This document shows positions 1-64,000 of a stretch of 64,000 bases of DNA, one piece after another (positions within the stretch are counted from its first letter, which is position 1; every line of letters begins with the position of its first letter). The position numbers and the translations under genes were made by a program. The DNA comes from Thermococcus henrietii (GTDB taxonomy: Archaea; Methanobacteriota_B; Thermococci; Thermococcales; Thermococcaceae). The DNA is taken from assembly GCF_900198835.1 (NCBI RefSeq), contig NZ_LT900021.1, positions 496,001-560,000 on the forward strand. The letters are read 5' to 3'. The notes beneath the pieces were generated by a model. That model worked only from the letters and a program-made list of their open reading frames with translations. It made no database searches and had not been told where the DNA came from.

Positions 1-62
1 AATACCTTCGGCTTGATGAGTACAACGTCCGGAATCTCAAGCCTCTCGAACTCGAAGGGCAT
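1..62 (-). CDS. rfbC: dTDP-4-dehydrorhamnose 3,5-epimerase (RmlC), 5' end only
   Basis: Only about 20 codons lie in the window; the gene runs off the left edge. The visible N-terminus (MPFEFERLEIPDVVLIKP) matches the start of RmlC, which epimerises C3 and C5 of the keto-sugar made by RmlB in dTDP-L-rhamnose synthesis. The ATG at 62 is preferred because GGTG lies about six bases upstream. An ATG at 68 is also possible and would overlap the vapC stop codon as TGATG. It is the last visible gene of a minus-strand run with rfbB and rfbA, which supports the pathway assignment despite the short stretch. Confidence 0.8.
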   Translation of the reverse strand, partial: MPFEFERLEIPDVVLIKPKV

Positions 63-67
63 CGCCA

Positions 68-403
68 TCACCTTAACTCAAGTTTAAGTTCGGGCGCCAC
101 TTTCTTTACCTCACTGAAGTGTTTATCCATCGTTACCAGCGTTAGCTCCCTGCTAATGGCAACGGCGGCAATTACTACGTCCACGGCGGGAACTGGAGTC
201 CCCCTCTTTACGAGCTTTTCCGAAAGCTCAACTGCCAATGCGTACTCCCTGGGTGTGGGGATTAGAATCCCCAGGTCAAGAACAACGGCTTTTGGATACT
301 CGACGAGGTTGAGGGTCGTCGTGTACCCCCTGCTGGCGTTTATCGTTCCTTTGACCATCTCAATCAGGACGTTCGTGTCGTAAAGCTTTCTGTCCTCTCC
401 CAT
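68..403 (-). CDS. vapC: VapC-like PIN-domain ribonuclease toxin
   Basis: A 111-residue PIN-domain protein, the toxin half of a VapBC module. The fold carries the expected acidic residues: YDTNVLIEMV near the N-terminus, AVDVVIAA in the middle and LVTMDKHF toward the end, a typical Mg-dependent RNase set. VapC toxins usually cleave tRNA or rRNA; the target here is unknown. The start overlaps the 3' end of the antitoxin gene by about 40 bases, as usual in such pairs. Its stop codon touches the rfbC start region, so the toxin sits inside the rhamnose gene run and could be translationally coupled to rfbC. Confidence 0.85.
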   Translation of the reverse strand: MGEDRKLYDTNVLIEMVKGTINASRGYTTTLNLVEYPKAVVLDLGILIPTPREYALAVELSEKLVKRGTPVPAVDVVIAAVAISRELTLVTMDKHFSEVKKVAPELKLELR

Positions 404-648
404 TCGAGCTCCCTCGCTTTTTTGTAGTTCATTTCATACTCATCAGCGGGAGTCGATGATATCTCGTCGAGTACGTTCTTCCCCAGGATTTTCCTGAATT
501 CCTCCATTGACATCTCGGTTCTGGAGTTCTCAAGCTCTCTGAGGTATTCGGCTATTGCCCTTCTTGCAACTTCACTCCACTTTATCTCTGGGTGTTCCTT
601 CATCTTCCTGTACAGGTCGGGGGGTATCGAGAGCGTCATCGTTGGCAT
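364..648 (-). CDS. vapB: VapB-like ribbon-helix-helix antitoxin
   Basis: A 94-residue protein. The N-terminus MPTMTLSIPPDLYRKMKEHP followed by EVARRAIAEYLREL is a classic ribbon-helix-helix (CopG/Arc-type) DNA-binding unit. The acidic C-terminal half would wrap the PIN toxin encoded just downstream. Start at 648 is preferred over the upstream ATG at 663 because GGTGG sits five bases before it. Antitoxins of this type normally repress their own promoter, and a palindromic site lies directly upstream at 661-681. The module separates rfbB from rfbC, which suggests insertion into the rhamnose cluster. Confidence 0.82.
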   Translation of the reverse strand: MPTMTLSIPPDLYRKMKEHPEIKWSEVARRAIAEYLRELENSRTEMSMEEFRKILGKNVLDEISSTPADEYEMNYKKARELEWERTESFTTRTS

Positions 649-660
649 GGCACCACCGTA

Positions 661-681
661 CATAATTATGTGTAATCACAT
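661..681. promoter_or_regulatory. Overlapping palindromes, probable VapB operator
   Basis: Two perfect palindromes abut: CATAATTATG (661-670) and ATGTGTAATCACAT (668-681). They lie 13-33 bases before the vapB start, between a TATA-like TTAAGTAT on the minus strand (about 681-688) and the coding sequence. Ribbon-helix-helix antitoxins bind short tandem palindromes to autoregulate, so this is the natural operator. Binding is inferred. Confidence 0.5.
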
Positions 682-693
682 ACTTAAGTTTTC

Positions 694-2784
694 TCACCAT
701 CCCAGCTTCCACGGCGTCGGGTGGAGGACCTTCTCGTTCACCAGCGGCCTCCACCAGTCCTCGTTCCTCAGGTACCACTCGACGGTCAGCTTTATGCCCT
801 CCTCAAAACTCACCTTCGGACGCCACTTCAGGTCCCTCGTTATCTTCCAGGAGTCGAGGGAGTACCTCAGGTCGTGTCCGGGTCTGTCCTCGACGAACTC
901 TATCAGCGACTCGTCCTTTCCGAGGAGTTTGAGAATCGTCCTGACGACCTCTAGGTTCGTCTTCTCCTCGCCGGCAGAGACGTTGTAGACCTCCCTCGGT
1001 TCACCCTTCAGCAGAACCCTCTCGACGGCCCTCACGTGGTCCTCAACGTAAATCCAGTCCCTGACGTTCTGGCCGGTGCCGTAGATTGGAACCTTGAGCC
1101 CCATGTTGGCCCTTATTATTGTCTTGGGTATGAGCTTCTCCGGGAACTGGTAGGGGCCGTAGTTGTTTGTGCATCTCGTTATCGAGGCGTTGAGCTTGTA
1201 AGTCCTTGCCCATCCGAGGACGAGGGTGTCGGCGGCAGCTTTGGTGGCGGAGTATGGGGAGGAGGGCTTCAGCGCGTCTTCCTCCCTGAAGGAGCCCTCG
1301 AGTATGTCACCGTAGACCTCGTCTGTGCTTATGTGGACGAGCCTCGCCTCGGGGTTCTCCTTTCGTATCGCCTCGAGGATTGTGTAAACGCCAATCACGT
1401 TGCTCCTGAGGAAGTGGTCAGGACTTGAGATGCTTCTGTCGACGTGGGTGTTGTGGGCTACTATGTTCCCGACACCAGCTATAAAGTTGTGAGATCTTTC
1501 GACCTCTAAGTCATAGACGTAGCCCTCGTACTCGATTTCAATTATCTCCCTTTTCCCAGCGGAAACGTTGTAAAACAGCCTTGTCCTGATGGTGTATGAA
1601 GTATGGTTCCCATTTCTCGGCTTGCTTATATGGTACGTGTAATCAACACCCATCAGTGCCAGGAGCAATCCCAGCCCAGCTGCCAGTCTTCTTGAGACCG
1701 TTGTATACTCGGCAGTCTTATCTCTTTTCCAGCGCCTATACGTTCCGTCTCCTTCTAACAACGTTTCCCAGAATAACGTCTGATACTTCTTGTCCAGTCC
1801 GTACACGAAATCTGGAAGTCTTTTTTCTGGGGCATTTTTGCCGCAGAGCCTTATGCACATTTGGTAAAATTCTTTGCTGTTTAGTTCCAGCTGATAAACT
1901 CCGTGTTTTCGTTTTATAATTGAGTATGAGCCGTTCGAAATTAGCCTATAATCTTCAGCCAAGCTCTTTAGCCAATCTTCGTTGCTATTATTTATGACCA
2001 CAGTGTATGAGCCGTTTGCTTTGTTGTATGTGGCGTTTCCTTCTGAAATGTATGCTGCGAGTAGTCTCAGGAGGGCTTCTAATTTCTCTCCAGTGTATGT
2101 TTTATCAAGAGCTACCCTTAAATGGCCGGTTCCCTCAGCATGAATCTTGGCAGTGTTTCTAAATTTGTGTTCGTGTGGGTAGTAGTTTATCCTCCTAATT
2201 GCCAAAAGCTCCGGGTTTAAATCTGCATCGACGAGGTTTCCAAAAACATCGTATACGGAGTGGTTTGGGGTCACGCAGATTTCTCCCCACTTCTGGCGCA
2301 GACATAGGAGTTTCCCTTTGTAATAATGCCGGATAATCTTTTTCAGCGGAAACCATGCCCCATAGCCGTTGTAAAATGACAGTACCTTTATGTTTTTCCC
2401 CGAAACATCGATTATTTCATGCTTCCCGTCTTTTATCACCCTGTTAGTTTTGCGCAGTTGCTCAAATAATTCACCGAATGTTACAAGCCTTATCCTGCCA
2501 TGTCTGTGAACTGCCACAAATTCATCTTCCGCAACGCTTTCTGCCGCGAAGTTAACGACCGCATCAACCTGCTTTACGAGCCCCTTCATCAGCTCGAAGT
2601 CCGCTATGTCACCCTTCACGAAGGTGTAGCGGGGGTCGTCTTCAACGTCCCTCAGGTTTGCCGGGTTCGACCCGTAGCCGAGCTTGTCGAGGTTGATTAC
2701 CTCCCAGTCAGAATGCTCTTTGAGGACGTAGTGGATGAAGTTGCTCCCTATGAAGCCCATCCCACCGGTTACGAGGAGCCTCAT
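694..2784 (-). CDS. rfbB: dTDP-glucose 4,6-dehydratase (RmlB) with an in-frame intein
   Basis: The 696-residue product is a 333-residue RmlB split by a 363-residue intein. Extein N-part (1-82) has the Rossmann NAD motif VTGGMGFIGSNF; extein C-part (446-696) has HVDRSI, the dehydratase STDEVYGD, the YSATKA catalytic Tyr/Lys and RDWIYVEDH. Joining E82 to T446 restores a normal RmlB motif, NFAAETHVDRS, and the usual family length. The enzyme converts dTDP-glucose to dTDP-4-keto-6-deoxyglucose, the second step to dTDP-rhamnose. GGTGGAAGG precedes the ATG. It lies just after rfbA on the same strand, so it is probably cotranscribed. Activity should depend on splicing because the insertion separates the cofactor half from the catalytic half. 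Confidence 0.97.
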   Translation of the reverse strand: MRLLVTGGMGFIGSNFIHYVLKEHSDWEVINLDKLGYGSNPANLRDVEDDPRYTFVKGDIADFELMKGLVKQVDAVVNFAAESVAEDEFVAVHRHGRIRLVTFGELFEQLRKTNRVIKDGKHEIIDVSGKNIKVLSFYNGYGAWFPLKKIIRHYYKGKLLCLRQKWGEICVTPNHSVYDVFGNLVDADLNPELLAIRRINYYPHEHKFRNTAKIHAEGTGHLRVALDKTYTGEKLEALLRLLAAYISEGNATYNKANGSYTVVINNSNEDWLKSLAEDYRLISNGSYSIIKRKHGVYQLELNSKEFYQMCIRLCGKNAPEKRLPDFVYGLDKKYQTLFWETLLEGDGTYRRWKRDKTAEYTTVSRRLAAGLGLLLALMGVDYTYHISKPRNGNHTSYTIRTRLFYNVSAGKREIIEIEYEGYVYDLEVERSHNFIAGVGNIVAHNTHVDRSISSPDHFLRSNVIGVYTILEAIRKENPEARLVHISTDEVYGDILEGSFREEDALKPSSPYSATKAAADTLVLGWARTYKLNASITRCTNNYGPYQFPEKLIPKTIIRANMGLKVPIYGTGQNVRDWIYVEDHVRAVERVLLKGEPREVYNVSAGEEKTNLEVVRTILKLLGKDESLIEFVEDRPGHDLRYSLDSWKITRDLKWRPKVSFEEGIKLTVEWYLRNEDWWRPLVNEKVLHPTPWKLGW
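1450..2538 (-). mobile_element. LAGLIDADG homing-endonuclease intein in RmlB
   Basis: Codons 83-445 of rfbB. Splicing signals: Ser83 as first residue in block A (SVAEDEFVAV), TPNH in block B (about 172-175), YVYDLEVERSHNFIAG in block F, and terminal His444-Asn445 followed by Thr446 as the +1 nucleophile. The endonuclease motifs are LLAAYISEG (241-249, acidic E248) and LLEGDGT (342-348, acidic D346), so both catalytic acids are present and the element looks active or recently active. The DNA is visibly more AT-rich than the flanking extein (for example around 1900-2060), consistent with transfer. Use of Ser rather than Cys as first residue is a minority type. Confidence 0.96.
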
Positions 2785-2793
2785 CCTTCCACC

Positions 2794-3852
2794 TCACAGG
2801 ATTATCCTCGAGTTGTCGCCGACGACGAGCTTCTTCCCGAGGGGGTGGGAGTTGCCCTTTAGAATCTTAACCCCCCGTCCGATGACGCTCTCGACTATCC
2901 TGCCGGCGTTCCTAATCTCGCTGTCCGGCAGGATTATCGAGTCCTCCACCTCAGTGTTCTCAATGACGACGTTGTCGCCGATGCTCGTGTAGGGCCCTAT
3001 GTAGGAGTTCCTTATCACTACGTTCCTGCCGATTATCACCGGGCCCTTTATGACCGTGTTCTCGTCTATCTCGCTCCCCTCCCCGATGACGACCCTTCCG
3101 TGAACCCTCGCCCTCGTCTCGATTCTCACGTCCGGTTTCAGGTCGTCTAGTATGAGCCTGTTGGCGTCGAGCAAATCTTCAGGCTTCCCCGTGTCCTTCC
3201 ACCATCCGGTGACCTTCGTCCAGCCGACGCGGTAGCCGTGGTCGATGAGCCACTGTATTGCATCGGTAATCTCGAGCTCGTTCCTCCAGGAGGGCTTTAT
3301 GTTCCTGACCGCCTCGTGGATTACCGGCTTGAAGAAGTATATCCCGACAAGCGCGAGGTTGCTCGGCGGGTTCTTCGGCTTCTCGACGAGCCTCTTTATC
3401 GTTTTCCCATCCTCGCTCAGCTCGGCGACGCCGAACTGCCTCGGGTCCGGGACCTCTTGGAGGAGTATGCTCGCGTCGTAGTTTCCCTTCTCGAAGTGCT
3501 CCCTGTGTTTGGCTATTCCCTCCCTCAGGATGTTGTCCCCGAGGTACATGACGAAGTCGTCGTCGCCCAGGTAGTCCCTGGCCACGAGTATCGCGTGCGC
3601 CAGACCCTTCGGCTCCCCCTGGTAGATAAACTCTATCTCCGCGTCCCAGTCCCTGCTCATAACGGTCTCCTTCACCTGCTCGGCGTTCGGGCCGACTATT
3701 ATCCCAATCTCGTGGATTCCCGCCTCGATGACGTCCTCTATCGCGTAGAAGAGGACCGGCTTGTTAGCCACCGGGATGAGTTGCTTCTGCTGGGAGTAAG
3801 TAAGGGGCCTGAGCCTCGTTCCGTGGCCACCGGATAGTATGAGTGCCTTCAC
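2794..3852 (-). CDS. rfbA: Glucose-1-phosphate thymidylyltransferase, long form (RmlA)
   Basis: About 352 residues. The N-terminal nucleotidyltransferase domain has LILSGGHGTRLRPLT, QKQLIPVANKP and the metal-binding MYLGDN region. The C-terminal part (about 245-352) is a left-handed beta-helix of hexapeptide repeats (VIIGRNVVIRNSYIG), typical of the archaeal/actinobacterial long RmlA. It makes dTDP-glucose from dTTP and glucose-1-phosphate, feeding RmlB directly downstream. The GTG at 3852 is preferred: it overlaps the upstream gene's stop as GTGA and has GAGGGGGG seven bases before it. The ATG at 3858 is too close to that motif. Confidence 0.92.
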   Translation of the reverse strand: MKALILSGGHGTRLRPLTYSQQKQLIPVANKPVLFYAIEDVIEAGIHEIGIIVGPNAEQVKETVMSRDWDAEIEFIYQGEPKGLAHAILVARDYLGDDDFVMYLGDNILREGIAKHREHFEKGNYDASILLQEVPDPRQFGVAELSEDGKTIKRLVEKPKNPPSNLALVGIYFFKPVIHEAVRNIKPSWRNELEITDAIQWLIDHGYRVGWTKVTGWWKDTGKPEDLLDANRLILDDLKPDVRIETRARVHGRVVIGEGSEIDENTVIKGPVIIGRNVVIRNSYIGPYTSIGDNVVIENTEVEDSIILPDSEIRNAGRIVESVIGRGVKILKGNSHPLGKKLVVGDNSRIIL

Positions 3853-6179
3853 TTCCATCCCCCCTCGAGCACGTCCTCAATCCTAAAAACTCCCCTGTCC
3901 ACTATAACTTTTCCCTCCGCGTAGGCGTACCTGACCACAACGCTCCCGTTCAGGTTCTTCGGAAGCACGAACTCATTTCTGCCCTTCACGCCGTACCACT
4001 TCTTGAACACGAGCGTTCCGTTGTCGAGGTATCCAAATATCCCAAGTCCGGTCCCGGTCGCGTTCTCAAACCTCAGCACGATGGAGCCGTTTTCAGCGGT
4101 AACAACGACGTTCGGATGAAGGAAGCGGTAGACCTTGATGTAGCCGCCGTCGGAGTACACTAGGCGGTACCCCTTCATCCCGCCGTTGAAGAGGAGCTGG
4201 GCGAGCGTCGTCCTGAATGCCTTTTCGTTCATGATGAACGCGTAGTCGTAGTTGAGGTTCACGTAGACGTAGAGGCCGTTTCCGCCTTTTCCCACGCGCT
4301 TGATGGACTTCCCGGCTTCAATAATCAGCTCCGCGGGGGTCACGGGGCCCCTCGGCGTCTGCACCGAGACGGAGATGGCGTTGCCGCTCCGCGCGAGGAC
4401 GACGGAGTAGCCCTCTCCCGAGAACACCATCGTCCCCCCTAGTCCCCCGTGAAGCCAGAGGGGCACGATGAAGTAGCCGTCCCATCCCTTTATCCCCGCG
4501 GTGTCGAGTATGGACGGGAACTGAAGGGCGGTTGGAAGCGAGACGATGACGTAGTCAACGCCTAGACCCATCAGCGTCCTGTTGGGCAGGAGGCCGAGGT
4601 AGTACTTTGCAACCAGTCCGCTTGGGCTCCCCTGTGCAACCGGTGCCCTGTGGGCGTAGTAGGTTACCCAGTGGCCGTAGTTCCACCAGGTGATGACAAC
4701 GTCGTTTATAGCTGAGTGGTTGCCTATGTACTCTAGGGCGGCCTCCCAGTGGGGGTTCATGAAGGGCTCCACGTCCCACGTCGTCTTGACGCCCTCGACT
4801 GCAGTCACCGCCGGAACCAAGAGCACGAGGGCGGTGACGGCGAGCGCCGCACCCTTCGTTTCCCTTCCCTTCACCAAGTTGGCCAGCTCGGTGAGTCCAA
4901 CCCCCGCCATAACCGCGACCGCGAGGGACCCTATGAATAGGAACCGCGTCCATATCAGGAGCATTGGAACAGATACGAACGCCAGGCCAAGGATGACGTA
5001 GTCGCCGAGCCTTTTCCTCCTGAAGCCCAGGAGGAACGCGGGGGTCACGAGAAAGGAAAGGCCGTAGGCCTCCCACAGGTCGTGGAGACCCGTTCTCTGG
5101 GTCTCTATTATCGGTGCGTTCACGAATATCCCCTTTACCAGCGACTCCGCTGTTCCGTAGTACCTGAGACCGATGAGGGCCGCGACGACCGCACCGGCTC
5201 CAACGACCCAGAGCCTCTTCCTTCCCCTGACTTTCCTTCCGACTATGAGGAGGACCACAATCGCAACCAGGGCAACCGGAGCGGCGTACTTCAGGTAGGC
5301 CAGAAGGAACGCGTCCTTTATGAAGCCGAAGTGGAGGCCGAGCTTCTTCGCGAGGCTTTGTCCGAGTCCCCTGTCGTAGCCGACCATGCCGTAGTGGAAA
5401 ATTCCCCCGAGGGCGTTTGCAAGCAGGGCCCCGAGGGCGGTTGAGATTGTTATTGCGGCCCCGTCAAGTATCGTCTCATCTTTCTCGAGTATGAAGGCCC
5501 CCACCGAGAGCAAAACCGCGTTCGCGAGGACGAAGGCGAATATGGGGTAGTACGCCTGCCAGAATATGGCGGATAGGCCCACCGCGATTCCCGGGATTGC
5601 GTAGAACGCGAACCTCTCGTACCTCCACCGCCGGGGCCTCCACGTCAGTCCGAGGGAGATTCCCAGGAGGGCAACGCCGTACCAGAAGAGCATGTAGTTA
5701 TCGCCGCGGTAGTATCCAGCCATCGAGCGGAAGACGTGGCCAAAGCTCACGGCGAGGAGGAACGATGCCAGGAACGCCTCCTTCTTCCCGTACAGCCTGA
5801 GGACCGCGAGGTACGTTAGGACGACCGTCAGCACGCCGAAGATTACGGGTGTGATTCTGAAGGCGTTGAAGACCGAAACTCCGAAAGGATGGAGGAGCTT
5901 GTACACGTAGGCCGGCGTCATCCAGAGGCCGAGCGGGTGGAAGAGCTTAATCTGCATGCCCCACGGGCCGAAGGCGTAGGGAAAGAAGTTCACCCAGCCG
6001 TGCCTAAGGGCGTACTCGATGTAGGCCAGGTGGAAGTACGGGTCGTAGCCGAGCAGGTACTTGAAGCGCATGGGAAGGAGCCTTACGACGAGCGCTACGG
6101 CTGTCACGACCGAAAGGGCAACCTTAGGCTCCAAGAACCTGACGAGAACGTTTTTGGTTTTGTTTTCACCGCCCCCCAT
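3849..6179 (-). CDS. aglB: STT3/AglB-family oligosaccharyltransferase with a WWNYG motif
   Basis: About 776 residues: roughly a dozen hydrophobic segments, then a soluble C-terminal domain. The first acidic loop LLGYDPYFHLAY and the second MAGYYRGDNY are as in STT3/AglB enzymes, which transfer lipid-linked glycan to Asn in N-X-S/T sequons outside the membrane. The sequon-binding signature, normally WWDYG, reads WWNYGHW near residue 497, an Asp-to-Asn change. At this size it may be the shorter of the AglB paralogues often found in Thermococcales. It heads the rfbA-rfbB run, which suggests a rhamnose-containing glycan. Start at 6179 is chosen because GGGAG precedes it; an in-frame TTG at 6227 falls inside the TATA box. 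Confidence 0.88.
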   Translation of the reverse strand: MGGGENKTKNVLVRFLEPKVALSVVTAVALVVRLLPMRFKYLLGYDPYFHLAYIEYALRHGWVNFFPYAFGPWGMQIKLFHPLGLWMTPAYVYKLLHPFGVSVFNAFRITPVIFGVLTVVLTYLAVLRLYGKKEAFLASFLLAVSFGHVFRSMAGYYRGDNYMLFWYGVALLGISLGLTWRPRRWRYERFAFYAIPGIAVGLSAIFWQAYYPIFAFVLANAVLLSVGAFILEKDETILDGAAITISTALGALLANALGGIFHYGMVGYDRGLGQSLAKKLGLHFGFIKDAFLLAYLKYAAPVALVAIVVLLIVGRKVRGRKRLWVVGAGAVVAALIGLRYYGTAESLVKGIFVNAPIIETQRTGLHDLWEAYGLSFLVTPAFLLGFRRKRLGDYVILGLAFVSVPMLLIWTRFLFIGSLAVAVMAGVGLTELANLVKGRETKGAALAVTALVLLVPAVTAVEGVKTTWDVEPFMNPHWEAALEYIGNHSAINDVVITWWNYGHWVTYYAHRAPVAQGSPSGLVAKYYLGLLPNRTLMGLGVDYVIVSLPTALQFPSILDTAGIKGWDGYFIVPLWLHGGLGGTMVFSGEGYSVVLARSGNAISVSVQTPRGPVTPAELIIEAGKSIKRVGKGGNGLYVYVNLNYDYAFIMNEKAFRTTLAQLLFNGGMKGYRLVYSDGGYIKVYRFLHPNVVVTAENGSIVLRFENATGTGLGIFGYLDNGTLVFKKWYGVKGRNEFVLPKNLNGSVVVRYAYAEGKVIVDRGVFRIEDVLEGGWK

Positions 6180-6225
6180 CAGAATCTCCCTCTTTTTCGC
6201 TGTTGTTATTCCTACGAAGGGGGGC

Positions 6226-6232
6226 AATAAAA
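6226..6232 (-). promoter_or_regulatory. TATA box for the aglB-rfbA-rfbB run
   Basis: On the minus strand TTTTATT follows CAACC, a BRE/TATA-like arrangement about 47 bases before the aglB ATG. That predicts a start of transcription near 6203 and a short leader carrying the GGGAG ribosome-binding site. Confidence 0.5.
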
Positions 6233-6428
6233 GGGTTGCGCAAGCGCTGGGGGGTTATCAACCCCGTTGAGCGCGGGGAAATGCCTCCAAGAACAGAAAT
6301 TATTTTCGAATCACTTAAAAAATTTTACGCTAACTAAAAGTGAAGATTTATATGGGTGAAACTTCACTCCAGCCTTTCCAGGGGCACTCCTCACTCCTTC
6401 TAACTCCCTCTTACACAGTCTGAAAATA

Positions 6429-6973
6429 TCACGTCTGGAAGAGCCTTCTGACCACCGGGTCAGGGATTATGTATTCCCTTCCCACATGCTCCAGAAAGCC
6501 GTAGTTGACGAGCTTCTTGAGGAGCAGGTTAAGATTTTTGTCATCAATCCCCTTACCTTCTCTGAGTTCTAGGGCGTTCTTTATTTCCGTCCAGGAAGCA
6601 GAGTTCTTCCTGGAAGTGATGCCCGCCACGATTTCCATAATGGTGATACCTTCAATGGAGTCCGTTATTTTCAAGAGCCGCCTTTTTTTTGGAATGTTTT
6701 CTAATGCTGAGGAGCTCTCTCACAATTTGACCCTGGGGGTTCTTTGAGTTGGCAGTTGAAATGGCCCTGGCGTCGATGATTATGTGGGGTATTTGTACTT
6801 CTCGTGAAGGTCGTTCAGCGCCGCCGTGAGGAAGGTAGTCTTTCCAATCCTCCTCGGGCCGGTTATAACAAAGAAGTCCCTCCCGTTTTCGATTTTCTCA
6901 ACAGCTCCCAATACTCGGCCTTCCTCCCAAAAACCTCATTCATTGAAGCCTTTGGACGGGTGTCAAAAAGCAT
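6429..6973 (-). pseudogene. Decayed archaeal AAA+ ATPase (PF01637-like)
   Basis: Pieces of one archaeal ATPase lie in different frames of the minus strand. First comes MLFDTRPKASMNEVFGRKAE. After a frameshift comes VITGPRRIGKTTFL with a Walker A motif; after another shift IIIDARAISTANSKNP; then an 81-residue open stretch (6429-6674) encoding the winged-helix-like C-terminus (ALELREGKGIDDKN...GFLEHVGREY). At least three frame changes and loss of most of the central ATPase region show the gene is dead. The 81-residue reading frame should not be annotated as a functional gene. Such ATPases are abundant and often mobile in Thermococcales. Confidence 0.82.
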
Positions 6974-6975
6974 TA

Positions 6976-7000
6976 GACCCTACCTGTTTCAGGTAGGGTC
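6976..7000. repeat. Perfect 25-base inverted repeat, copy 1
   Basis: Arms GACCCTACCTG (6976-6986) and CAGGTAGGGTC (6990-7000) pair perfectly around TTT. It sits two bases beyond the start codon of the dead ATPase gene. A near-copy in the opposite orientation is at 7051-7075. Confidence 0.85.
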
Positions 7001-7050
7001 CAGTTGTCAATAAGGGTTGCGATTTGATTTACCTCAAGGCCAAAGAAGTA

Positions 7051-7075
7051 GGCCCCACCTGAAACAGGTAGGGTC
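7051..7075. repeat. Imperfect 25-base inverted repeat, copy 2 (mirror of copy 1)
   Basis: Arms GGCCCCACCTG (7051-7061) and CAGGTAGGGTC (7065-7075) around AAA. It is the reverse complement of copy 1 with two changes in one arm. It starts at the base next to the stop codon of the nucleotidyltransferase gene ending at 7076, so it would form a hairpin at the 3' end of that transcript. It could also be one terminal repeat of a 100-bp remnant with copy 1. Confidence 0.75.
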
Positions 7076-8071
7076 TTACTCTCCCCTCTGTATCTTCGCG
7101 TGGCCGCCGACGAGGCTCTTCCTCAGCTCGAGGTTCCTTATCTCGCACTTCTCGTCTATGATGGAGCGCCATATGGTTGCGTTCCTTATCACGGTCTTCC
7201 TGAATATTATCGAGTCGCTGACGTCGGAGTTCTCAATGAGGCATTCCTCGCCGATGTAGGCAAAGGGCCCTATAATCGAGCGGCCCAGTATCTTCGCCCC
7301 GCGCTTTATGACGACCGGCGGGATTATCTTCGCGTAGGGGCTTATCTGGATTTCCTCTATGCGGCTCTCCTTCAGAAGCGTCTTCAGGGCCTCTAAGTAG
7401 CTGTCCGCGCTCCCTATGTCGTACCAGTACTCTGAGAAGCGGTAGGCTTTTATCGGCTCACCCCTCGCGAGAAGCCACTGGACGAAGTAGCCCGGCGAGT
7501 CCCTGTTCCCATCCCTCAGGTACTCGTCGAGGAGCTCCATGACCCTCTCCGGGAAGACGTAGACACCGGTGCTTATCAGCGTCGAACGCGGCTGTGCCGG
7601 CTTCTCCTCAAATGCCACTACCCTGTCCCCCTCAAGCACGACCACGCCGTAGCGCTTGGCCAGCTCCAGGTCGCCGACGTCGTAAACCGCTATGAGGGTT
7701 TCGCCGGAGTACCTCGCCAGGAAGTCCTTCAGTGAGAATGAGAAGAGGTTGTCGCCTGCGATGACGAGGTAGTCGTCGAGCCCGAGCTCATCGACGGCTT
7801 TCTTCATGGCCCCTATCGTTCCGAGCTTCTCCTCCTCGTGGAGCGTGTCCTCGACGATTAGCTCGACGCCGTACTCCTCCGCGACTGGCCTGAAGTGGGA
7901 CTCAAAGAAGCGGTTCGTGGAGATGTAGACCGGGAGGTCGAGTGTGAGGACCTTCTCGAGGATGTAGTCTATTATCCTCTTCTCCCCGACCGGGAGCAGT
8001 GCCTTAGGGTTGTCCTTCGTTATCGGCCACAGCCGAGTTGCGTAGCCGCCGGCCATGATTAGGACCTTCAC
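7076..8071 (-). CDS. Sugar-1-phosphate nucleotidyltransferase with beta-helix domain
   Basis: About 331 residues. The N-terminal domain has VLIMAGGYATRLWPIT, NPKALLPVGEKRI and the metal-binding VIAGDNLFSF; the C-terminus has left-handed beta-helix repeats (VVIKRGAKILGRSIIGPFAYIG). It joins a sugar-1-phosphate to an NTP. The family includes glucose-1-phosphate and mannose-1-phosphate enzymes and the sequence does not settle the substrate. The GTG at 8071 is chosen because GGGAGGGAG lies five bases upstream; the upstream in-frame ATG lacks such a site. It belongs to the glycan locus with rfbA, rfbB and the epimerase at 8602. Confidence 0.85.
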   Translation of the reverse strand: MKVLIMAGGYATRLWPITKDNPKALLPVGEKRIIDYILEKVLTLDLPVYISTNRFFESHFRPVAEEYGVELIVEDTLHEEEKLGTIGAMKKAVDELGLDDYLVIAGDNLFSFSLKDFLARYSGETLIAVYDVGDLELAKRYGVVVLEGDRVVAFEEKPAQPRSTLISTGVYVFPERVMELLDEYLRDGNRDSPGYFVQWLLARGEPIKAYRFSEYWYDIGSADSYLEALKTLLKESRIEEIQISPYAKIIPPVVIKRGAKILGRSIIGPFAYIGEECLIENSDVSDSIIFRKTVIRNATIWRSIIDEKCEIRNLELRKSLVGGHAKIQRGE

Positions 8072-8116
8072 GGTTCTCCCTCCCTGGTGTCTCGGCATAC
8101 CGGGGCTATAAACTTT

Positions 8117-8524
8117 TCATCGTATTCCAAGGGCCTCCCTCCTGTACATGTTCAGGTAGTATGAGTAATCGTGATACTCCCGCATTGTCCCCTCCTCGAA
8201 GTTGCACCGGGCTTTCTCGTCCCTGCTGAAGAGCAGCAGGCCCCCAATGGCGCGGAACCTGAACGCTACAGGAGCGTCGTTGAGAACTCTAACGTCAACC
8301 GGAAGCCCGATTATTCTTGAGAGCTCCTCTTCCAGCTCCTCCTCGTAGAACGGGTGAACCTTTGACTTAACGTAAACTGCAACGTCCACATCCCTGAAGG
8401 GGCCGTCCTCGCGGAATGAGCCGTGCAGGTAGGCGAAGGCAACCTCCTCTCGTTTCAGAAGAAACTCCCTGAGCAGCTTGATAATTCTCTCTTTCTCTTC
8501 CTTCCCCAGCGTGTAAACCCGCAT
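8117..8524 (-). CDS. Minimal nucleotidyltransferase (MNT/MntA-type)
   Basis: 135 residues with the polymerase-beta-fold signature GSFREDGPFRDVDVAVY (residues about 35-51), including the two Asp of the DVD motif and a further Asp in LPVDVRVL. MNT proteins are usually antitoxins that AMPylate a HEPN toxin. No HEPN gene is adjacent here: the neighbours are sugar-nucleotide genes and a divergent epimerase. It may act alone, pair with a distant HEPN gene, or be a leftover of a split module. The start at 8524 has TATA-like CTATAA only a few bases upstream, so the transcript start is unclear. Confidence 0.75.
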   Translation of the reverse strand: MRVYTLGKEEKERIIKLLREFLLKREEVAFAYLHGSFREDGPFRDVDVAVYVKSKVHPFYEEELEEELSRIIGLPVDVRVLNDAPVAFRFRAIGGLLLFSRDEKARCNFEEGTMREYHDYSYYLNMYRREALGIR

Positions 8525-8601
8525 GGTTATAGGTATGTGCTGGATACAAAAAACTTTCCCAAACCTTAATAACCTTCCTTCAAACTCCCAACGGTGATGG
8601 C

Positions 8602-9546
8602 ATGAGGGTTCTCGTTACCGGCGGGGCTGGCTTCATAGGCTCGCACCTCGTTGATAAGCTCATGGAGCTCGGACACGAGGTCAGGGTCCTCGACGACCTG
8701 AGCGAGGGCAGTTTGGACAACGTAAGGCGGTGGCTCGAGGACGAGCGCTTTGAGTTCATAAAGGGCGATATGAGGAACCCCGAGATTGTAAAAGAGGCCG
8801 TTAAAGACGTTGAAGCCGTCTTCCACCTCGCGGCCAACCCGGAGGTTAGAATCGGCTCCCAGAGCCCCGAGCTCCTCTACGAAACCAACGTGCTGATAAC
8901 CTACAACCTCCTCAACGCGATGAGGGATTCGAGCACGAAATACATCGTCTTCACGAGCTCCTCAACGGTTTACGGCGACGCCGAGGTCATACCGACTCCC
9001 GAGGACTACGCTCCTCTCGAGCCCATAAGCGTCTACGGCGGGGCGAAGCTCGCGGCTGAGGCCTTGATAAGCGGCTACGCACACACCTTCGGCTTCAGGG
9101 CTTTAATCTTCCGCTTGGCGAACATCATAGGCGAGCGCTCCAACCACGGCGTAATCTACGACTTCATCAACAAGCTCAGGAGGAACCCCGAGGAGCTTGA
9201 GATACTCGGCGACGGAACCCAGAGGAAGAGCTACCTCCACGTGAGCGACACCGTGGAGGGCATGCTTAAGATCTTTGAGCACTTCAGAGGGATCGAGAAA
9301 ACCGTGGACTTCTACAACCTCGGCAACGACGACTGGATAACCGTTCGGGAGATTGCGGAGATAGTGAGCGGGGAGATGGGCCTTAAGCCGAGGTTCGTCT
9401 TCACGGGCGGCGTTGACGGTGGCAGGGGCTGGAAGGGCGACGTTAAGTTCATGCGCCTCAGCATAGAGAAGGCAAAGAAAACCGGCTGGAGGCCGAGGCT
9501 CAACAGCTATGAAGCCGTGAGGAGAACGGTTGGGGAGCTCCTCTAA
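8602..9546 (+). CDS. galE: NAD-dependent sugar epimerase (UDP-glucose 4-epimerase family)
   Basis: 314 residues of the extended short-chain dehydrogenase fold. VTGGAGFIGSHLVDKL binds NAD; SSSTVYGD and YGGAK supply the Ser and the Tyr/Lys catalytic residues; GDGTQRKSYLHVSD is the conserved sugar-nucleotide region. The length and motifs fit archaeal GalE-like enzymes that interconvert UDP-glucose and UDP-galactose, though other 4-epimerases look alike. The start has GGTGATGGC just upstream and a TATA-like CTTAATAA at about 8563. It is divergent from the MNT gene and is followed by tRNA genes. Confidence 0.85.
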   Translation: MRVLVTGGAGFIGSHLVDKLMELGHEVRVLDDLSEGSLDNVRRWLEDERFEFIKGDMRNPEIVKEAVKDVEAVFHLAANPEVRIGSQSPELLYETNVLITYNLLNAMRDSSTKYIVFTSSSTVYGDAEVIPTPEDYAPLEPISVYGGAKLAAEALISGYAHTFGFRALIFRLANIIGERSNHGVIYDFINKLRRNPEELEILGDGTQRKSYLHVSDTVEGMLKIFEHFRGIEKTVDFYNLGNDDWITVREIAEIVSGEMGLKPRFVFTGGVDGGRGWKGDVKFMRLSIEKAKKTGWRPRLNSYEAVRRTVGELL

Positions 9547-9554
9547 CCGAAAAC

Positions 9555-9563
9555 TTTTTAAAC
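9555..9563 (+). promoter_or_regulatory. TATA box for the tRNA-Glu/tRNA-Ile unit
   Basis: TTTTTAAAC lies about 31 bases before tRNA-Glu and just after the galE stop codon. Spacing implies a start only a few bases before the tRNA. Confidence 0.6.
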
Positions 9564-9589
9564 CCTCCAGCGCCCTTAATCTCGGACGC

Positions 9590-9667
9590 GCCCGGGTGGT
9601 GTAGCCCGGTCAATCATGCGGGACTCTCGATCCCGCGACCCGGGTTCAAATCCCGGCCCGGGCACCA
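9590..9667 (+). tRNA. tRNA-Glu (anticodon CTC)
   Basis: Acceptor GCCCGGG (9590-9596) pairs with CCCGGGC (9657-9663); anticodon loop CTCTCGA gives CTC; T-loop TTCAAAT is present. The discriminator A and the CCA end (9665-9667) are encoded. No intron. Confidence 0.96.
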
Positions 9668-9677
9668 TAATTCTCGC

Positions 9678-9755
9678 GGGCCCGTGGCTCAGCCTGGTCA
9701 GAGCGCCCGCCTGATAAGCGGGAGGTCCGGGGTTCGAAGCCCCGCGGGCCCACCA
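9678..9755 (+). tRNA. tRNA-Ile (anticodon GAT)
   Basis: Acceptor GGGCCCG (9678-9684) pairs with CGGGCCC (9745-9751); anticodon loop CTGATAA gives GAT; CCA is encoded at 9753-9755. Only ten bases separate it from tRNA-Glu, so the two are probably one transcript. Confidence 0.96.
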
Positions 9756-10640
9756 TTCAGCCCTTTCTCCGAAAGCGCTGGCGGAAAGTTAAGTGCATGT
9801 TCTAAGATTTAGCAATTGTGAAGTGGAGTTTCTTATTAACTTGCCCTTTGTTGAGTGTTTCACTCTCCAAACGGCGTCCTTTGGACGCCAAAACTAAGTT
9901 GAAACTAATACTCAAGGCATCTTTGAAGTTAAACTCGTTTTAAAACCGCGTCTTAATTAATGCACGACTGACTTTTGCTTCTTTGGGGGAAAGGGCATTC
10001 TTTGGTCAAGCTTTCATAAAGCTTGCTCGCCTGCGCGAAGTTTGACCAAGGTTCGTGATTCTTTGTTGAAAATTGCGATTTGAAAAAGGATTTTTCACTC
10101 AAACTTCACGATTCCAGCTAGAATTCATTTCTAAAAGAGCAACATTCACAGGGTTCAAAAACCTTTATAGCGCTCCTTTGGAGCGCGGTTTAAGTAGAAC
10201 CTGTGTGAGGGAGCCCTTAGAGTGTGAATTCAAACTCTCAACGGCTGACTTGATTTTGAAATCCTTTGAAGAGGAGCCCTAAAGAGGAATCACGAGCTTT
10301 TGGTCAAGCTTTGTTAAAGCTTGCTTTGTACTCTTAAACCCCTGGAGTGGGGCTTCGCCCCACGTTGGGAAACTTTGCCTTCGCAAAGTTTCATCAAAGT
10401 TGGCATGCCTTTTGAATGGTTTGTTCTCAGGGGGGTTTACTTCCAAACCTGCCAATTTTGAGCGTGTTTCCTCCCGTTAGCGCCCTTCGGGCGGTGTTTA
10501 AAACTAAAAACTTCCCTCCACACGCTATCATGAGAGTAAAACCCTAACTCCTTGACTGTTTAATAACACATGCAACTTTCCCTCTGCCCTTCTGGACAGT
10601 TAAACCATTTTGGTCAAGCTTTGCGCAAGCAAAGCTTGCG
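9756..10640. repeat. Gene-free hairpin field after tRNA-Ile (field A)
   Basis: No credible coding sequence in about 0.9 kb. It is packed with short inverted repeats whose loops are often TTT or TTC. Examples: GAGTG-TTT-CACTC (9853-9865), GGCGTCC-TTT-GGACGCC (9873-9889), GCGCTCC-TTT-GGAGCGC (10170-10186), and three AAGCTT hairpins preceded by TGGT (10007-10025, 10305-10323, 10615-10638). A 37-base stretch (10027-10063) is identical to 56087-56123 in a second tRNA-bordered field. The first 30 bases after the tRNA recur in mirror orientation after tRNA-Pro. The function is unknown to me; options are structured RNA, degraded mobile DNA or a chromosome-architecture element. Confidence 0.8.
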
Positions 10641-10650
10641 GGGAGTAAAA

Positions 10651-10658
10651 TTTATAAA
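10651..10658 (+). promoter_or_regulatory. TATA box for tRNA-Gln
   Basis: TTTATAAA centred about 31 bases before tRNA-Gln, directly after the last hairpin of the repeat field. Confidence 0.65.
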
Positions 10659-10685
10659 TCCTCCCCTTTAGCTATCAACGGGCAC

Positions 10686-10761
10686 AGCCCCGTGGTGTAG
10701 CGGCCAAGCATGCGGGACTCTGGATCCCGCGACCGGGGTTCGAATCCCCGCGGGGCTACCA
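10686..10761 (+). tRNA. tRNA-Gln (anticodon CTG)
   Basis: Acceptor AGCCCCG (10686-10692) pairs with CGGGGCT (10751-10757); anticodon loop CTCTGGA gives CTG; CCA is encoded at 10759-10761. No intron. Confidence 0.95.
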
Positions 10762-11090
10762 TCGTTTAAGGGCTCCAGAACCCCGAACCCCCTCTCTTAA
10801 ATTCCCTTCTCGAACCTCGTGTTATACCTCAAGACGTATTTTTGCCGTTGATGTTCATCCTAACTTGTCGTGTTTTGTGACGTTTTTTTTACCTCGCTGG
10901 CTTCGTGGGAGGAGCCTTGGGAGGTCCCCAGTTTCCGAAACTCTGGAAAATATCCAATCGTTCCCCTACCGAAAAAAGGCATTCCTTCGACTTCGGTGGT
11001 GTTGCCCGTTGATGTTTCCTTGTACCCCCAAACGAACCCCTTCCAGCAGTTTTTACTCATTTAAAGTCTCTTTTCGAACTTTTGAGGCAG
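10762..11090. other. Non-coding stretch after tRNA-Gln
   Basis: About 330 bases with no supported gene. The short open frames on both strands lack ribosome-binding sites and resemble no family I know. The start (GGGCTCCAGAACCCC) may form a weak hairpin after the tRNA. Confidence 0.5.
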
Positions 11091-11148
11091 GTTTAAATAC
11101 TCCTGTGACTTAATTCTCCCAAGGCCGGGTCTTACTCCGGTCGGGAGG
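11091..11148 (+). promoter_or_regulatory. Promoter and Shine-Dalgarno-sequestering hairpin of the HTH gene
   Basis: TATA-like GTTTAAATAC (11091-11100) predicts a transcript start near 11118. The RNA would begin almost at once with a hairpin: CTCCC (11116-11120) pairs with GGGAG (11143-11147) and GGCCGG (11123-11128) with CCGGTC (11137-11142), around an eight-base loop. The paired GGGAG is part of the ribosome-binding site GGGAGG (11143-11148), eight bases before the ATG at 11157. The same palindrome could instead be a DNA operator. Confidence 0.55.
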
Positions 11149-11156
11149 TCGTAGTC

Positions 11157-11363
11157 ATGAGGAAGGATTTTGAAAGTGAGATTGTTGACATGCTCCGGGA
11201 GAGGGAGCTCACGGTTGCGTTTCTCACGCGGTTTTTAACGGAGAGGGGCTTTGACGTCACCCGTCAGAGGGTTGAGAGAACGCTGAGGAAGCTCGTGAGC
11301 ATGGGTCTCGTCGAAGCGAGGGTCGGCAACAACGGCAGAAAGCACTACAGGTTGGCACGGTGA
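11157..11363 (+). CDS. Small winged-helix regulator
   Basis: 68 residues, essentially one winged-helix domain. Helices run through EIVDMLRERELTVAFLTRFL; the recognition segment is FDVTRQRVERTLRKLVSMGL; the wing ends VGNNGRKHYRLAR. It lacks an obvious ligand domain. It abuts a second HTH gene (GTGA at the stop) and lies upstream of the DUF1102/SipW cassette, so it may regulate that cassette or its own leader. The GGGAGG site upstream lies in a hairpin. Exact family not recognised. Confidence 0.75.
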   Translation: MRKDFESEIVDMLRERELTVAFLTRFLTERGFDVTRQRVERTLRKLVSMGLVEARVGNNGRKHYRLAR

Positions 11364-11368
11364 TTGCC

Positions 11369-11800
11369 ATGGGAACCTCCTCGGTCATACTCGGAAACAG
11401 CCGGAGGATGCTCCTCATAGAATACCTCCGAAGCTGTGAGGGGAAGGCCGAGCTGAGGGACGTTGTTGAGTTCATAGCCGAGAATGAGGGGAACACTGAC
11501 AGGAAGCACAGGAAGAGCGTCTACGTGAGCCTCGTTCAGACGCATATCCCGAAGCTTGAGCGAGAGGGAGTTATCACATTCAAGCACGGCGTTATCACCC
11601 TCGTTAAGGTCCCGGACGACGTTACGGTTTACATGGAGACTGTAAAGAAGAACGACATAAGCTGGAGTTCGTTCTACATCGGGCTCTCGGTTATGTTCTT
11701 CATAACCGCCCTCTACCTAAACAACCTTCACCTTGCCCTCGCATCGCTGGTTTACGCCGGTGTTGGGGTCATTCACCATAGAAAAATGAGGCGCATCTGA
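11369..11800 (+). CDS. HTH protein with C-terminal membrane segments (DUF7344-like)
   Basis: 143 residues. The N-terminal half looks like a winged helix with an archaeal DUF7344 flavour (SRRMLLIEYLRSC, AEFIAENEGN-type helix, RKHRKSVYVSLVQTHIPKLE, GVITFKHGVITL). The C-terminus carries two short hydrophobic segments (WSSFYIGLSVMFFITALYL, LALASLVYAGVGV), so it may be a membrane-tethered transcription factor. ATG at 11369 is preferred: GGTGAT lies about five bases upstream, while the GTG at 11360 overlaps the previous stop. It is probably cotranscribed with the 68-residue HTH gene. A role in sensing the cell surface is inference. Confidence 0.7.
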   Translation: MGTSSVILGNSRRMLLIEYLRSCEGKAELRDVVEFIAENEGNTDRKHRKSVYVSLVQTHIPKLEREGVITFKHGVITLVKVPDDVTVYMETVKKNDISWSSFYIGLSVMFFITALYLNNLHLALASLVYAGVGVIHHRKMRRI

Positions 11801-11845
11801 GCCTTTTTCTTTGGGTAATCTCCCATTACCGGCCGTTAATCCGAC

Positions 11846-12015
11846 ATTTCATATATACCACAAAGGTCCAATGAATCAGTGAGCAACCCCACGGGGTTGC
11901 AGAGGCACTGCGTTGATTTCACCGTTGCAGTGGTCGTGAGTGTGTCTTGGTTTAGGGATGAACCTTCACTCTCACCGCTGGCTTCTCTACCACAGTGCCT
12001 CCCTAATCCGGAGGC
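11846..12015 (+). promoter_or_regulatory. Promoter and structured, possibly switching, 5' leader of the DUF1102 operon
   Basis: TATA (ATTTCATATATACC, 11846-11859) predicts an RNA start near 11880 and a leader of about 145 bases. The RNA opens with hairpin GCAACCC/GGGTTGC (11883-11900). Two alternative folds then compete. In one, GAGGCACTG (11902-11910) pairs with CAGTGCCTC (11993-12001), closing a domain that also contains CAGTG/CGCTG (11928-11932/11976-11980) and GTGAG/CTCAC (11936-11940/11971-11975). In the other, GCCTCC (11997-12002) pairs with GGAGGC (12010-12015) and hides the ribosome-binding site. The folds share bases 11997-12001, so they exclude each other. Ligand, protein or temperature control is not shown. 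Confidence 0.6.
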
Positions 12016-12023
12016 GAAAAAAG

Positions 12024-12626
12024 ATGAGAAAGAATATTGCCCTTGGAATTTTTGGCCTGTTGGTGGCCTTTGGCCTTGTCTTAGGGGCTGGAGCCAACTT
12101 CAGGGACTACCACGCCAGCAGGAGCGTCCACTGGGATATCGTCAGCGACGATAACGAACTCATTGACCTGACTCCCCTTCAGCCCTACGCGTACATAAAC
12201 AGCGGTGGCGTTCTGGTGGTGGATATCAGTCCGGACAACCCGAACTACCCAGGCTACGGCCAGGGCCTCAGCCCGAACTCGGAGTACAACTTCGACGAGG
12301 TCTTTGAGGTAAGCAACGACCTTTGGGAGAACAACATGAGCATAGTCGTTAGGATTACAAACGCCAACACGGCGATTCAGTTCTACGGCGCCGACCACGA
12401 CGTGCACGACGCCGCGACTGGAGCGATTGTCTACCGCAGTGACATGGCCAAGAACGACGTCTGCTTCACCCTTGGTCCGGGAGAAGCCGCCAAGATAGGT
12501 ATGGACTTCACCGTTGGAAACAACGCGCTCAACACCACTGAGAGCAGCACCATACACATCCAGGCATGGAGGCTCGGCACCGAGCCTGATGAACTCGCAG
12601 GAAAATGTGGACAGCCGGGACAGTGA
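12024..12626 (+). CDS. Secreted DUF1102 protein, possible fibre subunit (first copy)
   Basis: 200 residues. An N-terminal signal sequence (MRKNIALGIFGLLVAFGLVLGAG-type hydrophobic stretch) is followed by ANFRDYHASRSVHWDIVSDD and LIDLTPLQPYAYI. The mature part looks beta-rich and secreted. DUF1102 proteins are encoded beside SipW-type signal peptidases; the start of the mature region resembles TasA/AbpA-type fibre subunits, but that relation is my inference. The ATG at 12024 has GGAGG nine bases upstream; the longer frame from 11940 would begin inside the structured leader. Two cysteines (in DVCFTL and KCGQ) could form a disulphide. It heads an operon with a paralogue, a peptidase and two further exported proteins. 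Confidence 0.82.
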   Translation: MRKNIALGIFGLLVAFGLVLGAGANFRDYHASRSVHWDIVSDDNELIDLTPLQPYAYINSGGVLVVDISPDNPNYPGYGQGLSPNSEYNFDEVFEVSNDLWENNMSIVVRITNANTAIQFYGADHDVHDAATGAIVYRSDMAKNDVCFTLGPGEAAKIGMDFTVGNNALNTTESSTIHIQAWRLGTEPDELAGKCGQPGQ

Positions 12627-12639
12627 GGGGGTGTAAAAG

Positions 12640-13176
12640 ATGAATAAACTGTTTGGATTGGCCTTATTGATGGTTGGAATGCTCCTGGCCGTTGGAGCCG
12701 GAGCCAATTTCAGGTACTACTCTGCCGACAGGCAGGCGAGCTTTACCGTCGTTTCAGACGATAACGAGCTCATTGATTTGACCGCCCTCCAGCCCTACGT
12801 AACCTACGACGCTGGAAAACTCTACGTGGACATAAGCAAGTACAACCCGAACCACCCCGAATACGGCGGTGCTGGAATGAGCCCGAACACGACGTACGTC
12901 TTTGAGGAGATGTTTGAGGTCAGCAACGAGCTGTGGGAGAACAACAACACAGACTACCCGATATGCGTCACCATCACGACCGGAAACGACCATGTGTTAA
13001 TCTTTGCCGGCGACTACGGAAACGAGATTGCCGGACCGGCCCACAACCTCAAGTTCACCGTTGAGCACGGAAGCCCTGTAAAGATTGGCATGATATTCAA
13101 CAACACCAACGTCAGCATGGGCGAGTACCAGTTCCAGATGAACGTAGAGGCTCAGGCTGGTGCATGCGGACAGTGA
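12640..13176 (+). CDS. Secreted DUF1102 protein (second copy)
   Basis: 178 residues, a close paralogue of the gene just upstream: the same signal-peptide-to-mature junction (AGANFRYYSADRQASF), the same VVSDDNELIDLTALQPYVTY block and the same FEEMFEVSNELWENNN block. It has a few N-X-S/T sequons, such as NNT and NVS, that could be glycosylated. The start follows GAGGGGGTG. Only thirteen bases separate it from the first copy and the signal peptidase follows, so coexpression is likely. Two copies suggest major and minor subunits of one structure, but no experiment supports this. Confidence 0.82.
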   Translation: MNKLFGLALLMVGMLLAVGAGANFRYYSADRQASFTVVSDDNELIDLTALQPYVTYDAGKLYVDISKYNPNHPEYGGAGMSPNTTYVFEEMFEVSNELWENNNTDYPICVTITTGNDHVLIFAGDYGNEIAGPAHNLKFTVEHGSPVKIGMIFNNTNVSMGEYQFQMNVEAQAGACGQ

Positions 13177-13222
13177 TTTCTTTTCGGGGCCTTTGCCCCA
13201 ACCCCTTTGAGGGGGAGTTGAT

Positions 13223-14281
13223 ATGAGAAAACTAATCGAACTCACGTTTGCCATCATCGTTTTCGTTTTCATCACCGGTTCGTTAGTTGGCTTCTTCCTT
13301 GACAGGCCCGTTTTTCTCTCGTACGCTTACTCCAAGAGCATGACCCCCACTATAGACAAAGGTGACCTCTTTTTGATGAACCCATTCGCGAGGAACTTCG
13401 ACGTCGGGGACATAATAGTCTTCCACCGCAGGGATGGCTGGACCGTCCACAGGATATTCGCCGTGACCGAGGAGGGCTTCATAACGAAGGGTGACAACAA
13501 CGTGGCAACGGACCAGCAGGATGGCCTTTACAAGCCCGTTAAAGAATCTGACATCGCCGGAAAGGTCGTGGTTGTCCTCGGCCACCCCCTGGTCATCCGC
13601 GGCGGCGGTGCGTTCATACAGTCCCTTAGGGCAAGGCTGAACAACGTCTACGCCATAGCGTTTCTGCTTCTCGTGGGGGCCTTTCTAACGTTCTCGGGGG
13701 GCTCCAAACGGAAAAGGCGAACTAAATACTACCGAGTCAGTGTTAAGACCCTCTACGCAGTTGTTTCCGTCTTCATAATAGCGGGTTTTCTCTTCGTGAC
13801 GGTGGCATCATGGGGAACTCTCGCATTCACTTACTCATCGACCCTCGCCGGTGGTCAGAGGGAAGGATGGTACCTCCCGGGTTCAACCTTTGAAAAGAAC
13901 CTGAGCGTCCGCAACAACGCGGTTTACCCCTTCTACTACTTCGTGGAGGGGGGCAGTGAGCGGGCGGAACTCCTGGGGCCTAATTTCCTGAGGCTCACCG
14001 GGGGTTCGAGCGCCAACGTCTCGGTTCACGTCACGGTTCCGAAGGACACGCGGATTTACAGGGAAGAGTTCAGCGTGCGCTCGTACCCTGCCATACTGCC
14101 GGCGTCCTTCGTTATCTTCCTGTACTCCCTAAACCCGTACCTGCCGCTGGTCGCCTACGCCCTTCTGCTGTCCGCGGTCCTCTGGGCGTTCTACCGCCTC
14201 GCGGGGATTTCCGAGGGTGACGTCATTAGAATCAGAAAAAGGAGGGGAAGCGTTCTCTCCAAGGTACTCGGAGATGGTTAG
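13223..14281 (+). CDS. Signal peptidase I, SipW/archaeal type, with extra membrane domain
   Basis: 352 residues. An N-terminal membrane helix leads to the catalytic Ser39 in SKSMTPTIDKGD, His76 in TVHRIFAV and Asp91/Asp97 in KGDNNVATD: the Ser-His-Asp set of archaeal/ER-type S26B peptidases, not the Ser-Lys pair of bacterial LepB. After about residue 150 come three more membrane segments and an extracellular beta-rich region (about 210-290), longer than a housekeeping signal peptidase. Lying between DUF1102 genes and a third exported protein, it is probably the dedicated processing enzyme of this cassette. GGGGGAG precedes the ATG. Confidence 0.88.
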   Translation: MRKLIELTFAIIVFVFITGSLVGFFLDRPVFLSYAYSKSMTPTIDKGDLFLMNPFARNFDVGDIIVFHRRDGWTVHRIFAVTEEGFITKGDNNVATDQQDGLYKPVKESDIAGKVVVVLGHPLVIRGGGAFIQSLRARLNNVYAIAFLLLVGAFLTFSGGSKRKRRTKYYRVSVKTLYAVVSVFIIAGFLFVTVASWGTLAFTYSSTLAGGQREGWYLPGSTFEKNLSVRNNAVYPFYYFVEGGSERAELLGPNFLRLTGGSSANVSVHVTVPKDTRIYREEFSVRSYPAILPASFVIFLYSLNPYLPLVAYALLLSAVLWAFYRLAGISEGDVIRIRKRRGSVLSKVLGDG

Positions 14282-14282
14282 C

Positions 14283-15155
14283 ATGAGAAAGTTCATACTC
14301 TTCACATCGTTCCTGCTGGGGCTGCTCCTCATAGTGGGTTCGAGCGGGAACTTTAGGGAATACACGTCCCAGAGGGACGCGGACTTTGCCGTGGTGGATG
14401 GCAGCAACTCCTACGTTGCGTACCATTGCCTTCAGGGGCCGGTTATGCTGAACGCAAGTTCGGGCGTTGAATTCGCCGCGATAAAGCTTGAGAACCTGAT
14501 GGACAGGACCATAACGGTTCGCGTCGTCGGCGATTACTCCAGCCTTCCTGAGGGCATCAACGGGAGCGTGGATGGCTCCACTTACACACTCGAACCCGGC
14601 GAGGAGGTCTCGATTGGCGGCAGTTTTTCCGCCGGTGACGACGTCGAAAACGGAACTTACGGTGTTCCGCTGACGGTCTACGCCGAATGGGATGGTGGAA
14701 GCGCCGAACTCAAGGACTGCTCGATGTACGTCACCGTTAGGAGACCGACTTACGTGCTGAAGAAGGGAATAGTCGGGGACGTCTACAACTACACGACGAA
14801 GAAGGTCTACCGCATAACGCTTCAGCTCAACTTCACGAACAATGGGCCAAGCGGGGACTTCGTCATAAAGGACTTCATCCCCAACCCGGGATGGAAGGCC
14901 ATATACGTGCCCCTGCCCCCGGAGCCAACGACAGGAAACGTCAGCTACACCCTTGGGTTCTCGTGCTGTCATTGCTCTGGCATGGTGATAGTATGGAGAG
15001 TTCACGTCGCCCACGGGGCAACGGTGACCCTGAACATCCCCATGGAAGTCGTTTTCTTCCGCAAAGGGGACTACACACTCAACTGCGGTGCGCATCTCTG
15101 CGGGACGCACGTCGTCTCGAACCGCGTCACCGTTCACGTAACTGGAGGTAGGTGA
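14283..15155 (+). CDS. Secreted protein of the SipW cassette
   Basis: About 290 residues. The N-terminus MRKFILFTSFLLGLLLIVGS and the following SGNFREYTSQRDADFAVVDG copy the junction of the two DUF1102 proteins, so it is probably a substrate of the same signal peptidase. The rest is predicted beta-rich, with a C-terminal Ig/CARDB-like region. Conserved-looking cysteines (FSCCHCSG and NCGAHLCGTH) could form disulphides or bind metal. The ATG at 14283 is preferred over 14274 because GGAG lies about ten bases before it. It may be an anchor, tip or cap protein; this is inference. Confidence 0.75.
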   Translation: MRKFILFTSFLLGLLLIVGSSGNFREYTSQRDADFAVVDGSNSYVAYHCLQGPVMLNASSGVEFAAIKLENLMDRTITVRVVGDYSSLPEGINGSVDGSTYTLEPGEEVSIGGSFSAGDDVENGTYGVPLTVYAEWDGGSAELKDCSMYVTVRRPTYVLKKGIVGDVYNYTTKKVYRITLQLNFTNNGPSGDFVIKDFIPNPGWKAIYVPLPPEPTTGNVSYTLGFSCCHCSGMVIVWRVHVAHGATVTLNIPMEVVFFRKGDYTLNCGAHLCGTHVVSNRVTVHVTGGR

Positions 15156-15157
15156 TT

Positions 15158-16123
15158 ATGAAAGTTGATAAGAGAAAGGCTTTCCTGGTTGGGATTGCCT
15201 TTTCAATTTCCCTTGCCGTTGTTTTCGGCATGTACTCAAGCCTAGCCTACTCAAGGGCTCCCATAACGACCCACGCGACGTATTCAACGCTCTACGTCGA
15301 GGAGGGGCACTTCAAGCACTCTGGATTTTTCTCGAACGAGACGGTGTACAAGAACGGGACGTCTCTTGAGTACTACCCCTCGAAGATAACCGAGGAACTG
15401 CTCGGTAACTATACCTTCACTTCGTCCCCGGGCACCATGGGAAGCTACGAGGCGACGCTTCACGTGAAGTATTACGTTTCCTCCGGGAAGAAGAAGGTCT
15501 ACATCCTCAACGAGAGCTCCTCGCTCGGAAGGGGGACCTTCTCGGGTTCATTCACCCTTCCCGTTGAGTTCAACATGAGCGCCCTCGACGCGAGGCTCAA
15601 GGAGGTAAGGGAAGGAACGGGACTCTACCGCGCCGAGAGGGAAGTTTACTTCGTCGTCAAGGTGCGGGCCAACGGCAGGGAACCCTTCACCCAGGAAATC
15701 CGCCTGAACCGCGACGCCTCGGGGATGCTGTACTTCAGCGGTGCCGACAAGGAGTACAAGAAGGTCGTCAGGAACGTGAGCACGACCACGAACTCAGTGT
15801 CGTTCCTCGGCTCGGACGTCGGCGTCTCAACGGCCAGAACGGTCTTTCCAGCGATGGCGCTTCTCTTCGCCATCCCGCCGGCGGGCTTCATGTACGCGAG
15901 GAGGGAGAGGAAGGAGACGGAACCCAAGGAGCTGAAGGGTCTGAAGAAGTACACCGTCGAGGGAACCGTTCCTGAGGGAAGGCGCGTTGAGCTGTCCTCT
16001 CCGAGGGACCTGGAGAGGGTCTTTGAGCTCGTTGACAGGCCGATAATTCATTACCGCGACGGCGAGACGGATGTCTACGCGGTTGCAGACGGCGAGACGG
16101 TTTACGAGTACCGGGCGAATTAG
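15158..16123 (+). CDS. DUF5305 membrane protein of the SipW cassette
   Basis: About 321 residues. One N-terminal membrane helix (AFLVGIAFSISLAVVFGMY), a long external beta-rich domain with sequons, a second helix near residue 230 (FPAMALLFAIPPAGFMYA), then a charged cytoplasmic tail of about 80 residues. This layout and the setting match the archaeal DUF5305 family found with SipW-type peptidases. ATG at 15158 is chosen because GGAGGT lies eight bases upstream; the GTG at 15152 is only two bases from it. It could anchor or organise the secreted fibre subunits. Confidence 0.75.
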   Translation: MKVDKRKAFLVGIAFSISLAVVFGMYSSLAYSRAPITTHATYSTLYVEEGHFKHSGFFSNETVYKNGTSLEYYPSKITEELLGNYTFTSSPGTMGSYEATLHVKYYVSSGKKKVYILNESSSLGRGTFSGSFTLPVEFNMSALDARLKEVREGTGLYRAEREVYFVVKVRANGREPFTQEIRLNRDASGMLYFSGADKEYKKVVRNVSTTTNSVSFLGSDVGVSTARTVFPAMALLFAIPPAGFMYARRERKETEPKELKGLKKYTVEGTVPEGRRVELSSPRDLERVFELVDRPIIHYRDGETDVYAVADGETVYEYRAN

Positions 16124-16199
16124 CCCGGCACCAACAACTTTAAAAGCCCAAGCGGAAAGCCACCTTAGGAGTTCTAAAAAGGGTTAGAGGTGGTTAGAG

Positions 16200-16736
16200 A
16201 TGAACCCGTTCCACGACATCGAGCCCGGACCGGAGGTTCCGGAGGTTGTCTACGCCCTTATAGAGATTCCGAAGGGGAGCAGGAACAAGTACGAGCTCGA
16301 CAAGAAGACCGGCCTCATAAAGCTCGACCGCGTTCTGTACAGCCCGTTCTTCTACCCGGTTGACTATGGTATAATCCCGCAGACCTACTACGACGACGGC
16401 GACCCCTTCGACATAATGGTCATCATGCGCGAGCCCGTTTACCCGCTCACCCTCATCGAGGCCAGGCCGATAGGCATAATGAAGATGAACGACTCCGGCG
16501 ACAAGGACTGGAAGGTTCTCGCGGTTCCCGTTGAGGACCCGTACTTCAAGGACTGGAAGGACATCGACGACGTTCCAAAGGCCTTCCTTGACGAGATTGC
16601 CCACTTCTTCCAGCGCTACAAGGAGCTCCAGGGTAAGGTCACCAAGATTGAGGGCTGGGGCAACGCCGAGGAAGCGAAGAAGGAAATCCTTCGTGCTATA
16701 GAGCTCTACAAGGAGAAGTTCGGTAAGAAGGAGTGA
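16200..16736 (+). CDS. ppa: Inorganic pyrophosphatase
   Basis: 178 residues, normal for the soluble family I enzyme. It hydrolyses pyrophosphate to phosphate with Mg ions and drives biosynthesis in the cytoplasm. Diagnostic motifs are [35 protein letters not shown] (the signature with clustered Asp) and the later [18 protein letters not shown]-like CTTTAAAAG lies at about 16139. CCACCT (16160-16165) could pair with the ribosome-binding site AGGTGG (16188-16193), a weak possible hairpin. Confidence 0.97.
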
Positions 16737-16767
16737 CTCCTTCTCAACTCTTTTTGGAGGTCAGGCC

Positions 16768-17328
16768 ATGTACAAGCTTTTGACGGTTAAGGACGTCGTC
16801 AGGATTCCACCCAGGATGTTCACGATGGACCCTAAGGAGGCCGCCAAGAAGGTCCTCCGCGAGACCTACGAGGGCATCTACGATAGGGACGAGGGAGTTA
16901 TCCTGGCAATCCTTGACGTCCACGACGTTGGGCAGGGAATAATCGTCCCAGGCGACGGGGCCACTTACCACGAGGTAACCTTTGACGTCCTCGTCTGGAA
17001 GCCCGAGAACCAGGAGGTCGTTGAGGGCGAAGTGGTGGAGATGATGCCCTACGGCGCCTTCATCAGAATCGGCCCGATGGACGGTCTCGTCCACATAAGC
17101 CAGCTCATGGACGACTACGTCGTCTTCGACGAGAAGAACAGGCAGTTCATAGGCAAGGAAACCAACCGCGTCCTCAAGCTCGGCGACTTCGTGAGGGCGA
17201 GGATAATCGGCATAAGCGTCAAGAGCAGAATCATCAGGGAGAACAAGATTAACATGACCATGCGCCAGCCCGGTCTCGGAAAGTTCGAGTGGATTGAGAA
17301 GGAGAAGAGAAAGGCCAAGGAGGAGTGA
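16768..17328 (+). CDS. rpo7: RNA polymerase subunit Rpo7 (RpoE1, E')
   Basis: 186 residues, the full length of archaeal Rpo7. It forms the polymerase stalk with Rpo4 and helps open the promoter. The N-terminal tip domain (YKLLTVKDVVRIPPRMF) is followed by an S1/OB domain (VVEGEVVEMMPYGAFIRIGP, DGLVHISQLMDD). It overlaps or abuts the spt4 gene, a pairing conserved in archaea, and GGAGG precedes the start. Confidence 0.97.
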   Translation: MYKLLTVKDVVRIPPRMFTMDPKEAAKKVLRETYEGIYDRDEGVILAILDVHDVGQGIIVPGDGATYHEVTFDVLVWKPENQEVVEGEVVEMMPYGAFIRIGPMDGLVHISQLMDDYVVFDEKNRQFIGKETNRVLKLGDFVRARIIGISVKSRIIRENKINMTMRQPGLGKFEWIEKEKRKAKEE

Positions 17329-17330
17329 GC

Positions 17331-17534
17331 ATGGCGAAGGAGAGGGCCTGCAGGCACTGCCACTACATAACGACCGAGGACCGCTGTCCCGTCTGCGGGA
17401 GCAGGGATTTGAGCGATGACTGGTTCGACCTCGTCATAATCCTCGACACCGAGAGCAAAATTGCCAAGAAGCTCCGCGAGAGCATACCAGAGGCCGCTAA
17501 GGTTCCTGGCAAATACGCCATAAGGGTCAGGTGA
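17331..17534 (+). CDS. spt4: Transcription elongation factor Spt4 (RpoE2)
   Basis: About 67 residues with a zinc ribbon: CRHCHY near the N-terminus and CPVCGSRDL about twelve residues later. It binds Spt5 to promote elongation by RNA polymerase. ATG at 17331 has AGGAGTG upstream and almost overlaps the end of rpo7, so the two are translated as a unit. An in-frame GTG at 17325 is less likely. Confidence 0.95.
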   Translation: MAKERACRHCHYITTEDRCPVCGSRDLSDDWFDLVIILDTESKIAKKLRESIPEAAKVPGKYAIRVR

Positions 17535-17535
17535 A

Positions 17536-18063
17536 ATGCTGTTCCGCCTAACTGAAGAGCTCCGGCGAGAGCTCAAGGAACCGCTGGGAGAGCTGATAAA
17601 GGGCCCGATTCCGGAGCCCTACATTCGAATTAAGGACGAGCTTAGGGGTAAGACCGTAATCACCGTTGGGGACGTTGTTACGGAGAACGTCCTCAAGCTC
17701 GGCATTTCCCCTTCCCTTGCCCTCTACGACCTCAGGACGAAGAGGACCGACTATTCTCCCGATATAAACGCGAAGGCCGTCTTCATGACCGTTTCTAATC
17801 CCCCCGGGACCATAACGAAAGCTTTATTAGACGCCATCAGAAAGGCCTTCCGCCTCGTCGAGCGGGGCAGGCCGGTTCACATACTCGTCAGCGGTGAGGA
17901 GGACTTGGGGGCGATTCCAGCGGTGCTCTACGCCCCGTACGGGAGCGTCGTCCTCTACGGCCAGCCCGACGAGGGGGTAGTGCTTATAAAGGTAACACCC
18001 GAATGCAAGCGCAGGTGTGCGCAAATACTTGCCAAGATGGAGGTGGTTCGTGATGGAGATTAA
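17536..18063 (+). CDS. GTP-dependent dephospho-CoA kinase (DUF359 family)
   Basis: 175 residues of the archaeal DUF359 family, identified in Thermococcus kodakarensis as a GTP-dependent dephospho-CoA kinase, the last step of coenzyme A synthesis. Visible markers are [30 protein letters not shown] and the conserved [20 protein letters not shown]. It starts right after spt4, with the stop and start nearly touching, and overlaps rps24e by eleven bases, so it is embedded in an information-processing operon, as in related genomes. Confidence 0.93.
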
Positions 18064-18349
18064 GGTGACCGAGATAAAGGAGAACAAGCTCCTCGGGAGA
18101 AAGGAGATATACTTCGACATCATCCACGAGGGCGAGCCTACCCCGAGCAGGGAAGCGGTGAAGGGTAAGCTCGTCGCCATGCTCGACCTCGACCCGAACA
18201 CCACCGTTCTCCAGTACATCAGGAGCTACTTCGGAAGCCACGTCAGCAAGGGCTACGCCAAGGCCTACGAGACGAGGGAGAGGATGCTCTACATAGAGCC
18301 CGAGTACATCCTCGTTAGGGACGGCCTCATTCAGAAGGAGGAAGAGTGA
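18053..18349 (+). CDS. rps24e: 30S ribosomal protein S24e
   Basis: 98 residues, typical for archaeal S24e, a small-subunit protein. The sequence [19 protein letters not shown] and the block [20 protein letters not shown] are diagnostic. The start at 18053 lies within the end of the dephospho-CoA kinase gene and is preceded by GGAGGTGG at 18039, a strong ribosome-binding site. It forms a pair with rps27ae. Confidence 0.97.
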
Positions 18350-18359
18350 GGTGGTGTAA

Positions 18360-18533
18360 ATGGCCAAGGGCAAGAAGAAGACCAGCCAGAAGTGGAAGCT
18401 CTACGAGGTTAAGGGTGGAAAGGTCGTCAGGAAGAACAAGTTCTGCCCGCGCTGCGGGCCGGGCGTCTTCATGGCCAACCACAAGGACCGCTGGTCCTGC
18501 GGAAGGTGCGGCTACACCGAGTGGAAGAAGTGA
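18360..18533 (+). CDS. rps27ae: 30S ribosomal protein S27ae
   Basis: A short gene of 57 residues. It is rich in lysine at the N-terminus ([20 protein letters not shown]) and carries a zinc ribbon, CPRCG...CGRCG, as in archaeal S27ae. GAGGTGGTG stands just before the ATG, eleven bases after the S24e stop, the usual gene order. The downstream methyltransferase begins 24 bases later. Confidence 0.96.
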
Positions 18534-18556
18534 TTTCCCTTTCTTTTCTCTTGGCG

Positions 18557-19138
18557 ATGGCTATGCCGGTCTATTACGGAATAAGGATTGAACTCCACCC
18601 CGACGTCTATGAGCCGGCGGAGGATACGTTTCTCCTCGCCGAGACCGTTGAGGTCAAGCCCGGTGAAACGGCGCTCGACGTTGGAACCGGGACAGGGATT
18701 ATAGCCCTCCTCATGGCGAGGAAGGCCAAACGCGTCCTCGGCGTTGACGTGAACCCAATGGCTATAGAACTCGCCAGGAAAAACGCCCTGCTGAACGGAA
18801 TCGGGAACGTCGAGTTTTGCCTGAGCGACCTTTTTGAGAACGTCTCGGGAAGGTTCGACGTGATAACGTTCAACGCCCCTTACCTACCGGGTGAGCCGGA
18901 AGAGCCAATAGACTTGGCCCTCGTCGGTGGGAAAACCGGGAGGGAGGTAATAGACCGGTTCGTCCGGGAGGTGCCGGATTATCTGACCGAGAACGGCAGG
19001 GTTTACCTCGTCCAGAGCTCGATAACCGGGATTGAAGAAACGCTGAATCTTTTCCGGAAAGTCGGTCTTAGGGCTGAGGTTGTCGCCAAAAGGCACCTCT
19101 TCTTTGAGGACATCGTGGTTGTTCAGGCCAGGCGGTAG
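18557..19138 (+). CDS. HemK/Mtq2-type class I methyltransferase
   Basis: About 193 residues. The SAM-binding site is LDVGTGTGIIALLMARKA followed by GVDVNP. The amide-binding motif, NPPY in release-factor glutamine methyltransferases, reads NAPYLPG here. Small archaeal proteins of this kind (Mtq2-like) methylate Gln of release factor aRF1, and substrate specificity with the altered motif is inferred. The start is one of two close ATGs (18557 or 18563). The last 16 bases overlap a small minus-strand gene. Confidence 0.85.
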   Translation: MAMPVYYGIRIELHPDVYEPAEDTFLLAETVEVKPGETALDVGTGTGIIALLMARKAKRVLGVDVNPMAIELARKNALLNGIGNVEFCLSDLFENVSGRFDVITFNAPYLPGEPEEPIDLALVGGKTGREVIDRFVREVPDYLTENGRVYLVQSSITGIEETLNLFRKVGLRAEVVAKRHLFFEDIVVVQARR

Positions 19139-19257
19139 CGCCTTATCTCGTGGAGGAGCTTCACCTTGGGCCTCTCGTTACCTTCCTCGGGCTCCTCGCC
19201 AGGGAAGAGAACTATCTCCCTCGGCTTGAGCATGGGTTCGGGTTTTATGCGCATCAT
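19123..19257 (-). CDS. Small 44-residue conserved-looking protein
   Basis: A short open frame encoding MMRIKPEPMLKPREIVLFPG and then a charged tail ending LLHEIRRYRLA. Support comes from a strong TATA element on the minus strand (GGTTTAAAAGG, 19278-19288) whose predicted transcript start falls exactly at the ATG at 19257, which would give a leaderless mRNA. Codon use resembles neighbouring genes. It overlaps the methyltransferase end by 16 bases in a tail-to-tail arrangement. I do not recognise a family and cannot state a function. Confidence 0.5.
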   Translation of the reverse strand: MMRIKPEPMLKPREIVLFPGEEPEEGNERPKVKLLHEIRRYRLA

Positions 19258-19380
19258 GGTTGTGGGCTCGGTCCTGACCTTTTAAACCTTTCGCAGATTG
19301 ACGAAGGAATTTTCGACGATGCACAGTCGCGACCAATCAGGTTTTTAAAACCTCGCCCGAGTTTGGGTTAGGTGAGACTA

Positions 19381-20382
19381 ATGGCGATAGTGGTTAAGGC
19401 CAACCCGAACATGCCCGAGGAAATCGCGCTCCTCTTCAGAAAACAGCACTACGAGCTCGTTGGCAGGCACAGCGGCGTTAAGCTCTGCCACTGGCTCAAG
19501 GAGAGCCTCACAAAGGGTCGCTTCTGCTACAAGCAGAAGTTCTACGGCATAGCGAGCCACAGATGCCTTCAGATGACGCCGGTCTTGGCCTGGTGCACCC
19601 ACAACTGCATCTTCTGCTGGCGTCCGATGGAGGGCTTCCTCGGCACTGAATTGCCAGAACCCTGGGACGACCCGGCGTTCATCGTCGAGGAGAGCATAAA
19701 GGCCCAGAGGAAGCTTCTCGTTGGCTACAAGGGCAACCCGAAAGTTCCGAAGGAGAAGTTCGAGGAAGCGTGGAATCCGAAGCACGCGGCGATTAGCTTA
19801 TCGGGCGAGCCGATGCTCTATCCGTACATGGGCGACCTCGTTGAGGAGTTCCACAAAAGGGGCTTCACGACCTTCATAGTCACCAACGGAACCGTTCCGG
19901 AGAGACTGGAGGAGATGATTAGAGAAGATAAGCTTCCAACGCAGTTCTACGTCTCGCTGACCGCACCAGACATCGAGACATACAATCGCGTTAACGTCCC
20001 GATGATTCCCGACGGCTGGGAGAAGATAAAGGAAACTCTCAAGCTCATGCGCGACGCGGAAACGAGGACGGTGATAAGGCTCACCCTTGTCAAGGGCGAG
20101 AACATGCACAGCCCCGAAAAGTACGCCGAGCTGATTAAGCTGGCGAACCCGATGTTCGTTGAGGCCAAAGCCTACATGTTCGTCGGCTTCTCGCGGAACA
20201 GGCTCACCATCAACAACATGCCGAGGCACGAGGAAATCAGGGCCTTCGCCGAGGAGCTCGTGAAGCACCTCCCCGGTTACCACATCGAGGACGAATACGA
20301 GCCGAGCAGGGTTGTTCTCATCATGCGCGACGACGTGGACGGCAGAGGAAGGGGATTGACGGGAAGGTTCATCTCTGATTGA
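19381..20382 (+). CDS. taw1: 4-demethylwyosine synthase (Taw1/TYW1), radical SAM
   Basis: About 333 residues. It makes the tricyclic wyosine base at G37 of tRNA-Phe from 1-methylguanosine and pyruvate. The radical-SAM cluster motif CTHNCIFC (about 72-79) is present. Three upstream cysteines at about 36, 49 and 62, each 13 residues apart (KLCHW, RFCYK, HRCLQ), match the second iron-sulphur cluster unique to this family. A TATA-like TTTTTAAAA is at 19342. ATG 19381 with GGTGAG upstream is preferred to the GTG at 19372. The substrate tRNA-Phe gene is in this window at 55916. Confidence 0.96.
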   Translation: MAIVVKANPNMPEEIALLFRKQHYELVGRHSGVKLCHWLKESLTKGRFCYKQKFYGIASHRCLQMTPVLAWCTHNCIFCWRPMEGFLGTELPEPWDDPAFIVEESIKAQRKLLVGYKGNPKVPKEKFEEAWNPKHAAISLSGEPMLYPYMGDLVEEFHKRGFTTFIVTNGTVPERLEEMIREDKLPTQFYVSLTAPDIETYNRVNVPMIPDGWEKIKETLKLMRDAETRTVIRLTLVKGENMHSPEKYAELIKLANPMFVEAKAYMFVGFSRNRLTINNMPRHEEIRAFAEELVKHLPGYHIEDEYEPSRVVLIMRDDVDGRGRGLTGRFISD

Positions 20383-20413
20383 TTCCACGCCACGTGGAAA
20401 ACTTTATTTATAT
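20383..20413 (+). promoter_or_regulatory. Palindrome and TATA box before the alpha-toroid gene
   Basis: TTCCAC (20383-20388) and GTGGAA (20394-20399) form an inverted repeat with a five-base centre. It starts right after the taw1 stop and ends directly before the TATA-like ACTTTATTTATA (about 20401-20412). The position is right for a repressor or activator site over the BRE. A terminator hairpin for taw1 is an alternative. Confidence 0.45.
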
Positions 20414-20446
20414 TCCCGACTTTTCTCCTCTAGGGGTGTTAGGGCT

Positions 20447-22705
20447 ATGAATATGAAAAGGGTATTAACTATGATGCTACTCATAGTGCTTTTAACGATT
20501 CCGTACTCCGCCGCCGGTAGCGTCCTAGATAACGCTTCTAGGGTCTTCATCGGGGTCAATTCGTATGTGGACACCGTTCCGCTGAAGGCGTACTCACTGC
20601 TCGCACTTGATTCAATGGCCGGAAAGGTTCACAACGAGACCCCCCTTTTTGTCTCCATTGAAAACATTACCAAGAGCCTGCTCTCAATGCAGAATCCGGA
20701 CGGGGGTTGGGGCTATCATGTGAACGAAATCAGCACCCCCCAGGATACTGCACTTGCGTTGATAGCTCTCAACTATTCCCTTGCAGTTTCGAGGGAGTTT
20801 GGGGTTGGGTTGGATGAAAACGCCCTTCTAAAGGCCCTTCGAGAGGGGGAGAGCTATCTCCTGGACTCCTACTCCTCTCCTGGCTGGGGCTACGTTTCCG
20901 GTTCCGTTCCCAAGTTCTATCCAACCGCGCTCTCCCTCTGGGCCCTCGGCACCCTCGGGCTGAAGTACTCCAACAGCCTCATCGTTAAAACGGCCGCAGA
21001 TTTCATAGCAAACGCCTCGGACCTTTCCCCAGAGTACAGGGCCCTAAGGCTGATTGCCTTCCATGCCGTTGGTTATCCAAACGTGACCCCATACCTTTCC
21101 AAGTGCCGCGAACTGCTCTCAAGCGACACCCTAAACGAGTATCAGAGGACAATACTCACCTACGCGGTCATACTCTACGACCCCCTAAGCTTCGACGTCG
21201 GTAGGTCCCTTGCGATACTCGAGAGCTTGGGGATGAGGAACGATACATACTTACTCGTGACCGAAGGGGTTCCCTTCATGACGAGGAACGACTTGATGGC
21301 AACGGCATACGCCGTCATGGCGTTTTCTAGCGTTTCCGACGTTCTCGTCAATGCTTCTCCCCGCAATCCTCGGGGTTTCCTTTACAACGACCTTGTCTCT
21401 CGTCAGAACCCCGACGGTGGCTGGCCGCTCCTCAAGAGCGGTATCTCCTCGGCGAAGGCCACTTACTACGCCCTCCTTGGAATCTCTGCCTCTGGGAATC
21501 CGTCTGGAGCCGTTGTGAAGAAGGCCGTCGCGTGGGCCAGGAACCACCTCCCCTCAGCCGAGGAGGCCGCCCGGGTTCGTGGCACCGTAACGGATGACTA
21601 CTACTACACCGCCATGATACTCATCAAATTTGGGAATTTGTCCTCCGCCGAAAAGGACGAGTTAATCAACTTCACCCGGTCCCTTGAATCTGCTCCTGGC
21701 CTTTGGAGGGGTCTCTTTGGTATTCCTCAGCCATACCAGACGGCCCTTGGTCTGAATCTGCTCCTGGCCCTCGGTTACAAGGGGAATGACGTGGACCTCG
21801 CCGCAAATTGGCTGCTCTCAATAAGCCCCTCCGGCTGGGGCGTTAGGCTTAATTACTTCATGCCCGCCACCACCGGGATGGACGTTCCAACAACTGTCAC
21901 CGTGCTCGAGGCCCTCTCTAAGGTAGTGTCCCCTGAGAAGCTGACTCCCCACGTCAAGTGGCTGATTGAGCAGAGGCTTCCGAGCGGTGTCTGGGGATGT
22001 TTCCGCGAGAGCACCAACATACTCAACCAGCGGTTCTACGCAGCTCCATCGATGGAATACACCGTGAGGGTCGCCGAGGTCCTGAGGAAGCTTGGTTATG
22101 ACTACTCCAGGGATGTTCTCCCGTGGGTTCTCAAGCACGCCCTTGACCCCAACATGAGCACGGTTGATGAGGGCTTGGCCCTCCAGTTCCTCAGCGGCTT
22201 CAATCTCCTGCCCCCCACGACCCTCTACGAGGTAATTGAGAGCTTGGAGAGCGGAGGTCAGTGGTACCTCAACTACTGGGAGGGCTATGACTTCATCGTC
22301 CAGGAGATTGCCTCATCTCTCCTTCCAGAGACTGTGATAACGCTCGTTAAGGGCAACTTAACGCCGAGTGCCGGAAACCACATAATCATAGCCCCCATCG
22401 GTCTCGTGAACGTTTCCCGCTACAATCCATTCGTCTCCGTCTATGTCAATGGCACTTCCGTTGTTGTAAACGGTCGTGAGTACCCGCTCTCAACGAGCAT
22501 CGTCCTGGTGCCCGGAAGGACCCAGGATGGGGGCTATGTCCTCGTAATCCTCGTCGGTGAGGATGCCGTTGATGGCGTCCCCGTGCTCTTCACGAGTGGC
22601 CTCTACCGCTACCTCCACGGTGCATACATGGTTCTCAGCGCCGTTGATAAGAACAACGATGGGAAAATTGAACCTGAAGAAATAACACTGCTGGGGTTGG
22701 GGTGA
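20447..22705 (+). CDS. Secreted prenyltransferase/squalene-cyclase-repeat (alpha-toroid) protein with EF-hand
   Basis: 752 residues. A signal peptide (MKRVLTMMLLIVLLTIPYSA) is followed by repeated helix-turn units carrying QNPDGGWGYHV and QNPDGGWPLL, the hallmark of alpha/alpha-toroid proteins such as prenyltransferase beta subunits and squalene cyclases. The export signal makes a soluble cytosolic terpene enzyme unlikely; a polymer- or polysaccharide-binding role is possible. The extreme C-terminus has DKNNDGKIEPEE, a good calcium-binding EF-hand/dockerin loop. It begins a long same-strand cluster with a tubulin-like GTPase and prepilin-like genes. Specific function unknown. Confidence 0.78.
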   Translation: MNMKRVLTMMLLIVLLTIPYSAAGSVLDNASRVFIGVNSYVDTVPLKAYSLLALDSMAGKVHNETPLFVSIENITKSLLSMQNPDGGWGYHVNEISTPQDTALALIALNYSLAVSREFGVGLDENALLKALREGESYLLDSYSSPGWGYVSGSVPKFYPTALSLWALGTLGLKYSNSLIVKTAADFIANASDLSPEYRALRLIAFHAVGYPNVTPYLSKCRELLSSDTLNEYQRTILTYAVILYDPLSFDVGRSLAILESLGMRNDTYLLVTEGVPFMTRNDLMATAYAVMAFSSVSDVLVNASPRNPRGFLYNDLVSRQNPDGGWPLLKSGISSAKATYYALLGISASGNPSGAVVKKAVAWARNHLPSAEEAARVRGTVTDDYYYTAMILIKFGNLSSAEKDELINFTRSLESAPGLWRGLFGIPQPYQTALGLNLLLALGYKGNDVDLAANWLLSISPSGWGVRLNYFMPATTGMDVPTTVTVLEALSKVVSPEKLTPHVKWLIEQRLPSGVWGCFRESTNILNQRFYAAPSMEYTVRVAEVLRKLGYDYSRDVLPWVLKHALDPNMSTVDEGLALQFLSGFNLLPPTTLYEVIESLESGGQWYLNYWEGYDFIVQEIASSLLPETVITLVKGNLTPSAGNHIIIAPIGLVNVSRYNPFVSVYVNGTSVVVNGREYPLSTSIVLVPGRTQDGGYVLVILVGEDAVDGVPVLFTSGLYRYLHGAYMVLSAVDKNNDGKIEPEEITLLGLG

Positions 22706-22711
22706 AGGCCC

Positions 22712-23875
22712 TTGAGGGCCCTGATAATAGGAATCGGACAGTGTGGGACGAAGATGGCCGACCTCTTCGCGCTGGTCGACTTTGAAACCCTCGCGGTAAA
22801 CACCTCCCGCGGTGACCTGGAGTACCTCAAGCACGTCCCGCAGGACAGGAGGATCCTGATAGGCGAGAGCATAACGGGGGGCAAAGGAGTCAACGCAAAT
22901 CCAATACTGGGCAGGGAGGCCATGAAGCGCGACCTGCCGTTGGTGATGCGCAAGATAAACTCCATAGTCGGCTACGAGGACGTTGACATATTTTTCCTCA
23001 CCTTCGGCTTCGGCGGTGGAACCGGTGCCGGTGGAACGCCCGTCCTCGCGGAAGCCCTGAAGGAGGAGTATCCTGACTCACTCGTGGTTGCCATTGGCGC
23101 CCTTCCGCTCAGGGAAGAGGGCATAAGGCCCACAATCAACGCGGCTATAACGATAGACAAGCTCTCCAAGATTGCCGACTCCATAATCGCCATAGATAAC
23201 AACAAGCTGAAGGAAACCGGCGATGACATAAGCAGGGCCTACGAGAGTATTAACTATACCATAGTCGAGAGGATAGCCTCTCTTCTGGCCCTCGTGGATG
23301 TCCCCGGCGAGCAGACCCTCGACGCGAGCGACCTCAAGTTCGTCCTCAAGGCCTTTGGAAGCTTTGCCACCGTTGGCTACGCCAAGGCCGAAGCGAGCAA
23401 GGTGAAGAGCCTGTCGAGGTTAATCCTTAAATCCTTTGAGAGCGAGGGTCTCTACCTTGATGCCAACATAGAGTCCGCCCTCTACGGCCTCGTCGCAATA
23501 CACGGCCCGCCGGAGGTTCTCAAGGCTGGAGACATCTTTGAGGCCCTCGATTACCTCACGAGCAAAATCCGGGGCAAGCAGATTTTCCGGGGCTTTTACC
23601 CTGACCCGCGCGAGAGGGAAGTTGAGGTCGTCACGCTCCTCAGCGGAATATACGAGAGCAGGAGCATCGAGGAAATCGTTAAAACTGCCAAGCAGTACGC
23701 GAGGTCCTTCATGGAGGCCAAGAAAGAGGCCGAAACCAAGAAGAGTGAACTGCTCAGTGGTCTGCCGGATTTCGACGATGTCTACAACGCACCGATTATT
23801 GGGGACGTTGTTGAGGATGACGGTCCCGATGTGGAGAGTGTTGTGAAGAGCCTCAGGAGGAAGAGAAATGGTTGA
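22712..23875 (+). CDS. Tubulin/FtsZ superfamily GTPase, CetZ/FtsZ3 type
   Basis: 387 residues. The nucleotide-binding motifs are visible in order: GIGQCGTKM (T1, tubulin-like GQCG), FGFGGGTGAGGTP (T4, the signature), and DASDLKFVL (T7 catalytic loop, with the Asp that triggers hydrolysis in the next subunit). Thermococcales carry FtsZ1, FtsZ2 and a third CetZ-like member; this looks like the latter. In haloarchaea CetZ proteins control cell shape and motility rather than division. It starts with TTG at 22712, seven bases after the previous stop, and overlaps the next gene by eight bases, so cotranscription in this surface-protein cluster is likely. Confidence 0.85.
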   Translation: MRALIIGIGQCGTKMADLFALVDFETLAVNTSRGDLEYLKHVPQDRRILIGESITGGKGVNANPILGREAMKRDLPLVMRKINSIVGYEDVDIFFLTFGFGGGTGAGGTPVLAEALKEEYPDSLVVAIGALPLREEGIRPTINAAITIDKLSKIADSIIAIDNNKLKETGDDISRAYESINYTIVERIASLLALVDVPGEQTLDASDLKFVLKAFGSFATVGYAKAEASKVKSLSRLILKSFESEGLYLDANIESALYGLVAIHGPPEVLKAGDIFEALDYLTSKIRGKQIFRGFYPDPREREVEVVTLLSGIYESRSIEEIVKTAKQYARSFMEAKKEAETKKSELLSGLPDFDDVYNAPIIGDVVEDDGPDVESVVKSLRRKRNG

Positions 23876-24491
23876 CCTAACGGTCAGGGACTCGGTTGAG
23901 GTTGCCCTCGAGCTCGACGAGAAGTCCGTCTACTCACACATCGCCCACGAAAGTGCAGAGGACATAGTCAGAATTATCTCCTCCCTCGACGCAGAGAGGG
24001 CAAAGCTCAGGGGGGAGGTTATCTATTACGCCGACGACTGGGATGCTCTCATACGGGAGAGGATAGCCAAAGGAAAGCGTCACACGGCTTTTGACTTCTA
24101 CAATCCGACTCTACTTGACATCTGGGAGGAGAAGGTTAAGTTTGGAAAGAAGCTAAAGCTGATTGAGAAAGCCGTTTACTCTATCCTGGGGGTTCTCGTT
24201 GCTGGAACTGGGGTTGCAACAATATTAACAGGCTCTCCATTTGTTCTCATCGGTCTCTTGGTAATCCCCCTAGCAATCGCCGTGAGGGATAGGGTGAAGA
24301 GCTCGCTCGACCTTATCTACTACGAGCTGACCCAGTTTTTCATTGACGAACTCAGAGAGATTGTTTCAAAACACGGCCTTAAATCGGAGAGGTACAAGTT
24401 TAAACTTTTCACTGGGGGTTATTTTGGGGTAGAGACTAGGAGAACACCTTCTGGCATATTTGCGGTTGTTGAAGACAAATCTGCGGAGTAA
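23868..24491 (+). CDS. Membrane protein with a helical hairpin, CetZ-linked
   Basis: 207 residues. A charged N-terminal region (about 1-95) precedes two hydrophobic helices (AVYSILGVLVAGTGVATIL, PFVLIGLLVIPLAIAV). The C-terminal part is again soluble and helical (DLIYYELTQFFIDELREIV). I do not recognise the family. Its start overlaps the end of the tubulin-like GTPase gene, so it is a good candidate membrane partner for that cytoskeletal protein. That role is inferred from context only. Confidence 0.7.
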   Translation: MVDLTVRDSVEVALELDEKSVYSHIAHESAEDIVRIISSLDAERAKLRGEVIYYADDWDALIRERIAKGKRHTAFDFYNPTLLDIWEEKVKFGKKLKLIEKAVYSILGVLVAGTGVATILTGSPFVLIGLLVIPLAIAVRDRVKSSLDLIYYELTQFFIDELREIVSKHGLKSERYKFKLFTGGYFGVETRRTPSGIFAVVEDKSAE

Positions 24492-24493
24492 CC

Positions 24494-24503
24494 GTTAAAT
24501 ATA
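24494..24503 (+). promoter_or_regulatory. TATA box for the prepilin genes
   Basis: GTTAAATATA lies about 33 bases before the first prepilin start and just after the preceding stop codon. It gives the prepilin run its own promoter within the cluster. Confidence 0.5.
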
Positions 24504-24535
24504 GTCCAATCCAACTATTGATGGAGGGGGAGATT

Positions 24536-25150
24536 ATGGGGTTAGTCCTTAAAAGGCGAGGCCAGATATCACTGGAGTTCATGCTGGTGTTCGCGATAAT
24601 GATGGTTATGCTGATGTACTCGGTCAAGAGCGTTGGCTTTAATTCGAGCTCTCCTTCCTCGGGAACGCTGGCCATTCAAATTGCCCTTGAGGAGAAGAGC
24701 GTCGCCAACGTGATAGCAGGGGCCATAGACCAGGTCTATGCCCAGGGGCCCGGCTCAAAGGTCACGGTTTACGCTCACTTCAACCTGCTTCGCAATTCGA
24801 AGTACCTCAAGAACGCCTTTAACCTCACGTCTCCCCAAGTTCGGCTTATGTTCCTTGGAACTGAGGACCCACTTTTCCCAACTGGGGCCGAGAACTCTGT
24901 GGTTGTCGTCGCGGTTTCCAACGCCGGCTCAACTCCGGTGATTTCCGGCTCCAACAGGACGGGGGTTTGGGTTCAGACGTACTTCCTCTACAACTCGACG
25001 TCCACGACGGGTTTTACGCTTAGCTTTGCTCCATCAGACGTTCCCACAACGATGAGGGTGGTAGTGGAGTGGAACCCTTCAAAGCCCGTTTCCATGACCT
25101 ATGATAGCACCTCCGGGACACTCCACATAAACATTAGGCCAGGTGGATGA
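24536..25150 (+). CDS. Class III signal-peptide (prepilin-like) protein 1
   Basis: 204 residues. The N-terminus MGLVLKRRGQISLEFMLVFA is a textbook archaeal prepilin signal: basic residues, Gly-Gln cleavage site, QISLEF with Glu at +5, then a hydrophobic helix. Such proteins are cut by the FlaK/PibD-type peptidase and inserted through the hydrophobic helix. The remainder is a predicted beta-rich head with sequons. GGAGGGGGAG upstream decides the ATG at 24536. It opens a run of six related genes. No assembly ATPase or platform gene is nearby. Confidence 0.85.
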   Translation: MGLVLKRRGQISLEFMLVFAIMMVMLMYSVKSVGFNSSSPSSGTLAIQIALEEKSVANVIAGAIDQVYAQGPGSKVTVYAHFNLLRNSKYLKNAFNLTSPQVRLMFLGTEDPLFPTGAENSVVVVAVSNAGSTPVISGSNRTGVWVQTYFLYNSTSTTGFTLSFAPSDVPTTMRVVVEWNPSKPVSMTYDSTSGTLHINIRPGG

Positions 25151-25151
25151 A

Positions 25152-25580
25152 ATGAGGGGTCAGGTGAGCCTTGATTTGCTCTTTGCAGTGACGATAATCT
25201 CGATAACGATGCTCAGCGTGATGAACGTCGCCCTGAGTGAGAAGACCGAGACAGAGGTTATCGGAACCTCCGCGCAGCTCAAGGCCTTCGCCATAGATTT
25301 GAGGGGAACCGTCGCGAGACTCTACGCGGCCCCCGGCATGACCGTGCTGAAGACGGCCCCCCTAAAGCTTCGGTCTGGGGACTGGATTAACGTCACCCTC
25401 AAGTCGGAGGGTTACCTCATAGTAAAGGCCCACATAGATGGAAAGGACTACGTCGTGGTTCAGAAACTTCAGGTTTCCCCCGGTGCCAACAGCTCCGTGA
25501 TACTTACGCCCTCAAGTGAGGGGTTTAAAATGGAGTCAAGGAGGCTCTCCGATGGTGTTGAGGTCACGGTCACAACGTAG
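25152..25580 (+). CDS. Class III signal-peptide (prepilin-like) protein 2
   Basis: About 142 residues. MRGQVSLDLLFAVTIISITM has a Gly-Gln cleavage site and Asp instead of Glu at +5, followed by the helix. The head (about 30-142) is small and beta-rich, with NVT and NSS sequons. ATG at 25152 follows the previous stop by one base, and the earlier GTG at 25143 would give only three extra residues. It overlaps prepilin 3 by 29 bases. Probably a minor pilin-like subunit. Confidence 0.8.
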   Translation: MRGQVSLDLLFAVTIISITMLSVMNVALSEKTETEVIGTSAQLKAFAIDLRGTVARLYAAPGMTVLKTAPLKLRSGDWINVTLKSEGYLIVKAHIDGKDYVVVQKLQVSPGANSSVILTPSSEGFKMESRRLSDGVEVTVTT

Positions 25581-26025
25581 GGGTCAGACCGCTGTGGAAC
25601 TGCTCTTCATAACCGCGATAATCCTGACTGGGATAGTTTATATTATCCCTTCCGTTGTTCACACCAATAAGACCGTCTCCACAACGGACGCCTTCAGAAC
25701 AGTCGGTTCGGACGTCTGTACGTACCTCAACACCGGTGTTATCGTTAACGATTCAACCCACGCACCCCTCAACAACATCGTTGAACTCTGGAACTACACC
25801 CCTGTTGGATGTCGGCTCGTTGGCCTCTCAGTTGTTCCAGTAAACGGCACGCTTAACGTTTCAATTGTGTACTCGTACCCGGACCCCGTCACGAAGTCGG
25901 CCTTCGTAGGCAACGTTACGGACTTTCTTAAGCTCAGGCTCTCATCGATTCAGGGCTTCCGGCTCGTTGGTGATAACCTGTATTACGGCGGGATGAAGGT
26001 TAACCTCACGGTGGTGGTGAGATGA
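25552..26025 (+). CDS. Class III signal-peptide (prepilin-like) protein 3
   Basis: About 157 residues. MVLRSRSQRRGQTAVELLFI carries the Gly-Gln site and Glu at +5, then the hydrophobic helix. The ATG at 25552 is chosen because GGAGG lies seven bases upstream; the longer frame would start inside the previous gene without a signal. Head is beta-rich, with NVS and NVT sequons and cysteines at VCTYL and GCRLV that could pair. Four-base overlap with the next gene. Confidence 0.8.
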   Translation: MVLRSRSQRRGQTAVELLFITAIILTGIVYIIPSVVHTNKTVSTTDAFRTVGSDVCTYLNTGVIVNDSTHAPLNNIVELWNYTPVGCRLVGLSVVPVNGTLNVSIVYSYPDPVTKSAFVGNVTDFLKLRLSSIQGFRLVGDNLYYGGMKVNLTVVVR

Positions 26026-27791
26026 GGCGCGGTCAGCTCCTGAGCTTTGATGCCCTCCTCGCGGTCGTTATCGTCATCTTCATGCTCGGTGCTGTTAGTG
26101 CTACCTCCGATAACCTTAAGTCTGGCCTTACAAACCTCCTCGGCTGGTACGATAGGACCAGCATCCCAGATACCATGCTCGATGTGCTCCTTAAAAGCCC
26201 GGGAAGTCCGCCAAACTGGAGTGAAAACGTTTCAACCCTTGCGGTCCCGGGCCTTAGGTCCTATTCCGGTCAATACGTCGATTACAACAAGGCAGTTGCC
26301 TTCTTTGACCTCCTGAAGAACAACGATTCCCGGGTCGAGAAGGCTCTACTGAACCTCAGTCTAAAGCATCCGTTTCTCCTTGACTTTTACCTCGGCAAAT
26401 GGACGTTTAAGGCCAACTTCTCATGGAACCCAAACGCGGGAGGGGGCATTCCACCTGGTTTTAGTGTTTATAACGGCAGTTGTTCGGTTGCAGGAACGAC
26501 GAACATAGACTTTACTCAGCCCACGATAATTCCCTGCGACCCGGAGTTTTTCTCCCATGGAAGCCTAAGTATAAACTCCAACTCCGATATCTGTATAGTT
26601 CACGAATTCAGGAGCGTTGGTTCCTCTCACCTGTACATATCCAGCGGTGGCAACCTCGTGGTGGGTGGGGACTGGGTTATAGATGGAGCGGTTACTACCG
26701 ATGTGGACGGAAGCGCCTACATTATGGGAGCCCTAGTGATAAGGGGAGAAGGTTCGAGGACTATTAACATAAAACACGACCTTTACATCTTTGGCGAGAC
26801 CTCAACTCGACCCTTAATCTCTGTAACCGGCGCCGCCACGATAAACATCGGAACCCCTGGATGCACGCCTGGCACCCAAGTTCCAGGATGTACCCTCGGT
26901 AACCTTTATGTGAACGTGAACGGCGTTTGGTACGCCGCCAACCGGTCCCCGATAACCGACCCCAGCTCATGGTATAAGTGGACGGGAAGTGGATGGGAAA
27001 AGCTTGACAGCCTCGCGCCTCTGGAGGGAACCGTTTTCGTGAGGGGAACCCAGCTTGTGATTAACATCGCTGGTCATCCCCTTTCCTCCGACTGGACCCC
27101 GCCTTCATCCCCCGAGTGCCTTAACTACGGCTCGGGCCAGCCCCTGACGATTTCGTCCCTTGAGGGCAACTACACATATCCGCAACAGCTCAACGTGAGC
27201 CAGGCGTGGAACCGCGTCGCGTACCTCAACGGCTCGTTCCTCGTGAACCCGACCAACGTTTCCAACGTGTTTGCTACGATGAACGCCTCTAGTTGGGTCT
27301 CGTACTCGGAGAGGAACACTGTAATGAGTCTATTCAAGTACAACAGAACCACGTGGATTGTAGGTAACTCCAAGGGCATAATCTTTGGAGGTGTCCTCAG
27401 GTACTCGATTCCCAACTACGCTCTCCTCAAGTTTGTTGTTCCCAACGAAACTGGCTACGTCCTCATCATGGTAGTTGATGGTGGAAACCTAAAGGTCCTC
27501 GGCGTTTGGAAAACTTCGGGAACGTCCATGGTAATGGGCCAGATATGGGAACTCGCCAATGGTACCGTCAGAACAGTGGCAACTTACAGGGGCTCCAGTA
27601 ACTCCCTCACTGTCCCCTGGGGAGATGTATTCAGCTCCCCCGGCGGGGCGGGTCGGCCGGTGCTCATGTACCTGTACTCAAACACCTTCACGCTGCCCGT
27701 TGAGATGGTTGATGAAGGCGACATCGGGGTTCTTCTTAGTCCAATGTACGAGCCCCTCCTTGTAAAATTGTGGGTGTGGGATGAGAGATGA
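26022..27791 (+). CDS. Large prepilin-like protein 4 with a beta-helix-like segment
   Basis: 589 residues. MRRGQLLSFDALLAVVIVIF keeps the basic Gly-Gln site and helix but lacks the usual Glu at +5 (Asp at +6). A stretch at about 190-290 is rich in short repeated strands (LSINSNSDICIVHEF, LYISSGGNLVVGGDWVIDG, AYIMGALVIRGEG) and looks like a beta-helix. The whole ectodomain is far larger than a standard pilin. It could be a tip or adhesin subunit on a pilus or a membrane-anchored exoprotein. Many sequons are present. Function not established. Confidence 0.72.
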   Translation: MRRGQLLSFDALLAVVIVIFMLGAVSATSDNLKSGLTNLLGWYDRTSIPDTMLDVLLKSPGSPPNWSENVSTLAVPGLRSYSGQYVDYNKAVAFFDLLKNNDSRVEKALLNLSLKHPFLLDFYLGKWTFKANFSWNPNAGGGIPPGFSVYNGSCSVAGTTNIDFTQPTIIPCDPEFFSHGSLSINSNSDICIVHEFRSVGSSHLYISSGGNLVVGGDWVIDGAVTTDVDGSAYIMGALVIRGEGSRTINIKHDLYIFGETSTRPLISVTGAATINIGTPGCTPGTQVPGCTLGNLYVNVNGVWYAANRSPITDPSSWYKWTGSGWEKLDSLAPLEGTVFVRGTQLVINIAGHPLSSDWTPPSSPECLNYGSGQPLTISSLEGNYTYPQQLNVSQAWNRVAYLNGSFLVNPTNVSNVFATMNASSWVSYSERNTVMSLFKYNRTTWIVGNSKGIIFGGVLRYSIPNYALLKFVVPNETGYVLIMVVDGGNLKVLGVWKTSGTSMVMGQIWELANGTVRTVATYRGSSNSLTVPWGDVFSSPGGAGRPVLMYLYSNTFTLPVEMVDEGDIGVLLSPMYEPLLVKLWVWDER

Positions 27792-29917
27792 GGCGGGGAT
27801 TCATATTCACGCTTGATGCCGTGCTGGCTCTCTTCCTAGTTTTGATAATGATAACCGCCATAACCACCGCTGAGAGCCAAGTTCAATCGGTTTACAAAAC
27901 CCAGATGAGGATGGGGGAGTTGGGTGATGCGAACGCGATGCTAAAACTGCTCAGAACCGTTCCGCTGAGTCAGCTGGTTCCGGCTAACGTGATAGATAAC
28001 TGGGAATCCGGCTCCGACCCGGTTCTGAACCTGACCTTGGTTACCCCCGACATGAGCCCCCTTGAGATAGCCGCCACCTACTGGGCAGTAAGCCCGCTTT
28101 ACCCATCGAAGGATTACCGGAAGAAGGCCTCAATAATCATCGGTTACATTCTGAACTCGACGCTCAAGGGCTACAACTACGAGCTTCTCATAAACAACTG
28201 GACGAACACATTCCTGAGTAAGGGAACCTACAACTACTCCCTCGCAAAGGACGTTTCCGCCGCCACCCTCGTGCTCAGCGGTTACGCCTACAACCAGACT
28301 CCGAGGGGCTACGTTGCAAGGGCGTTCCTCAGCAAGCTGAGGGCGAAGGTTACGAGCTACGTGTACCAGGGAGACTACATTTCAACCCAGCACAGCAAGA
28401 AATGGATTCAAATTACCTACATTATACCTACCAGTCAGTTTCCGCTTAACACAACGATTATCAACGTCACCTGGTACTTTGAGGCTGCTGTCGTTGATTC
28501 CACTTATCGTGCCTACATCAATGGAGAGCCCGTCAGTTGCTTCCCTCAATGGAGCACCATGACCTTTAAAGAAATCACTGACGATGGAAGTGGAAGCTGT
28601 AACCTGGTTGAGAACGTGCAGAAGAGCGTAAACGAGAGTACTGACACGAACTTTACCGTTGAGGTATACAACAGCGGTGGCGTGTCTGGTGAAGACGGTG
28701 CTCAGCACATCATAATAACTTACAAGACATCTCAGGTATCCACCTTTAGGTATCCCCACTACTATCACTTCGCGGACGTTAGGGCAAACGACTCAATTCA
28801 CATAGAGAAGTACGTTTTTGTTCCCGGTAACCTTACTGACTTGAGCATTAAGATAGCAGGTCAGAACATCAAAACGGTAACCGCTGCGATTAGGGTTTAT
28901 GGAAGTGTATCGAAGAGTTTCTCTCTCACTAAGGTAGGTGGATACTTTGTTGCCACCAACGGAACGCTTGCGGACATAGTCAGGGACATGGGTTACAACT
29001 ACTCTGACCTGTCGGGAACGTATTTCACGATACTCTTCAACGTCACTTGGGATGGGAGCGGTGAGTTGCATTTGGACGGTAGGGACTCCTACGTTTACGC
29101 CGACTACATACCGTTTACTGCAATGAGTCTGTATTCTGTGGACGTTACTGATGTGATACCCCCGTACTATTGGTCAGGCGGTCCCGCTTTGGGGTACTTC
29201 TATCACAATGCGGAGTGGGAGTGGGACATACCGGAGTACGCGACACCGCTGTACGTTACATTCCAGCTTCCATGGTATCACTCCTCTTTCAGTGATTGTC
29301 GTCAGAAGGTTTCTATCCTCATGAACTCGTCAGCGAATCAGTGGAGAACCCTTTACTATGCTCCTGACTACAATCCATTCATAGACGCCTTCGCCAGATG
29401 GGGATACACTAGGGTTACCAGGGATTACCTGGATAGAATCATTGGGAATGCCCTCCATACCGGGTTGAACGCCTTTGAGCTAGACTTTGGAAGCTGTTAC
29501 TACGTTGCCCCCAAGTACACACTGGCTTCTGTCGTTTACCTCCTCAACGCTTACGCCCCTTACGGCAACGTTAAGCCCTACCTCATGCAGGGATACCCCA
29601 AGGTTAAGGCCTACAACTTGACCTACGTTTACAACCTTGGTGGACGGAACTACACCGCCTCCATCATAGTTGGAAGCCTCAACGCCGTGACATCTGGGGA
29701 GTACCTAAACATTACCGCCTGCAAGTTGGACCCGACCAAGTACGCAGTTGATGACGCGATACTCAGGCTCTTCAGGAACCTCGGGGGGAACGGCTGTACC
29801 AAGCCAATCTTGGTGAACCTAGGGGACACGCTCATAGACTACGTTTCCCTTCCGGGTGTTCCGCGGTCAATATCACCCATTACAATCACCCTCAGGATTT
29901 GGAGGGTCGGAGGATGA
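27788..29917 (+). CDS. Large prepilin-like protein 5
   Basis: 709 residues. MRRGFIFTLDAVLALFLVLI has the basic residues and Gly, with Phe in place of Gln at +1 and Asp at +6, followed by a membrane helix. The ectodomain is aromatic-rich and beta-rich, with many N-X-S/T sites and cysteines (SCFPQW, GSCNLV, SDCRQK). It overlaps its neighbours by four bases at each end, so translation is coupled. It belongs to the same family of long Thermococcales exoproteins with residual prepilin-like N-termini; whether it is processed by the prepilin peptidase is uncertain. Confidence 0.7.
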   Translation: MRRGFIFTLDAVLALFLVLIMITAITTAESQVQSVYKTQMRMGELGDANAMLKLLRTVPLSQLVPANVIDNWESGSDPVLNLTLVTPDMSPLEIAATYWAVSPLYPSKDYRKKASIIIGYILNSTLKGYNYELLINNWTNTFLSKGTYNYSLAKDVSAATLVLSGYAYNQTPRGYVARAFLSKLRAKVTSYVYQGDYISTQHSKKWIQITYIIPTSQFPLNTTIINVTWYFEAAVVDSTYRAYINGEPVSCFPQWSTMTFKEITDDGSGSCNLVENVQKSVNESTDTNFTVEVYNSGGVSGEDGAQHIIITYKTSQVSTFRYPHYYHFADVRANDSIHIEKYVFVPGNLTDLSIKIAGQNIKTVTAAIRVYGSVSKSFSLTKVGGYFVATNGTLADIVRDMGYNYSDLSGTYFTILFNVTWDGSGELHLDGRDSYVYADYIPFTAMSLYSVDVTDVIPPYYWSGGPALGYFYHNAEWEWDIPEYATPLYVTFQLPWYHSSFSDCRQKVSILMNSSANQWRTLYYAPDYNPFIDAFARWGYTRVTRDYLDRIIGNALHTGLNAFELDFGSCYYVAPKYTLASVVYLLNAYAPYGNVKPYLMQGYPKVKAYNLTYVYNLGGRNYTASIIVGSLNAVTSGEYLNITACKLDPTKYAVDDAILRLFRNLGGNGCTKPILVNLGDTLIDYVSLPGVPRSISPITITLRIWRVGG

Positions 29918-32900
29918 AGAGGCGAGGGTTTGTAATAAACGCTACGGTCCTTGTTCTGCTCATACCCCTACTCCTGTTGCTCGCCACGTACAGTAACGTT
30001 ACGTCCTACGTAATACAGGCCCAGTCCCAGGCGACGCGTTTAAAGACGACCCAGGACGTTGTCTCCTACCTCCAGCTTGACCTTCAGAACGTTATGAGGC
30101 TCTCCCTTCAGCGAGCCCTTGTTCTGAGCATCGCCTACGTTACCACCGTTCAACCTCTGGACAACGCCCAGCTTGCACTTGAGAGCTTGGTTAAGTACGG
30201 CAAGTACTCCCAAATCAGCAATGCTGGGCCCGAGTGGGTGTCCCGGGAGGACCAGTTCATGGGAAACGCCACCCTCCTTAAGTGGCTTGAGAACATGAGA
30301 GACTACCTTAAGAAAATGGGGTACATCATGGTCACACCACCTACCCAGATAGTTAACAACGTGAAGCTCACTATCGCTCCCCTCGACTCCTTCCACATCG
30401 TAGCCAACGTAAGCATCCCCCAGATTGTCATAAAAGACACATCCGGAAAGATAGTCTACAACTCCAGCATTCCCCCCAGGGGCTCTCTGTACGTTGTTGT
30501 ACCAATAACGAACCTCGAGGACCCTCTAATTGCCTACTTAACCAAGGGCAGAATGTCGAGGGTCATCGAACCGTGCTCCTTTGCGTACCCGAACCTCACA
30601 CCTCCATACTACCTCCTCACGGGTTACGGCAGTGACCCAAGTACGTATCCTCTTAGGTTCGCTGCCCCGTTTTCCCCCACTATTTCAAGCGATAAAGTGT
30701 ACTACGGCGACACATACCCTGGGGATGGAGCCCTGGCCTACGTCCTCAGGGACAGTCCGAGTACTGCCCCAACGGTTCCCTACGTCTTTGGAACCTCCAT
30801 AAACGGTTCCCTCGTTTCCCCATCATCCGTCCTTGGAGACGGGGACATGGGTGTCTTGGTCTTCTCTGGAAGGGTTGGTCAAGCGGTTCAATGGTGCAAC
30901 GATAGCTTCAACAAACGCGTTGAATTCACGCTCTCCGGCGTAACCAACCATAGCGTTGTCCTCCTTAAGTTCAACCCCTCTGCCGTCCCGTTTTCAGAAA
31001 TCTCCCACAACGGGTCCCTTGCCGAAATGAGAATATACACCTCGACCTGCCAGCTCGCTAATTACTGGATTGAAAAGTGGGACTCGAACGAGATTCTAAT
31101 ATGGCTCAACGTGACCGGAACGGACTACTATATCTACTACTCTCCTACTTCCCAGGTTCAGCCGAGCAGGGGCTATCTTTCGAACGTCGTTGGGAACAAC
31201 TACTACACGAACGTTACCGTTTATCCAGGTCAGCGCGTCTTCTTGTTCAACACCACTGGGTCAGTCTTTGTGCGCTATAACGTTACCGCAGATGAGAACT
31301 CCGGTTTCAACGGTGGCGTTGAAGTGCTGACACCCTCTGAAGGCCTTACAAGCGTTCTAAACGTCACTTTGGATTACCCCTATAGTGTTAATGACGTTCA
31401 AGTTCCGATATACCTAAACTCGACATGGGCATCGCGTATTCCCCATTATGGGAATGAGTCCAGGATTGAAGTATACTCCGACCCGGACTTCACGGAGAAG
31501 GTTCCCTTCTGGATTGAGTACTGGAACGATAGCGGTGCCCTGATATGGGTCAGGACGAACTTACCCGGCAACGTCTACATTAAGTTCGGTGAAGACCTTC
31601 CCCTTACCCGGGGCAACGGAGATGAAGTGTTCCTGTTCTTCGACGACTTCAGCGGCAGCTCCCTGAACACCTCAAAGTGGTACGTTAAGAACCCGCGCGG
31701 AAGCTATTCCGTGAGCAACGGAATCTTAAGCTTAAAGGGAAACAACAAGGCAAGTAACCCCGACGTCTGGCTGTGGACGAAGAAAACGTTTCCCTACTAC
31801 CGCTACGTTATCGGGATGAGGGTGTACATAAAGAACCAGCCATTCTGGATGTGGTACATAGATAACGATGGATGGGGTTGGATGGAGCACATCATTGGAC
31901 TGTACGGGCACCTGGGGGACTTCGACGTTAACAGCGGAGACTTCGATGATGGGATTGAGGATGGCGGTAAGTATACCAAAAACAGATGGAGCTATGTTGA
32001 GGTTGCAGTCAGGGACTATTACTACAATAGCTACCATCTTGCTAGCTTCACAACTTACCAGACGCTGAATCCGTTCGTCTGGAACTGGAGCGACCAGAGC
32101 GAGGTTAGTTACTATTACAGGTATTGGCAGGATGGGTGGAATTATTATCTGGCTACATACAACACCTCAATTGGCCTCGGCCAGTTTTATAAAGGCCCCA
32201 CGGAGTACGACTTCATCTACGTTAGAAAATACCTCGACCTTTATTACCTCACCGAGAGCGTCAAGCAACTTACCTCTTCCGTTCCTGTATCGGTCCAGCT
32301 CGTTGACAACTGGACGACGGCTGGAAGGCTGTTCATACTCAAGAACTGGACGGAGGTCCTGTCGAGGTATCAGACCGGAACATGGCCGGTGAACGTCCCC
32401 AATCGCTATGAGGTAGACATCATTCCCGCATCAACGCTGGCCTTGAACTTCACCCACGAGCCCAATTCTGTGGTTTCCCAGAACTCAAACGCTGACTTGG
32501 AGGTAACCCCAATCGGCAACCTGAGCGTATACCTCGTAGTCAACAATACCGCCGACAACTCAGCTCACTTTGCGTGGGTCTTCTGGGCCCCATATCCATA
32601 CAAGGTTATCACTCCCGTTCTTGGCGTTCCGGAACAGAAGCCGCCGACTGGCAACTATGTGAGCGCCAAAGTCTTTGACATTCAGCCGTTCATAAGCTGT
32701 GTTGTCAATGCCAGGTACTTTGGCGTCGCTGGAGCGCCCTCGTTCTTCGAGCGTCTTGAGGGCGGAAGTACTGCCCACAGAGCACAATACCTCGCCCTCG
32801 CCCAGGCGATGCAGAAGGCAGTGTACGGTCGCGTTAAGTATCCGATAGGTCTCGTCAGCTTCATTCTCCCGAGGAACCTTCCGGCAAACCTCAACTTCCT

Positions 32901-33117
32901 AATCCGCGAACAACCAGCCGTTGATTACATATACCTGGATTACTCCGACTACCCCGGAAACGACCCCGGTGCAATGAAGGTTCTGGGAATTTCGGCAACC
33001 GGCGGAATCAGCACGACTCCAGTTCTCGACCAGAACTTCTACCTGACGCTCCAAACCGCCCAGCTAATCTTCGGGCCCTACGCGGCAGACCTGCTCGTTC
33101 CCCTAACATCTGGGTGA
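29914..33117 (+). CDS. Very large exoprotein 6 with DUF2341- and LamG-like regions
   Basis: About 1067 residues, the last and longest of the series. The N-terminus MKRRGFVINATVLVLLIPLL keeps the basic residues and Gly before a membrane helix but no acidic residue. DUF2341-like units appear at about 330-420 (FNKRVEFTLSGVTNHSV) and 480-560 (VPFWIEYWNDSGALIWVR), then a concanavalin/LamG-like domain (FFDDFSGSSLNTSKWYV). These are typical carbohydrate-binding or adhesive modules. ATG at 29914 with GGAGG upstream overlaps the previous stop. A cell-surface adhesin is the best guess. Confidence 0.68.
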   Translation: MKRRGFVINATVLVLLIPLLLLLATYSNVTSYVIQAQSQATRLKTTQDVVSYLQLDLQNVMRLSLQRALVLSIAYVTTVQPLDNAQLALESLVKYGKYSQISNAGPEWVSREDQFMGNATLLKWLENMRDYLKKMGYIMVTPPTQIVNNVKLTIAPLDSFHIVANVSIPQIVIKDTSGKIVYNSSIPPRGSLYVVVPITNLEDPLIAYLTKGRMSRVIEPCSFAYPNLTPPYYLLTGYGSDPSTYPLRFAAPFSPTISSDKVYYGDTYPGDGALAYVLRDSPSTAPTVPYVFGTSINGSLVSPSSVLGDGDMGVLVFSGRVGQAVQWCNDSFNKRVEFTLSGVTNHSVVLLKFNPSAVPFSEISHNGSLAEMRIYTSTCQLANYWIEKWDSNEILIWLNVTGTDYYIYYSPTSQVQPSRGYLSNVVGNNYYTNVTVYPGQRVFLFNTTGSVFVRYNVTADENSGFNGGVEVLTPSEGLTSVLNVTLDYPYSVNDVQVPIYLNSTWASRIPHYGNESRIEVYSDPDFTEKVPFWIEYWNDSGALIWVRTNLPGNVYIKFGEDLPLTRGNGDEVFLFFDDFSGSSLNTSKWYVKNPRGSYSVSNGILSLKGNNKASNPDVWLWTKKTFPYYRYVIGMRVYIKNQPFWMWYIDNDGWGWMEHIIGLYGHLGDFDVNSGDFDDGIEDGGKYTKNRWSYVEVAVRDYYYNSYHLASFTTYQTLNPFVWNWSDQSEVSYYYRYWQDGWNYYLATYNTSIGLGQFYKGPTEYDFIYVRKYLDLYYLTESVKQLTSSVPVSVQLVDNWTTAGRLFILKNWTEVLSRYQTGTWPVNVPNRYEVDIIPASTLALNFTHEPNSVVSQNSNADLEVTPIGNLSVYLVVNNTADNSAHFAWVFWAPYPYKVITPVLGVPEQKPPTGNYVSAKVFDIQPFISCVVNARYFGVAGAPSFFERLEGGSTAHRAQYLALAQAMQKAVYGRVKYPIGLVSFILPRNLPANLNFLIREQPAVDYIYLDYSDYPGNDPGAMKVLGISATGGISTTPVLDQNFYLTLQTAQLIFGPYAADLLVPLTSG

Positions 33118-33123
33118 TGCAAA

Positions 33124-33867
33124 ATGAGCATTGAGAACCTCCTGTACTCAATAGGAGAGGGGGTAGAACGCCTCGCATTTGGATTTAAATCTTTCCTTTT
33201 CCCTGAACCTTCGAGGGAGCCTCCATCCTTTAGGCTGACCTCTCGGCTCGTGAAGTCCCGCGTTACCGTTCACGAGCTCCTCAGCCTTCACCTCCAGCTG
33301 TGTTTCCTAACGTACCTCCTTCTCAACTTTGCCGCGGTACTCCTGACGAGGAACCCCCAGTGGGTTGTCGCGGTTGCGGTTCCGTACTTCCTTTACTTAC
33401 GTTATCTTTTTGGCCGCTACGGAAGTTTTCTTCTAGATGAGAAACCGTACCGGGTTTTCTATACGGTGATTTCAGCCCTATCCTTCTTGGCTTTTATTGG
33501 TTACTCCCTTGTCAGACTCTACCTTAAAAACGTCGTTGCCGTGTATCTATACGTCCTCGTTATTGCAATTTCGGTCCTGCTCTTTCGCTGGTACTTCAAG
33601 AGAACCTTCGGCAGGGACTACACCTACGGCACCGTTGAGGAGGTTCGTGGCGACCTGGTTAGGGTTTTCGTTCACGACGATATAGCGGCCAACGTTAAGC
33701 CCGGCCTTTACTGGCTTCCGGCCGTTCCAGATGCCGAACCCGGTAGAGTCGTTAAGGTCCTCGTGGAGGACAGAACCTTCAGGAGCGCCAAGCCCGTGAG
33801 GATAATCGAGGTTTACTTCTCTCAATCCTCCCAGAGCTCCACCGAGCCGAAAGCCGAGACCGAGTGA
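33124..33867 (+). CDS. DUF2101-family membrane protein
   Basis: 247 residues with about four membrane helices in the centre (LCFLTYLLLNFAAVLL, VVAVAVPYFLYLRYL, FYTVISALSFLAFIGY, AVYLYVLVIAISVLLF) and a soluble C-terminal beta domain (YGTVEEVRGDLVRVFVHDD). This is the pattern of Thermococcales DUF2101 proteins, whose function is unknown. It follows the giant exoprotein by six bases and ends the prepilin run, so it may help anchor or assemble that system. Its last 46 bases overlap a minus-strand gene. Confidence 0.72.
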   Translation: MSIENLLYSIGEGVERLAFGFKSFLFPEPSREPPSFRLTSRLVKSRVTVHELLSLHLQLCFLTYLLLNFAAVLLTRNPQWVVAVAVPYFLYLRYLFGRYGSFLLDEKPYRVFYTVISALSFLAFIGYSLVRLYLKNVVAVYLYVLVIAISVLLFRWYFKRTFGRDYTYGTVEEVRGDLVRVFVHDDIAANVKPGLYWLPAVPDAEPGRVVKVLVEDRTFRSAKPVRIIEVYFSQSSQSSTEPKAETE

Positions 33868-34097
33868 AGGATGAGAATGTAAATTGAATGGTGGGGCTCT
33901 ATTAGGTTTGTCTTTGCGAATCCCTGCCCTTCCTTCTCTATTCTGAGGGGTTCGACCATGGGGTGGCCCGGATTCAGCACGAGTGCATTGTCGAACACCT
34001 CAATCCCGTATCCCAGTCCTGTGGAGACCCTCTCCATCAGCGAGACGAACGCTTTCCATTTCCTCACTACCGTGGTGTAGTAGAGGGTGTGTCCCAC
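33822..34097 (-). CDS. Hypothetical protein, about 91 residues
   Basis: The reading frame encodes GHTLYYTTVVRKWKAFVSLM, then ALVLNPGHPMVEPLRIEKEG and HHSIYILILHSVSAFGSVEL, and looks like a compact soluble domain. A TATA element on the minus strand (CTTTTAAAG, about 34127-34135) points to a transcript start near 34105, so GTG at 34097 is preferred over ATG at 34151, which would lie upstream of the promoter. GGTGAT stands just before it. It overlaps the DUF2101 gene end by 46 bases, tail to tail. I do not recognise the family. Confidence 0.62.
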   Translation of the reverse strand: MGHTLYYTTVVRKWKAFVSLMERVSTGLGYGIEVFDNALVLNPGHPMVEPLRIEKEGQGFAKTNLIEPHHSIYILILHSVSAFGSVELWED

Positions 34098-34215
34098 GAT
34101 ATCACCATTAAAGGTAAATGCTAAAACTTTAAAAGATTTACTGATATGCAACCCATAAGCGTAACAAACCCATTAAGTTTTTAAGGACCGCCCATCGTGC
34201 TCGGTTGGTGGTGCC

Positions 34216-34866
34216 ATGATAAACTTGGTTGCCCTCTTCAAGTATCTTCTGATTCTCTACGGCGGCCTGTTCGCGATAACTAACCCTGTTGGGGCCGTCC
34301 CCGTGTTCCTTGGCGTTACCCACGACCTCAGCCTCCGCGAAAGGAGGGAGATAGCGACGAAAACGGCCATGACTGTTATCATGACCCTGGTAGTTTTCGC
34401 TCTCATCGGTCAGTGGATTTTCAAGTTCTTCGGCTCGAGCGTTGACGCCTTTGCGATAGCCGGTGGAATCCTTCTCTTCAGGATGGCGATGGACATGCTC
34501 TCTGGCAGGCTCTCCTCCGTCAAGATAAGCCGAGAGGAAACCGAGGAGTTCGATGAGGAGGTCGTTACGCTTGAGGAGGTCGCCATAATCCCCCTCGCAA
34601 TCCCCCTGATTTCAGGTCCCGGTGCCATAACGACGGTGATGCTCTACATGGCAAAGGCGGGGAGTATCGCCGAGAGAGTCATAGTCTTGCTCAGCATCGT
34701 TCTCATAGGCATTACCGTCTGGCTCGTCCTCTGCTCGGCAAACGTGATAAAGGCCCGCCTCGGAAGGGTCGGCATAAAAGTCATGACGAGGATGATGGGT
34801 CTAATCCTGACGTCAATGGCCGTTCAGATGATTATAAACGGCATCAAGGGAGCCTTTGGTCTCTGA
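34216..34866 (+). CDS. snatA: MarC-family small neutral amino acid transporter (SnatA)
   Basis: 216 residues with six membrane helices. The conserved MarC regions are FAITNPVGAVPVFLG at the N-terminus and PLAIPLISGPGAITTVMLY in the middle. The family member SnatA of Thermococcus sp. KS-1 was shown to transport glycine and other small neutral amino acids; the MarC name from E. coli does not mean antibiotic resistance. A TATA-like TTTTTAAGG lies about 35 bases upstream, and GGTGGTG precedes the ATG. Confidence 0.88.
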   Translation: MINLVALFKYLLILYGGLFAITNPVGAVPVFLGVTHDLSLRERREIATKTAMTVIMTLVVFALIGQWIFKFFGSSVDAFAIAGGILLFRMAMDMLSGRLSSVKISREETEEFDEEVVTLEEVAIIPLAIPLISGPGAITTVMLYMAKAGSIAERVIVLLSIVLIGITVWLVLCSANVIKARLGRVGIKVMTRMMGLILTSMAVQMIINGIKGAFGL

Positions 34867-34960
34867 TATGGTTTTTTCAAACCTCACCGTTCACGGCGGA
34901 GGGAAGTCAGTTTTCCAAAACCCTTAAATCGTTCGAGTTGAACTCCCCTAGGTGTTGAAA

Positions 34961-35239
34961 ATGCGCGGGGACCTGATACGGATCCTGAGTGCCGTTGAGG
35001 AGAAAGCGAACGAGCTGAAGCTTGAAGGTTTTGAGCCCGATGTGGTTCTCGTCGGAGGGGAGGCCTACGAGTTCATAAAGGTCCAGGTGAACGAGGAATT
35101 CGGAGGCGACGAGGAGGTCCTCGAGCTCTCGGGCCTGCCTGTGAGGATAGTCGACGAGCTCGGTAAGGACGCGGTTGTGATAGACAGCAAGGCCCTCGGC
35201 TACGCTCCTGCGGCAAAGCGCTTCACCGTTGTGAAGTGA
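34961..35239 (+). CDS. DUF1884-like small protein
   Basis: 92 residues, alpha/beta: an N-terminal helix (DLIRILSAVEEKANELK), then strands FEPDVVLVGGEAYEFIK and LPVRIVDELGKDAVVID. It resembles the Thermococcales DUF1884 family; the name is given from memory and the function is unknown. ATG at 34961 has AGGTG six bases upstream, and a TATA-like CTTAAATCG lies at about 34922. Its last 17 bases overlap the CitG-like gene on the other strand. Confidence 0.65.
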   Translation: MRGDLIRILSAVEEKANELKLEGFEPDVVLVGGEAYEFIKVQVNEEFGGDEEVLELSGLPVRIVDELGKDAVVIDSKALGYAPAAKRFTVVK

Positions 35240-36146
35240 CCAGCCAGGCCCTTCCGTTTCTCATTTCGACCCTTACTCCAGCCAGAAACAGCAGGCTCAG
35301 CGAGACTGCCATAACGTCCGCCAGACTGCCCGGGTTCCTTAAGTCACTCTTCTCGCGCATGAACGCGTCGAACTCCTCAAGGCCCATCCTTCCCTCAAGA
35401 ACGTCTCTCGCCTTTTCCCTGACGAGCTCGGCCTCTTCAATGCCTGCCTTGCGCAGGATTAGCGTGTCGGGGTTTTCCGCGAGGAGCTCTATGAAGACCC
35501 CAACGACGGTCTCCTCCAGCGGGCCAGGAATCTCCCCGGCAAGCCTCTTAAAGGTCTCGTAGGTGAGCCGGTAACTCTCACTCCACTCGCGAAAGACGAG
35601 CTCCCGCTCTCTGCTAATCTCGGCAATCCTGGAGAGGTTTATTCTGTCCCTGAAGAGCTCCTCGAAGGCCTTCTCCGAGTAGACGTCGTACTTCACCCCG
35701 CTCGGGAGCCCCTTGGGGTTCGCGATTCTTATCGCCCGGTAGAGCTCCATCGTGTCCCCCACCGTTGACTCCTCGATGAGGAGCCTTGCCTTTTCGCCAC
35801 CCTCGCGTATCTTCCTCGTCATCGAGAGTCCCATCAGGAGCGGAATCGAGAGGACGATTACCCCGAAGTTCGGGTTGGCATCTTGTACCCTCTTGCTCGT
35901 CTCAACGCCACGCCTTATGAGCTCGCCTATTCCAGCTTCGTTCGGCTTGAGAAGACCGGAGCGGATTGACTCGGCCCGCTTTATCGCCTCGTGGTAGATG
36001 CCGGCCAAAGCAGGATACGCAACGAGAAAGTTGTAGATGCTCAAATCCTCGAAGTCCCTCCTCCTGCTCACGTTCCCGGGCTTTGGGACGGCTACCTCTA
36101 TTAACGGCCCTGTGAGAAAAGCCCTGATGAGCTCCCATCGGTTCAT
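35223..36146 (-). CDS. CitG/MdcB-like triphosphoribosyl-dephospho-CoA synthase family protein
   Basis: 307 residues. The all-helical CitG fold is indicated by EVAVPKPGNVSRRRDFEDLS, NPNFGVIVLSIPLL, ESTVGDTMELYRAIRIANP and PGSLADVMAVSLSLLFLAG. In bacteria such enzymes make the prosthetic-group precursor of citrate lyase and malonate decarboxylase from ATP and dephospho-CoA. No such lyase genes are visible here, and archaeal homologues may use a different substrate. It converges on the DUF1884-like gene with a 17-base overlap. Confidence 0.82.
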   Translation of the reverse strand: MNRWELIRAFLTGPLIEVAVPKPGNVSRRRDFEDLSIYNFLVAYPALAGIYHEAIKRAESIRSGLLKPNEAGIGELIRRGVETSKRVQDANPNFGVIVLSIPLLMGLSMTRKIREGGEKARLLIEESTVGDTMELYRAIRIANPKGLPSGVKYDVYSEKAFEELFRDRINLSRIAEISRERELVFREWSESYRLTYETFKRLAGEIPGPLEETVVGVFIELLAENPDTLILRKAGIEEAELVREKARDVLEGRMGLEEFDAFMREKSDLRNPGSLADVMAVSLSLLFLAGVRVEMRNGRAWLVTSQR

Positions 36147-36185
36147 CTTTCCACCTCTGGAAGAAGGGAATGGGGCCTTAAAAAG

Positions 36186-36905
36186 TCAACCCCCAACCTC
36201 GACGTTTCCAACCACGTCGTTCACGGAGACCTCAACCGACCCGTTTCCGGTGGCGTCGTTGAGGACGTTGCCCATAACGTTCTTCGCTTTGAGAACCGCA
36301 CCCTTCCCGGATGGAACCGCAATGACCACGTTTCCAACCACGTCGCTGACGGTGGCCCGCTCCCTCACGTTGATGTAAACGTTACCCACGATGTTCGAAA
36401 CGGTGTAGTCCGCCCACGCGCGCCCCTTAACCGTCCCAACGATATTGGAGAGCTCCACGTTCGTCGCGTTCACGTCAACGTAAACGGTCCCAACGACGTT
36501 CTCAACAGTCAAGCAATCGAGCTTCGCAGGAACCTCTACAATTACCGTTCCATTCCTGTAATCGTCGCAGATTGTCCCCCCGCCGAGATGCGCGTGCTTC
36601 GCGGGGCAGTAGACGGTTATGACGTCGTTTTGAAGGCTCGCCCTGACGGGGAGATTGCTCCTGACGGCAACTCCGCTCACGTTGGCCGGGACAATCGAGA
36701 CGCCGCCGTTGACGTTTACGACCTTTAAACCTGAGACTGAAAAATTAAACGTCCCCACCTTGACTATCCTGCCTGCAGTCTTCTTGGGCTCGGAACCGTT
36801 TAGTGTTATCTTCCCGCTCACGGCCAGCACCGTTATCGTGCCTGCGACCAGGAGAACGAGCAGGAAAATGCCAAGCGCGAGAACGTGAATGCCACCCCTC
36901 CTCAT
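36186..36905 (-). CDS. Membrane-anchored beta-solenoid protein (DUF4097-like)
   Basis: About 239 residues. One N-terminal membrane helix (VLALGIFLLVLLVAGTITVL) is followed by an external domain. From about residue 135 to the end, six short repeats carry a VVGTV, IVGTV, IVGNV, VVGNV, VMGNV, VVGNV core every 17-21 residues, as in a right-handed beta-solenoid. The DUF4097 adhesin-like family has similar sequences. Cysteines at CPAKH, CDDY and DCLTV could bind metal or pair. ATG 36905 is preferred because GGGTGAG precedes it. Function unknown. Confidence 0.7.
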   Translation of the reverse strand: MRRGGIHVLALGIFLLVLLVAGTITVLAVSGKITLNGSEPKKTAGRIVKVGTFNFSVSGLKVVNVNGGVSIVPANVSGVAVRSNLPVRASLQNDVITVYCPAKHAHLGGGTICDDYRNGTVIVEVPAKLDCLTVENVVGTVYVDVNATNVELSNIVGTVKGRAWADYTVSNIVGNVYINVRERATVSDVVGNVVIAVPSGKGAVLKAKNVMGNVLNDATGNGSVEVSVNDVVGNVEVGG

Positions 36906-36972
36906 GGACTCACCCATGAGAACAATATCATATTTCCGTATAAACTTTACACAAAAACTGGGAAAGAAGAGT

Positions 36973-37473
36973 TCAGCGGAGCAGTTTGACGAACTCCCTC
37001 ATCCAGGCGTACAAATCCCCGGGGTGCCTTGAGCTGACCCAGTTGCCGTCAACGACAACCGGCTCATTCACCCATTCTACTCCAGCGTTCCTCATGTCGT
37101 CCCTTATTCCGGCGTAGCTCGTTCCCTTCCTGCCCCTGAGCACCCCGGCCGAGATGAGTATCTGTGGCCCGTGGCAGATGCTCGCGACCGGCTTTCCGTC
37201 CTCGAACATCTTCTTCGCTATCGCCACGGCCTTCTCGTTGAGCCTTACCCTCTCCGGTGCCCTTCCACCAGGAAGAACGAGGGCGTCGAACTCATCCGGG
37301 TCAACCTCGTCAAAGGTCAGCTGAACCTCAACGGTGTAGCCGTGCTTTCCGGTAATCTTCCCGCGCTCGAAGCTCGCTATGTAGACCTTGTGGCCCTCTT
37401 CCTTGAGCCTGTGAAGCGGATAAATCAGCTCGACGTCCTCAAAATCGTTGGCGCTGAGGAACAGAACCTTCAC
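36973..37473 (-). CDS. pfpI: PfpI-family protein (DJ-1/PfpI superfamily)
   Basis: 166 residues, the size of Pyrococcus PfpI. The nucleophile elbow ASICHGPQILISAG contains the catalytic Cys (near residue 100) and His; Glu in FEDVELIYP completes the site. Family members were described as intracellular proteases and later as glyoxalase/deglycase enzymes. The GTG at 37473 is chosen because GGGGGTGA precedes it; the longer frame runs into the Lrp gene and has no ribosome-binding site. It is adjacent to the FL11-like regulator on the same strand. Confidence 0.92.
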   Translation of the reverse strand: MKVLFLSANDFEDVELIYPLHRLKEEGHKVYIASFERGKITGKHGYTVEVQLTFDEVDPDEFDALVLPGGRAPERVRLNEKAVAIAKKMFEDGKPVASICHGPQILISAGVLRGRKGTSYAGIRDDMRNAGVEWVNEPVVVDGNWVSSRHPGDLYAWMREFVKLLR

Positions 37474-37543
37474 TTCAATCACCCCCTTAACGTTCAGAAG
37501 AATATATGGGTGACCGCTTATAACCCTAACTGGACAAAAATGG

Positions 37544-37999
37544 TTAGAGCGGGAGCTCGGTCGTTTCCTTGTGGGTCTCGAGGACGACCATCGTGTGGGT
37601 TGATTCGACTCCGTCGACCTCTCCAATCTTGTCGAGGAACTCGTTGAGCTCTTCACTGCTCCTCGTTCTAATTTTGACGAGCATGTCGTAGTCCCCGGTC
37701 GTCTCGTAGACCTCGCATATCTGGGGGTACTTCTTGAGCTCGTCCGCGACGTGGCCGTACATCCCGGCGCGGGCCTTTATGAGAATGAAGGCGAGAATCT
37801 TGAAGCCCAGTGAGTCCGGGTCGAGAATGACCGTGAACTTCTTTATTATTCCCCTATCCTTCAGCTTCTTTATGCGTTCGTAGATGGTTGATTCGGCGAG
37901 GCCAACTTCCTTAGAAATCTCACGGAGAGGAGTTCTACTGTTTCGCTGAAGTATGGTGAGTATCCTCCTATCAACTTCATCGAGACCGCTCCTCGTCAT
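37544..37999 (-). CDS. Lrp/AsnC-family regulator, FL11-like feast/famine protein
   Basis: About 151 residues. The helix-turn-helix (TPLREISKEVGLAESTIYER) precedes an effector/oligomerisation domain (KILAFILIKARAGMYG, YETTGDYDMLVKIR) and ends HKETTELPL, close to Pyrococcus FL11, a lysine-responsive global regulator. ATG at 37999 with GGTGATGG upstream gives the same N-terminus as FL11 (LDE-D-RI); two earlier ATGs are possible. A TATA element on the minus strand (TTTATAAGG, about 38033-38041) fits a start near 38010. The divergent DRG gene shares this intergenic region. Confidence 0.9.
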   Translation of the reverse strand: MTRSGLDEVDRRILTILQRNSRTPLREISKEVGLAESTIYERIKKLKDRGIIKKFTVILDPDSLGFKILAFILIKARAGMYGHVADELKKYPQICEVYETTGDYDMLVKIRTRSSEELNEFLDKIGEVDGVESTHTMVVLETHKETTELPL

Positions 38000-38114
38000 T
38001 TCCATCACCATCGTGGAAAATTTTCAGGATTCCTTATAAATTTGCCGATTCTCGATAACCATACGTTTATAAAACGCCGTTCGTCTTTTAGTTCCGGGCC
38101 GGGGGTGGGCAGGA

Positions 38115-39281
38115 ATGCCAACGAACGTAACAGCGGAGTACCTTGCCGCAGAGGAGGAGTACAGGAACGCAAAGACGATTCCTGAGAAGATTCGAGCCCT
38201 TGAAAAGATGTACGCAACAGTCCCAAAGCACAAGGGGACCGAAAAGCTCCGCCTCCAGATAAAGCGCAGGTTAGCGGAGCTCAGAAAGGAGCTTGAGAAG
38301 CAGAGGCAGATGCGCAAAGGTGGTGGCGGGCCTTCCATAGCCGTTAAGAAGGAAGGGGCTGCCCAGATAGTCCTCGCTGGTTTGCCGAACGTTGGCAAAA
38401 GCTCCCTCCTCAAGGCTTTAACAAACGTCGATGCGGACGTTGCAGATTACGCCTTTACAACCGTTCAGCCGATTCCGGGAATGATGCACCACAAGGACGT
38501 TCAAATCCAGCTCGTTGAGGTTCCCGGCCTCGTTGAGGGCGCCGCTCTGGGTAAAGGAATGGGCCCACAGCTCCTGAGCGTCATAAGGAACGCCGATGCC
38601 ATAGCGATAGTCGTTGACCTCTCCCAGGACCCGGTCAAGCAGATGGAGATTCTTTTGAGGGAGTTCGAGAGAGCCGGAATAAAGGTCAACAAGAGGAAGC
38701 CGAGAGTCGAAATCAAGAGAACAGCGATGGGTGGAATCGTCATCAACGGCCAGGAGAACATAAAGGGCGACATTCAGGAAGTCATGAAGATGCTCCGCGA
38801 GGAGCGCATACACTCGGCTGAGATAACGGTCAAGGAGCCGGTGACGCTCGAGGAGTTCGCCGATGCCATAGACGAGAGCCTCGTCTGGAGGAGGGCCATA
38901 ATCATAGCCAACAAGGGCGACGCTCCTGGGAGCAGGGAGAACTACGAGAAGCTGGTTAAGGCCTACGGCGACCGCTTCAAAATAATCCCGATATCGGCGA
39001 AGAAGGGCATAAACCTTGACAAGCTGAAGGACGAGCTCTACGATTTGGCCGGAATCATCCGCGTCTTCACCAAGAGCCCCGGTGAAGAGCCGGCTTATCC
39101 GCCGGTCGCGCTTAAGAAGGGCTCTACCGTCATGGATTTAGCCGAGAGGATTCACAAGGACTTCGCCAAGAACTTCCGCTATGCAAGGGTCTGGGGCAAG
39201 AGCGTCAAGTTTCCCGGCCAGAGAGTCGGTGCCGACCACGTGCTCGAGGACGGCGACATAGTGGAGATTCACGCAAGGTGA
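38115..39281 (+). CDS. DRG-family GTPase (Obg-related) with TGS domain
   Basis: 388 residues. After a charged helical N-terminus come G1 GLPNVGKSSLLKAL, G3 VPGLVEGAALGKG, G4 ANKGD and a C-terminal TGS domain (GEEPAYPPVALKKGSTVMDL to GDIVEIHAR). DRG GTPases of archaea and eukaryotes associate with ribosomes and aid translation. Length is typical. TATA at about 38067-38075 (GTTTATAAA); short leader with GGGTGGGC before the ATG. Confidence 0.95.
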   Translation: MPTNVTAEYLAAEEEYRNAKTIPEKIRALEKMYATVPKHKGTEKLRLQIKRRLAELRKELEKQRQMRKGGGGPSIAVKKEGAAQIVLAGLPNVGKSSLLKALTNVDADVADYAFTTVQPIPGMMHHKDVQIQLVEVPGLVEGAALGKGMGPQLLSVIRNADAIAIVVDLSQDPVKQMEILLREFERAGIKVNKRKPRVEIKRTAMGGIVINGQENIKGDIQEVMKMLREERIHSAEITVKEPVTLEEFADAIDESLVWRRAIIIANKGDAPGSRENYEKLVKAYGDRFKIIPISAKKGINLDKLKDELYDLAGIIRVFTKSPGEEPAYPPVALKKGSTVMDLAERIHKDFAKNFRYARVWGKSVKFPGQRVGADHVLEDGDIVEIHAR

Positions 39282-39381
39282 CCCTTCTTCCAGCGTCTTT
39301 AACCTTCTTTGTACAACCTAACGTTTATAAGCATCGGTGTATATGGTTGAACGCTTACCGTAAAATTTTCGGGGTGGGAGC

Positions 39382-40860
39382 ATGCGAAAGCTCGACCTTA
39401 CCGAGAAGGACCCTTCTAAGAGAGTCACGATTTACTTCGAGGGGCAACCCCTGGAAGCCTACGAGGGCGAAAAGATTACCGTCGCGCTTCTCGCGAACGG
39501 GGTCTACTGGCTCACCACGAGCACCGAGGGCAGAAAGAGGGGCGCCTTCACCTTCGGCCCGGTTCCGATGGTCGTCAACGGCGTCAAGAACATCAACGCG
39601 AGGAAAACCGCCGTAAAGGACGGCATGAGGCTTGAGAGACAGGGCTACGGCGACTTCCAGGAGAATGTAGAAATCGACGAGGACAAGCCCGTTCTCCGCT
39701 ATGTTGTTGACGTGGCCGTTATCGGCGCCGGTCCGGCCGGCCTCGGCGTCATCAAGGAAATCGGCGGAAGGCTCACGACGGCGATAATCGAGGAGAAGGG
39801 CTGGCTCGGCGGTGATTTGAAGGTTAAGGGCGTCGAGCAGGAGGGCTTTGGAGACCCCAGGGAGGCCCTGAAGGAGCTCACCGATTTGCCAGAGAACACC
39901 CGCGTCTTCCTGAAGAGCGTCGCGATAGGTGTCTTCGACAAGGGCGAGTACTTCCTCGTGCCTATCGTTAGGGGCGACCAGCTGATTGAGCTCCTCGCCA
40001 AGCGCGTGGTTTTGGCTACCGGAGCCGTTGACAACATCATGCTCTTCGAGAACAACGATTACCCCGGCGTATTCAGGAGGAGCGACGCGCTCGAAGTCAT
40101 GAACGTCTGGGGAGTTGCGCCAGGAAAGAAGGTCGCTGTCGTCGGGGCCTTTCCGGAGGAGCTGACGGCCGAACTCGACCGCTGGGGGATTGAGTACGTC
40201 GTCGTGCCCAACCCGAAGCGCGTTGAGGGCAACGAGAAGGTCGAAAGGCTCATAGATGCAAACGGCAACGTTTACGAGGTCGACGCCGTCATAGTCTCCG
40301 ACGGCAGAAGACCGGACATAAACCCCGTAACTCAAGCTGGCGGAAAGCTGTACTTCAAGCGCGGCTACTACCGTCCGGTTCTCGACTCAAGTCATAGAAT
40401 CCGCGAGGGAATCTACGTTGCAGGCAGTGCGGTTTCAATAAAGCCCCACTACGCGAACTACCTTGAGGGAAGGCTCGTAGGTGCCTACATCCTCAGGGAG
40501 TTCGGCTTCGAGGCCGAGCCGTGCGTCTACGAGGAGAGGCTCAAGAACTACGAGCCGATAGCAGTTCCAGTCCACAGGCTTCCGCTCGACGAGTTCAACG
40601 GCGAGGACGTCCAGATTTGCGGCTGCGACGTGACGCTGAGAAAGGTCGACGACGTCGTGAAGTCCGGCATCACCGACCTCCAGATAATCAAAAGGCTGAC
40701 CCACCTCGCCATGGGCTTCTGCCAGGGACGCTTCTGCCTCTTCAACGGTGCCGTCGTTGTGTCCCAGAGAACCGGAACGCCGATGGAGGGGCTTGACATT
40801 CCCGTCGCGAGGCCCCCGCTCAAGAACATCCGCATGAAGGTCCCCGCGGGGAGGGATTGA
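39382..40860 (+). CDS. Dye-linked L-proline dehydrogenase type 1, alpha subunit
   Basis: 492 residues, like the alpha subunit of the two-gene Pyrococcus PDH1. The central FAD/NAD-binding domain has VAVIGAGPAGLGVIKEIG; near the C-terminus (about 405-455) lies a BFD-like [2Fe-2S] domain with ICGCDVT and FCQGRFC. The N-terminal region (about 15-75) keeps the ferredoxin-like fold of the type 2 alpha subunit but has lost the cysteines: TTSTEGRKRGAFTFG replaces a Cys-rich loop. It works with the downstream beta subunit, which oxidises proline. TATA at 39323-39330, GGTGGGAGC before the ATG. Confidence 0.88.
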   Translation: MRKLDLTEKDPSKRVTIYFEGQPLEAYEGEKITVALLANGVYWLTTSTEGRKRGAFTFGPVPMVVNGVKNINARKTAVKDGMRLERQGYGDFQENVEIDEDKPVLRYVVDVAVIGAGPAGLGVIKEIGGRLTTAIIEEKGWLGGDLKVKGVEQEGFGDPREALKELTDLPENTRVFLKSVAIGVFDKGEYFLVPIVRGDQLIELLAKRVVLATGAVDNIMLFENNDYPGVFRRSDALEVMNVWGVAPGKKVAVVGAFPEELTAELDRWGIEYVVVPNPKRVEGNEKVERLIDANGNVYEVDAVIVSDGRRPDINPVTQAGGKLYFKRGYYRPVLDSSHRIREGIYVAGSAVSIKPHYANYLEGRLVGAYILREFGFEAEPCVYEERLKNYEPIAVPVHRLPLDEFNGEDVQICGCDVTLRKVDDVVKSGITDLQIIKRLTHLAMGFCQGRFCLFNGAVVVSQRTGTPMEGLDIPVARPPLKNIRMKVPAGRD

Positions 40861-40862
40861 AG

Positions 40863-42023
40863 ATGCCGACGAAGGAACTTCCCGAAATGAGCGAGATAAC
40901 GATTATCGGTGGCGGAATAGTCGGCGTTACGATAGCGCACGAGCTGGCTAAACGCGGTGAGGAGGTCACTGTAATAGAGAAGCGCTTCATCGGCTCGGGC
41001 TCCACCTTCCGTTGCGGAACGGGCATAAGACAGCAGTTCAACGACGAGGCCAACGTTCAGGTTATGAAGCGCTCCGTCGAGCTGTGGAAGAAGTACAGCG
41101 AGGAGTACGGCTTCTCCTTCGAGCAGACCGGCTACCTCTTCCTGCTCTACGACGACGATGAAGTCGAGGAGTTCAGGCGCAACATCGCGATACAGAACCG
41201 CTTCGGCGTTCCGACGAGGCTCATAACGCCGGAAGAGGCCAAGGAGATAGTTCCGCTCCTTGACATCAGCGAGGTCATCGCCGCTTCCTGGAACCCAACA
41301 GACGGAAAGGCCGACCCGTTCCATGCAACCGCGAAGTTCGCGATAAAGGCCGAGGAGTTCGGTGCTAAGCTCGTCGAGTATACCGAGGTCAAGGACTTCG
41401 TCATCGAGAACGGCGAGATTAAGGGCCTGAAAACGAACAGGGGAACGATAAAGACCGGTATAGTCGTGAACGCCACCAACGCCTGGGCCAAGCTCATCAA
41501 CGCGATGGCCGGGATAAGCGTAAGAATTCCGATAGAGCCCTACAAGCACCAAGCGGTCATCACACAGCCCATAAGGAAAGGGGCTATTAAGCCTATGGTC
41601 ATATCCTTCAAGTACGGCCACGCCTACCTAACGCAGACCTCGCACGGTGGCGTCGTCGGCGGGGTCGGCTACGAACTCGGGCCAACCTACGACCTCAATC
41701 CAACCTACGAGTTCATGCGCGAGGTGAGCTATTACTTCACCAAGATTATCCCCGCTTTGAGGGAGCTCCTTATACTGAGAACCTGGGCCGGCTACTACGC
41801 AAAGACACCGGACAGCAATCCAGCCATAGGGAAAATCGAGGAACTGAGCGACTATTACATTGCCGCAGGTTTCAGCGGGCACGGCTTCATGATGGCTCCA
41901 GCGGTGGCGGAGATGGTGGCGGACCTGATTACGAAGGGCAGAACCGACCTGCCGGTCGAGTGGTACGACCCGTACCGCTTCGAGCGCGGTGAACTCCGCG
42001 GGGAAGCGCTCCAGATGGGCTGA
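40863..42023 (+). CDS. Dye-linked L-proline dehydrogenase type 1, beta subunit
   Basis: About 386 residues. GxGxxG motif at the N-terminus (ITIIGGGIVGVTIAHELAKR), the FAD-linked SGSTFRCGTGIRQQF block, and the C-terminal AGFSGHGFMMAPAVAEM typical of the DAO family. In Pyrococcus horikoshii the beta subunit carries proline dehydrogenase activity in an alpha4-beta4 complex. It starts at the stop of the alpha gene (overlap TGA/ATG by spacing of two bases), so the genes are coupled. A TTG at 40857 is possible. Very similar to the beta gene at 48616. Confidence 0.9.
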   Translation: MPTKELPEMSEITIIGGGIVGVTIAHELAKRGEEVTVIEKRFIGSGSTFRCGTGIRQQFNDEANVQVMKRSVELWKKYSEEYGFSFEQTGYLFLLYDDDEVEEFRRNIAIQNRFGVPTRLITPEEAKEIVPLLDISEVIAASWNPTDGKADPFHATAKFAIKAEEFGAKLVEYTEVKDFVIENGEIKGLKTNRGTIKTGIVVNATNAWAKLINAMAGISVRIPIEPYKHQAVITQPIRKGAIKPMVISFKYGHAYLTQTSHGGVVGGVGYELGPTYDLNPTYEFMREVSYYFTKIIPALRELLILRTWAGYYAKTPDSNPAIGKIEELSDYYIAAGFSGHGFMMAPAVAEMVADLITKGRTDLPVEWYDPYRFERGELRGEALQMG

Positions 42024-42096
42024 TTGCCCACGATTTCCACCCTTTTCTTACCATTTCGACGGAAATTTTATAAGCCCCTCGCCGGTTCTCCCAGCG

Positions 42097-43335
42097 ATGA
42101 GCAGGCGAGAACTCGTTGTCACCCAGGGAAAGCGCGAGAAAACGCTCAAGCTCAAGAAGCTCCGGGTTAAGCGGAGGAACGTCGTAATCTTGGCCATAGC
42201 CATGTTCATCGCCAACGTTTCATTCGGAATGGCCTTCCCCTATCTCAGCGTCTACATGCGCCTCCTCGGCGCGAGCATGTTCATGGTCGGCCTTCTGAGC
42301 GTGGCATTCAACCTGACCTCGACGGTCTTCCAGTACCCCTTCGGCTGGCTCTCCGACTCAACCGGCAACAGGAAAGGTTTCATAGCCTTCGGCGTGGCCT
42401 CGATAGGATTCTTCTATACCGCAATGGCCTTCGTCGGCTCGGCCACCGGCGTCCTAATCCTGAGGACCCTTCAAGGGGTCTTCGGTTCCGCCATGACTCC
42501 AGCGCATTCGGCCTTAATCTCCGAGCTCTCCACGAGGGCGGGCTCGATATTCGGCCTCTTCAACTCCATCGAGAACGCCGGGTATATGGTGGGCAACTTC
42601 CTCGGCTCCGCGATAGTCGGCTACCTCGGCGTCAGGAAGCTCTTCCTAATCTCCGGCCTTCTCCTCTTCGTATCCGCAGGAATAGTCCTTCTAATCCGCG
42701 AGCGTCCGACGGGAAGGCGCTCCCTCCTCGGCATGATTCTCGTGCAGGAAGGCAGGGAGAGCTGGCGGGCGACGGTCAAGGGCTCGGCCTTCAGGAAGCT
42801 CATGCGCGGGCACCTCGGGCTCTTCTACGTCACGGTCTTCCTCGTCATGGTCGCCAGCGGGCAGTTCTACAGCGTTTCCTCCGTTTACTTCAAGGAGACC
42901 TTCGGCGAGTGGAGCGTTGGAGTTATCTTTGGCATCGAGAGCCTCGCCGCGGCGTTAACCGGTTACTTCCTCGGGAAGCTGATAGACAGGCACGGCGCGA
43001 AGAGGTTCTATTTAATAGCGATAGCGGGCTATGCCCTGGCCTTCCTGCTCTATGCCGTCGTTAGAAACGTCTGGCTCGTGTTTGGGGTTGCCTTCCTCTC
43101 GGGCGTCAAGTGGGTTCTGACAATAAACTCGACCTCCGCCTATGTGGCGCAGAACGTCAGGGTGAGCGAGAGGGCCCAGGGAATGGGCCTGCTCAACGCC
43201 ATGATGAGCCTTGGCTGGGTCGTCGGGCCTCTCCTCGGTGGCTACTTCTCGGGAATAAGCTTCCAGCTGAACTTCATGAGCACGCTGATTCCCCTCGGGC
43301 TGGCCTTTCTGCTCGCCCTCAGACTGCCAGGGTGA
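42097..43335 (+). CDS. Major facilitator superfamily transporter
   Basis: 412 residues and about twelve membrane helices. The cytoplasmic loop motif [17 protein letters not shown] (between helices 2 and 3) and a second, [12 protein letters not shown], are MFS signatures. The basic N-terminal tail ([16 protein letters not shown]) fits inside orientation. Substrate cannot be told; the position after proline dehydrogenase genes hints at no specific ligand. ATG at 42097 lies about 28 bases after TATA ATTTTATAA (42065), nearly leaderless; the longer frame would lie upstream of the promoter. Confidence 0.85.
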
Positions 43336-43855
43336 TGCACTCGGGCGGAACGCGCTCAACGATTCTCACGTTCTTTCCGGCTTTGTAAACCCTCAGGCCC
43401 CTTCTCCTCAGGCAGTCCGCATCTATGATGAGCAGGACCACGTCCCTCCCGTGCCTTCTGCCCGTTTCAAGGGCCTCGCTTTTACTCGTCGTTAGGTGAA
43501 CGAACTGCCTTTTCATCGGTTTAAGTCCCTCGCGCATAATCCTCGGGAGGTTTCTCCTCGGCGTGCCGTGGTAGAGAACCCTCGATTCCGTGTCCTCCTC
43601 GTGGTCGAGGTCAACTTTGAAGCTGTGACCGTAGCGGGCGCGGATTTTACCTCCCCTTATCTCGTAGCGCCCCTTGGAGTCCCTTTCAACTATCTCCCTC
43701 ACGAACTCCTCGGTAACGTCGGGATAAACCGTTTGGAGCGCTTTCACGAGCTCGTCCAGCGGGACGAAGCCCTCGCTATCCGGTTTCAATCCGAACTCTT
43801 CCGGCGAGTGCCTGAGAACGTATGCCATGAGCTTGCTGACCTTCACGCGGTTCAT
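43319..43855 (-). CDS. kptA: RNA 2'-phosphotransferase (KptA/Tpt1)
   Basis: 178 residues, typical length. It moves a 2'-phosphate from RNA splice junctions to NAD, giving ADP-ribose 1'',2''-cyclic phosphate. The substrate-binding set is visible: [17 protein letters not shown] (Arg-His), [12 protein letters not shown] (RYGHS), [15 protein letters not shown], and [15 protein letters not shown]. It overlaps the MFS gene end by 17 bases on the other strand. In archaea the natural substrate is unclear because their splicing ligase leaves no 2'-phosphate. Confidence 0.95.
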
Positions 43856-43891
43856 CGGTTGGGAAATGGAAATGGAGTAGAAAAGCGTTTC

Positions 43892-44746
43892 TCAGGCCCT
43901 GTACGATGCCGGAACGTGAACGGGCTTTTTGACGTTGATATCCTTAACGACGAACTCGTCGTAGACGTGGCCCACCTCGTGAACTTCGACGGGCGTTCCA
44001 GTCGGTTGCACCGTTCTGAGCGTCATTTCTATTCTGTATGCCATTCTGCCCCCGACGAAGGTTCCGTTTCTGAACCTCAGCTCAAGAATCCCGTTCGTGA
44101 CGTTCAGGCTGACGTTGGTATTGGGGCCCAGGAAGGCCGAAGCTATGGCCTCGAGGTCCGCCTTTGTGATTGGGTAGTAGAGCAGTTCAGTGCCGTTGGC
44201 GTAGCTGACGTTGGAGGGCTTCCTCTTGAGGTACTTCATGGCAAACGACACGGTGTTGTACTCCCAGGTAAAGTTCAGTATCTTCGAAACGTTCAGCTTC
44301 GACGTCGCGTTGGTGAGCTTAATCCAGCTCCCGCTTGCGAAGATGTATATGTCGTTGCCCTTGACAAGCTGACGGGTGAATACTGAAGCCCCGCCCGGGA
44401 ATGTAATCGTGGTTATGTTGATGGAAGCTTCCCTGTCCTTCAGGTCCACGTAGCCGGCCTTCCGGTATATGATGGTCACGTTTTCGCTCTGCGTGAGGTT
44501 GCCGACGGCCAGGTTCATCGTGAGCTTGAGGCTGGTGTTCTCAAAGTAGGTGAACTGCTCTATCCCCTTCATCTTCTCCAGAAGTTCCTCGGTCGTGTAG
44601 AGCTTTGGCCCCGATGCTGCCGGGCTCGTCGTTCCTGTATAGCTCCCGGAGGTGACGTTTGAAGCGCCGGGGGACCCGGTTGAAACGCACCCCGAAACGA
44701 GCGCCACCAGGATAACAGATACCAGAACAAGGGCGAGCTTTCGCAT
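43892..44746 (-). CDS. Predicted lipoprotein of unknown function
   Basis: About 284 residues. The signal peptide MRKLALVLVSVILVALVSGC ends in a lipobox (VSGC), followed by a Ser/Thr/Gly-rich linker. The rest is predicted beta-rich, with LEKMKGIEQFTYFENTSLKL and many N-X-S/T sites. The layout resembles LolA/LppX-like or DUF-type binding lipoproteins of Thermococcales, but I do not recognise a named family. ATG at 44746 follows GGTGATGGCT; the longer frame has no signal peptide. Confidence 0.65.
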   Translation of the reverse strand: MRKLALVLVSVILVALVSGCVSTGSPGASNVTSGSYTGTTSPAASGPKLYTTEELLEKMKGIEQFTYFENTSLKLTMNLAVGNLTQSENVTIIYRKAGYVDLKDREASINITTITFPGGASVFTRQLVKGNDIYIFASGSWIKLTNATSKLNVSKILNFTWEYNTVSFAMKYLKRKPSNVSYANGTELLYYPITKADLEAIASAFLGPNTNVSLNVTNGILELRFRNGTFVGGRMAYRIEMTLRTVQPTGTPVEVHEVGHVYDEFVVKDINVKKPVHVPASYRA

Positions 44747-44869
44747 AGCCATCACCTTTTCGGTTACACGAGCAGATTCGTTTAACGTGGAGGGGGAACC
44801 CGTCGGTACGTACAACTTCCACACTTTAAAAATTTCCTCTTGTGCGTGGGATATCAAAAAGAAAAGAGG

Positions 44870-46189
44870 TCACCTGAGCCTCCTCAGCGCCATCTCCGCC
44901 GCGACGCTTATCGGGTCTATCGTCGGGCTTATCGGCGGGGCGTAGGCTGTCTCAAGGTAAACGATATCTTCTACCGTCGCTCCCTTCTGAGCCAGGGCCG
45001 AGAGCGTCATTATCCTGCCCCAGACCCTCTCACCGCCGACTATCTGCGCGCCGACGAGCTTCCTGTCCGACTTCCTGAAGAGAACCTTGACCGTTATCGG
45101 CTTTCCGCCGGGGTAGTACTCGGGCTTCGTTGAGCCCTTGAACTTGCCGACGGCAACTTCAATCCCTTCTTTCTTCGCCCGCTCCTCTGTTATTCCGAAG
45201 GTCCCTATCTCGAGGCCGAAGAGCTCGGTTATGGCCGTGTTGAAGACGGGCCTGAATGAGACGTCCTTTCCTGCTATGTGCTCCGCTGCCACTTTCGCCA
45301 TCCTAACAGCGCTCGTTCCGAGCTGGCTGAGCGTTCTCTCCCCAGTTACCGCATCTATCACCTCGGCGCAGTCGCCTATCGCGTAGACCTCCGGGTCGCT
45401 TGTCTGTAGATGCTCGTTGACCACTATTCCCCTGTTAACCTCAAGCCCCGCCTCCTTTGCGAGGTCTGTGTTGGCCCTGACGCCCGTAGCAACGAGAACC
45501 AGCTCGGCCGGAACCTTCTCCTCGCCTATTCTAACCGCCTCGACGGGACTGCCGATTATCTCGCTGACTCCAACGCCGAAGCGGAAGGAGACGCCGTTGG
45601 CTTCCATCTCCTTCTGGACGAGCTTCGCGGTGTCTTTGTCGAGCATCGTCGGCATGAGCCTGTCCATAAGCTCGACGACCAGAACCTCCATTCCGAGCTT
45701 GGCAAAAGCTTCAGCCCCCTCAAGGCCGATTAGACCCGCGCCGATGACGACTGCTCTCTTCGGCTTCCTCTCGGCGATGTAAGCTTTAATCCTCCTCACG
45801 TCGTCGAGGCTCTTGAGGGTGAAGACGCCCTCGTTCTGAATTCCTTTAATCGGCGGGACAAAAGCTTTGGAACCAACCGCCAGAACGAGCTTGTCGTAGG
45901 GGACCTCACCCTTGTCGGTGATTACAACCTTCCTCCCGCGGTCTATCGCCTTCGCCTCGGTGTTGAGCATGAGCTTTATCTTCTGTTTTTCATAGAACTC
46001 GTTCGGGAAGACGATGACGTCTTCTGGCTTCTCTATCGTCCCGCTGATGACGTGCGGTAGGGCGCAGGGCGAGTACTGCATCGTGCTTTCCTTCCCGATG
46101 ACAACTATCTCCGCCTTCCTGTCGAGCTTCCTCATGAAGAGGGCGAAGTTGCTTCCCGCTGTTCCAGAACCGATAACGACGATTTTCAT
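44870..46189 (-). CDS. nsr: CoA-disulphide reductase/NAD(P)H:sulphur oxidoreductase (Nsr-type)
   Basis: About 439 residues. FAD motif IVVIGSGTAGSNFALFM, redox-active Cys42 in YSPCALPHV, NAD(P)H motif VVIGAGLIGLEGAEAF, and IGDCAEVID. Homologues in Pyrococcus reduce CoA disulphide and, as Nsr, use NADPH and CoA to reduce elemental sulphur downstream of the membrane-bound oxidoreductase. Length and the single Cys in the SxxCxLP motif place it there rather than in two-Cys pyridine disulphide reductases. ATG 46189 with GGTGGTGCTC upstream. Confidence 0.9.
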   Translation of the reverse strand: MKIVVIGSGTAGSNFALFMRKLDRKAEIVVIGKESTMQYSPCALPHVISGTIEKPEDVIVFPNEFYEKQKIKLMLNTEAKAIDRGRKVVITDKGEVPYDKLVLAVGSKAFVPPIKGIQNEGVFTLKSLDDVRRIKAYIAERKPKRAVVIGAGLIGLEGAEAFAKLGMEVLVVELMDRLMPTMLDKDTAKLVQKEMEANGVSFRFGVGVSEIIGSPVEAVRIGEEKVPAELVLVATGVRANTDLAKEAGLEVNRGIVVNEHLQTSDPEVYAIGDCAEVIDAVTGERTLSQLGTSAVRMAKVAAEHIAGKDVSFRPVFNTAITELFGLEIGTFGITEERAKKEGIEVAVGKFKGSTKPEYYPGGKPITVKVLFRKSDRKLVGAQIVGGERVWGRIMTLSALAQKGATVEDIVYLETAYAPPISPTIDPISVAAEMALRRLR

Positions 46190-46300
46190 GAGCACCACCA
46201 GCTTGAGAAGGGCGCGGAGGTATAAAAAGTTGGCTTTGGAAAGGGCGTTGCCTTTTCAAAAAGAATGCGCAGGAGAGGAGACAAACGTCAAGGTTTTCCG

Positions 46301-47773
46301 TCAGCGCATCCACTTCCTCGCTATCACCGCGACGATGAGGGCCATGAAGACGGCTCCGGTTAGGGCTTCAAGGGCGCTCAAAGCCTTGAGCCAGCCCGTT
46401 GGGTGCATGTCCCCGTAGCCAAGGGTCGTGAAGGTGACGAGGGAGTAGTAGAGGGCGTTGAGGAACCCTGGAATTCCATTAACCGCGCAGTGTTTGCAGG
46501 TATAGATTGTGCCAAGAGGAATTCCAAGAAAAACTTTTTTGGAAAATCTCGAGAGAATCCAGTAAACAAGCCCCATAATACCAATGACAGCCCCAGATGC
46601 CGTTAAAATCCTGCGCCAGTTCGTACCGTATTCTGATGGCAAATCAGCTAAAAGCCATTCAAAAAAATTTACTATCCTAAACAACAACCTAAGAAGTCCA
46701 CTTTCAGTAACTTCTAATCTCATTCTTCTCTTGGCTCTCATTTCAATTATGAACATTTTATCTGCGTCGTTTCTTTTTCCCTCTCTTTCAAAACTTAATC
46801 TCTGGAGACGAGCAGCTTCGGAGAGAGCTTGGTATTTTTTAAAACATGATGTGAAAAAACCCCACAAACTACCAGTGAATAACAGTTTTTCATTTAACAT
46901 CCCTAAGAAATCAATTCCTAATCTAAAATCGCAATTTGAAAAAAATAAAAGATCTTTAAACCTATGTTCTTTACACCTATATATACTTGTAATTCTTGAC
47001 TCGGCGTATATAGGTTCAACGTATCCAACAAATGTAACATAACGTTCAAAAATAGAATTGCTAAATTTAACATTGGATTCGAATACTACATGGGTAAAAT
47101 CAACTATGTGCTTAAACCTACATTCTTTAAACCATACCCCTTCGTGGAATCTTGCTCCCTTAAAACTAACCTTTCCATTAAAAACTGAATCTACAAATGA
47201 AGTGATAGGAACTGGGCCAATATATTTATGTTTCTCCGGATTAACTTCTTTAATAAGTTTAGGACATAAGTTGTCACGTGATATTATGTCAATTTCTTTT
47301 TTGTGATACGATATATCCCCACCAAAATTGACACTCTCGAATGATACTGATTTAGCAAACTTAACCTCGTTAAAGCATGCGAACTTCTCAAAGGTAGCAT
47401 GTTCAAACGATATCGCTCCTCCAAACATCGCATGATAAAAGCTTACATTATCTTTAAACACAGCACCCTTAAAATCAATACACTCGGAGTTGTATCCCCT
47501 GTTACAGAACTTCCATCCTCCCGGCATCCATGTTGGTTTTGAGGGTACTTCAGGAAAAACAAAACCTTTTGCATCTACTGGGTTTTCAAAAACAAGAACC
47601 TTTTGTTTGTTGCCATCAATCTCTCTTTCCTCAATTTTTGGTTTGAATTTACTAAAGAACTTCCACCAAAAAATGTTAATATCCCTCTCACTCTTGTCTG
47701 GCTTATGAAAAATGCAGTACTCTTGGTCTGCCGTCTCAGGGTCGCAGTTCCCGAAGTGTGCCATCTTGCACAT
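46301..47773 (-). CDS. Pentapeptide-repeat protein fused to a potassium-channel pore
   Basis: 490 residues with three parts. The N-terminus has a possible metal knuckle (Cys2, Cys10, Cys20, His23: MCKMAHFGNC, YCIFH). The middle (about 70-270) has degenerate F-x-x-x-x repeats such as IDFKGAVFKDNVSFYHAMF and VSFKGARFHEGVWF, a pentapeptide beta-helix. The C-terminus has two membrane helices around TFTTLGYGDMHP, a K-channel selectivity filter. The coding DNA is clearly more AT-rich than neighbours, especially 46560-47860, which suggests lateral gain. A ligand- or stress-gated ion channel, possibly defensive, is plausible. No partner gene is adjacent. Confidence 0.85.
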   Translation of the reverse strand: MCKMAHFGNCDPETADQEYCIFHKPDKSERDINIFWWKFFSKFKPKIEEREIDGNKQKVLVFENPVDAKGFVFPEVPSKPTWMPGGWKFCNRGYNSECIDFKGAVFKDNVSFYHAMFGGAISFEHATFEKFACFNEVKFAKSVSFESVNFGGDISYHKKEIDIISRDNLCPKLIKEVNPEKHKYIGPVPITSFVDSVFNGKVSFKGARFHEGVWFKECRFKHIVDFTHVVFESNVKFSNSIFERYVTFVGYVEPIYAESRITSIYRCKEHRFKDLLFFSNCDFRLGIDFLGMLNEKLLFTGSLWGFFTSCFKKYQALSEAARLQRLSFEREGKRNDADKMFIIEMRAKRRMRLEVTESGLLRLLFRIVNFFEWLLADLPSEYGTNWRRILTASGAVIGIMGLVYWILSRFSKKVFLGIPLGTIYTCKHCAVNGIPGFLNALYYSLVTFTTLGYGDMHPTGWLKALSALEALTGAVFMALIVAVIARKWMR

Positions 47774-47853
47774 GGCTGTATATTACCGAACTTGATGATA
47801 AAAACATTTTGGCTCAGCAAAATTAGTCAGCAACCAAAATCAAAAGAAAGACT

Positions 47854-48561
<708 letters not shown>

Positions 48562-48615
48562 TTATAACCTTTTTCTTGACGGAGGGATGTTAAAAGGGAA
48601 AGCCGGAGAAAAAGC

Positions 48616-49782
48616 TCACCCAATCTGGAACGCCGAGCTTCTCAGCTCTCCGCGCTCGAAGCGGTACGGGTTGTACCACTCCCAGTCTAGCGGGACCCTG
48701 GAGCGGCCCTTCGAGATTAGCTCGGCCATGGCCTGGGCAACGGCCGGCGCCATCATGAAGCCGTGTCCGGAGAAGCCCGCCGCGATGTAGAAGTTGTCCA
48801 AGAGCTTCCCGATTGCCGGGTTGCTGTCGGGCGTTTTGGCGTAGAAGCCGGCCCACTGCCTTACAACGTGGGCGTAGCGGAGCGGAGGGGCGATTCTCAC
48901 TGCCCACCTGAGAACCCCGCGCAGGAAGTCGTAGGTGGGTTCCACATCTTCTAAGCTCTTCGCTTCGTGCTCTATCCCCGCACCGCAGATGATTCCGCCG
49001 TCCTCTCCGTCCTGAATTATGTAGGCGTCTTCCCACGCTGGCGGGCACACCAAAGGCTCTGCCTGTCCCCTCTCAAGCGGTTCCGTTTTGACGAGCTGGT
49101 GCTTGTAGGCCTTAATTGGGACGAGGTCGCGCTTTAAGCCGGCCATCTCGTTGATTAGAGGCGCCCAGGCGTTGGAGGCATTTAGAACCGCGTCAACCTT
49201 AACGCTCTCAACCTTCCCGTTGCTCCTGAACTTTACAGCGGTTATGGTATCTCCCTCGCGCTCAAGTCCAACGACCTCTGTGTGCTCGCGCGCGTCAACG
49301 CCAAGCTCCCTCGCTTTCTGCAGATAGGCGAAGAGCGTCTTGAAGGGGTTCGCCTTGGCGTCCTTCGGGTTCCACGCTCCCGCCAAAAACGGCTCGGTGT
49401 TGAGGATGGGCACTATCTCCTTCGCCTCGTCCATGTCGATGAGCCTCGTCGGGACGCCGAAGCGGTTCTGCAGCTTTATGTTGGCCTTGAACGCCTCAAC
49501 CTCCTCCTCGCTCGTCGCTAAGAACAGGTAGCCAGTCTGGTTGAAGCCTATATCCGCCCCAAGCTCCTCCTCGAGTTTCTCCCAGCGCTCGACCGAGTGC
49601 TTCATGAGCTTAATGTTCGCCTCGTCCGTGAACTGGGCGCGTATTCCAGTGGCACAGCGGAAGGTGGAGCCCGAGCCGAAGTAGTTCTTCTCGAAGAGAA
49701 CCACCTCCTCGCCGAGCTTGGCCAGCTCGTAGGCAGTGGCGACCCCTATTATCCCGCCTCCGATTACCGCGATTCTACTCAT
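48616..49782 (-). CDS. Dye-linked L-proline dehydrogenase type 2, beta subunit
   Basis: 388 residues, FAD-dependent DAO family. IAVIGGGIIGVATAYELAKL binds FAD; SGSTFRCATGIRAQF and AGFSGHGFMMAPAVAQAM match the beta subunit at 40863 nearly block for block. It is the proline-oxidising subunit of the four-subunit PDH2 known from Pyrococcus/Thermococcus. ATG at 49782 overlaps the [2Fe-2S] gene end, so the four genes at 48616-51994 form one operon. Confidence 0.9.
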   Translation of the reverse strand: MSRIAVIGGGIIGVATAYELAKLGEEVVLFEKNYFGSGSTFRCATGIRAQFTDEANIKLMKHSVERWEKLEEELGADIGFNQTGYLFLATSEEEVEAFKANIKLQNRFGVPTRLIDMDEAKEIVPILNTEPFLAGAWNPKDAKANPFKTLFAYLQKARELGVDAREHTEVVGLEREGDTITAVKFRSNGKVESVKVDAVLNASNAWAPLINEMAGLKRDLVPIKAYKHQLVKTEPLERGQAEPLVCPPAWEDAYIIQDGEDGGIICGAGIEHEAKSLEDVEPTYDFLRGVLRWAVRIAPPLRYAHVVRQWAGFYAKTPDSNPAIGKLLDNFYIAAGFSGHGFMMAPAVAQAMAELISKGRSRVPLDWEWYNPYRFERGELRSSAFQIG

Positions 49783-50047
49783 CGGCACCACCCACGATGA
49801 CCTCTACGCGAACCGGCCGAATCGGAACCCTCGCCTTCGGAAGCGGTATCTCCTTGGGCCTCTTCCCCATCTTCCTCGCGAGGATTGAGATTACGATTGG
49901 AATGCACGTCCTCCCCTGGCACGGCCCCATGCCGACGCGGAGGAGCCTCTTAATCTCCTCGATGTCCGTGACGCCTGAATCTATGAGTCTCTCGACGTCT
50001 TCAACCGTTATGTCGTTACAGCGGCAGACGATTTTCTTTCCGGTCAT
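49775..50047 (-). CDS. BFD-like [2Fe-2S] subunit of proline dehydrogenase type 2
   Basis: 90 residues. IVCRCNDITVEDVERLIDSG and GMGPCQGRTC give the CxC...CxxxxC cysteines of the BFD-like [2Fe-2S] domain. The same domain is fused to the C-terminus of the type 1 alpha subunit at 39382. It overlaps the beta gene by eight bases and follows the ferredoxin-like gene by one. Start at 50047, with GGGATGAC upstream; the upstream ATG lies inside the neighbouring gene. Confidence 0.85.
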   Translation of the reverse strand: MTGKKIVCRCNDITVEDVERLIDSGVTDIEEIKRLLRVGMGPCQGRTCIPIVISILARKMGKRPKEIPLPKARVPIRPVRVEVIVGGADE

Positions 50048-50048
50048 G

Positions 50049-50558
50049 TCATCCCTTCCGTTCAACCCTAACCGCCCGAACATCCCATGCCAGCTCAATC
50101 GGCACCTCGACGACGATTATCGGCGTGTCTCCCTTGCTCTTCTCCCTCGGAACGACCGTGAGAACCTTCCCCTTTCCGACCGGCTCGCCGACCCTGTTGA
50201 GAAGAACGACCTCCTCGCCCTTCTCGGGAACCGGAAGGAGTTCGTGGGGCATCGTTATGCGCGCTTTGTCGCCGACGTAGTGCACCATGAAGAACGCCAG
50301 GCCGGGGCAGATTTGGACGCAGAGGGAGCAACCGATGCACTTGTCGTAGTCGACAATCGGCAGGTCGTTCGGGGTGGGCATGTTTATCGCGCCCGTCGGA
50401 CATATCTCCCTGCACGGGGCGCACGGTATCTCCTGGGGACACTCGGGAACTGCGACGGGTCTCTTCCTGAGCCTCTCCTCGCTCGGCTTCGGAATTATTG
50501 AGAACAGCTCCTCGGGGGTTAGGTATCCCCTCTGGAGGTAGGGCGGTATCTCGCTCAT
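50049..50558 (-). CDS. Ferredoxin-like 2[4Fe-4S] subunit of proline dehydrogenase type 2
   Basis: 169 residues. Two cysteine sets, CPQEIPCAPCREICP and CIGCSLCVQICP (about 40-85), bind two [4Fe-4S] clusters and would carry electrons from the FAD subunits. The C-terminal domain is beta-rich and basic (VVVEVPIELAWDVRAVRVER). It overlaps the alpha gene by four bases (ATGA). Gene order alpha, ferredoxin, BFD, beta matches PDH2 of Thermococcus profundus in content. Confidence 0.85.
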   Translation of the reverse strand: MSEIPPYLQRGYLTPEELFSIIPKPSEERLRKRPVAVPECPQEIPCAPCREICPTGAINMPTPNDLPIVDYDKCIGCSLCVQICPGLAFFMVHYVGDKARITMPHELLPVPEKGEEVVLLNRVGEPVGKGKVLTVVPREKSKGDTPIIVVEVPIELAWDVRAVRVERKG

Positions 50559-51994
50559 GCTCTCGCCTCCGCGAGTATTTTCCTAATCCCCTCCGCCACG
50601 TGCCTGCCGAAGGGCCCGGAGCGGAACTCGTCGAGGTCGCGCTGGGCCTTCTCTATCTCCCCAACCCAGCTCTCGTCCGCTATTCCGAGCCTCAGCGCTG
50701 CTGCTATTCCCGCTATCTTGCCCTCAAGCATCGCGGTGGTTGCCTCCTCAATTCCGGCCGAATCTCCCGCAACGAAGATTCCCCGAACGGTCGTTTCCAT
50801 CCATTCGTCGCGAACCGCCACGTGGCCTCCCAGCTCGCGGACGTAGCGAATCTGACAGCCGGCCTGGTGGAGCAGTTCGATGCTGGGCCTCAGACCAACG
50901 GCGAGCGCTATGATGTCGACCTCGAAGGTCTTCTCGGTTCCCGGAATCGGCCTCCAGTTCTCGTCGAGCTGGGCCACAACGGCCCTCTCGACCTTTTCCC
51001 TTCCTTCGGCGCGGAGGATGGTGTGCCTCGTGAGTATCGGAACTCCAAGACGCCTGACCTTCGCCGCGTGGACGAAGTAACCGCCGACTTTGGGCATGGC
51101 CTCGACTATCGCCTTCACCTCGACGCCGGCCTGGATGAGCTGGTAGGCGAGGATGAGCCCCACGTTTCCCGCTCCAACGATGAGAACCCTGTCTCCGGGT
51201 TTGACGCCGTAGGTGTTCATGAGCGTCTGGATTGCTCCGGCGCCGTAAACCCCGGGCAAATCGTTGTTCTCGAAGGGAATCATCCTCTCCATCGCGCCGG
51301 TGGCGACGATAACTGCCCTTCCCCGGAACTCTATGAGCTCGCGCTCCTTTCTGACTGCCAGGACGAGCTTCTCTTCGCCCTCCTGGAAGATGCCAACCGC
51401 TGAAGTTTCGAGAAAGACCTCGACGTTCTCGCTCTCCCTCAGCCCCTCCTCGAGGATTCTCGCGATTTCCACTCCCCTGACTCCCGCGAACTGCTCGCGC
51501 TTGCCGAAGAACTTGTGGGTCTGCTTGACGAGCTGGCCGCCGAGGGTGTGGTTCTCGTCTATGAGGACAACCTTGGCCCCGGCCCTCGATGCGTGGATTG
51601 CCGCCATCAGTCCTGCCGGGCCGCCGCCTATGACTATGATGTCCGCCCTAACGACCTTCGCATCTTTGAATTCCGGCGGCTTGGCCTTAGTCGGGAGCCT
51701 GGACCTTCCGCGCTGGCGCTCTATCTTCATGCCGTCCTCGACGAGGGTTATGCACGTCCTGACGTTTGGAATTCCGTTGACGACCATCAGGCAGGAGGAG
51801 CACTTGCCGATGGCGCAGAAGAGACCCCTCGGGCGCTTTTCGTTTGGGGAGTAGTTGAGGACCCTGACTCCCGCGGCGTGTAAAGCTGTTGCTATCGTCT
51901 CGCCCTCGTAGGCTTTGAGTGGTTTTCCTTCGAAGTATATTGTAACCTCCTTTCCGCGTTCAAACCTGAGAATGGGATGTTCATTGAGGCGCAT
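50555..51994 (-). CDS. Dye-linked L-proline dehydrogenase type 2, alpha subunit
   Basis: 479 residues. The N-terminal ferredoxin-like domain keeps its cysteines (GLFCAIGKCSSCLMVVNG, then RTC), so it should hold a [2Fe-2S] cluster, unlike the type 1 homologue. FAD/NAD motifs are IIVIGGGPAGLMAAIHAS and VLIVGAGNVGLILAYQL. It serves as the NAD(P)H dehydrogenase-type electron partner of the beta subunit. It heads the operon. GGTGACGC precedes the ATG and a TATA-like TTTTCATAAG lies further upstream on the minus strand. Confidence 0.88.
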   Translation of the reverse strand: MRLNEHPILRFERGKEVTIYFEGKPLKAYEGETIATALHAAGVRVLNYSPNEKRPRGLFCAIGKCSSCLMVVNGIPNVRTCITLVEDGMKIERQRGRSRLPTKAKPPEFKDAKVVRADIIVIGGGPAGLMAAIHASRAGAKVVLIDENHTLGGQLVKQTHKFFGKREQFAGVRGVEIARILEEGLRESENVEVFLETSAVGIFQEGEEKLVLAVRKERELIEFRGRAVIVATGAMERMIPFENNDLPGVYGAGAIQTLMNTYGVKPGDRVLIVGAGNVGLILAYQLIQAGVEVKAIVEAMPKVGGYFVHAAKVRRLGVPILTRHTILRAEGREKVERAVVAQLDENWRPIPGTEKTFEVDIIALAVGLRPSIELLHQAGCQIRYVRELGGHVAVRDEWMETTVRGIFVAGDSAGIEEATTAMLEGKIAGIAAALRLGIADESWVGEIEKAQRDLDEFRSGPFGRHVAEGIRKILAEARA

Positions 51995-52085
51995 TAAGCG
52001 TCACCTATGAGCTGATGACCAACAATGCTTATGAAAATTTTTCAATCCGAAGGTTCTTCACCTTTGGTTTTCCCACCTACCAAAC

Positions 52086-52096
52086 CTTTATATATC
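52086..52096 (+). promoter_or_regulatory. TATA box for the 7S RNA
   Basis: CTTTATATATC is centred 25 bases before the 5' end of the SRP RNA, the standard archaeal distance. Confidence 0.75.
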
Positions 52097-52115
52097 AGCC
52101 CTTGGAACTAACGTT

Positions 52116-52433
52116 GGCGGCGGGCTAGGCCGGGGGGTTCGGCGTCCCCTGTAACCGGAAACCGCCGATATGCCGGGGCCGAAGCCCGGGGGGCGGTTCC
52201 CAAAACCGCGCCCCGAAGCCGGGGTGCAACGATGAGCCCTCGTCCCGGGGGGCCGGCGGTGGGCGAGGTCCGGCTGGAGGGCCGGGCTAACGCCCTTTGC
52301 CCGCCGAACCCCGCCAGGCCCGGAAGGGAGCAGCGGTAGGCGGGACGTTCGGCGCTCCCGGGGTAGCGGGGGTGAGGGAGCCCCGGTGGAGGGGCGCGGC
52401 GGAGGGTTCCCACCCCCGGGCGCGCCCGCCGCC
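52116..52433 (+). ncRNA. ffs: Signal recognition particle 7S RNA
   Basis: About 318 bases, very GC-rich. The ends pair: GGCGGCGGGC (52116-52125) with GCCCGCCGCC (52424-52433), forming helix 1, an archaeal feature. The SRP54-binding helix-8 region is recognisable near 52310-52345 (CCAGGCCCGGAAGGGAGCAG). The RNA forms the SRP core with SRP19 and SRP54 for cotranslational protein targeting. Minor uncertainty in exact 3' end. Confidence 0.93.
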
Positions 52434-52478
52434 GCTAAACTTTTGAACGGTTCTATGCGACTCTTAACGGTGACCCCG

Positions 52479-53477
52479 ATGCACCCGAAGATAGGTTCGC
52501 TTCTCGCGAGGTTTCCGAGGGTTGAGCTGATAAGGTGGGAAACCCCGATTCAGTACCTCCCGAAGGTAAGCGAAAGGCTTGGCGTTGACGTCTACGTCAA
52601 GCGCGACGATCTGACAGGCTTCGGAATCGGCGGAAACAAGGTCAGGAAGCTTGAGTTCCTGCTCGGCGACGCGATAGCTAAAGGCTGCGACACGGTCATA
52701 ACCACCGGTGCCGTTCACTCCAACCACGCGTTCGTCACCGCTCTCGCTGCAAAAAGCCTCGGATTAGATGCCGTTCTCGTCCTCCGCGGCAAGGAACAGC
52801 TCAGGGGCAACTACCTCCTCGACAGGCTGATGGGGATAGAGACGAGGGTTTACAGCGTCGAGAAGACGAGCGAGCTCTGGCCGCTTGCCAAGGAGGTTGC
52901 CGAAGAGCTGAAGAAAGAGGGCAGAAAGCCCTACCTCATTCCCGCAGGTGGAGCCTCCCCGGTTGGAACGCTCGGCTACGTGAGGGCCGTTGGGGAAATC
53001 CACACACAGATGAAAAGGCTCGGCGTTGAGTTCGACTCGGTCGTTGATGCAGTTGGCAGTGGGGGAACTCTGGCAGGCCTGCTCCTCGGCTCGGCCCTCG
53101 TGAAGGCTCGCTGGAAGGTCGTCGGCATGGACGTCGGCGGCTTCGTTGAAGGCCTGGGAGAGCGCGTGAAGAAACTCGCCCTTGAGGCGTCGGAGCTAAT
53201 CGGAGCTACCGTTGAAGTTCCCGAGCCTGAAATCCACGACTACGGCTTCGGAGCCTACGGAAAGATAGTGAAGGAGGTCGCCGAGCTCATAAGGTTCGTC
53301 GGCACGAGCGAGGGAATAATCCTCGACCCGGTCTACACCGGAAAGGCCTTCTACGGCCTCATGGAGATGGCCGAGAAGGGAGAACTCGGCGAAACCGTGC
53401 TCTTCATCCACACCGGCGGCTTCCCGGGGGTCTTCCACTACGGCGAGGAGATGCTCGAGCTAATCCAAAAGGCTTAA
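52479..53477 (+). CDS. PLP-dependent D-cysteine desulfhydrase/ACC deaminase family enzyme
   Basis: 332 residues of PLP fold type II. The cofactor lysine is in GIGGNKVRKLEFLL; TTGAVHSNHAFVTALAA and AVGSGGTLAGLLLG are the phosphate-binding and glycine-rich loops. Archaeal members are often annotated ACC deaminase but several act as D-cysteine desulfhydrases, so the substrate is open. ATG at 52479 follows GGTGA; an ATG at 52455 precedes the likely transcript start from a TATA-like TAAACTTTT at 52435 just after the 7S RNA. Confidence 0.87.
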   Translation: MHPKIGSLLARFPRVELIRWETPIQYLPKVSERLGVDVYVKRDDLTGFGIGGNKVRKLEFLLGDAIAKGCDTVITTGAVHSNHAFVTALAAKSLGLDAVLVLRGKEQLRGNYLLDRLMGIETRVYSVEKTSELWPLAKEVAEELKKEGRKPYLIPAGGASPVGTLGYVRAVGEIHTQMKRLGVEFDSVVDAVGSGGTLAGLLLGSALVKARWKVVGMDVGGFVEGLGERVKKLALEASELIGATVEVPEPEIHDYGFGAYGKIVKEVAELIRFVGTSEGIILDPVYTGKAFYGLMEMAEKGELGETVLFIHTGGFPGVFHYGEEMLELIQKA

Positions 53478-53511
53478 AGTTCCTCCCCCTTTTTGCCTTT
53501 GAGGTGTCAAG

Positions 53512-54414
53512 ATGGCGAGCCTTGAGGTCGAGCTTTTCGGGGTAAGGTTCGAGAACCCGCTCATTCTCGCATCGGGAATCAACGACAAGGTTCCGGAGCA
53601 GTGGATTCGAGCGCACGAGGAGGGAGCCGGCGGGGTCGTTACGAAATCCATCGGAATCGAGCCGAGGAAAGGTTACGACAACCCCACAATCGTCGAGCTT
53701 CCCTACGGCCTGATAAACGCGATGGGCCTGCCGAACCCGGGCTGGAGGGGCTTCCTTGAGATGGTTGAGGGCTACACCTTTGACTTCCCGCTGATAGTCT
53801 CGATTTTCGGCGGAACGCCGGAGGAGTTCGCCTTCTTAGCCCAAAAGCTGAGCGACGTGGCGGATGCATTCGAGCTGAACCTCAGCTGCCCCCACGCGAG
53901 GGGCTACGGCATGGAAATCGGCCAGAACCCGGAGAACGTCTACGAGGTCGTGAAAGCCGTCAAGGACGCCACCGATAAGCCGGTTATCGCGAAGCTGACG
54001 CCGAACATAGACGACATCACGAAGCTCGGCTTGGCCGCTGAAAAGGCGGGAGCCGATGCAGTCTCGGCCATAAACACGCTGAAGGCGATAGCGATTGACA
54101 TCTACGCAAGGAAAGCAATCCTCAGCAACCGCGTTGGCGGTTACTCCGGGCCCGGCGTTAAGCCCGTCGCGCTCAGGGCAGTTTACGACCTCGCGAGGGC
54201 TCTAGAGGTTCCAGTGATAGGCATCGGCGGAATAACGACCTGGCAAGATGCTATTGAGTTCCTCCTCGCTGGTGCATCGGCGCTCCAGATTGGAACTGCC
54301 GTCTCGCTTCGGGGATGGAAGGTCTTCAGGGAAATCAACGAGGGCATCGAAACCTACCTCGAGGACGAGGGCTTTTCGAGCGTGGAGGAGATAGTCGGCC
54401 TCGCCCTTGAGTGA
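53512..54414 (+). CDS. pyrD: Dihydroorotate dehydrogenase, class 1B type
   Basis: 300 residues, FMN-binding TIM barrel of the pyrimidine pathway. FENPLILASGINDKVPE, VVTKSIGIEPRKGYDNPT, ELNLSCPHARGYG with the active-site Cys, and IGIGGITTWQDAIEFLLAGA. Class 1B enzymes need the iron-sulphur subunit PyrK; no pyrK is visible in this window. TATA-like GGCTTAAAG at about 53471; GAGGTG precedes the ATG. Confidence 0.95.
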   Translation: MASLEVELFGVRFENPLILASGINDKVPEQWIRAHEEGAGGVVTKSIGIEPRKGYDNPTIVELPYGLINAMGLPNPGWRGFLEMVEGYTFDFPLIVSIFGGTPEEFAFLAQKLSDVADAFELNLSCPHARGYGMEIGQNPENVYEVVKAVKDATDKPVIAKLTPNIDDITKLGLAAEKAGADAVSAINTLKAIAIDIYARKAILSNRVGGYSGPGVKPVALRAVYDLARALEVPVIGIGGITTWQDAIEFLLAGASALQIGTAVSLRGWKVFREINEGIETYLEDEGFSSVEEIVGLALE

Positions 54415-54491
54415 GGTTTTATTCCGTTTTTGTCCCATACTCCTTCTGCCAGAAGAGCTTTATAGGAGGAAAGCCTACTATACTATGGTGA

Positions 54492-55128
<637 letters not shown>

Positions 55129-55132
<4 letters not shown>

Positions 55133-55848
55133 AGCGTGCGGTGGTGCTGTTTTCGGGTGGACTCGACTCAACGGCCTGCCTCTACTGGGCGAAGAAGAAC
55201 TACGACGAGGTCATAATGCTCGTCATCAACTACGGGAGCAACGAGGAGCGCGTTACGAACAGGGTTGCTGAGTTCTTCTCGAAGGAGCTTGGAGTTCCAC
55301 TGAAGATAGTTCGCCTCGACTTCCTCGAGGAGTTCTCCAAACTGAGGGGGACGACGCTCGTCGGTGGAGAGACGCCGAAGGTAACCGCGGAGGAGCTTGA
55401 GGACTTTGAGAGGGCAAAGGAGACTGCCAAGAGCGTCTGGGTTCCAGCTCGTAACGTCGTCCTCATAAGCGTTGCCGCTTCGCTCCTCGATGCACTCGGA
55501 GGCGGGGACATAATAGTTGGCTTCAACGCGGAAGAAGGGACGACCTTCCCGGACAACACTCCCGAGTTCGTCGAGAGGATGAACGAGATGCTAAAGTATG
55601 GAACGATGGCAGAGGTTAAGGTCGTTGCCCCGCTCATAGACCTCGACAAGAGGGGCATAGCGCGCCTTTTGAAGGAGCTCGGAGCGAAGTACGAGTACTC
55701 CAACTCCTGCTACATGCCGAAGGGCTTCACCGAGGACGGCAAGCCGATACACTGCGGCCAGTGCGAGAGCTGCGTCAGGAGGCACCGCGGTCTCATTGAG
55801 GGTATCGGGGAGGACAGGACCGTTTACGCCGTCGAGCCGAAGATTTGA
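55129..55848 (+). CDS. queC: 7-cyano-7-deazaguanine synthase (QueC)
   Basis: 239 residues. It makes preQ0, the precursor of archaeosine in archaeal tRNA. PP-loop [15 protein letters not shown] binds [22 protein letters not shown] and [17 protein letters not shown] contact substrate; the zinc site is CYMPKGF...[11 protein letters not shown]. It is coupled to the toxin gene by a four-base overlap (ATGA). Two tRNA genes follow. Confidence 0.95.
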
Positions 55849-55879
55849 TGCTCATACCTGTCCACCCACCACCGCAAGA

Positions 55880-55888
55880 TTTATAAAT
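55880..55888 (+). promoter_or_regulatory. TATA box for tRNA-Phe
   Basis: TTTATAAAT lies about 32 bases before the tRNA, so the transcript has only a short 5' leader. Confidence 0.65.
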
Positions 55889-55915
55889 CTCTTCCCTGCC
55901 CTTATCTTTGGGCGT

Positions 55916-55992
55916 GGGGCGGTAGCTCAGCCTGGGAGAGCGCCGGACTGAAGATCCGGGTGTCGGGGGTTCAAATCCCCCTCGCCCCACCA
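55916..55992 (+). tRNA. tRNA-Phe (anticodon GAA)
   Basis: Acceptor GGGGCGG (55916-55922) pairs with TCGCCCC (55982-55988, one G-U); anticodon loop CTGAAGA gives GAA; CCA is encoded at 55990-55992. It is the wyosine substrate of Taw1 at 19381. No intron. Confidence 0.95.
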
Positions 55993-56000
55993 CTTTCTGC

Positions 56001-56078
56001 GCGGTGGTAGTCTAGCCTGGTCTAGGACACCGGCCTTCCAAGCCGGTGACCCGGGTTCAAATCCCGGCCACCGCACCA
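56001..56078 (+). tRNA. tRNA-Gly (anticodon TCC)
   Basis: Acceptor GCGGTGG (56001-56007) pairs with CCACCGC (56068-56074); anticodon loop CTTCCAA gives TCC; CCA is encoded. Eight bases after tRNA-Phe, probably one transcript. Confidence 0.95.
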
Positions 56079-56553
56079 CACAAACTTCGCCTGCGCGAAG
56101 TTTGACCAAGGTTCGTGATTCTTCTTTGGAGCATAATTTGGAGAGTTTGTACTCTTAAGTGGCAGTACTCTCAAGGAATTCTCTTCAAAAGGAGCTATTT
56201 AGAGGGGTTTCTCCAGAAAAGCGCTCCTTCGGAGCGCGAGAAAAGCAAACCCAAGCGAGGAAACTCCCAAAATTTAGGAATTCGCACTCTACAAGAATCC
56301 ATTAAAAGCGCAAACACTCCAAAAGAAACCTTTGATGGAAGAATCACAAACTTTGATGAAACTTTGCTCAGCAAAGTTTCTTTGGTGAAGCTTTTTTCCA
56401 AAAGCTTGCTTGTGGGGGTTTTCTCTCTTAGCACCTTTAGAGAGTGAAACACTCATATAGAGAGCTATGAAAAAGAAAACCCCCATTTTCACAATGAACA
56501 CTTAGAATTAGCACAATATATTCCGCCAGCGCTTTCGTCAGAAAGGGCTGCAA
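56079..56553. repeat. Gene-free hairpin field between tRNA-Gly and tRNA-Pro (field B)
   Basis: Relative of field A at 9756. It opens with a perfect hairpin, CAAACTTCGC/GCGAAGTTTG (56081-56104), carries GCGCTCC-TTC-GGAGCGC (56221-56237), AAACTTTGC/GCAAAGTTT near 56360, and AAGCTTTT/AAAAGCTT near 56390. A 37-base stretch (56087-56123) is identical to 10027-10063. Read from the tRNA-Pro side, it begins with the same 30-base motif that follows tRNA-Ile. No protein-coding gene is supported. Confidence 0.78.
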
Positions 56554-56631
<78 letters not shown>

Positions 56632-56658
56632 ATGCCCGCTCTTAAGGACTTCGCAGTG

Positions 56659-56667
56659 CTTATAAAG
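56659..56667 (+). promoter_or_regulatory. TATA box for the mannose synthase gene
   Basis: CTTATAAAG lies about 35 bases before the chosen GTG start at 56698 and rules out the upstream ATG at 56632. Confidence 0.55.
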
Positions 56668-56697
56668 TTTACGGACTACTACCCCGGGGTGTGGAGA

Positions 56698-57753
56698 GTG
56701 AAAATCAGCATCATCGTCCCAACGTACAACGAGCGCGATAACCTTCCCGAGCTCTTCGAGAGAATTTCAAAGGCCCTGAAGGGCTACGACTATGAAATTA
56801 TCATCGTTGACGACGATTCACCTGACGAAACCTGGAAGCTCGCCGAGGAGCTCTCGAAGGATTATCCCGTTAGAGTAATCAGGAGAACCGACGAGAAGGG
56901 CCTATCATCGGCTGTAATCAGGGGGTTTAAGGAAGCAGCCGGCGACGTTTTCGTCGTGATGGATGCGGATTTACAGCACCCTCCCGAAGTCATTCCCGAG
57001 CTCCTGAAGGTGATAGAGGACGGGGCCGATATAGCGATAGCCAGCAGATACGTCCCCGGGGGCGGTGTTAAGAACTGGTACTGGTACAGGAAGCTCATCT
57101 CGAAGGGCGCGATAATGCTCGGTCGCCTCGCCCTTCCGAAAATCCGGAACGTGAAGGACCCCGTGAGCGGTTTCTTCGCCCTCAGGAGGGAGGTCGTCGA
57201 GGGCGTTGAGCTGAACCCGGTCGGCTTCAAAATCCTCATGGAGATTCTAATCAAGGGCAACTACCGGAAGGTCGTCGAGGTTCCCTTCGTCTTTGGCCTG
57301 AGGAAGGCCGGCGAGAGCAAGCTGAGCGGGAAGACGATGCTCAACTACCTGAGGCATCTTTACCGGCTCATGCGCTGGGAGGGCGAGCTCGACAGGCTGA
57401 TAAAGTTCTCGCTTGTGGGCCTCTCAGGAGTCCTCGTCAACGAGGGCTTCCTTTGGCTCTTCGTTCACCTCGGCCTCAGCAAGTACATCGCAAACGTTCC
57501 CGCAACGGAGCTCGCGATACTCAACAACTTCCTGTGGAACGACCTGTGGACATTCAAAGACCTCAAGAGAAAGCCCCTCTGGAAGAGACTTGTTAGCTTC
57601 CACGTCGCGGCCTTAACCGGCGCCGTCGTCCAGTGGGCGATATACGTGCCCCTCGTGTGGCTCGGCCTGCACTACCTCATAGCCAACCTGATAGGCATCG
57701 GTGCCTCTTTCGTCGTTCGCTTCGCCGTCAACAGACACGTCACGTGGGGTTGA
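56698..57753 (+). CDS. Dolichol-phosphate mannose synthase with GtrA domain
   Basis: 351 residues. The GT2 catalytic domain has ISIIVPTYNERDNLPELFE, the metal-binding VMDADLQHP and PVSGFFALRREVV; the last third is a four-helix GtrA-like membrane domain (LIKFSLVGLSGVLVNEGFL). This layout matches the structurally known Pyrococcus furiosus enzyme, which moves mannose from GDP-mannose to dolichol phosphate on the cytoplasmic face. It supplies N-glycosylation, linking it to the oligosaccharyltransferase at 3849. GTG 56698 follows GGTGTGGAG; the longer frame starts within tRNA sequence. Confidence 0.92.
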   Translation: MKISIIVPTYNERDNLPELFERISKALKGYDYEIIIVDDDSPDETWKLAEELSKDYPVRVIRRTDEKGLSSAVIRGFKEAAGDVFVVMDADLQHPPEVIPELLKVIEDGADIAIASRYVPGGGVKNWYWYRKLISKGAIMLGRLALPKIRNVKDPVSGFFALRREVVEGVELNPVGFKILMEILIKGNYRKVVEVPFVFGLRKAGESKLSGKTMLNYLRHLYRLMRWEGELDRLIKFSLVGLSGVLVNEGFLWLFVHLGLSKYIANVPATELAILNNFLWNDLWTFKDLKRKPLWKRLVSFHVAALTGAVVQWAIYVPLVWLGLHYLIANLIGIGASFVVRFAVNRHVTWG

Positions 57754-57816
57754 AATTTTCCCAATGGGTAACCTTTTATACTGGCTTTTTTCTAATCCTC
57801 ATGGGGTGCGCGGAAA

Positions 57817-58530
57817 ATGTACGTAGGTGAGCTACTCAAGGGATTGGACAGAATGCCAAGTGGTGTTCCTGGGCTCGACAACTTAATCGGCGGTGGCTTC
57901 CTGCCGGGCAGGGTTTATCTGATTACTGGCCCGCCCGGTAGCGGTAAGACTACCCTCGGGATACAGTTCCTCGTCGAGGGAGCCAACAACGACGAGAAGG
58001 GTCTCTTCATATCCCTCTTCGAGACCCAGGACGTTATTCTGCGCGACATGCTCCGCTACAACTTCGGAATCCTCGAGCACTTTCAGTCCAAGCGGATAGC
58101 CTTCTACGACCTCGGTGAGATTCTCCTCAGCACGAACCGCGAGCTCACCTGGGACGAGCTTTTCAAGCTCCTCATCGAGATTATCAAGCGCGAAAAGGCC
58201 AAGCGTGTTGTCATCGACTCGTTCAGCCTCTTCGAGTCATTCGTCAGCGACCCTGCGGGAAAGAAAAAGGCCCTTGGAAGGTTCGTCAGGCTCCTCCGCT
58301 CCCTTGAGGTCACGACCCTTCTCCTCGCCGAGATGCTCAGCTCTGAAAAGTACACCGACGAGTACTACCTTGCCGATGGGGTGATAGTGCTCCACCACTT
58401 CATGCGCAACTACCAGATGGTTAGGGCGCTCCAGATACTCAAGATGCGCGGCGTTCCGCACGATAGCAACCTGAAGAGGCTTCGCTTCACGACCGACGGA
58501 ATAAGGGTCTACCCGGAGGCCCCACTATGA
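57817..58530 (+). CDS. KaiC-like RecA-superfamily ATPase
   Basis: 237 residues, a single KaiC domain. Walker A is TGPPGSGKTTLGIQF (about 37-51), and Walker B is KRVVIDSFSLFESF. Archaea carry many such one-domain KaiC proteins, some in signalling or motility (ArlH-like), but no archaellum genes are near. It overlaps the next gene by four bases (ATGA), indicating a functional pair. TATA-like CCTTTTATA at about 57772. Confidence 0.85.
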   Translation: MYVGELLKGLDRMPSGVPGLDNLIGGGFLPGRVYLITGPPGSGKTTLGIQFLVEGANNDEKGLFISLFETQDVILRDMLRYNFGILEHFQSKRIAFYDLGEILLSTNRELTWDELFKLLIEIIKREKAKRVVIDSFSLFESFVSDPAGKKKALGRFVRLLRSLEVTTLLLAEMLSSEKYTDEYYLADGVIVLHHFMRNYQMVRALQILKMRGVPHDSNLKRLRFTTDGIRVYPEAPL

Positions 58531-58976
58531 CCGAGGAGAAAAAGAACCTCCTGAAGGAGGCATATCAGTTCGGCTACTTCGTTGGCTTCAGGGGCCACAG
58601 CGAGTGGGCGGAGTGGGTAAGACAGAAGAGGGAGGAAATCTACCGGAAGGCCGAGGAACTTGGCATCTACGAGCTCGTCAAAGATGCCTACAGAAAGGGG
58701 AAGGAGCTTGGGAAGAGGGACAGGGAGGAGAAGCTCTACGAAGGACTCGCCGTCAAGGTGGATAAGGAGACTCCCACGAAACCGAGACCTCAGGTTGCTG
58801 GGCCCTCTGAAACCGGAGAAGGGCTCCACAAATTAGGTTCGAGGTCACCAACGACGCCTGAAATGGAGCGCGAGTACGTTGAGTTCCTTCAGAGCACGAA
58901 GCTGATTTTACCGCCCGAACTACTTAACACACTCAAACATCTCGAGCCACCGAAGATGCTCCGGCTCGGGGATTAG
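58527..58976 (+). CDS. Charged protein coupled to the KaiC-like ATPase
   Basis: 149 residues: a helical, Lys/Glu-rich N-terminal half (EAYQFGYFVGFRGHSEW, EWVRQKREEIYRKAEELG) and a Pro-rich, probably flexible C-terminal half. No known domain recognised. A four-base overlap with the KaiC gene implies they act together, for example as a regulator or adaptor of the ATPase. Confidence 0.65.
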   Translation: MTEEKKNLLKEAYQFGYFVGFRGHSEWAEWVRQKREEIYRKAEELGIYELVKDAYRKGKELGKRDREEKLYEGLAVKVDKETPTKPRPQVAGPSETGEGLHKLGSRSPTTPEMEREYVEFLQSTKLILPPELLNTLKHLEPPKMLRLGD

Positions 58977-59016
58977 CCTTTTATAGTTTCTTCTCCACGT
59001 TAATACGGTGGTCTTC

Positions 59017-60684
59017 ATGAAGTTGCCCGACGTCCGGCTCAGTCCGGAGCGTGTTCTGAAGGAGATTTCTGAGATAGCGGAGTTCCACAGGATTCAGGGC
59101 TCGAGGGAGCTCGTTGAGAGCGTCGAGATGATTAAGGAGAAGCTCGACGGGCTCGGCGTTGAGAACAGGCTTTTACGTTCCACCTACGACGGAAAAACCT
59201 GGCACGGAACGCTGGCCTCGCCGATAGCTTGGAATCCAGTTCGCGGGGAGCTGTCCTACGGCGAGAGGAAGCTGACGACGGAGGAAAGCCCGCTCCTGAT
59301 AATGGCCCACTCACCCGAGGGAGAGGCCAAGGGCGAACTCCTGCCTGTTTTTCGCGACGAGGACTGGGAGAAGGCCGAGGGAAAAATCGTTCTGGTCAGG
59401 AGAAACTGGAGAGACGCCTACAAAAGGGCCAACGAGGCCGGCGCCAGGGCCTTCATAGCCTACCGCGAGGGAACCGGCGAGTTCTATCCCTACATCGGCC
59501 TGTTCCTGACGAGGGACGACCTTGAGTGGGCGAGGATTCCCGCACTGGCAGTTCCTGAGAGCGTGGCAAAGGATATGATTTCAAAATCCCTTAAAGGTGG
59601 CGTTGAGGTAAGCGTTTCCGTCCAGGTGGAAACTCCGGAAAGGGAAGACCTCCCGATGCTCTACGCGACGGTGGGAGAAGCCCCCTACCTCGTCTTCTCG
59701 GCCCACATCTGCCACCCCAAGCCCGGGGCCAACGACAACGCGAGCGGGAGCGCGATGCTCATAGAACTCGCGAGGAAGCTCAGCGAGGCCTACGATAACT
59801 CCTTCCGCTTCGGCTTCGCCTTCCTCTGGATTCCTGAGTACCACGGCACGCAGGCCTTCTTTGAGAAGGTAAAAGGAGAGTTCTACGCCAACGTAAACCT
59901 CGACATGGTCGCGGGAAGCCCAGACAGGAGCGGCTCAACGCTGATGCTTGTCAGAACGCCATTCTCACGCTTCTCCGTCGTTTCCGGCCTGCTCGAGCAC
60001 TTCATCGGGCTGACCAACAGGAGGGGCAAGAGCTTCTCGGGAAGCGAGCTTCCGGCGATGGCCTTTAAAGCTTACCTCTACGAGATGGGGAGCGACCACG
60101 ACATCTTCAACTTCTTCGGCGTCCCCGGAACGATGCCGATAACGTGGCCCGACAGGGTTTATCACTCGAGCGGGGACACCGTCGAGAAGGTCAGCCTTGA
60201 GACAATCGCGATAATCGGAAACGCGGTTCTGGCGGCGGCTCTTACTCTGGCAAAGGAGGACAGGGAGAAGCTGAGGCGCTTCGCGAGGGGCTACGCCATG
60301 AAGGTCCTCGGAGAGGTTTCAATGAAGACCGAGACCGAGGAGAGCGAGAAGCTCGTCATGAAGGGCCTCGCGAGAGATTCAAGGTTCATAGGCTTCGAGC
60401 TCGGCCACGACTTCGAGGGCGAGCCGTGGCTTGAGTGGAAACTCCGGGGAATACTCAACGAGAGGCTGATTAGGCAGAATGGAGGAGACGCCGAGGAGTT
60501 CAAGAAGCTCACCGAGGACAGGAAGGTCTACGCCCAGCTCCACGAACTGCTCATGCTCTCGGAGCTGCTGCCAAAGGAGAGGGCCTTCAAAGCCCTCGAG
60601 GAGGAGTACGGCAGAGCGGATAAAGAAAAGCTTGAAAGGCTCGTCAGTGTCCTTGAGGGAGCGAAAATAGTCACTCTTTCCTGA
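59017..60684 (+). CDS. M28-like zinc aminopeptidase (DUF4910-like)
   Basis: 555 residues. Metal ligands of a co-catalytic zinc site are visible in order: SAHICHPKPGANDNASG (His and Asp), IPEYHGTQAF (Glu), NVNLDMVAG (Asp) and RVYHSSGDT (His). An N-terminal inserted PA-like domain (about 60-200) is followed by the peptidase core and a long C-terminal helical region. No signal peptide, so it is cytoplasmic. ATG 59017 follows GGTGG; TATA-like CCTTTTATA at about 58979. Confidence 0.82.
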   Translation: MKLPDVRLSPERVLKEISEIAEFHRIQGSRELVESVEMIKEKLDGLGVENRLLRSTYDGKTWHGTLASPIAWNPVRGELSYGERKLTTEESPLLIMAHSPEGEAKGELLPVFRDEDWEKAEGKIVLVRRNWRDAYKRANEAGARAFIAYREGTGEFYPYIGLFLTRDDLEWARIPALAVPESVAKDMISKSLKGGVEVSVSVQVETPEREDLPMLYATVGEAPYLVFSAHICHPKPGANDNASGSAMLIELARKLSEAYDNSFRFGFAFLWIPEYHGTQAFFEKVKGEFYANVNLDMVAGSPDRSGSTLMLVRTPFSRFSVVSGLLEHFIGLTNRRGKSFSGSELPAMAFKAYLYEMGSDHDIFNFFGVPGTMPITWPDRVYHSSGDTVEKVSLETIAIIGNAVLAAALTLAKEDREKLRRFARGYAMKVLGEVSMKTETEESEKLVMKGLARDSRFIGFELGHDFEGEPWLEWKLRGILNERLIRQNGGDAEEFKKLTEDRKVYAQLHELLMLSELLPKERAFKALEEEYGRADKEKLERLVSVLEGAKIVTLS

Positions 60685-60997
60685 GCTCCTTCTCTATTTC
60701 GTTTATCCGTTCGAGTATGTACTTCTTGAGGTTCTCAAGGAGCTCGCTTGGGGAGACTGCTGTGTAGGTGTAGCCGAGCCAGCCCTGCTGGATTAGCTCC
60801 CTCCTGAGCATTCCCCTTCGGTAAAGACTGAGGACGTGCTCCCGAACGGAGCGCTCGCTTATGCCAAGCTCCTTAACTATCTCGGTAACTCTCATCGGCC
60901 TCTTCTTCTCCAGGAGCAAACGGTATATCCTCAGCTCCGTCCTCTTCAGGCCCAGCGAGCGGAGCAGAGCTTCGAGCCTCTCGTAGACGTCGCTCAT
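60671..60997 (-). CDS. TrmB-like winged-helix regulator
   Basis: 108 residues. KRTELRIYRLLLEKKRPMRV followed by IVKELGISERSVREHVLSLY is a TrmB-type winged helix, with a C-terminal coiled helix (LLENLKKYILERINEIEKEL) for dimerisation. It lacks the sugar-binding domain of full TrmB proteins. It ends inside the peptidase gene end (14-base tail-to-tail overlap). Start at 60997; the ORF's earlier GTG-type extension is possible. Targets unknown; the potassium transporter genes lie next on the same strand. Confidence 0.72.
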   Translation of the reverse strand: MSDVYERLEALLRSLGLKRTELRIYRLLLEKKRPMRVTEIVKELGISERSVREHVLSLYRRGMLRRELIQQGWLGYTYTAVSPSELLENLKKYILERINEIEKELRKE

Positions 60998-61067
60998 CTC
61001 TCTCACCACTACGCTTCTCACCTATGAAGTTTTGTGTTCATACGTGTTAATAAATGTTTGCGTTTTT

Positions 61068-62543
61068 TCACCACCTCCAATAGGCGCGGGTGAAGAGGAC
61101 CAAGGCCGTTACAATCTCCAGCCTGCCAAGCCACATGAGGAAGAACATCAGAATTTTCGTCCCGGTGGGGAAAATCAGGTAGTTGGCCATCGGGCCCACT
61201 GCTCCTATGCCGGGTCCTATGTTGCCGAGCGTCGCCGCGACCGCGCTCATGGCATCGGCGAGGGGAATCGGCTTTCCGGTTGTCGTTCCGTTGAGAACAA
61301 CCACCACTGACGAAACGAGGAAGACGATGAAATACAGCACTATGAACGCTAAAACGCTCCGAACTGAGCGCTCATCGACGGATTTTCCGCCGAGCTTTAC
61401 CGGCTTGATGCTCTTTCCGTGGAAGGACTGAAACAGCTCCCTCCAGACGGCCTTTATTCCGACCACCCAGCGGACGACCTTTATCGAACCTGCTGTTGAA
61501 CCGCTCGAACCTCCGATGAACATGGCGAAGAACAGGACGAACTGGGCTGGAAGCGACCAGAGGGCGAAGTTCATCGTCGCGTAGCCGGTCGTTGTTACTA
61601 TCGAGGCCACCTGAAAGAGCGCCTGCCTGAATGCCGTTAACGGGGAGAATCCGTACTGGTTTATGAGCATCGGAGTTAGCAAAAGGCTCAGCGCGAGGAG
61701 CGCCACGATGTACCACCTGAACTCCTCGTTCCGGGTTATCCTGAAATCCCTGTGCAGGAGGTACCAGAAAAGGGCGAAGTTCGCTCCAGCGAGTATCATG
61801 AAGACGATTATCACCCACTGCACCGCTGGAGAAAAGGCCTCAATCGAGAGCGCCAGCGGGGAGAAGCCCCCTGTGCTCATCGTCGTGAAGGAGTGAACCA
61901 GCGCCATGTAAGGGGTCATCTTCGGCGCCAGTCCAAGGTAGTGGAGGAGAACCAGAATTCCCGTTTCGAGGGCAGTTAGACCCACGTAGATTCCCCAGAA
62001 AATCCTCGCGGTCTGCCTTATGTGGGGTGTCAGCTTCTGGAGCTGAGGTCCCGGCGCTTCAAGGCTCATAAGTTCCGCACCGCCGACGCTGAGCCTCGGC
62101 AGTATCGCTATGGCGAGAACAACTATTCCCATTCCGCCGAGCCACTGGGTCAGCTGGCGCCAGAAGAGTATAGCCCGTGACGGCTCGTTGAAGTTGTTTA
62201 GAACCGTTGCCCCGGTCGTCGTGAAACCGCTCATGCTCTCGAAGAGCGCGTTGACGGGGTTTGCGAGCGAGCTTTTGCCGGATATGATGTAGGGAAGCGC
62301 CCCGATTCCGGCGACGGCAAGCCACGCGAGCGAGACGAGAAGGAAAGCCTCCTTGGCGCCTATCTCCGGGTTCCTGTCGAGGGCGCGGAGGGAAAGACCG
62401 AGGACGAGGCTTAGCGCAAGCGGTATTAGGAAAGGCTTCACCGGCGTCCCGTCGCGGAGCGCCACGACCGTTGGAGCGAGCAACGTCAGTCCAAGGAGTG
62501 CTATTATCTCACCGAGCAGGGCGAACGTTGCTCTAATCTTCAT
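61068..62543 (-). CDS. trkH: Potassium uptake protein TrkH
   Basis: 491 residues, about ten membrane helices of the TrkH/KtrB fold. The pore-loop filter glycines are recognisable in SMSGFTTTGATVL, FTTMSTGGFSPL, ASIVTTTGYATMN and TLGNIGPGIG (four quasi-repeats). It forms a K channel-like transporter with the cytosolic ring made by TrkA, whose gene is just upstream and overlaps by four bases. It transports K or Na driven by the membrane potential. Confidence 0.95.
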   Translation of the reverse strand: MKIRATFALLGEIIALLGLTLLAPTVVALRDGTPVKPFLIPLALSLVLGLSLRALDRNPEIGAKEAFLLVSLAWLAVAGIGALPYIISGKSSLANPVNALFESMSGFTTTGATVLNNFNEPSRAILFWRQLTQWLGGMGIVVLAIAILPRLSVGGAELMSLEAPGPQLQKLTPHIRQTARIFWGIYVGLTALETGILVLLHYLGLAPKMTPYMALVHSFTTMSTGGFSPLALSIEAFSPAVQWVIIVFMILAGANFALFWYLLHRDFRITRNEEFRWYIVALLALSLLLTPMLINQYGFSPLTAFRQALFQVASIVTTTGYATMNFALWSLPAQFVLFFAMFIGGSSGSTAGSIKVVRWVVGIKAVWRELFQSFHGKSIKPVKLGGKSVDERSVRSVLAFIVLYFIVFLVSSVVVVLNGTTTGKPIPLADAMSAVAATLGNIGPGIGAVGPMANYLIFPTGTKILMFFLMWLGRLEIVTALVLFTRAYWRW

Positions 62544-63718
62544 AGCTCCAGCTCCCCCGCCATTTCCTCCTCGACAATAAGCGTTATAACGTCCCCCTTC
62601 TGGAGGTGGAAGCTTGCCGTCGGCAGGATTACTTCCCCGCCCCTGAGAACCGGTCCGAGAGTTCCGGGAAGCTCGTCCGGCGTTCTGCTGGCGAGTTTCT
62701 CGTCAACCTCAAGGGCGAGAACCCTCACGCCGGGTATCGAGGCCACGAGGCCAAGAGCATTTTCACCCCTCGTCGCGAAGACTATCCGGTCGGCCGTGAC
62801 AACCTCCGGGCTGACCGCCACTATACCTGCCCTCTCGAACATTCCTATCAGGTTCCCGTCCCGAACCACCGCGAAGGTCCTGTCTATTCTCCACTCCCTC
62901 GACACCATCGCGCCCATCAGCGTTCTCTCGTCCTCGTCGAAGGCTGAAACCGAAGCCTCGGCCTCGTCGAGCTCCTCGTCGCGCCATAGTGACCTGCTGA
63001 AGGGGTTTCCAACGATTACCGTCGCGTCCTCCAGGAGGGAAGAAACCGCCTCGGCCCTCTCCCTGTTCCTCTCGACTATCTTAACGTCACCGCCCTTCCG
63101 GATTAGCATCTCGGCGAGCATAACGGCGACCTCGCTCCCGCCGAGGATTAGGACGTTCCTTGGCTTCCTCGGCCTGTAAGCCCGTTTCAGCTCCTCCATG
63201 GTGGCAACGACGATTTTCCTTCCTCCGACCTCGGTGTACCAGAGACCCTCGGGAACCTCGATGGCATCGCCGATGTAGAGGCCATCGTAGAGGTTTCTTA
63301 GCTGTCTCAGCTGAGGAAACTCGATAACGTTTGCGATGCTCTTGGCAACCAGCGGAACCGAGCTGACCATCAGGTTTACACCGAGCGCTTCCCTCCCGCG
63401 CCCCCAGAGCCTTATGTAATCGAGCCTCCTCACCCTCGCGATAGTAAAAGGATTGCCGAGCGTCTTCCCGAGGGCGCAGACGACTATGTTGGTCGTGTCG
63501 TCCTCGGTCGTGGCAATCAGGTAATCCGCCTTCTCGACCTCTGCCTCTTCGAGCGTCTCGGGAAGCGTCGCGTCGCCAACAACCGTCAAAACGTCGAGGT
63601 GGGAAACTTCCGCTATCGCTTCTTCGTCCCGGTCAACGACAATAACGTCGTGGTTCTTCGACAGGTGCTCCGCGACCCTTTTGCCGGTTCTCCCGGCTCC
63701 GACAACAATCACTCTCAT
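62540..63718 (-). CDS. trkA: Trk system regulatory protein TrkA
   Basis: 392 residues. Two RCK-like halves: VIVVGAGRTGKRVAEHLSK near residue 1 with VVDRDE, then NVLILGGSEVAVMLAEML with VERNRERAE around 190. NAD(H)-binding RCK ring that gates TrkH. The C-terminal TrkA_C part (FHLQKGDVITLIVE) is present. It precedes trkH with ATGA-type overlap. A TATA-like TTTAAAGG on the minus strand at about 63750 serves the pair. Confidence 0.93.
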   Translation of the reverse strand: MRVIVVGAGRTGKRVAEHLSKNHDVIVVDRDEEAIAEVSHLDVLTVVGDATLPETLEEAEVEKADYLIATTEDDTTNIVVCALGKTLGNPFTIARVRRLDYIRLWGRGREALGVNLMVSSVPLVAKSIANVIEFPQLRQLRNLYDGLYIGDAIEVPEGLWYTEVGGRKIVVATMEELKRAYRPRKPRNVLILGGSEVAVMLAEMLIRKGGDVKIVERNRERAEAVSSLLEDATVIVGNPFSRSLWRDEELDEAEASVSAFDEDERTLMGAMVSREWRIDRTFAVVRDGNLIGMFERAGIVAVSPEVVTADRIVFATRGENALGLVASIPGVRVLALEVDEKLASRTPDELPGTLGPVLRGGEVILPTASFHLQKGDVITLIVEEEMAGELEL

Positions 63719-63750
63719 GAAAACCGCCGTAGGTATTAGGGCGTTCTCCT

Positions 63751-64000
63751 TTAAAGCCTCACCCTCCCGAGGTAGAGGCCCTCCGGAAGGAAAAGCTCGA
63801 CCTCCTCAGCTTTCCTGAGGAATGGAACGAGTTTAAGCCCCTCCCTCACGTCGAAGCCTTCTATGTAGGGGTTGACCGTCGGGAGGACGAGGAATTCATT
63901 AACCCTCGCGAAGACCTTCACTTTCCTTGCAACACCGCCGGACTTCAGAGTGTAAGCAGGGTGTGCGTGGCCGAGAAAGGCCTCTTCAAATTCCACCTTA
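63751..64000 (-). CDS. Metallophosphoesterase, C-terminal part (COG1407-like)
   Basis: Only the C-terminal 82 or so codons lie in the window; the gene continues past the right edge, and no start codon is claimed. FLGHAHPAYTL is the conserved GHxH-type metal site near the end of calcineurin-like phosphoesterases, and the tail (LVLPTVNPYIEGFDVREG) fits the ICC-like archaeal group. Substrate unknown. Confidence 0.7.
   Translation of the reverse strand, partial: KVEFEEAFLGHAHPAYTLKSGGVARKVKVFARVNEFLVLPTVNPYIEGFDVREGLKLVPFLRKAEEVELFLPEGLYLGRVRL

Follow-up and report, generated by a model that had tools for sequence, protein, structure and literature searches.

A conserved Thermococcus leader with two mutually exclusive helices that may gate translation of a pilus-like operon

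Introduction

Bacterial translational riboswitches exchange anti-Shine-Dalgarno (anti-SD) and anti-anti-SD pairings by means of mutually exclusive helices, and RNA thermometers hold the Shine-Dalgarno sequence (SD) in a hairpin that melts with heat. For the Archaea, a 2021 paper (PMC8241225) names the fluoride (crcB) riboswitch of Thermococcus kodakarensis as the only natural riboswitch that is experimentally determined, and cites Speed et al. (2018) for the view that it is thought to act on translation.

Here we describe a leader that precedes a DUF1102 operon in the 2.16 Mb genome of Thermococcus henrietii; it occupies positions 11880–12024 of the window, the stretch of 64,000 nucleotides that was analysed and to which all coordinates refer. 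It resembles the T. kodakarensis riboswitch in being a cis-acting structured leader from the same genus, but the gene, sequence and structure are different and there is no match to the Rfam crcB family. With the bacterial translational riboswitches it shares mutually exclusive helices that have the anti-SD strand in common: both a helix that sequesters the SD and an alternative to it, which would compete in the cell, are conserved in 33 leaders. However, this leader is archaeal, and a conserved ligand-binding aptamer between the strands of its long-range helix (P2) is absent. Like an RNA thermometer it has its SD in a short hairpin that is predicted to weaken on heating, but it differs in having a second conserved long-range helix that competes for the anti-SD strand. 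We think it fairly probable, from comparative analysis of the sequences, that this conserved leader of about 140 nt acts in cis and gates how the first pilin gene of a bundling-pilus-like operon is translated.

The operon and the regulated pilin

The leader precedes a gene on the + strand (12024–12626) that encodes a DUF1102 protein (PF06510, 181 bits), and a second DUF1102 gene (12640–13176, +; 186 bits) and a gene for a type I signal peptidase (13223–14281, +) follow. The peptidase scores above the TIGR02228 cut-off and is weakly SipW-like. Genes further downstream encode a protein without assignment and a DUF5305 protein.

As modelled with AlphaFold2 (pLDDT 82), the first DUF1102 protein has a fold like that of bundling-pilus subunits. 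Its top match in the PDB is 7ueg, the bundling pilus subunit of Pyrobaculum calidifontis (Foldseek E 3.4e-5), to chain A of which it aligns with a Z-score of 8.3 and an rmsd of 2.8 Å over 116 residues at 12% identity; the Natrinema Tafi pilus (9p0a) scores Z 6.6, and bacterial FimA is found further down the list. These two pili are the best matches to filament proteins, and the likeness concerns the regulated protein and not the RNA leader. The fold match alone is modest, since immunoglobulin-like folds without any relation to pili reach Z 7 against the same model. The content of the operon, with its signal peptidase, lends support to a putative pilus or fibre role. A PDB sequence search with the DUF1102 protein gave no match, and the first gene scores 24 bits against the NCBIfam TafA model (NF052520), below its curated cut-off of 190 bits.

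Two helices share one strand of the leader

The SD GGAGGC (12010–12015, +) lies 8 nt 5' of the ATG at 12024 and is complementary to the anti-SD GCCTCC (11997–12002, +), with which it can form a short SD hairpin. All but the last base of the anti-SD also belongs to P2, in which the 5' or anti-anti-SD strand GAGGCACTG (11902–11910, +) is complementary to the 3' strand CAGTGCCTC (11993–12001, +). A preliminary description of this DNA had reported both complementarities, nine nucleotides long in the case of P2, and the overlap of the two helices at 11997–12001; the pairings proved exact to the nucleotide and the overlap real. The hairpin that it placed at the predicted 5' end is likewise present as GCAACCC-CACG-GGGTTGC (P0; 11883–11900, +). 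The strands of P2 enclose an insert (11911–11992, +) that carries lineage-specific helices and is 82 nt long here. The extra helices that had been noted inside this domain do occur in this genome, albeit not universally, the insert measuring 44–95 nt among relatives. One local helix, CACTGC (11906–11911, +) with GCAGTG (11927–11932, +), competes with P2 in the minimum-energy fold; it too is not universal among relatives.

Among 2000 dinucleotide-shuffled versions of the leader, a perfect 9-nt complement with its strands separated by 50 nt or more appeared 23 times (∼1%), GCCTCC just 5' of the SD 18 times (∼1%), and the two features jointly in none. The two-helix arrangement in this leader is not a product of chance. 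The SD hairpin alone is unremarkable, as the bare palindrome GCCTCC-N3-12-GGAGGC has five sites in the genome compared with three for a control. The leader folds 11 kcal/mol better than shuffled sequences (z = -3.0), with one of 200 shuffles as good.

A search of Rfam 15 with 11880–12024 returned no family at the gathering threshold, and relaxing the limit to E values of up to 10 gave only chance matches to unrelated human families. The leader would work much as a translational riboswitch or a thermometer does but falls within no described class; the preliminary description knew of none with this arrangement. Several other readings of the region were tried and rejected. Control by a leader peptide finds no upstream open reading frame common to the leaders, and an N-terminal extension of the pilin, or an upstream frame in register with 12024, is open only in some close relatives, the frame being lost in others. 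An intrinsic terminator or transcription attenuator is not indicated, the hairpin being followed by GAAAAAAG and no run of U on the + strand, and there is no Rfam match to an H/ACA or C/D guide RNA.

Promoter and predicted transcript start

A TATA box is present at 11852–11857 (+), with a predicted transcript start at ∼11880–11883. In all 33 leaders TATAT is found 128–190 nt 5' of the start codon, and the distance from the TATA box to P0 is nearly constant (27–35 nt, usually 31), while that from the box to the start codon varies between 130 and 186 nt. The 5' edge of P0 is therefore the predicted beginning of the transcript. A start downstream of 11910, named in the preliminary description as a refuting condition, is unlikely on these grounds.

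A repeat, GGTAAT-5-ATTACC followed by GTTAA (11814–11839, +), is proximal to the promoter and outside the RNA. Just 5' of the TATA box, almost every DUF1102 operon in the family, whether of type A or of type B as defined below, has a GGTAA/TTACC inverted repeat with a further GTAA or GTTAA (L002–L030 and L139–L188, besides the window). This repeat is probably an operator, perhaps for the product of one of the upstream neighbors, a DUF7344 gene (11360–11800) and a small winged-helix-like gene (11157–11363).

Conservation and covariation of the helices

All nine P2 pairs are standard in 23 of the 33 leaders and at least eight in every one, and the SD hairpin has six Watson-Crick pairs in 31 leaders and five in the other two. 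The SD GGAGGC is identical throughout, spaced 6–8 nt from the start codon, and the loop of its hairpin is 3–7 nt long. In an alignment of 31 leaders (A1), 96.8% of P2 cells are paired, compared with 94.4% in shuffled alignments and 35–57% when the pairing is slid by one to three columns; the covariation score is 0.204 against 0.161, and none of 500 shuffles was as high by either measure. Eight P2 cells are altered on both sides (2.4 in shuffles), and three pairs show such changes, a number equalled by 20 of 500 shuffles, all of these shuffle controls ignoring the kinship of the leaders.

Changes were also counted on the pilin gene tree, where each count may be inflated by up to one by the automatic rule that misplaced P2 in L019. 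The most variable P2 pair, U36-A121 in A1 numbering, undergoes about nine changes of state (UA-UG-CG), and C35-G122 undergoes four (CG-UG-UA); a position that is A or G opposite a fixed U changes seven times. Full double changes in P2 are confined to few lineages. The three core pairs (GGC/GCC) are invariant and, because they never vary, prove nothing. The ribosome fixes the SD, so that the SD hairpin cannot covary, and the pairs of this hairpin hardly vary. P0 is paired by rule in 32 of the 33 leaders, with two inner pairs that swap among AT, GT and GC (six and four changes on the gene tree); similar hairpins occur at the equivalent place in other genera. Compensatory changes in orthologous leaders, which had been set beforehand as a test, are thus present for both P2 and the 5' hairpin.

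All 33 leaders have U at 12000, opposite a P2 partner that is G in about two-thirds of them and A in about one-third. At 12002, the last position of the anti-SD and outside P2, 29 of 31 aligned leaders have C. P2 alone would accept a C opposite G at the former position, and the constancy of both residues fits a second duty, pairing with the SD. Conversely, the GRGG of the P2 5' strand is conserved, yet takes no part in the SD hairpin. No other single argument for the importance of both helices is as strong as this dual constraint on the shared strand, read from the alignment. Among the aligned leaders P2 and the SD hairpin are mutually exclusive and both conserved, and P2 and P0 covary. Within the enclosed insert there are no universally conserved residues except UUG and CCAC next to P2.

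Distribution in Thermococcus and other genera

Genomes of the genus were divided by their PF06510 matches into type A, with two high-scoring copies (35 genomes), and type B, whose copies score lower and mostly number three or four. The 61 genomes of the genus seem to carry one operon type or the other, rarely both, as if either could serve a single function.

The covariance model made from the 31 leaders of A1 places the leader 5' of the DUF1102 operon in 34 of the 61 Thermococcus genomes, with one strong copy in each. These make up all but one (G033) of the 35 genomes with a type A operon. All but one of the leaders found were already known before the model was built, and the result is therefore a census and not an independent discovery. 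The model found no further copies in this genome and no convincing leader among 33 genomes of five other genera of the family. A weak hit at E 0.08 in the other genera, and another at E 0.04 beside the strong copy in one of the 34 genomes, were treated as chance.

Leaders in the other genera are shorter, the SD lying ∼35–65 nt from the start predicted by the TATA box. They have a hairpin close to that start and show no clear SD switch. In one other genus (L148, L149, L166–L168) the 5' hairpin GTGCCTC..GGGGCAC contains a GCCTC that could pair with the SD GGAGGC ∼30 nt 3' of it, a match that is lost in L167 and L168. Two divergent leaders, L139 and L157, appear by eye to have their own SD-complementary strands, and folding gave no clear case in either, the wrong SD having been used for L139. 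Archaeoglobaceae MAGs (L043–L046, L048) encode DUF1102 relatives with 54–65% identity and lack the leader.

The type B leaders of other Thermococcus genomes have an SD without a preceding anti-SD. Eleven of them (L158, L161, L162, L165, L175, L177, L179–L182, L184) are 60–80 nt long and by eye begin with a kink-turn-like hairpin, with RUGAUG, RUGAAG or RUGACG on one strand and YGA on the other; in relatives L160, L183 and L185–L188, UA replaces GA. The usual target of L7Ae is a kink turn, and this hairpin is a possible L7Ae site.

Predicted folding energies

Constrained folding of the 33 leaders places the SD-hidden state below the SD-free state by 4.2 ± 2.3 kcal/mol at 37°C. At 85°C, using extrapolated energies, the hidden state is favored by 1.7 ± 1.3 kcal/mol; the two states are then within 2 kcal/mol in 18 of the 33 leaders, and the hidden state is favored in 31. 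Natural inserts, compared with shuffled ones, stabilize both states (in 30 and 28 of 33 leaders at 37°C) without shifting the balance between them. The fold of lowest energy for this leader contains the SD hairpin, and P2 is not the predicted ground state, because its 5' strand pairs locally through the CACTGC/GCAGTG helix.

The SD of this leader is paired with a predicted probability of 0.99 at 37°C and 0.86 at 85°C, compared with medians of 0.69 and 0.46 over 54 open reading frames of the window. A paired SD alone is not special, the ordinary median at 37°C being already so high. With another fragment of this leader the SD hairpin has a probability of 0.49 at 85°C, and among leaders this probability varies from 0.06 to 0.94.

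Discussion

We propose that the leader controls translation through access to the SD. With CAGTGCCTCC paired to the SD, in the hairpin at 11997–12015, translation would be off; with CAGTGCCTCC paired to the upstream anti-anti-SD strand in P2, the SD would be free and translation on, while P0 would cap the 5' end of the transcript. The most likely default is the hidden SD, with release on formation of P2, which could be favored by forming first during transcription, by heat, or by a protein; we infer a hidden default and a trigger that tips the balance. A trigger acting on the switch helices (temperature, the order of folding during transcription, or an RNA-binding protein) is likelier than a metabolite bound by the insert, because the insert is variable in length and unconserved. 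The preliminary description had suggested a riboswitch, a thermosensor or a protein-controlled leader. A leader that controls SD access is well supported by the covariation and the spacing of the TATA box and P0, whereas none of these three inputs is established. Each of the three is a sub-case of translational gating that names a trigger, and our confidence in each overlaps with that in the gating itself.

A protein that binds the RNA and holds either P2 or the SD hairpin, possibly by way of P0, is somewhat unlikely as the specific explanation. The conservation and covariation of P0, the hairpins at equivalent places in other genera, and the kink-turn-like hairpins of the sister type B operon, also at an equivalent place and of the kind that L7Ae usually binds, are all consistent with it, but neither a kink turn nor any other recognised protein site is present in this leader itself.

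We regard it as unlikely that the leader is an RNA thermometer, in which an SD hairpin closed when cool opens, or yields to P2, near the growth optimum, so that pili are made when hot and no ligand is needed. On heating from 37 to 85°C the mean gap between the SD-free and SD-hidden states narrows from 4.2 to 1.7 kcal/mol, and at 85°C the two states lie within 2 kcal/mol of each other in 18 of 33 leaders. This is compatible with a thermometer, as are switch strands that stay fixed while the sequence of the insert varies freely. However, heating weakens any GC-rich hairpin, the leaders differ widely in the predicted state of the SD hairpin at 85°C (0.06 to 0.94, as above), and a P2 that is conserved and covaries would be superfluous for a simple thermometer.

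It is rather improbable that the structure is passive, with hairpins that protect the 5' end or fix a low rate of translation and a P2 that is a by-product without any switching. Hairpins resembling P0 do occur without a switch in other genera and most predictions are dominated by the SD-hidden state, although the 5' strand of P2, conserved and covarying in 33 leaders with no part in the SD hairpin, would then go unexplained.

That the leader is a metabolite riboswitch of a new class is quite improbable. A long-range helix with an anti-SD and an anti-anti-SD is the architecture of a translational riboswitch, and the one natural riboswitch that the 2021 paper names as tested in the Archaea (PMC8241225) is from T. 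kodakarensis. Against this, no Rfam family matches even at permissive thresholds, the enclosed domain of 44–95 nt has no universally conserved core except for the UUG and CCAC next to P2, and control of a pilin points to no obvious ligand. Very improbable indeed is the notion that a transcription factor recognizes the repeats in the DNA, as can happen with inverted repeats, or that a conserved upstream open reading frame controls the operon: G·U pairs are so common in P2 that it is better taken as an RNA helix than a DNA repeat, the spacing varies by 50 nt, and the repeats lie within the predicted transcript.

Returning to translational gating by exchange of the two helices, we tentatively suggest, at a little under even confidence, that the leader represents a regulatory RNA of a new archaeal class: a bistable switch of translation, conserved in Thermococcus and lacking a conserved aptamer, through which a physical or protein signal turns the operon for a surface pilus on or off. 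Keyword searches of the main texts of Thermococcales transcriptome and non-coding RNA papers, including those on T. kodakarensis and on T. onnurineus start sites, gave no passage on the leader, and the open literature searched on DUF1102, TafA fimbriae and Thermococcus contained nothing relevant to it. The leader is probably a built-in on/off control of pilus making that is without description in the sources searched.

Experimental evidence for archaeal RNA switches is nearly absent, the 2021 paper (PMC8241225) naming a single natural riboswitch as experimentally determined. This leader is widely conserved in a genus with working genetics, which makes switching by SD exchange at 80–90°C directly testable, and it would also allow a test of how hyperthermophiles control their pili.

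Follow-up and report, generated by a model that had tools for sequence, protein, structure and literature searches.

The block lies on the plus strand at positions 20447-33867 of the window, i.e., of the whole 64,000-nucleotide stretch of DNA that was analysed, which corresponds to C1:496001-560000 of a complete 2.16 Mb genome (G000) with relatives among the Thermococcales. According to the ORF listing it comprises ten mostly overlapping genes, counting the alpha-toroid gene at its start and the DUF2101 gene at its end, and the junctions range from overlap to a gap of 26 bases. The preliminary description had the strand, the coordinates and the short or overlapping junctions right, but counted nine genes. 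Pfam and NCBIfam families recognized in the block are SQHop_cyclase_C, Tubulin, CetZ_C, DUF2341 (twice) and DUF2101; the transmembrane-hairpin protein and prepilin-like proteins B, D and E have no match in either collection. By a simple rule, a prepilin-like N-terminus is present in 9 of the 121 open reading frames of at least 100 aa in the window, and six of these nine form the adjacent run A to F.

Table 1 Genes and control sequence of the block, in window coordinates
Feature	Position	Strand	Remark
Promoter-like BRE/TATA sequence GGAAAACTTTATTTATA	20396..20412	+	Precedes toroid gene
Secreted alpha-toroid protein, 752 aa	20447..22705	+	SQHop_cyclase_C over cut-off
CetZ tubulin-like GTPase, 387 aa, TTG start	22712..23875	+	Tubulin and CetZ_C over cut-offs
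Transmembrane-hairpin protein, 207 aa	23868..24491	+	Candidate CetZ membrane anchor
Prepilin-like protein A	24518..25150	+	KRRG/QISLEF; Class_IIIsignal slightly under cut-off
Prepilin-like protein B	25143..25580	+	N-terminus MRG/QVSLDL
Prepilin-like protein C	25552..26025 (longer ORF from 25516)	+	N-terminus QRRG/QTAVEL
Prepilin-like protein D (PilD), 589 aa	26022..27791	+	N-terminus RRG/QLLSFDA
Prepilin-like protein E (PilE), 709 aa	27788..29917	+	N-terminus RRG/FIFTLDA
Prepilin-like protein F (PilF), 1067 aa	29914..33117 (longer ORF from 29899)	+	RRG/FVINAT; two DUF2341 matches
DUF2101 polytopic membrane protein, final gene	33124..33867	+	DUF2101, 244 bits

We infer that the promoter-like sequence ahead of the toroid gene would serve as an archaeal promoter for the whole block. 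In 22 of 32 loci a similar A-run with a TTTAT motif precedes the leading gene, and at locus L092, where the toroid gene is genuinely absent, the promoter-like motif immediately precedes cetZ. Scans for sigma-70 promoters and terminators returned chance-level signals only, and the sigma-70 model is not applicable to archaea.

Conservation of the neighbourhood, on which the preliminary description had made its proposal depend, was examined and is evident: order and strand of the block genes are the same in 32 of 32 loci from six genera, save for single-gene gaps in the homology search, and the DUF2101 gene is kept as the last member across the compared loci. In 24 named metagenome loci the gene order matches within the reach of their contigs. 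Among 74 good Thermococcales genomes, 73 contain cetZ and 73 the hairpin gene, and the sole good genome without cetZ, G044, lacks the hairpin gene as well. Together with the 32 loci in six genera, these counts rule out a block confined to a few species. Outside the Thermococcales, the CetZ profile gave zero matches at E 1e-60. Co-inheritance inside one order fits functional linkage and mere operon linkage alike, and cannot separate the two.

The association of CetZ, toroid and pilins is already known and as such of low novelty; the earlier supposition that these genes had not been described as a unit is incorrect, as the locus appears in two published accounts. Makarova (2016, PMC4858521, citing Szabo 2007) noted that most Thermococci encode a squalene cyclase and an FtsZ-family GTPase in their clade-1 type IV pilus loci, and placed DUF2341 proteins in a model as adhesins at the tip. 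Brown & Duggin (2023, PMC9856176) found 15 of 15 analysed Thermococcales cetZ regions next to pilin genes, with the gene order conserved, and put CetZ forward as a scaffold. The published locus is of the same type as the one described here: it has the CetZ/FtsZ-family GTPase, a protein resembling squalene cyclase, five to six pilin-like proteins and a DUF2341 protein, and its order is conserved. The available portions of both accounts (PMC9856176, PMC4858521) are silent on the hairpin protein as a candidate anchor, on the CetZ tail, on the gradation of acids at +5/+6 and on tip exchange. Judged from sequence, the present analysis adds the invariant GLPDFDDxY C-terminal peptide of CetZ, a neighbouring, co-inherited hairpin protein as its possible anchor, a graded +5/+6 acid pattern over A to F and an apparent interspecies swapping of the large tip-type genes. 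The block agrees with the clade-1 locus as defined in PMC4858521, in which a DUF2341 adhesin is accompanied by five or more other pilin-like proteins, and it is probably the minor-pilin/tip module of a clade-1 type IV pilus encoded in trans.

All six prepilin-like proteins have the leader of class III prepilins, i.e., a short basic leader ending in G or A, Q or F at +1, and a hydrophobic helix, and these N-termini are kept in nearly all orthologues (190 of 196 sequences were parsed). The acid at +5, a further hallmark of class III prepilins, is found in A, B and C and fails in D, E and F. Prepilin A has Q+1, S+3 and E+5 in 32/32 parsed orthologues, B has Q+1 and D+5 in 29/29, and C has Q+1 and, in 29 of 31, E+5. 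In D the +5 residue is hydrophobic and an aspartate is found at +6 (33/33), E shares the aspartate at +6 (33/33), and F has N+4 in all 32 parsed orthologues and no acid at +5. Because the canonical +5 acid is missing, D to F are named only prepilin-like here; as substrates of a prepilin peptidase, all six proteins are putative.

We propose that A to C, with the +5 acid needed for entry into the pilus stack, would prime the filament, and that D to F, with a shifted or missing acid and large beta-rich ectodomains, would form its cap, serving at the tip and in adhesion. The +5 acid is likewise absent from GspK, the tip pseudopilin of bacteria, in line with D to F as capping or tip proteins. PilF, with DUF2341 at 64 bits, is a candidate tip-adhesin. 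The AF2 model of PilE (pLDDT 80.3) has an N-terminal helix at residues 9-57 and a beta-rich ectodomain, for which a comparison with the PDB returned no full-length fold match and partial beta-sandwich-like matches with TM ~0.1. Sequence searches of PilD, PilE and PilF against solved structures gave no meaningful relatives. Two PilD orthologues (L094:8188-10689 and L098:8693-10795) have Bactofilin-type Pfam matches, i.e., to a polymer-forming beta-helix, and the match is over the cut-off in L094.

Given the missing +5 acid, D to F may alternatively stay in the membrane as surface proteins and never become part of a pilus. In a wider form of this alternative, A to F would make no pilus at all but would be S-layer-like or adhesin proteins held by a cleaved or uncleaved N-terminal helix, with CetZ shaping the cell beneath. 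Consistent with this, three of the six proteins are without the acid, D to F are much larger than pilins, and the locus is without an assembly ATPase; however, the sites of A to C are canonical for class III, and the machinery is encoded in the genome. The preliminary description, which had noted no assembly ATPase or platform gene, is accurate for the locus; the genome has one set at 292-296 kb, in which the T2SSE ATPase gene comes first and those of two T2SSF platform proteins next, adjoining a DUF515 gene (G000 C1:292311-296379). Since ATPase and platform proteins are encoded elsewhere, an ATPase-free locus does not imply a motorless machine. An assembly ATPase was found in 94 of 94 Thermococcales genomes searched, and in the 38 genomes measured it lies 31-971 kb (median 253 kb) from cetZ and is unlinked to it; a genome devoid of an assembly ATPase is ruled out, as the gene is found away from the block. 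In addition, a homologous Methanococcus locus with a DUF2341 protein produces pili. Taken with the canonical sites of A to C, these points make a pilus-free function of the block unlikely.

The trans-encoded set has two TadC-type proteins and probably belongs to clade 1. DUF515 has matches in M. jannaschii only among 14 control genomes. The archaellum has a separate ATPase, a prepilin peptidase-type gene is found near the archaellum genes, and an Arc_PepC gene is present at L087:2758-3972. Many of the clade-1 ATPase ORFs (e.g., G012:C1:1559218-1562838) span about 1200 codons and match in two parts, divided at residue 535, which agrees with the intein reported in PMC4390880; the G000 copy (697 aa) has no insert.

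The Epd pilus of Methanococcus maripaludis likewise has class III pilins and DUF2341 in its locus, and epdJKL elsewhere on the chromosome, about 205 kb from the pilin locus, a split comparable to that in Thermococcales. It differs in having eppA inside the pilin locus, whereas the Thermococcus block is without eppA, and we know of no CetZ or toroid in Methanococcus. A screen for transformation defects in M. maripaludis repeatedly hit type IV-like pilus genes, including the DUF2341 gene and eppA, and the same study lists T. kodakarensis and P. furiosus as competent. By analogy, the function of the block in the cell is likely adhesion and/or DNA uptake. It is possible, if doubtful, that the module serves a pilus dedicated to competence (DNA uptake), with CetZ marking the site of uptake, a reading that refines and overlaps with the tip-module explanation and that accords with the screen, with the competence of the two species and with the retention of the block by nearly all Thermococcales. 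On the other hand, attachment is also served by such pili, and CetZ, which the searches did not find in relatives from the same class and which is not known from Methanococcus, is hence not needed for uptake as such.

Profile scores place the block GTPase nearer CetZ than FtsZ: PF00091 (Tubulin) scores 105 bits against a cut-off of 33 and PF21011 (CetZ_C) 62 bits against 21.6, and the FtsZ model, at 122 bits, remains below its cut-off of 295. The best matches among solved structures are 4b46, 4b45 and 3zid, which we take to be Haloferax and Methanosaeta CetZ entries. The GGGTG-type loop GGGTGAGG is present and LDxSDL is invariant; GFGGGTGAGG is invariant in a 15-sequence CetZ alignment and shows a single change, G-A-G to G-S-G, in a larger set. 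At residues 347-358, the 33 Thermococcales CetZ sequences have a tail motif, LLxGLPDFDDxY, in which G350, L351, P352, D353, F354, D356 and Y358 reach 100%, compared with 93% for the first D of DD. The motif is flanked by a more variable linker before it and by a tail of variable length after it, and the terminus of the 3zid CetZ, NDLEEIY, resembles it.

The hairpin gene overlaps cetZ in the window and adjoins it across genomes. Its product has two neighbouring hydrophobic segments that form a TM hairpin at about residues 102-140, preceded by a long conserved N-terminal region and followed by a C-terminal alpha/beta tail; the AF2 model is mostly helical (pLDDT 79.9). At residues 11-90, top-residue frequencies are 0.77-1.0, compared with 0.35-0.54 in the membrane part. 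Outside the Thermococcales, the hairpin profile gave two weak matches, both C-terminal and in genomes without a CetZ match; the relatives in G096 and G109 are weak and cover the C-terminal domain only, and their surroundings gave no match to cetZ or pilins. Because relatives without CetZ have the C-terminal domain alone, the N-terminal region is the likely CetZ-associated part. Membrane proteins with the hairpin C-terminal domain were observed at L129:7640-8380 and L130:6135-6836, in genomes without a CetZ match.

A conserved CetZ peptide next to a conserved membrane protein suggests a tether, as in FtsZ-SepF. We envisage that the hairpin protein is membrane-embedded and has its two termini in the cytosol, that its N-terminal region would bind the invariant C-terminal peptide and so tether CetZ filaments, and that the tethered CetZ patch would gather or position the pilus platform. 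FtsZ with SepF, ZipA or FtsA likewise combines a tubulin-superfamily GTPase, a variable linker, a conserved C-terminal peptide and a membrane protein, whereas the Thermococcales candidate is an integral hairpin without Pfam, NCBIfam or fold match. That the hairpin protein is the membrane anchor of CetZ comes, on these sequence features, close to an even bet; alternatively, the CetZ tail could bind some other partner. The more specific proposal that the tail docks on the hairpin protein as a dedicated adaptor, i.e., a tubulin-superfamily anchor that has gone unrecognised, and thereby places pili with species-exchanged tip cassettes, is offered tentatively. Membership of the hairpin protein in a known SepF-, ZipA- or FtsA-type family was considered and rejected, given the absence of Pfam, NCBIfam or solved-structure relatives, and the protein might still work in a similar way. 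There is no PDB fold match for its model at E 0.001, and its profile gave a single, meaningless match to solved structures (E 0.56).

The toroid protein has an N-terminal hydrophobic segment, QxxDGGW repeats and a C-terminal EF-hand/dockerin-like stretch, and its profile matches solved proteins of the squalene-hopene cyclase type (best E 1.9e-17). Of 32 orthologues, a single one has the catalytic motif DxDD and none has DxDDTA, so that the toroid is probably not a cyclase and its assignment as a squalene-hopene cyclase is not supported. Activity outside the cell as a cyclase or prenyl enzyme, with a surface lipid as the substrate, would agree with the profile similarity, but is highly improbable in view of the missing motifs, of the secretion-type N-terminus and of a median pairwise identity of merely 34%. 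The secreted toroid would rather be a surface binding protein and no enzyme.

CetZ has a median pairwise identity of 85%, the hairpin protein of 56%, the toroid of 34%, and PilD, PilE and PilF of 30-41%. Across genome pairs, identity is uncorrelated with that of CetZ for PilE (Spearman 0.04) and PilF (0.01), and the two are correlated with each other (0.67). In quick trees, in which one long branch was noted, genera g2 to g5 hold together for CetZ, and the PilE tree, in which the genus label has to change 12 times, rejects a single g3 clade (p-AU 0.0001). The joint variation of PilE and PilF, apart from CetZ, and the splitting of g3 in the PilE tree argue that these genes have been swapped between lineages. 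The pattern is most simply explained by recombination that would have replaced the outer parts and retained the base, as expected under diversifying selection on surface-exposed proteins.

The decoupling of CetZ divergence from that of PilD, PilE and PilF, as well as the control of cell shape by CetZ in Haloferax (PMC9856176), could also mean that CetZ is merely co-transcribed and has a general role in cell shape like Haloferax CetZ1, the neighbourhood being an accident of operon history. We regard this as quite unlikely, since the gene order is held over six genera, hairpin protein and toroid are kept together with CetZ, and cetZ2 adjoins a different pilus regulon in some Halobacteria (PMC9856176). 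The CetZ-family protein CetZ2 of Haloferax likewise has a type IV pilus regulon (pilB2/C2) as its neighbour; unlike the Thermococcales block, this regulon belongs to another pilus clade and has its ATPase and platform within the locus (PMC9856176). The original suggestion, a surface machine linked to the cytoskeleton that might position pili or adhesins, fits all of the data, is supported in part and equals the published view. The full model, a clade-1 pilus tip module with a membrane-tethered CetZ positioning scaffold and exchangeable tips, lies by our estimate between a speculative proposal and an even chance. If true, it would describe a conserved cytoskeletal base that carries interchangeable tips; with tether and pilus link in place, Thermococcus, with its natural competence and amenability to genetics, would offer a direct test of a tubulin relative positioning a type IV pilus, and tip-gene exchange would suggest selection by adhesion specificity, kin recognition or virus escape.

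Individual loci illustrate the variation of the outer parts. At L079 and L081, CetZ is 99% identical and the adjoining toroid 47%, a contrast which suggests that only the toroid gene was replaced. DUF2341 was not found in the short PilF of L076 and L094. These two loci and L100, from two genera, combine a longer PilE (855-878 aa) with a short PilF (366-377 aa) and represent a third type of allele for this module.
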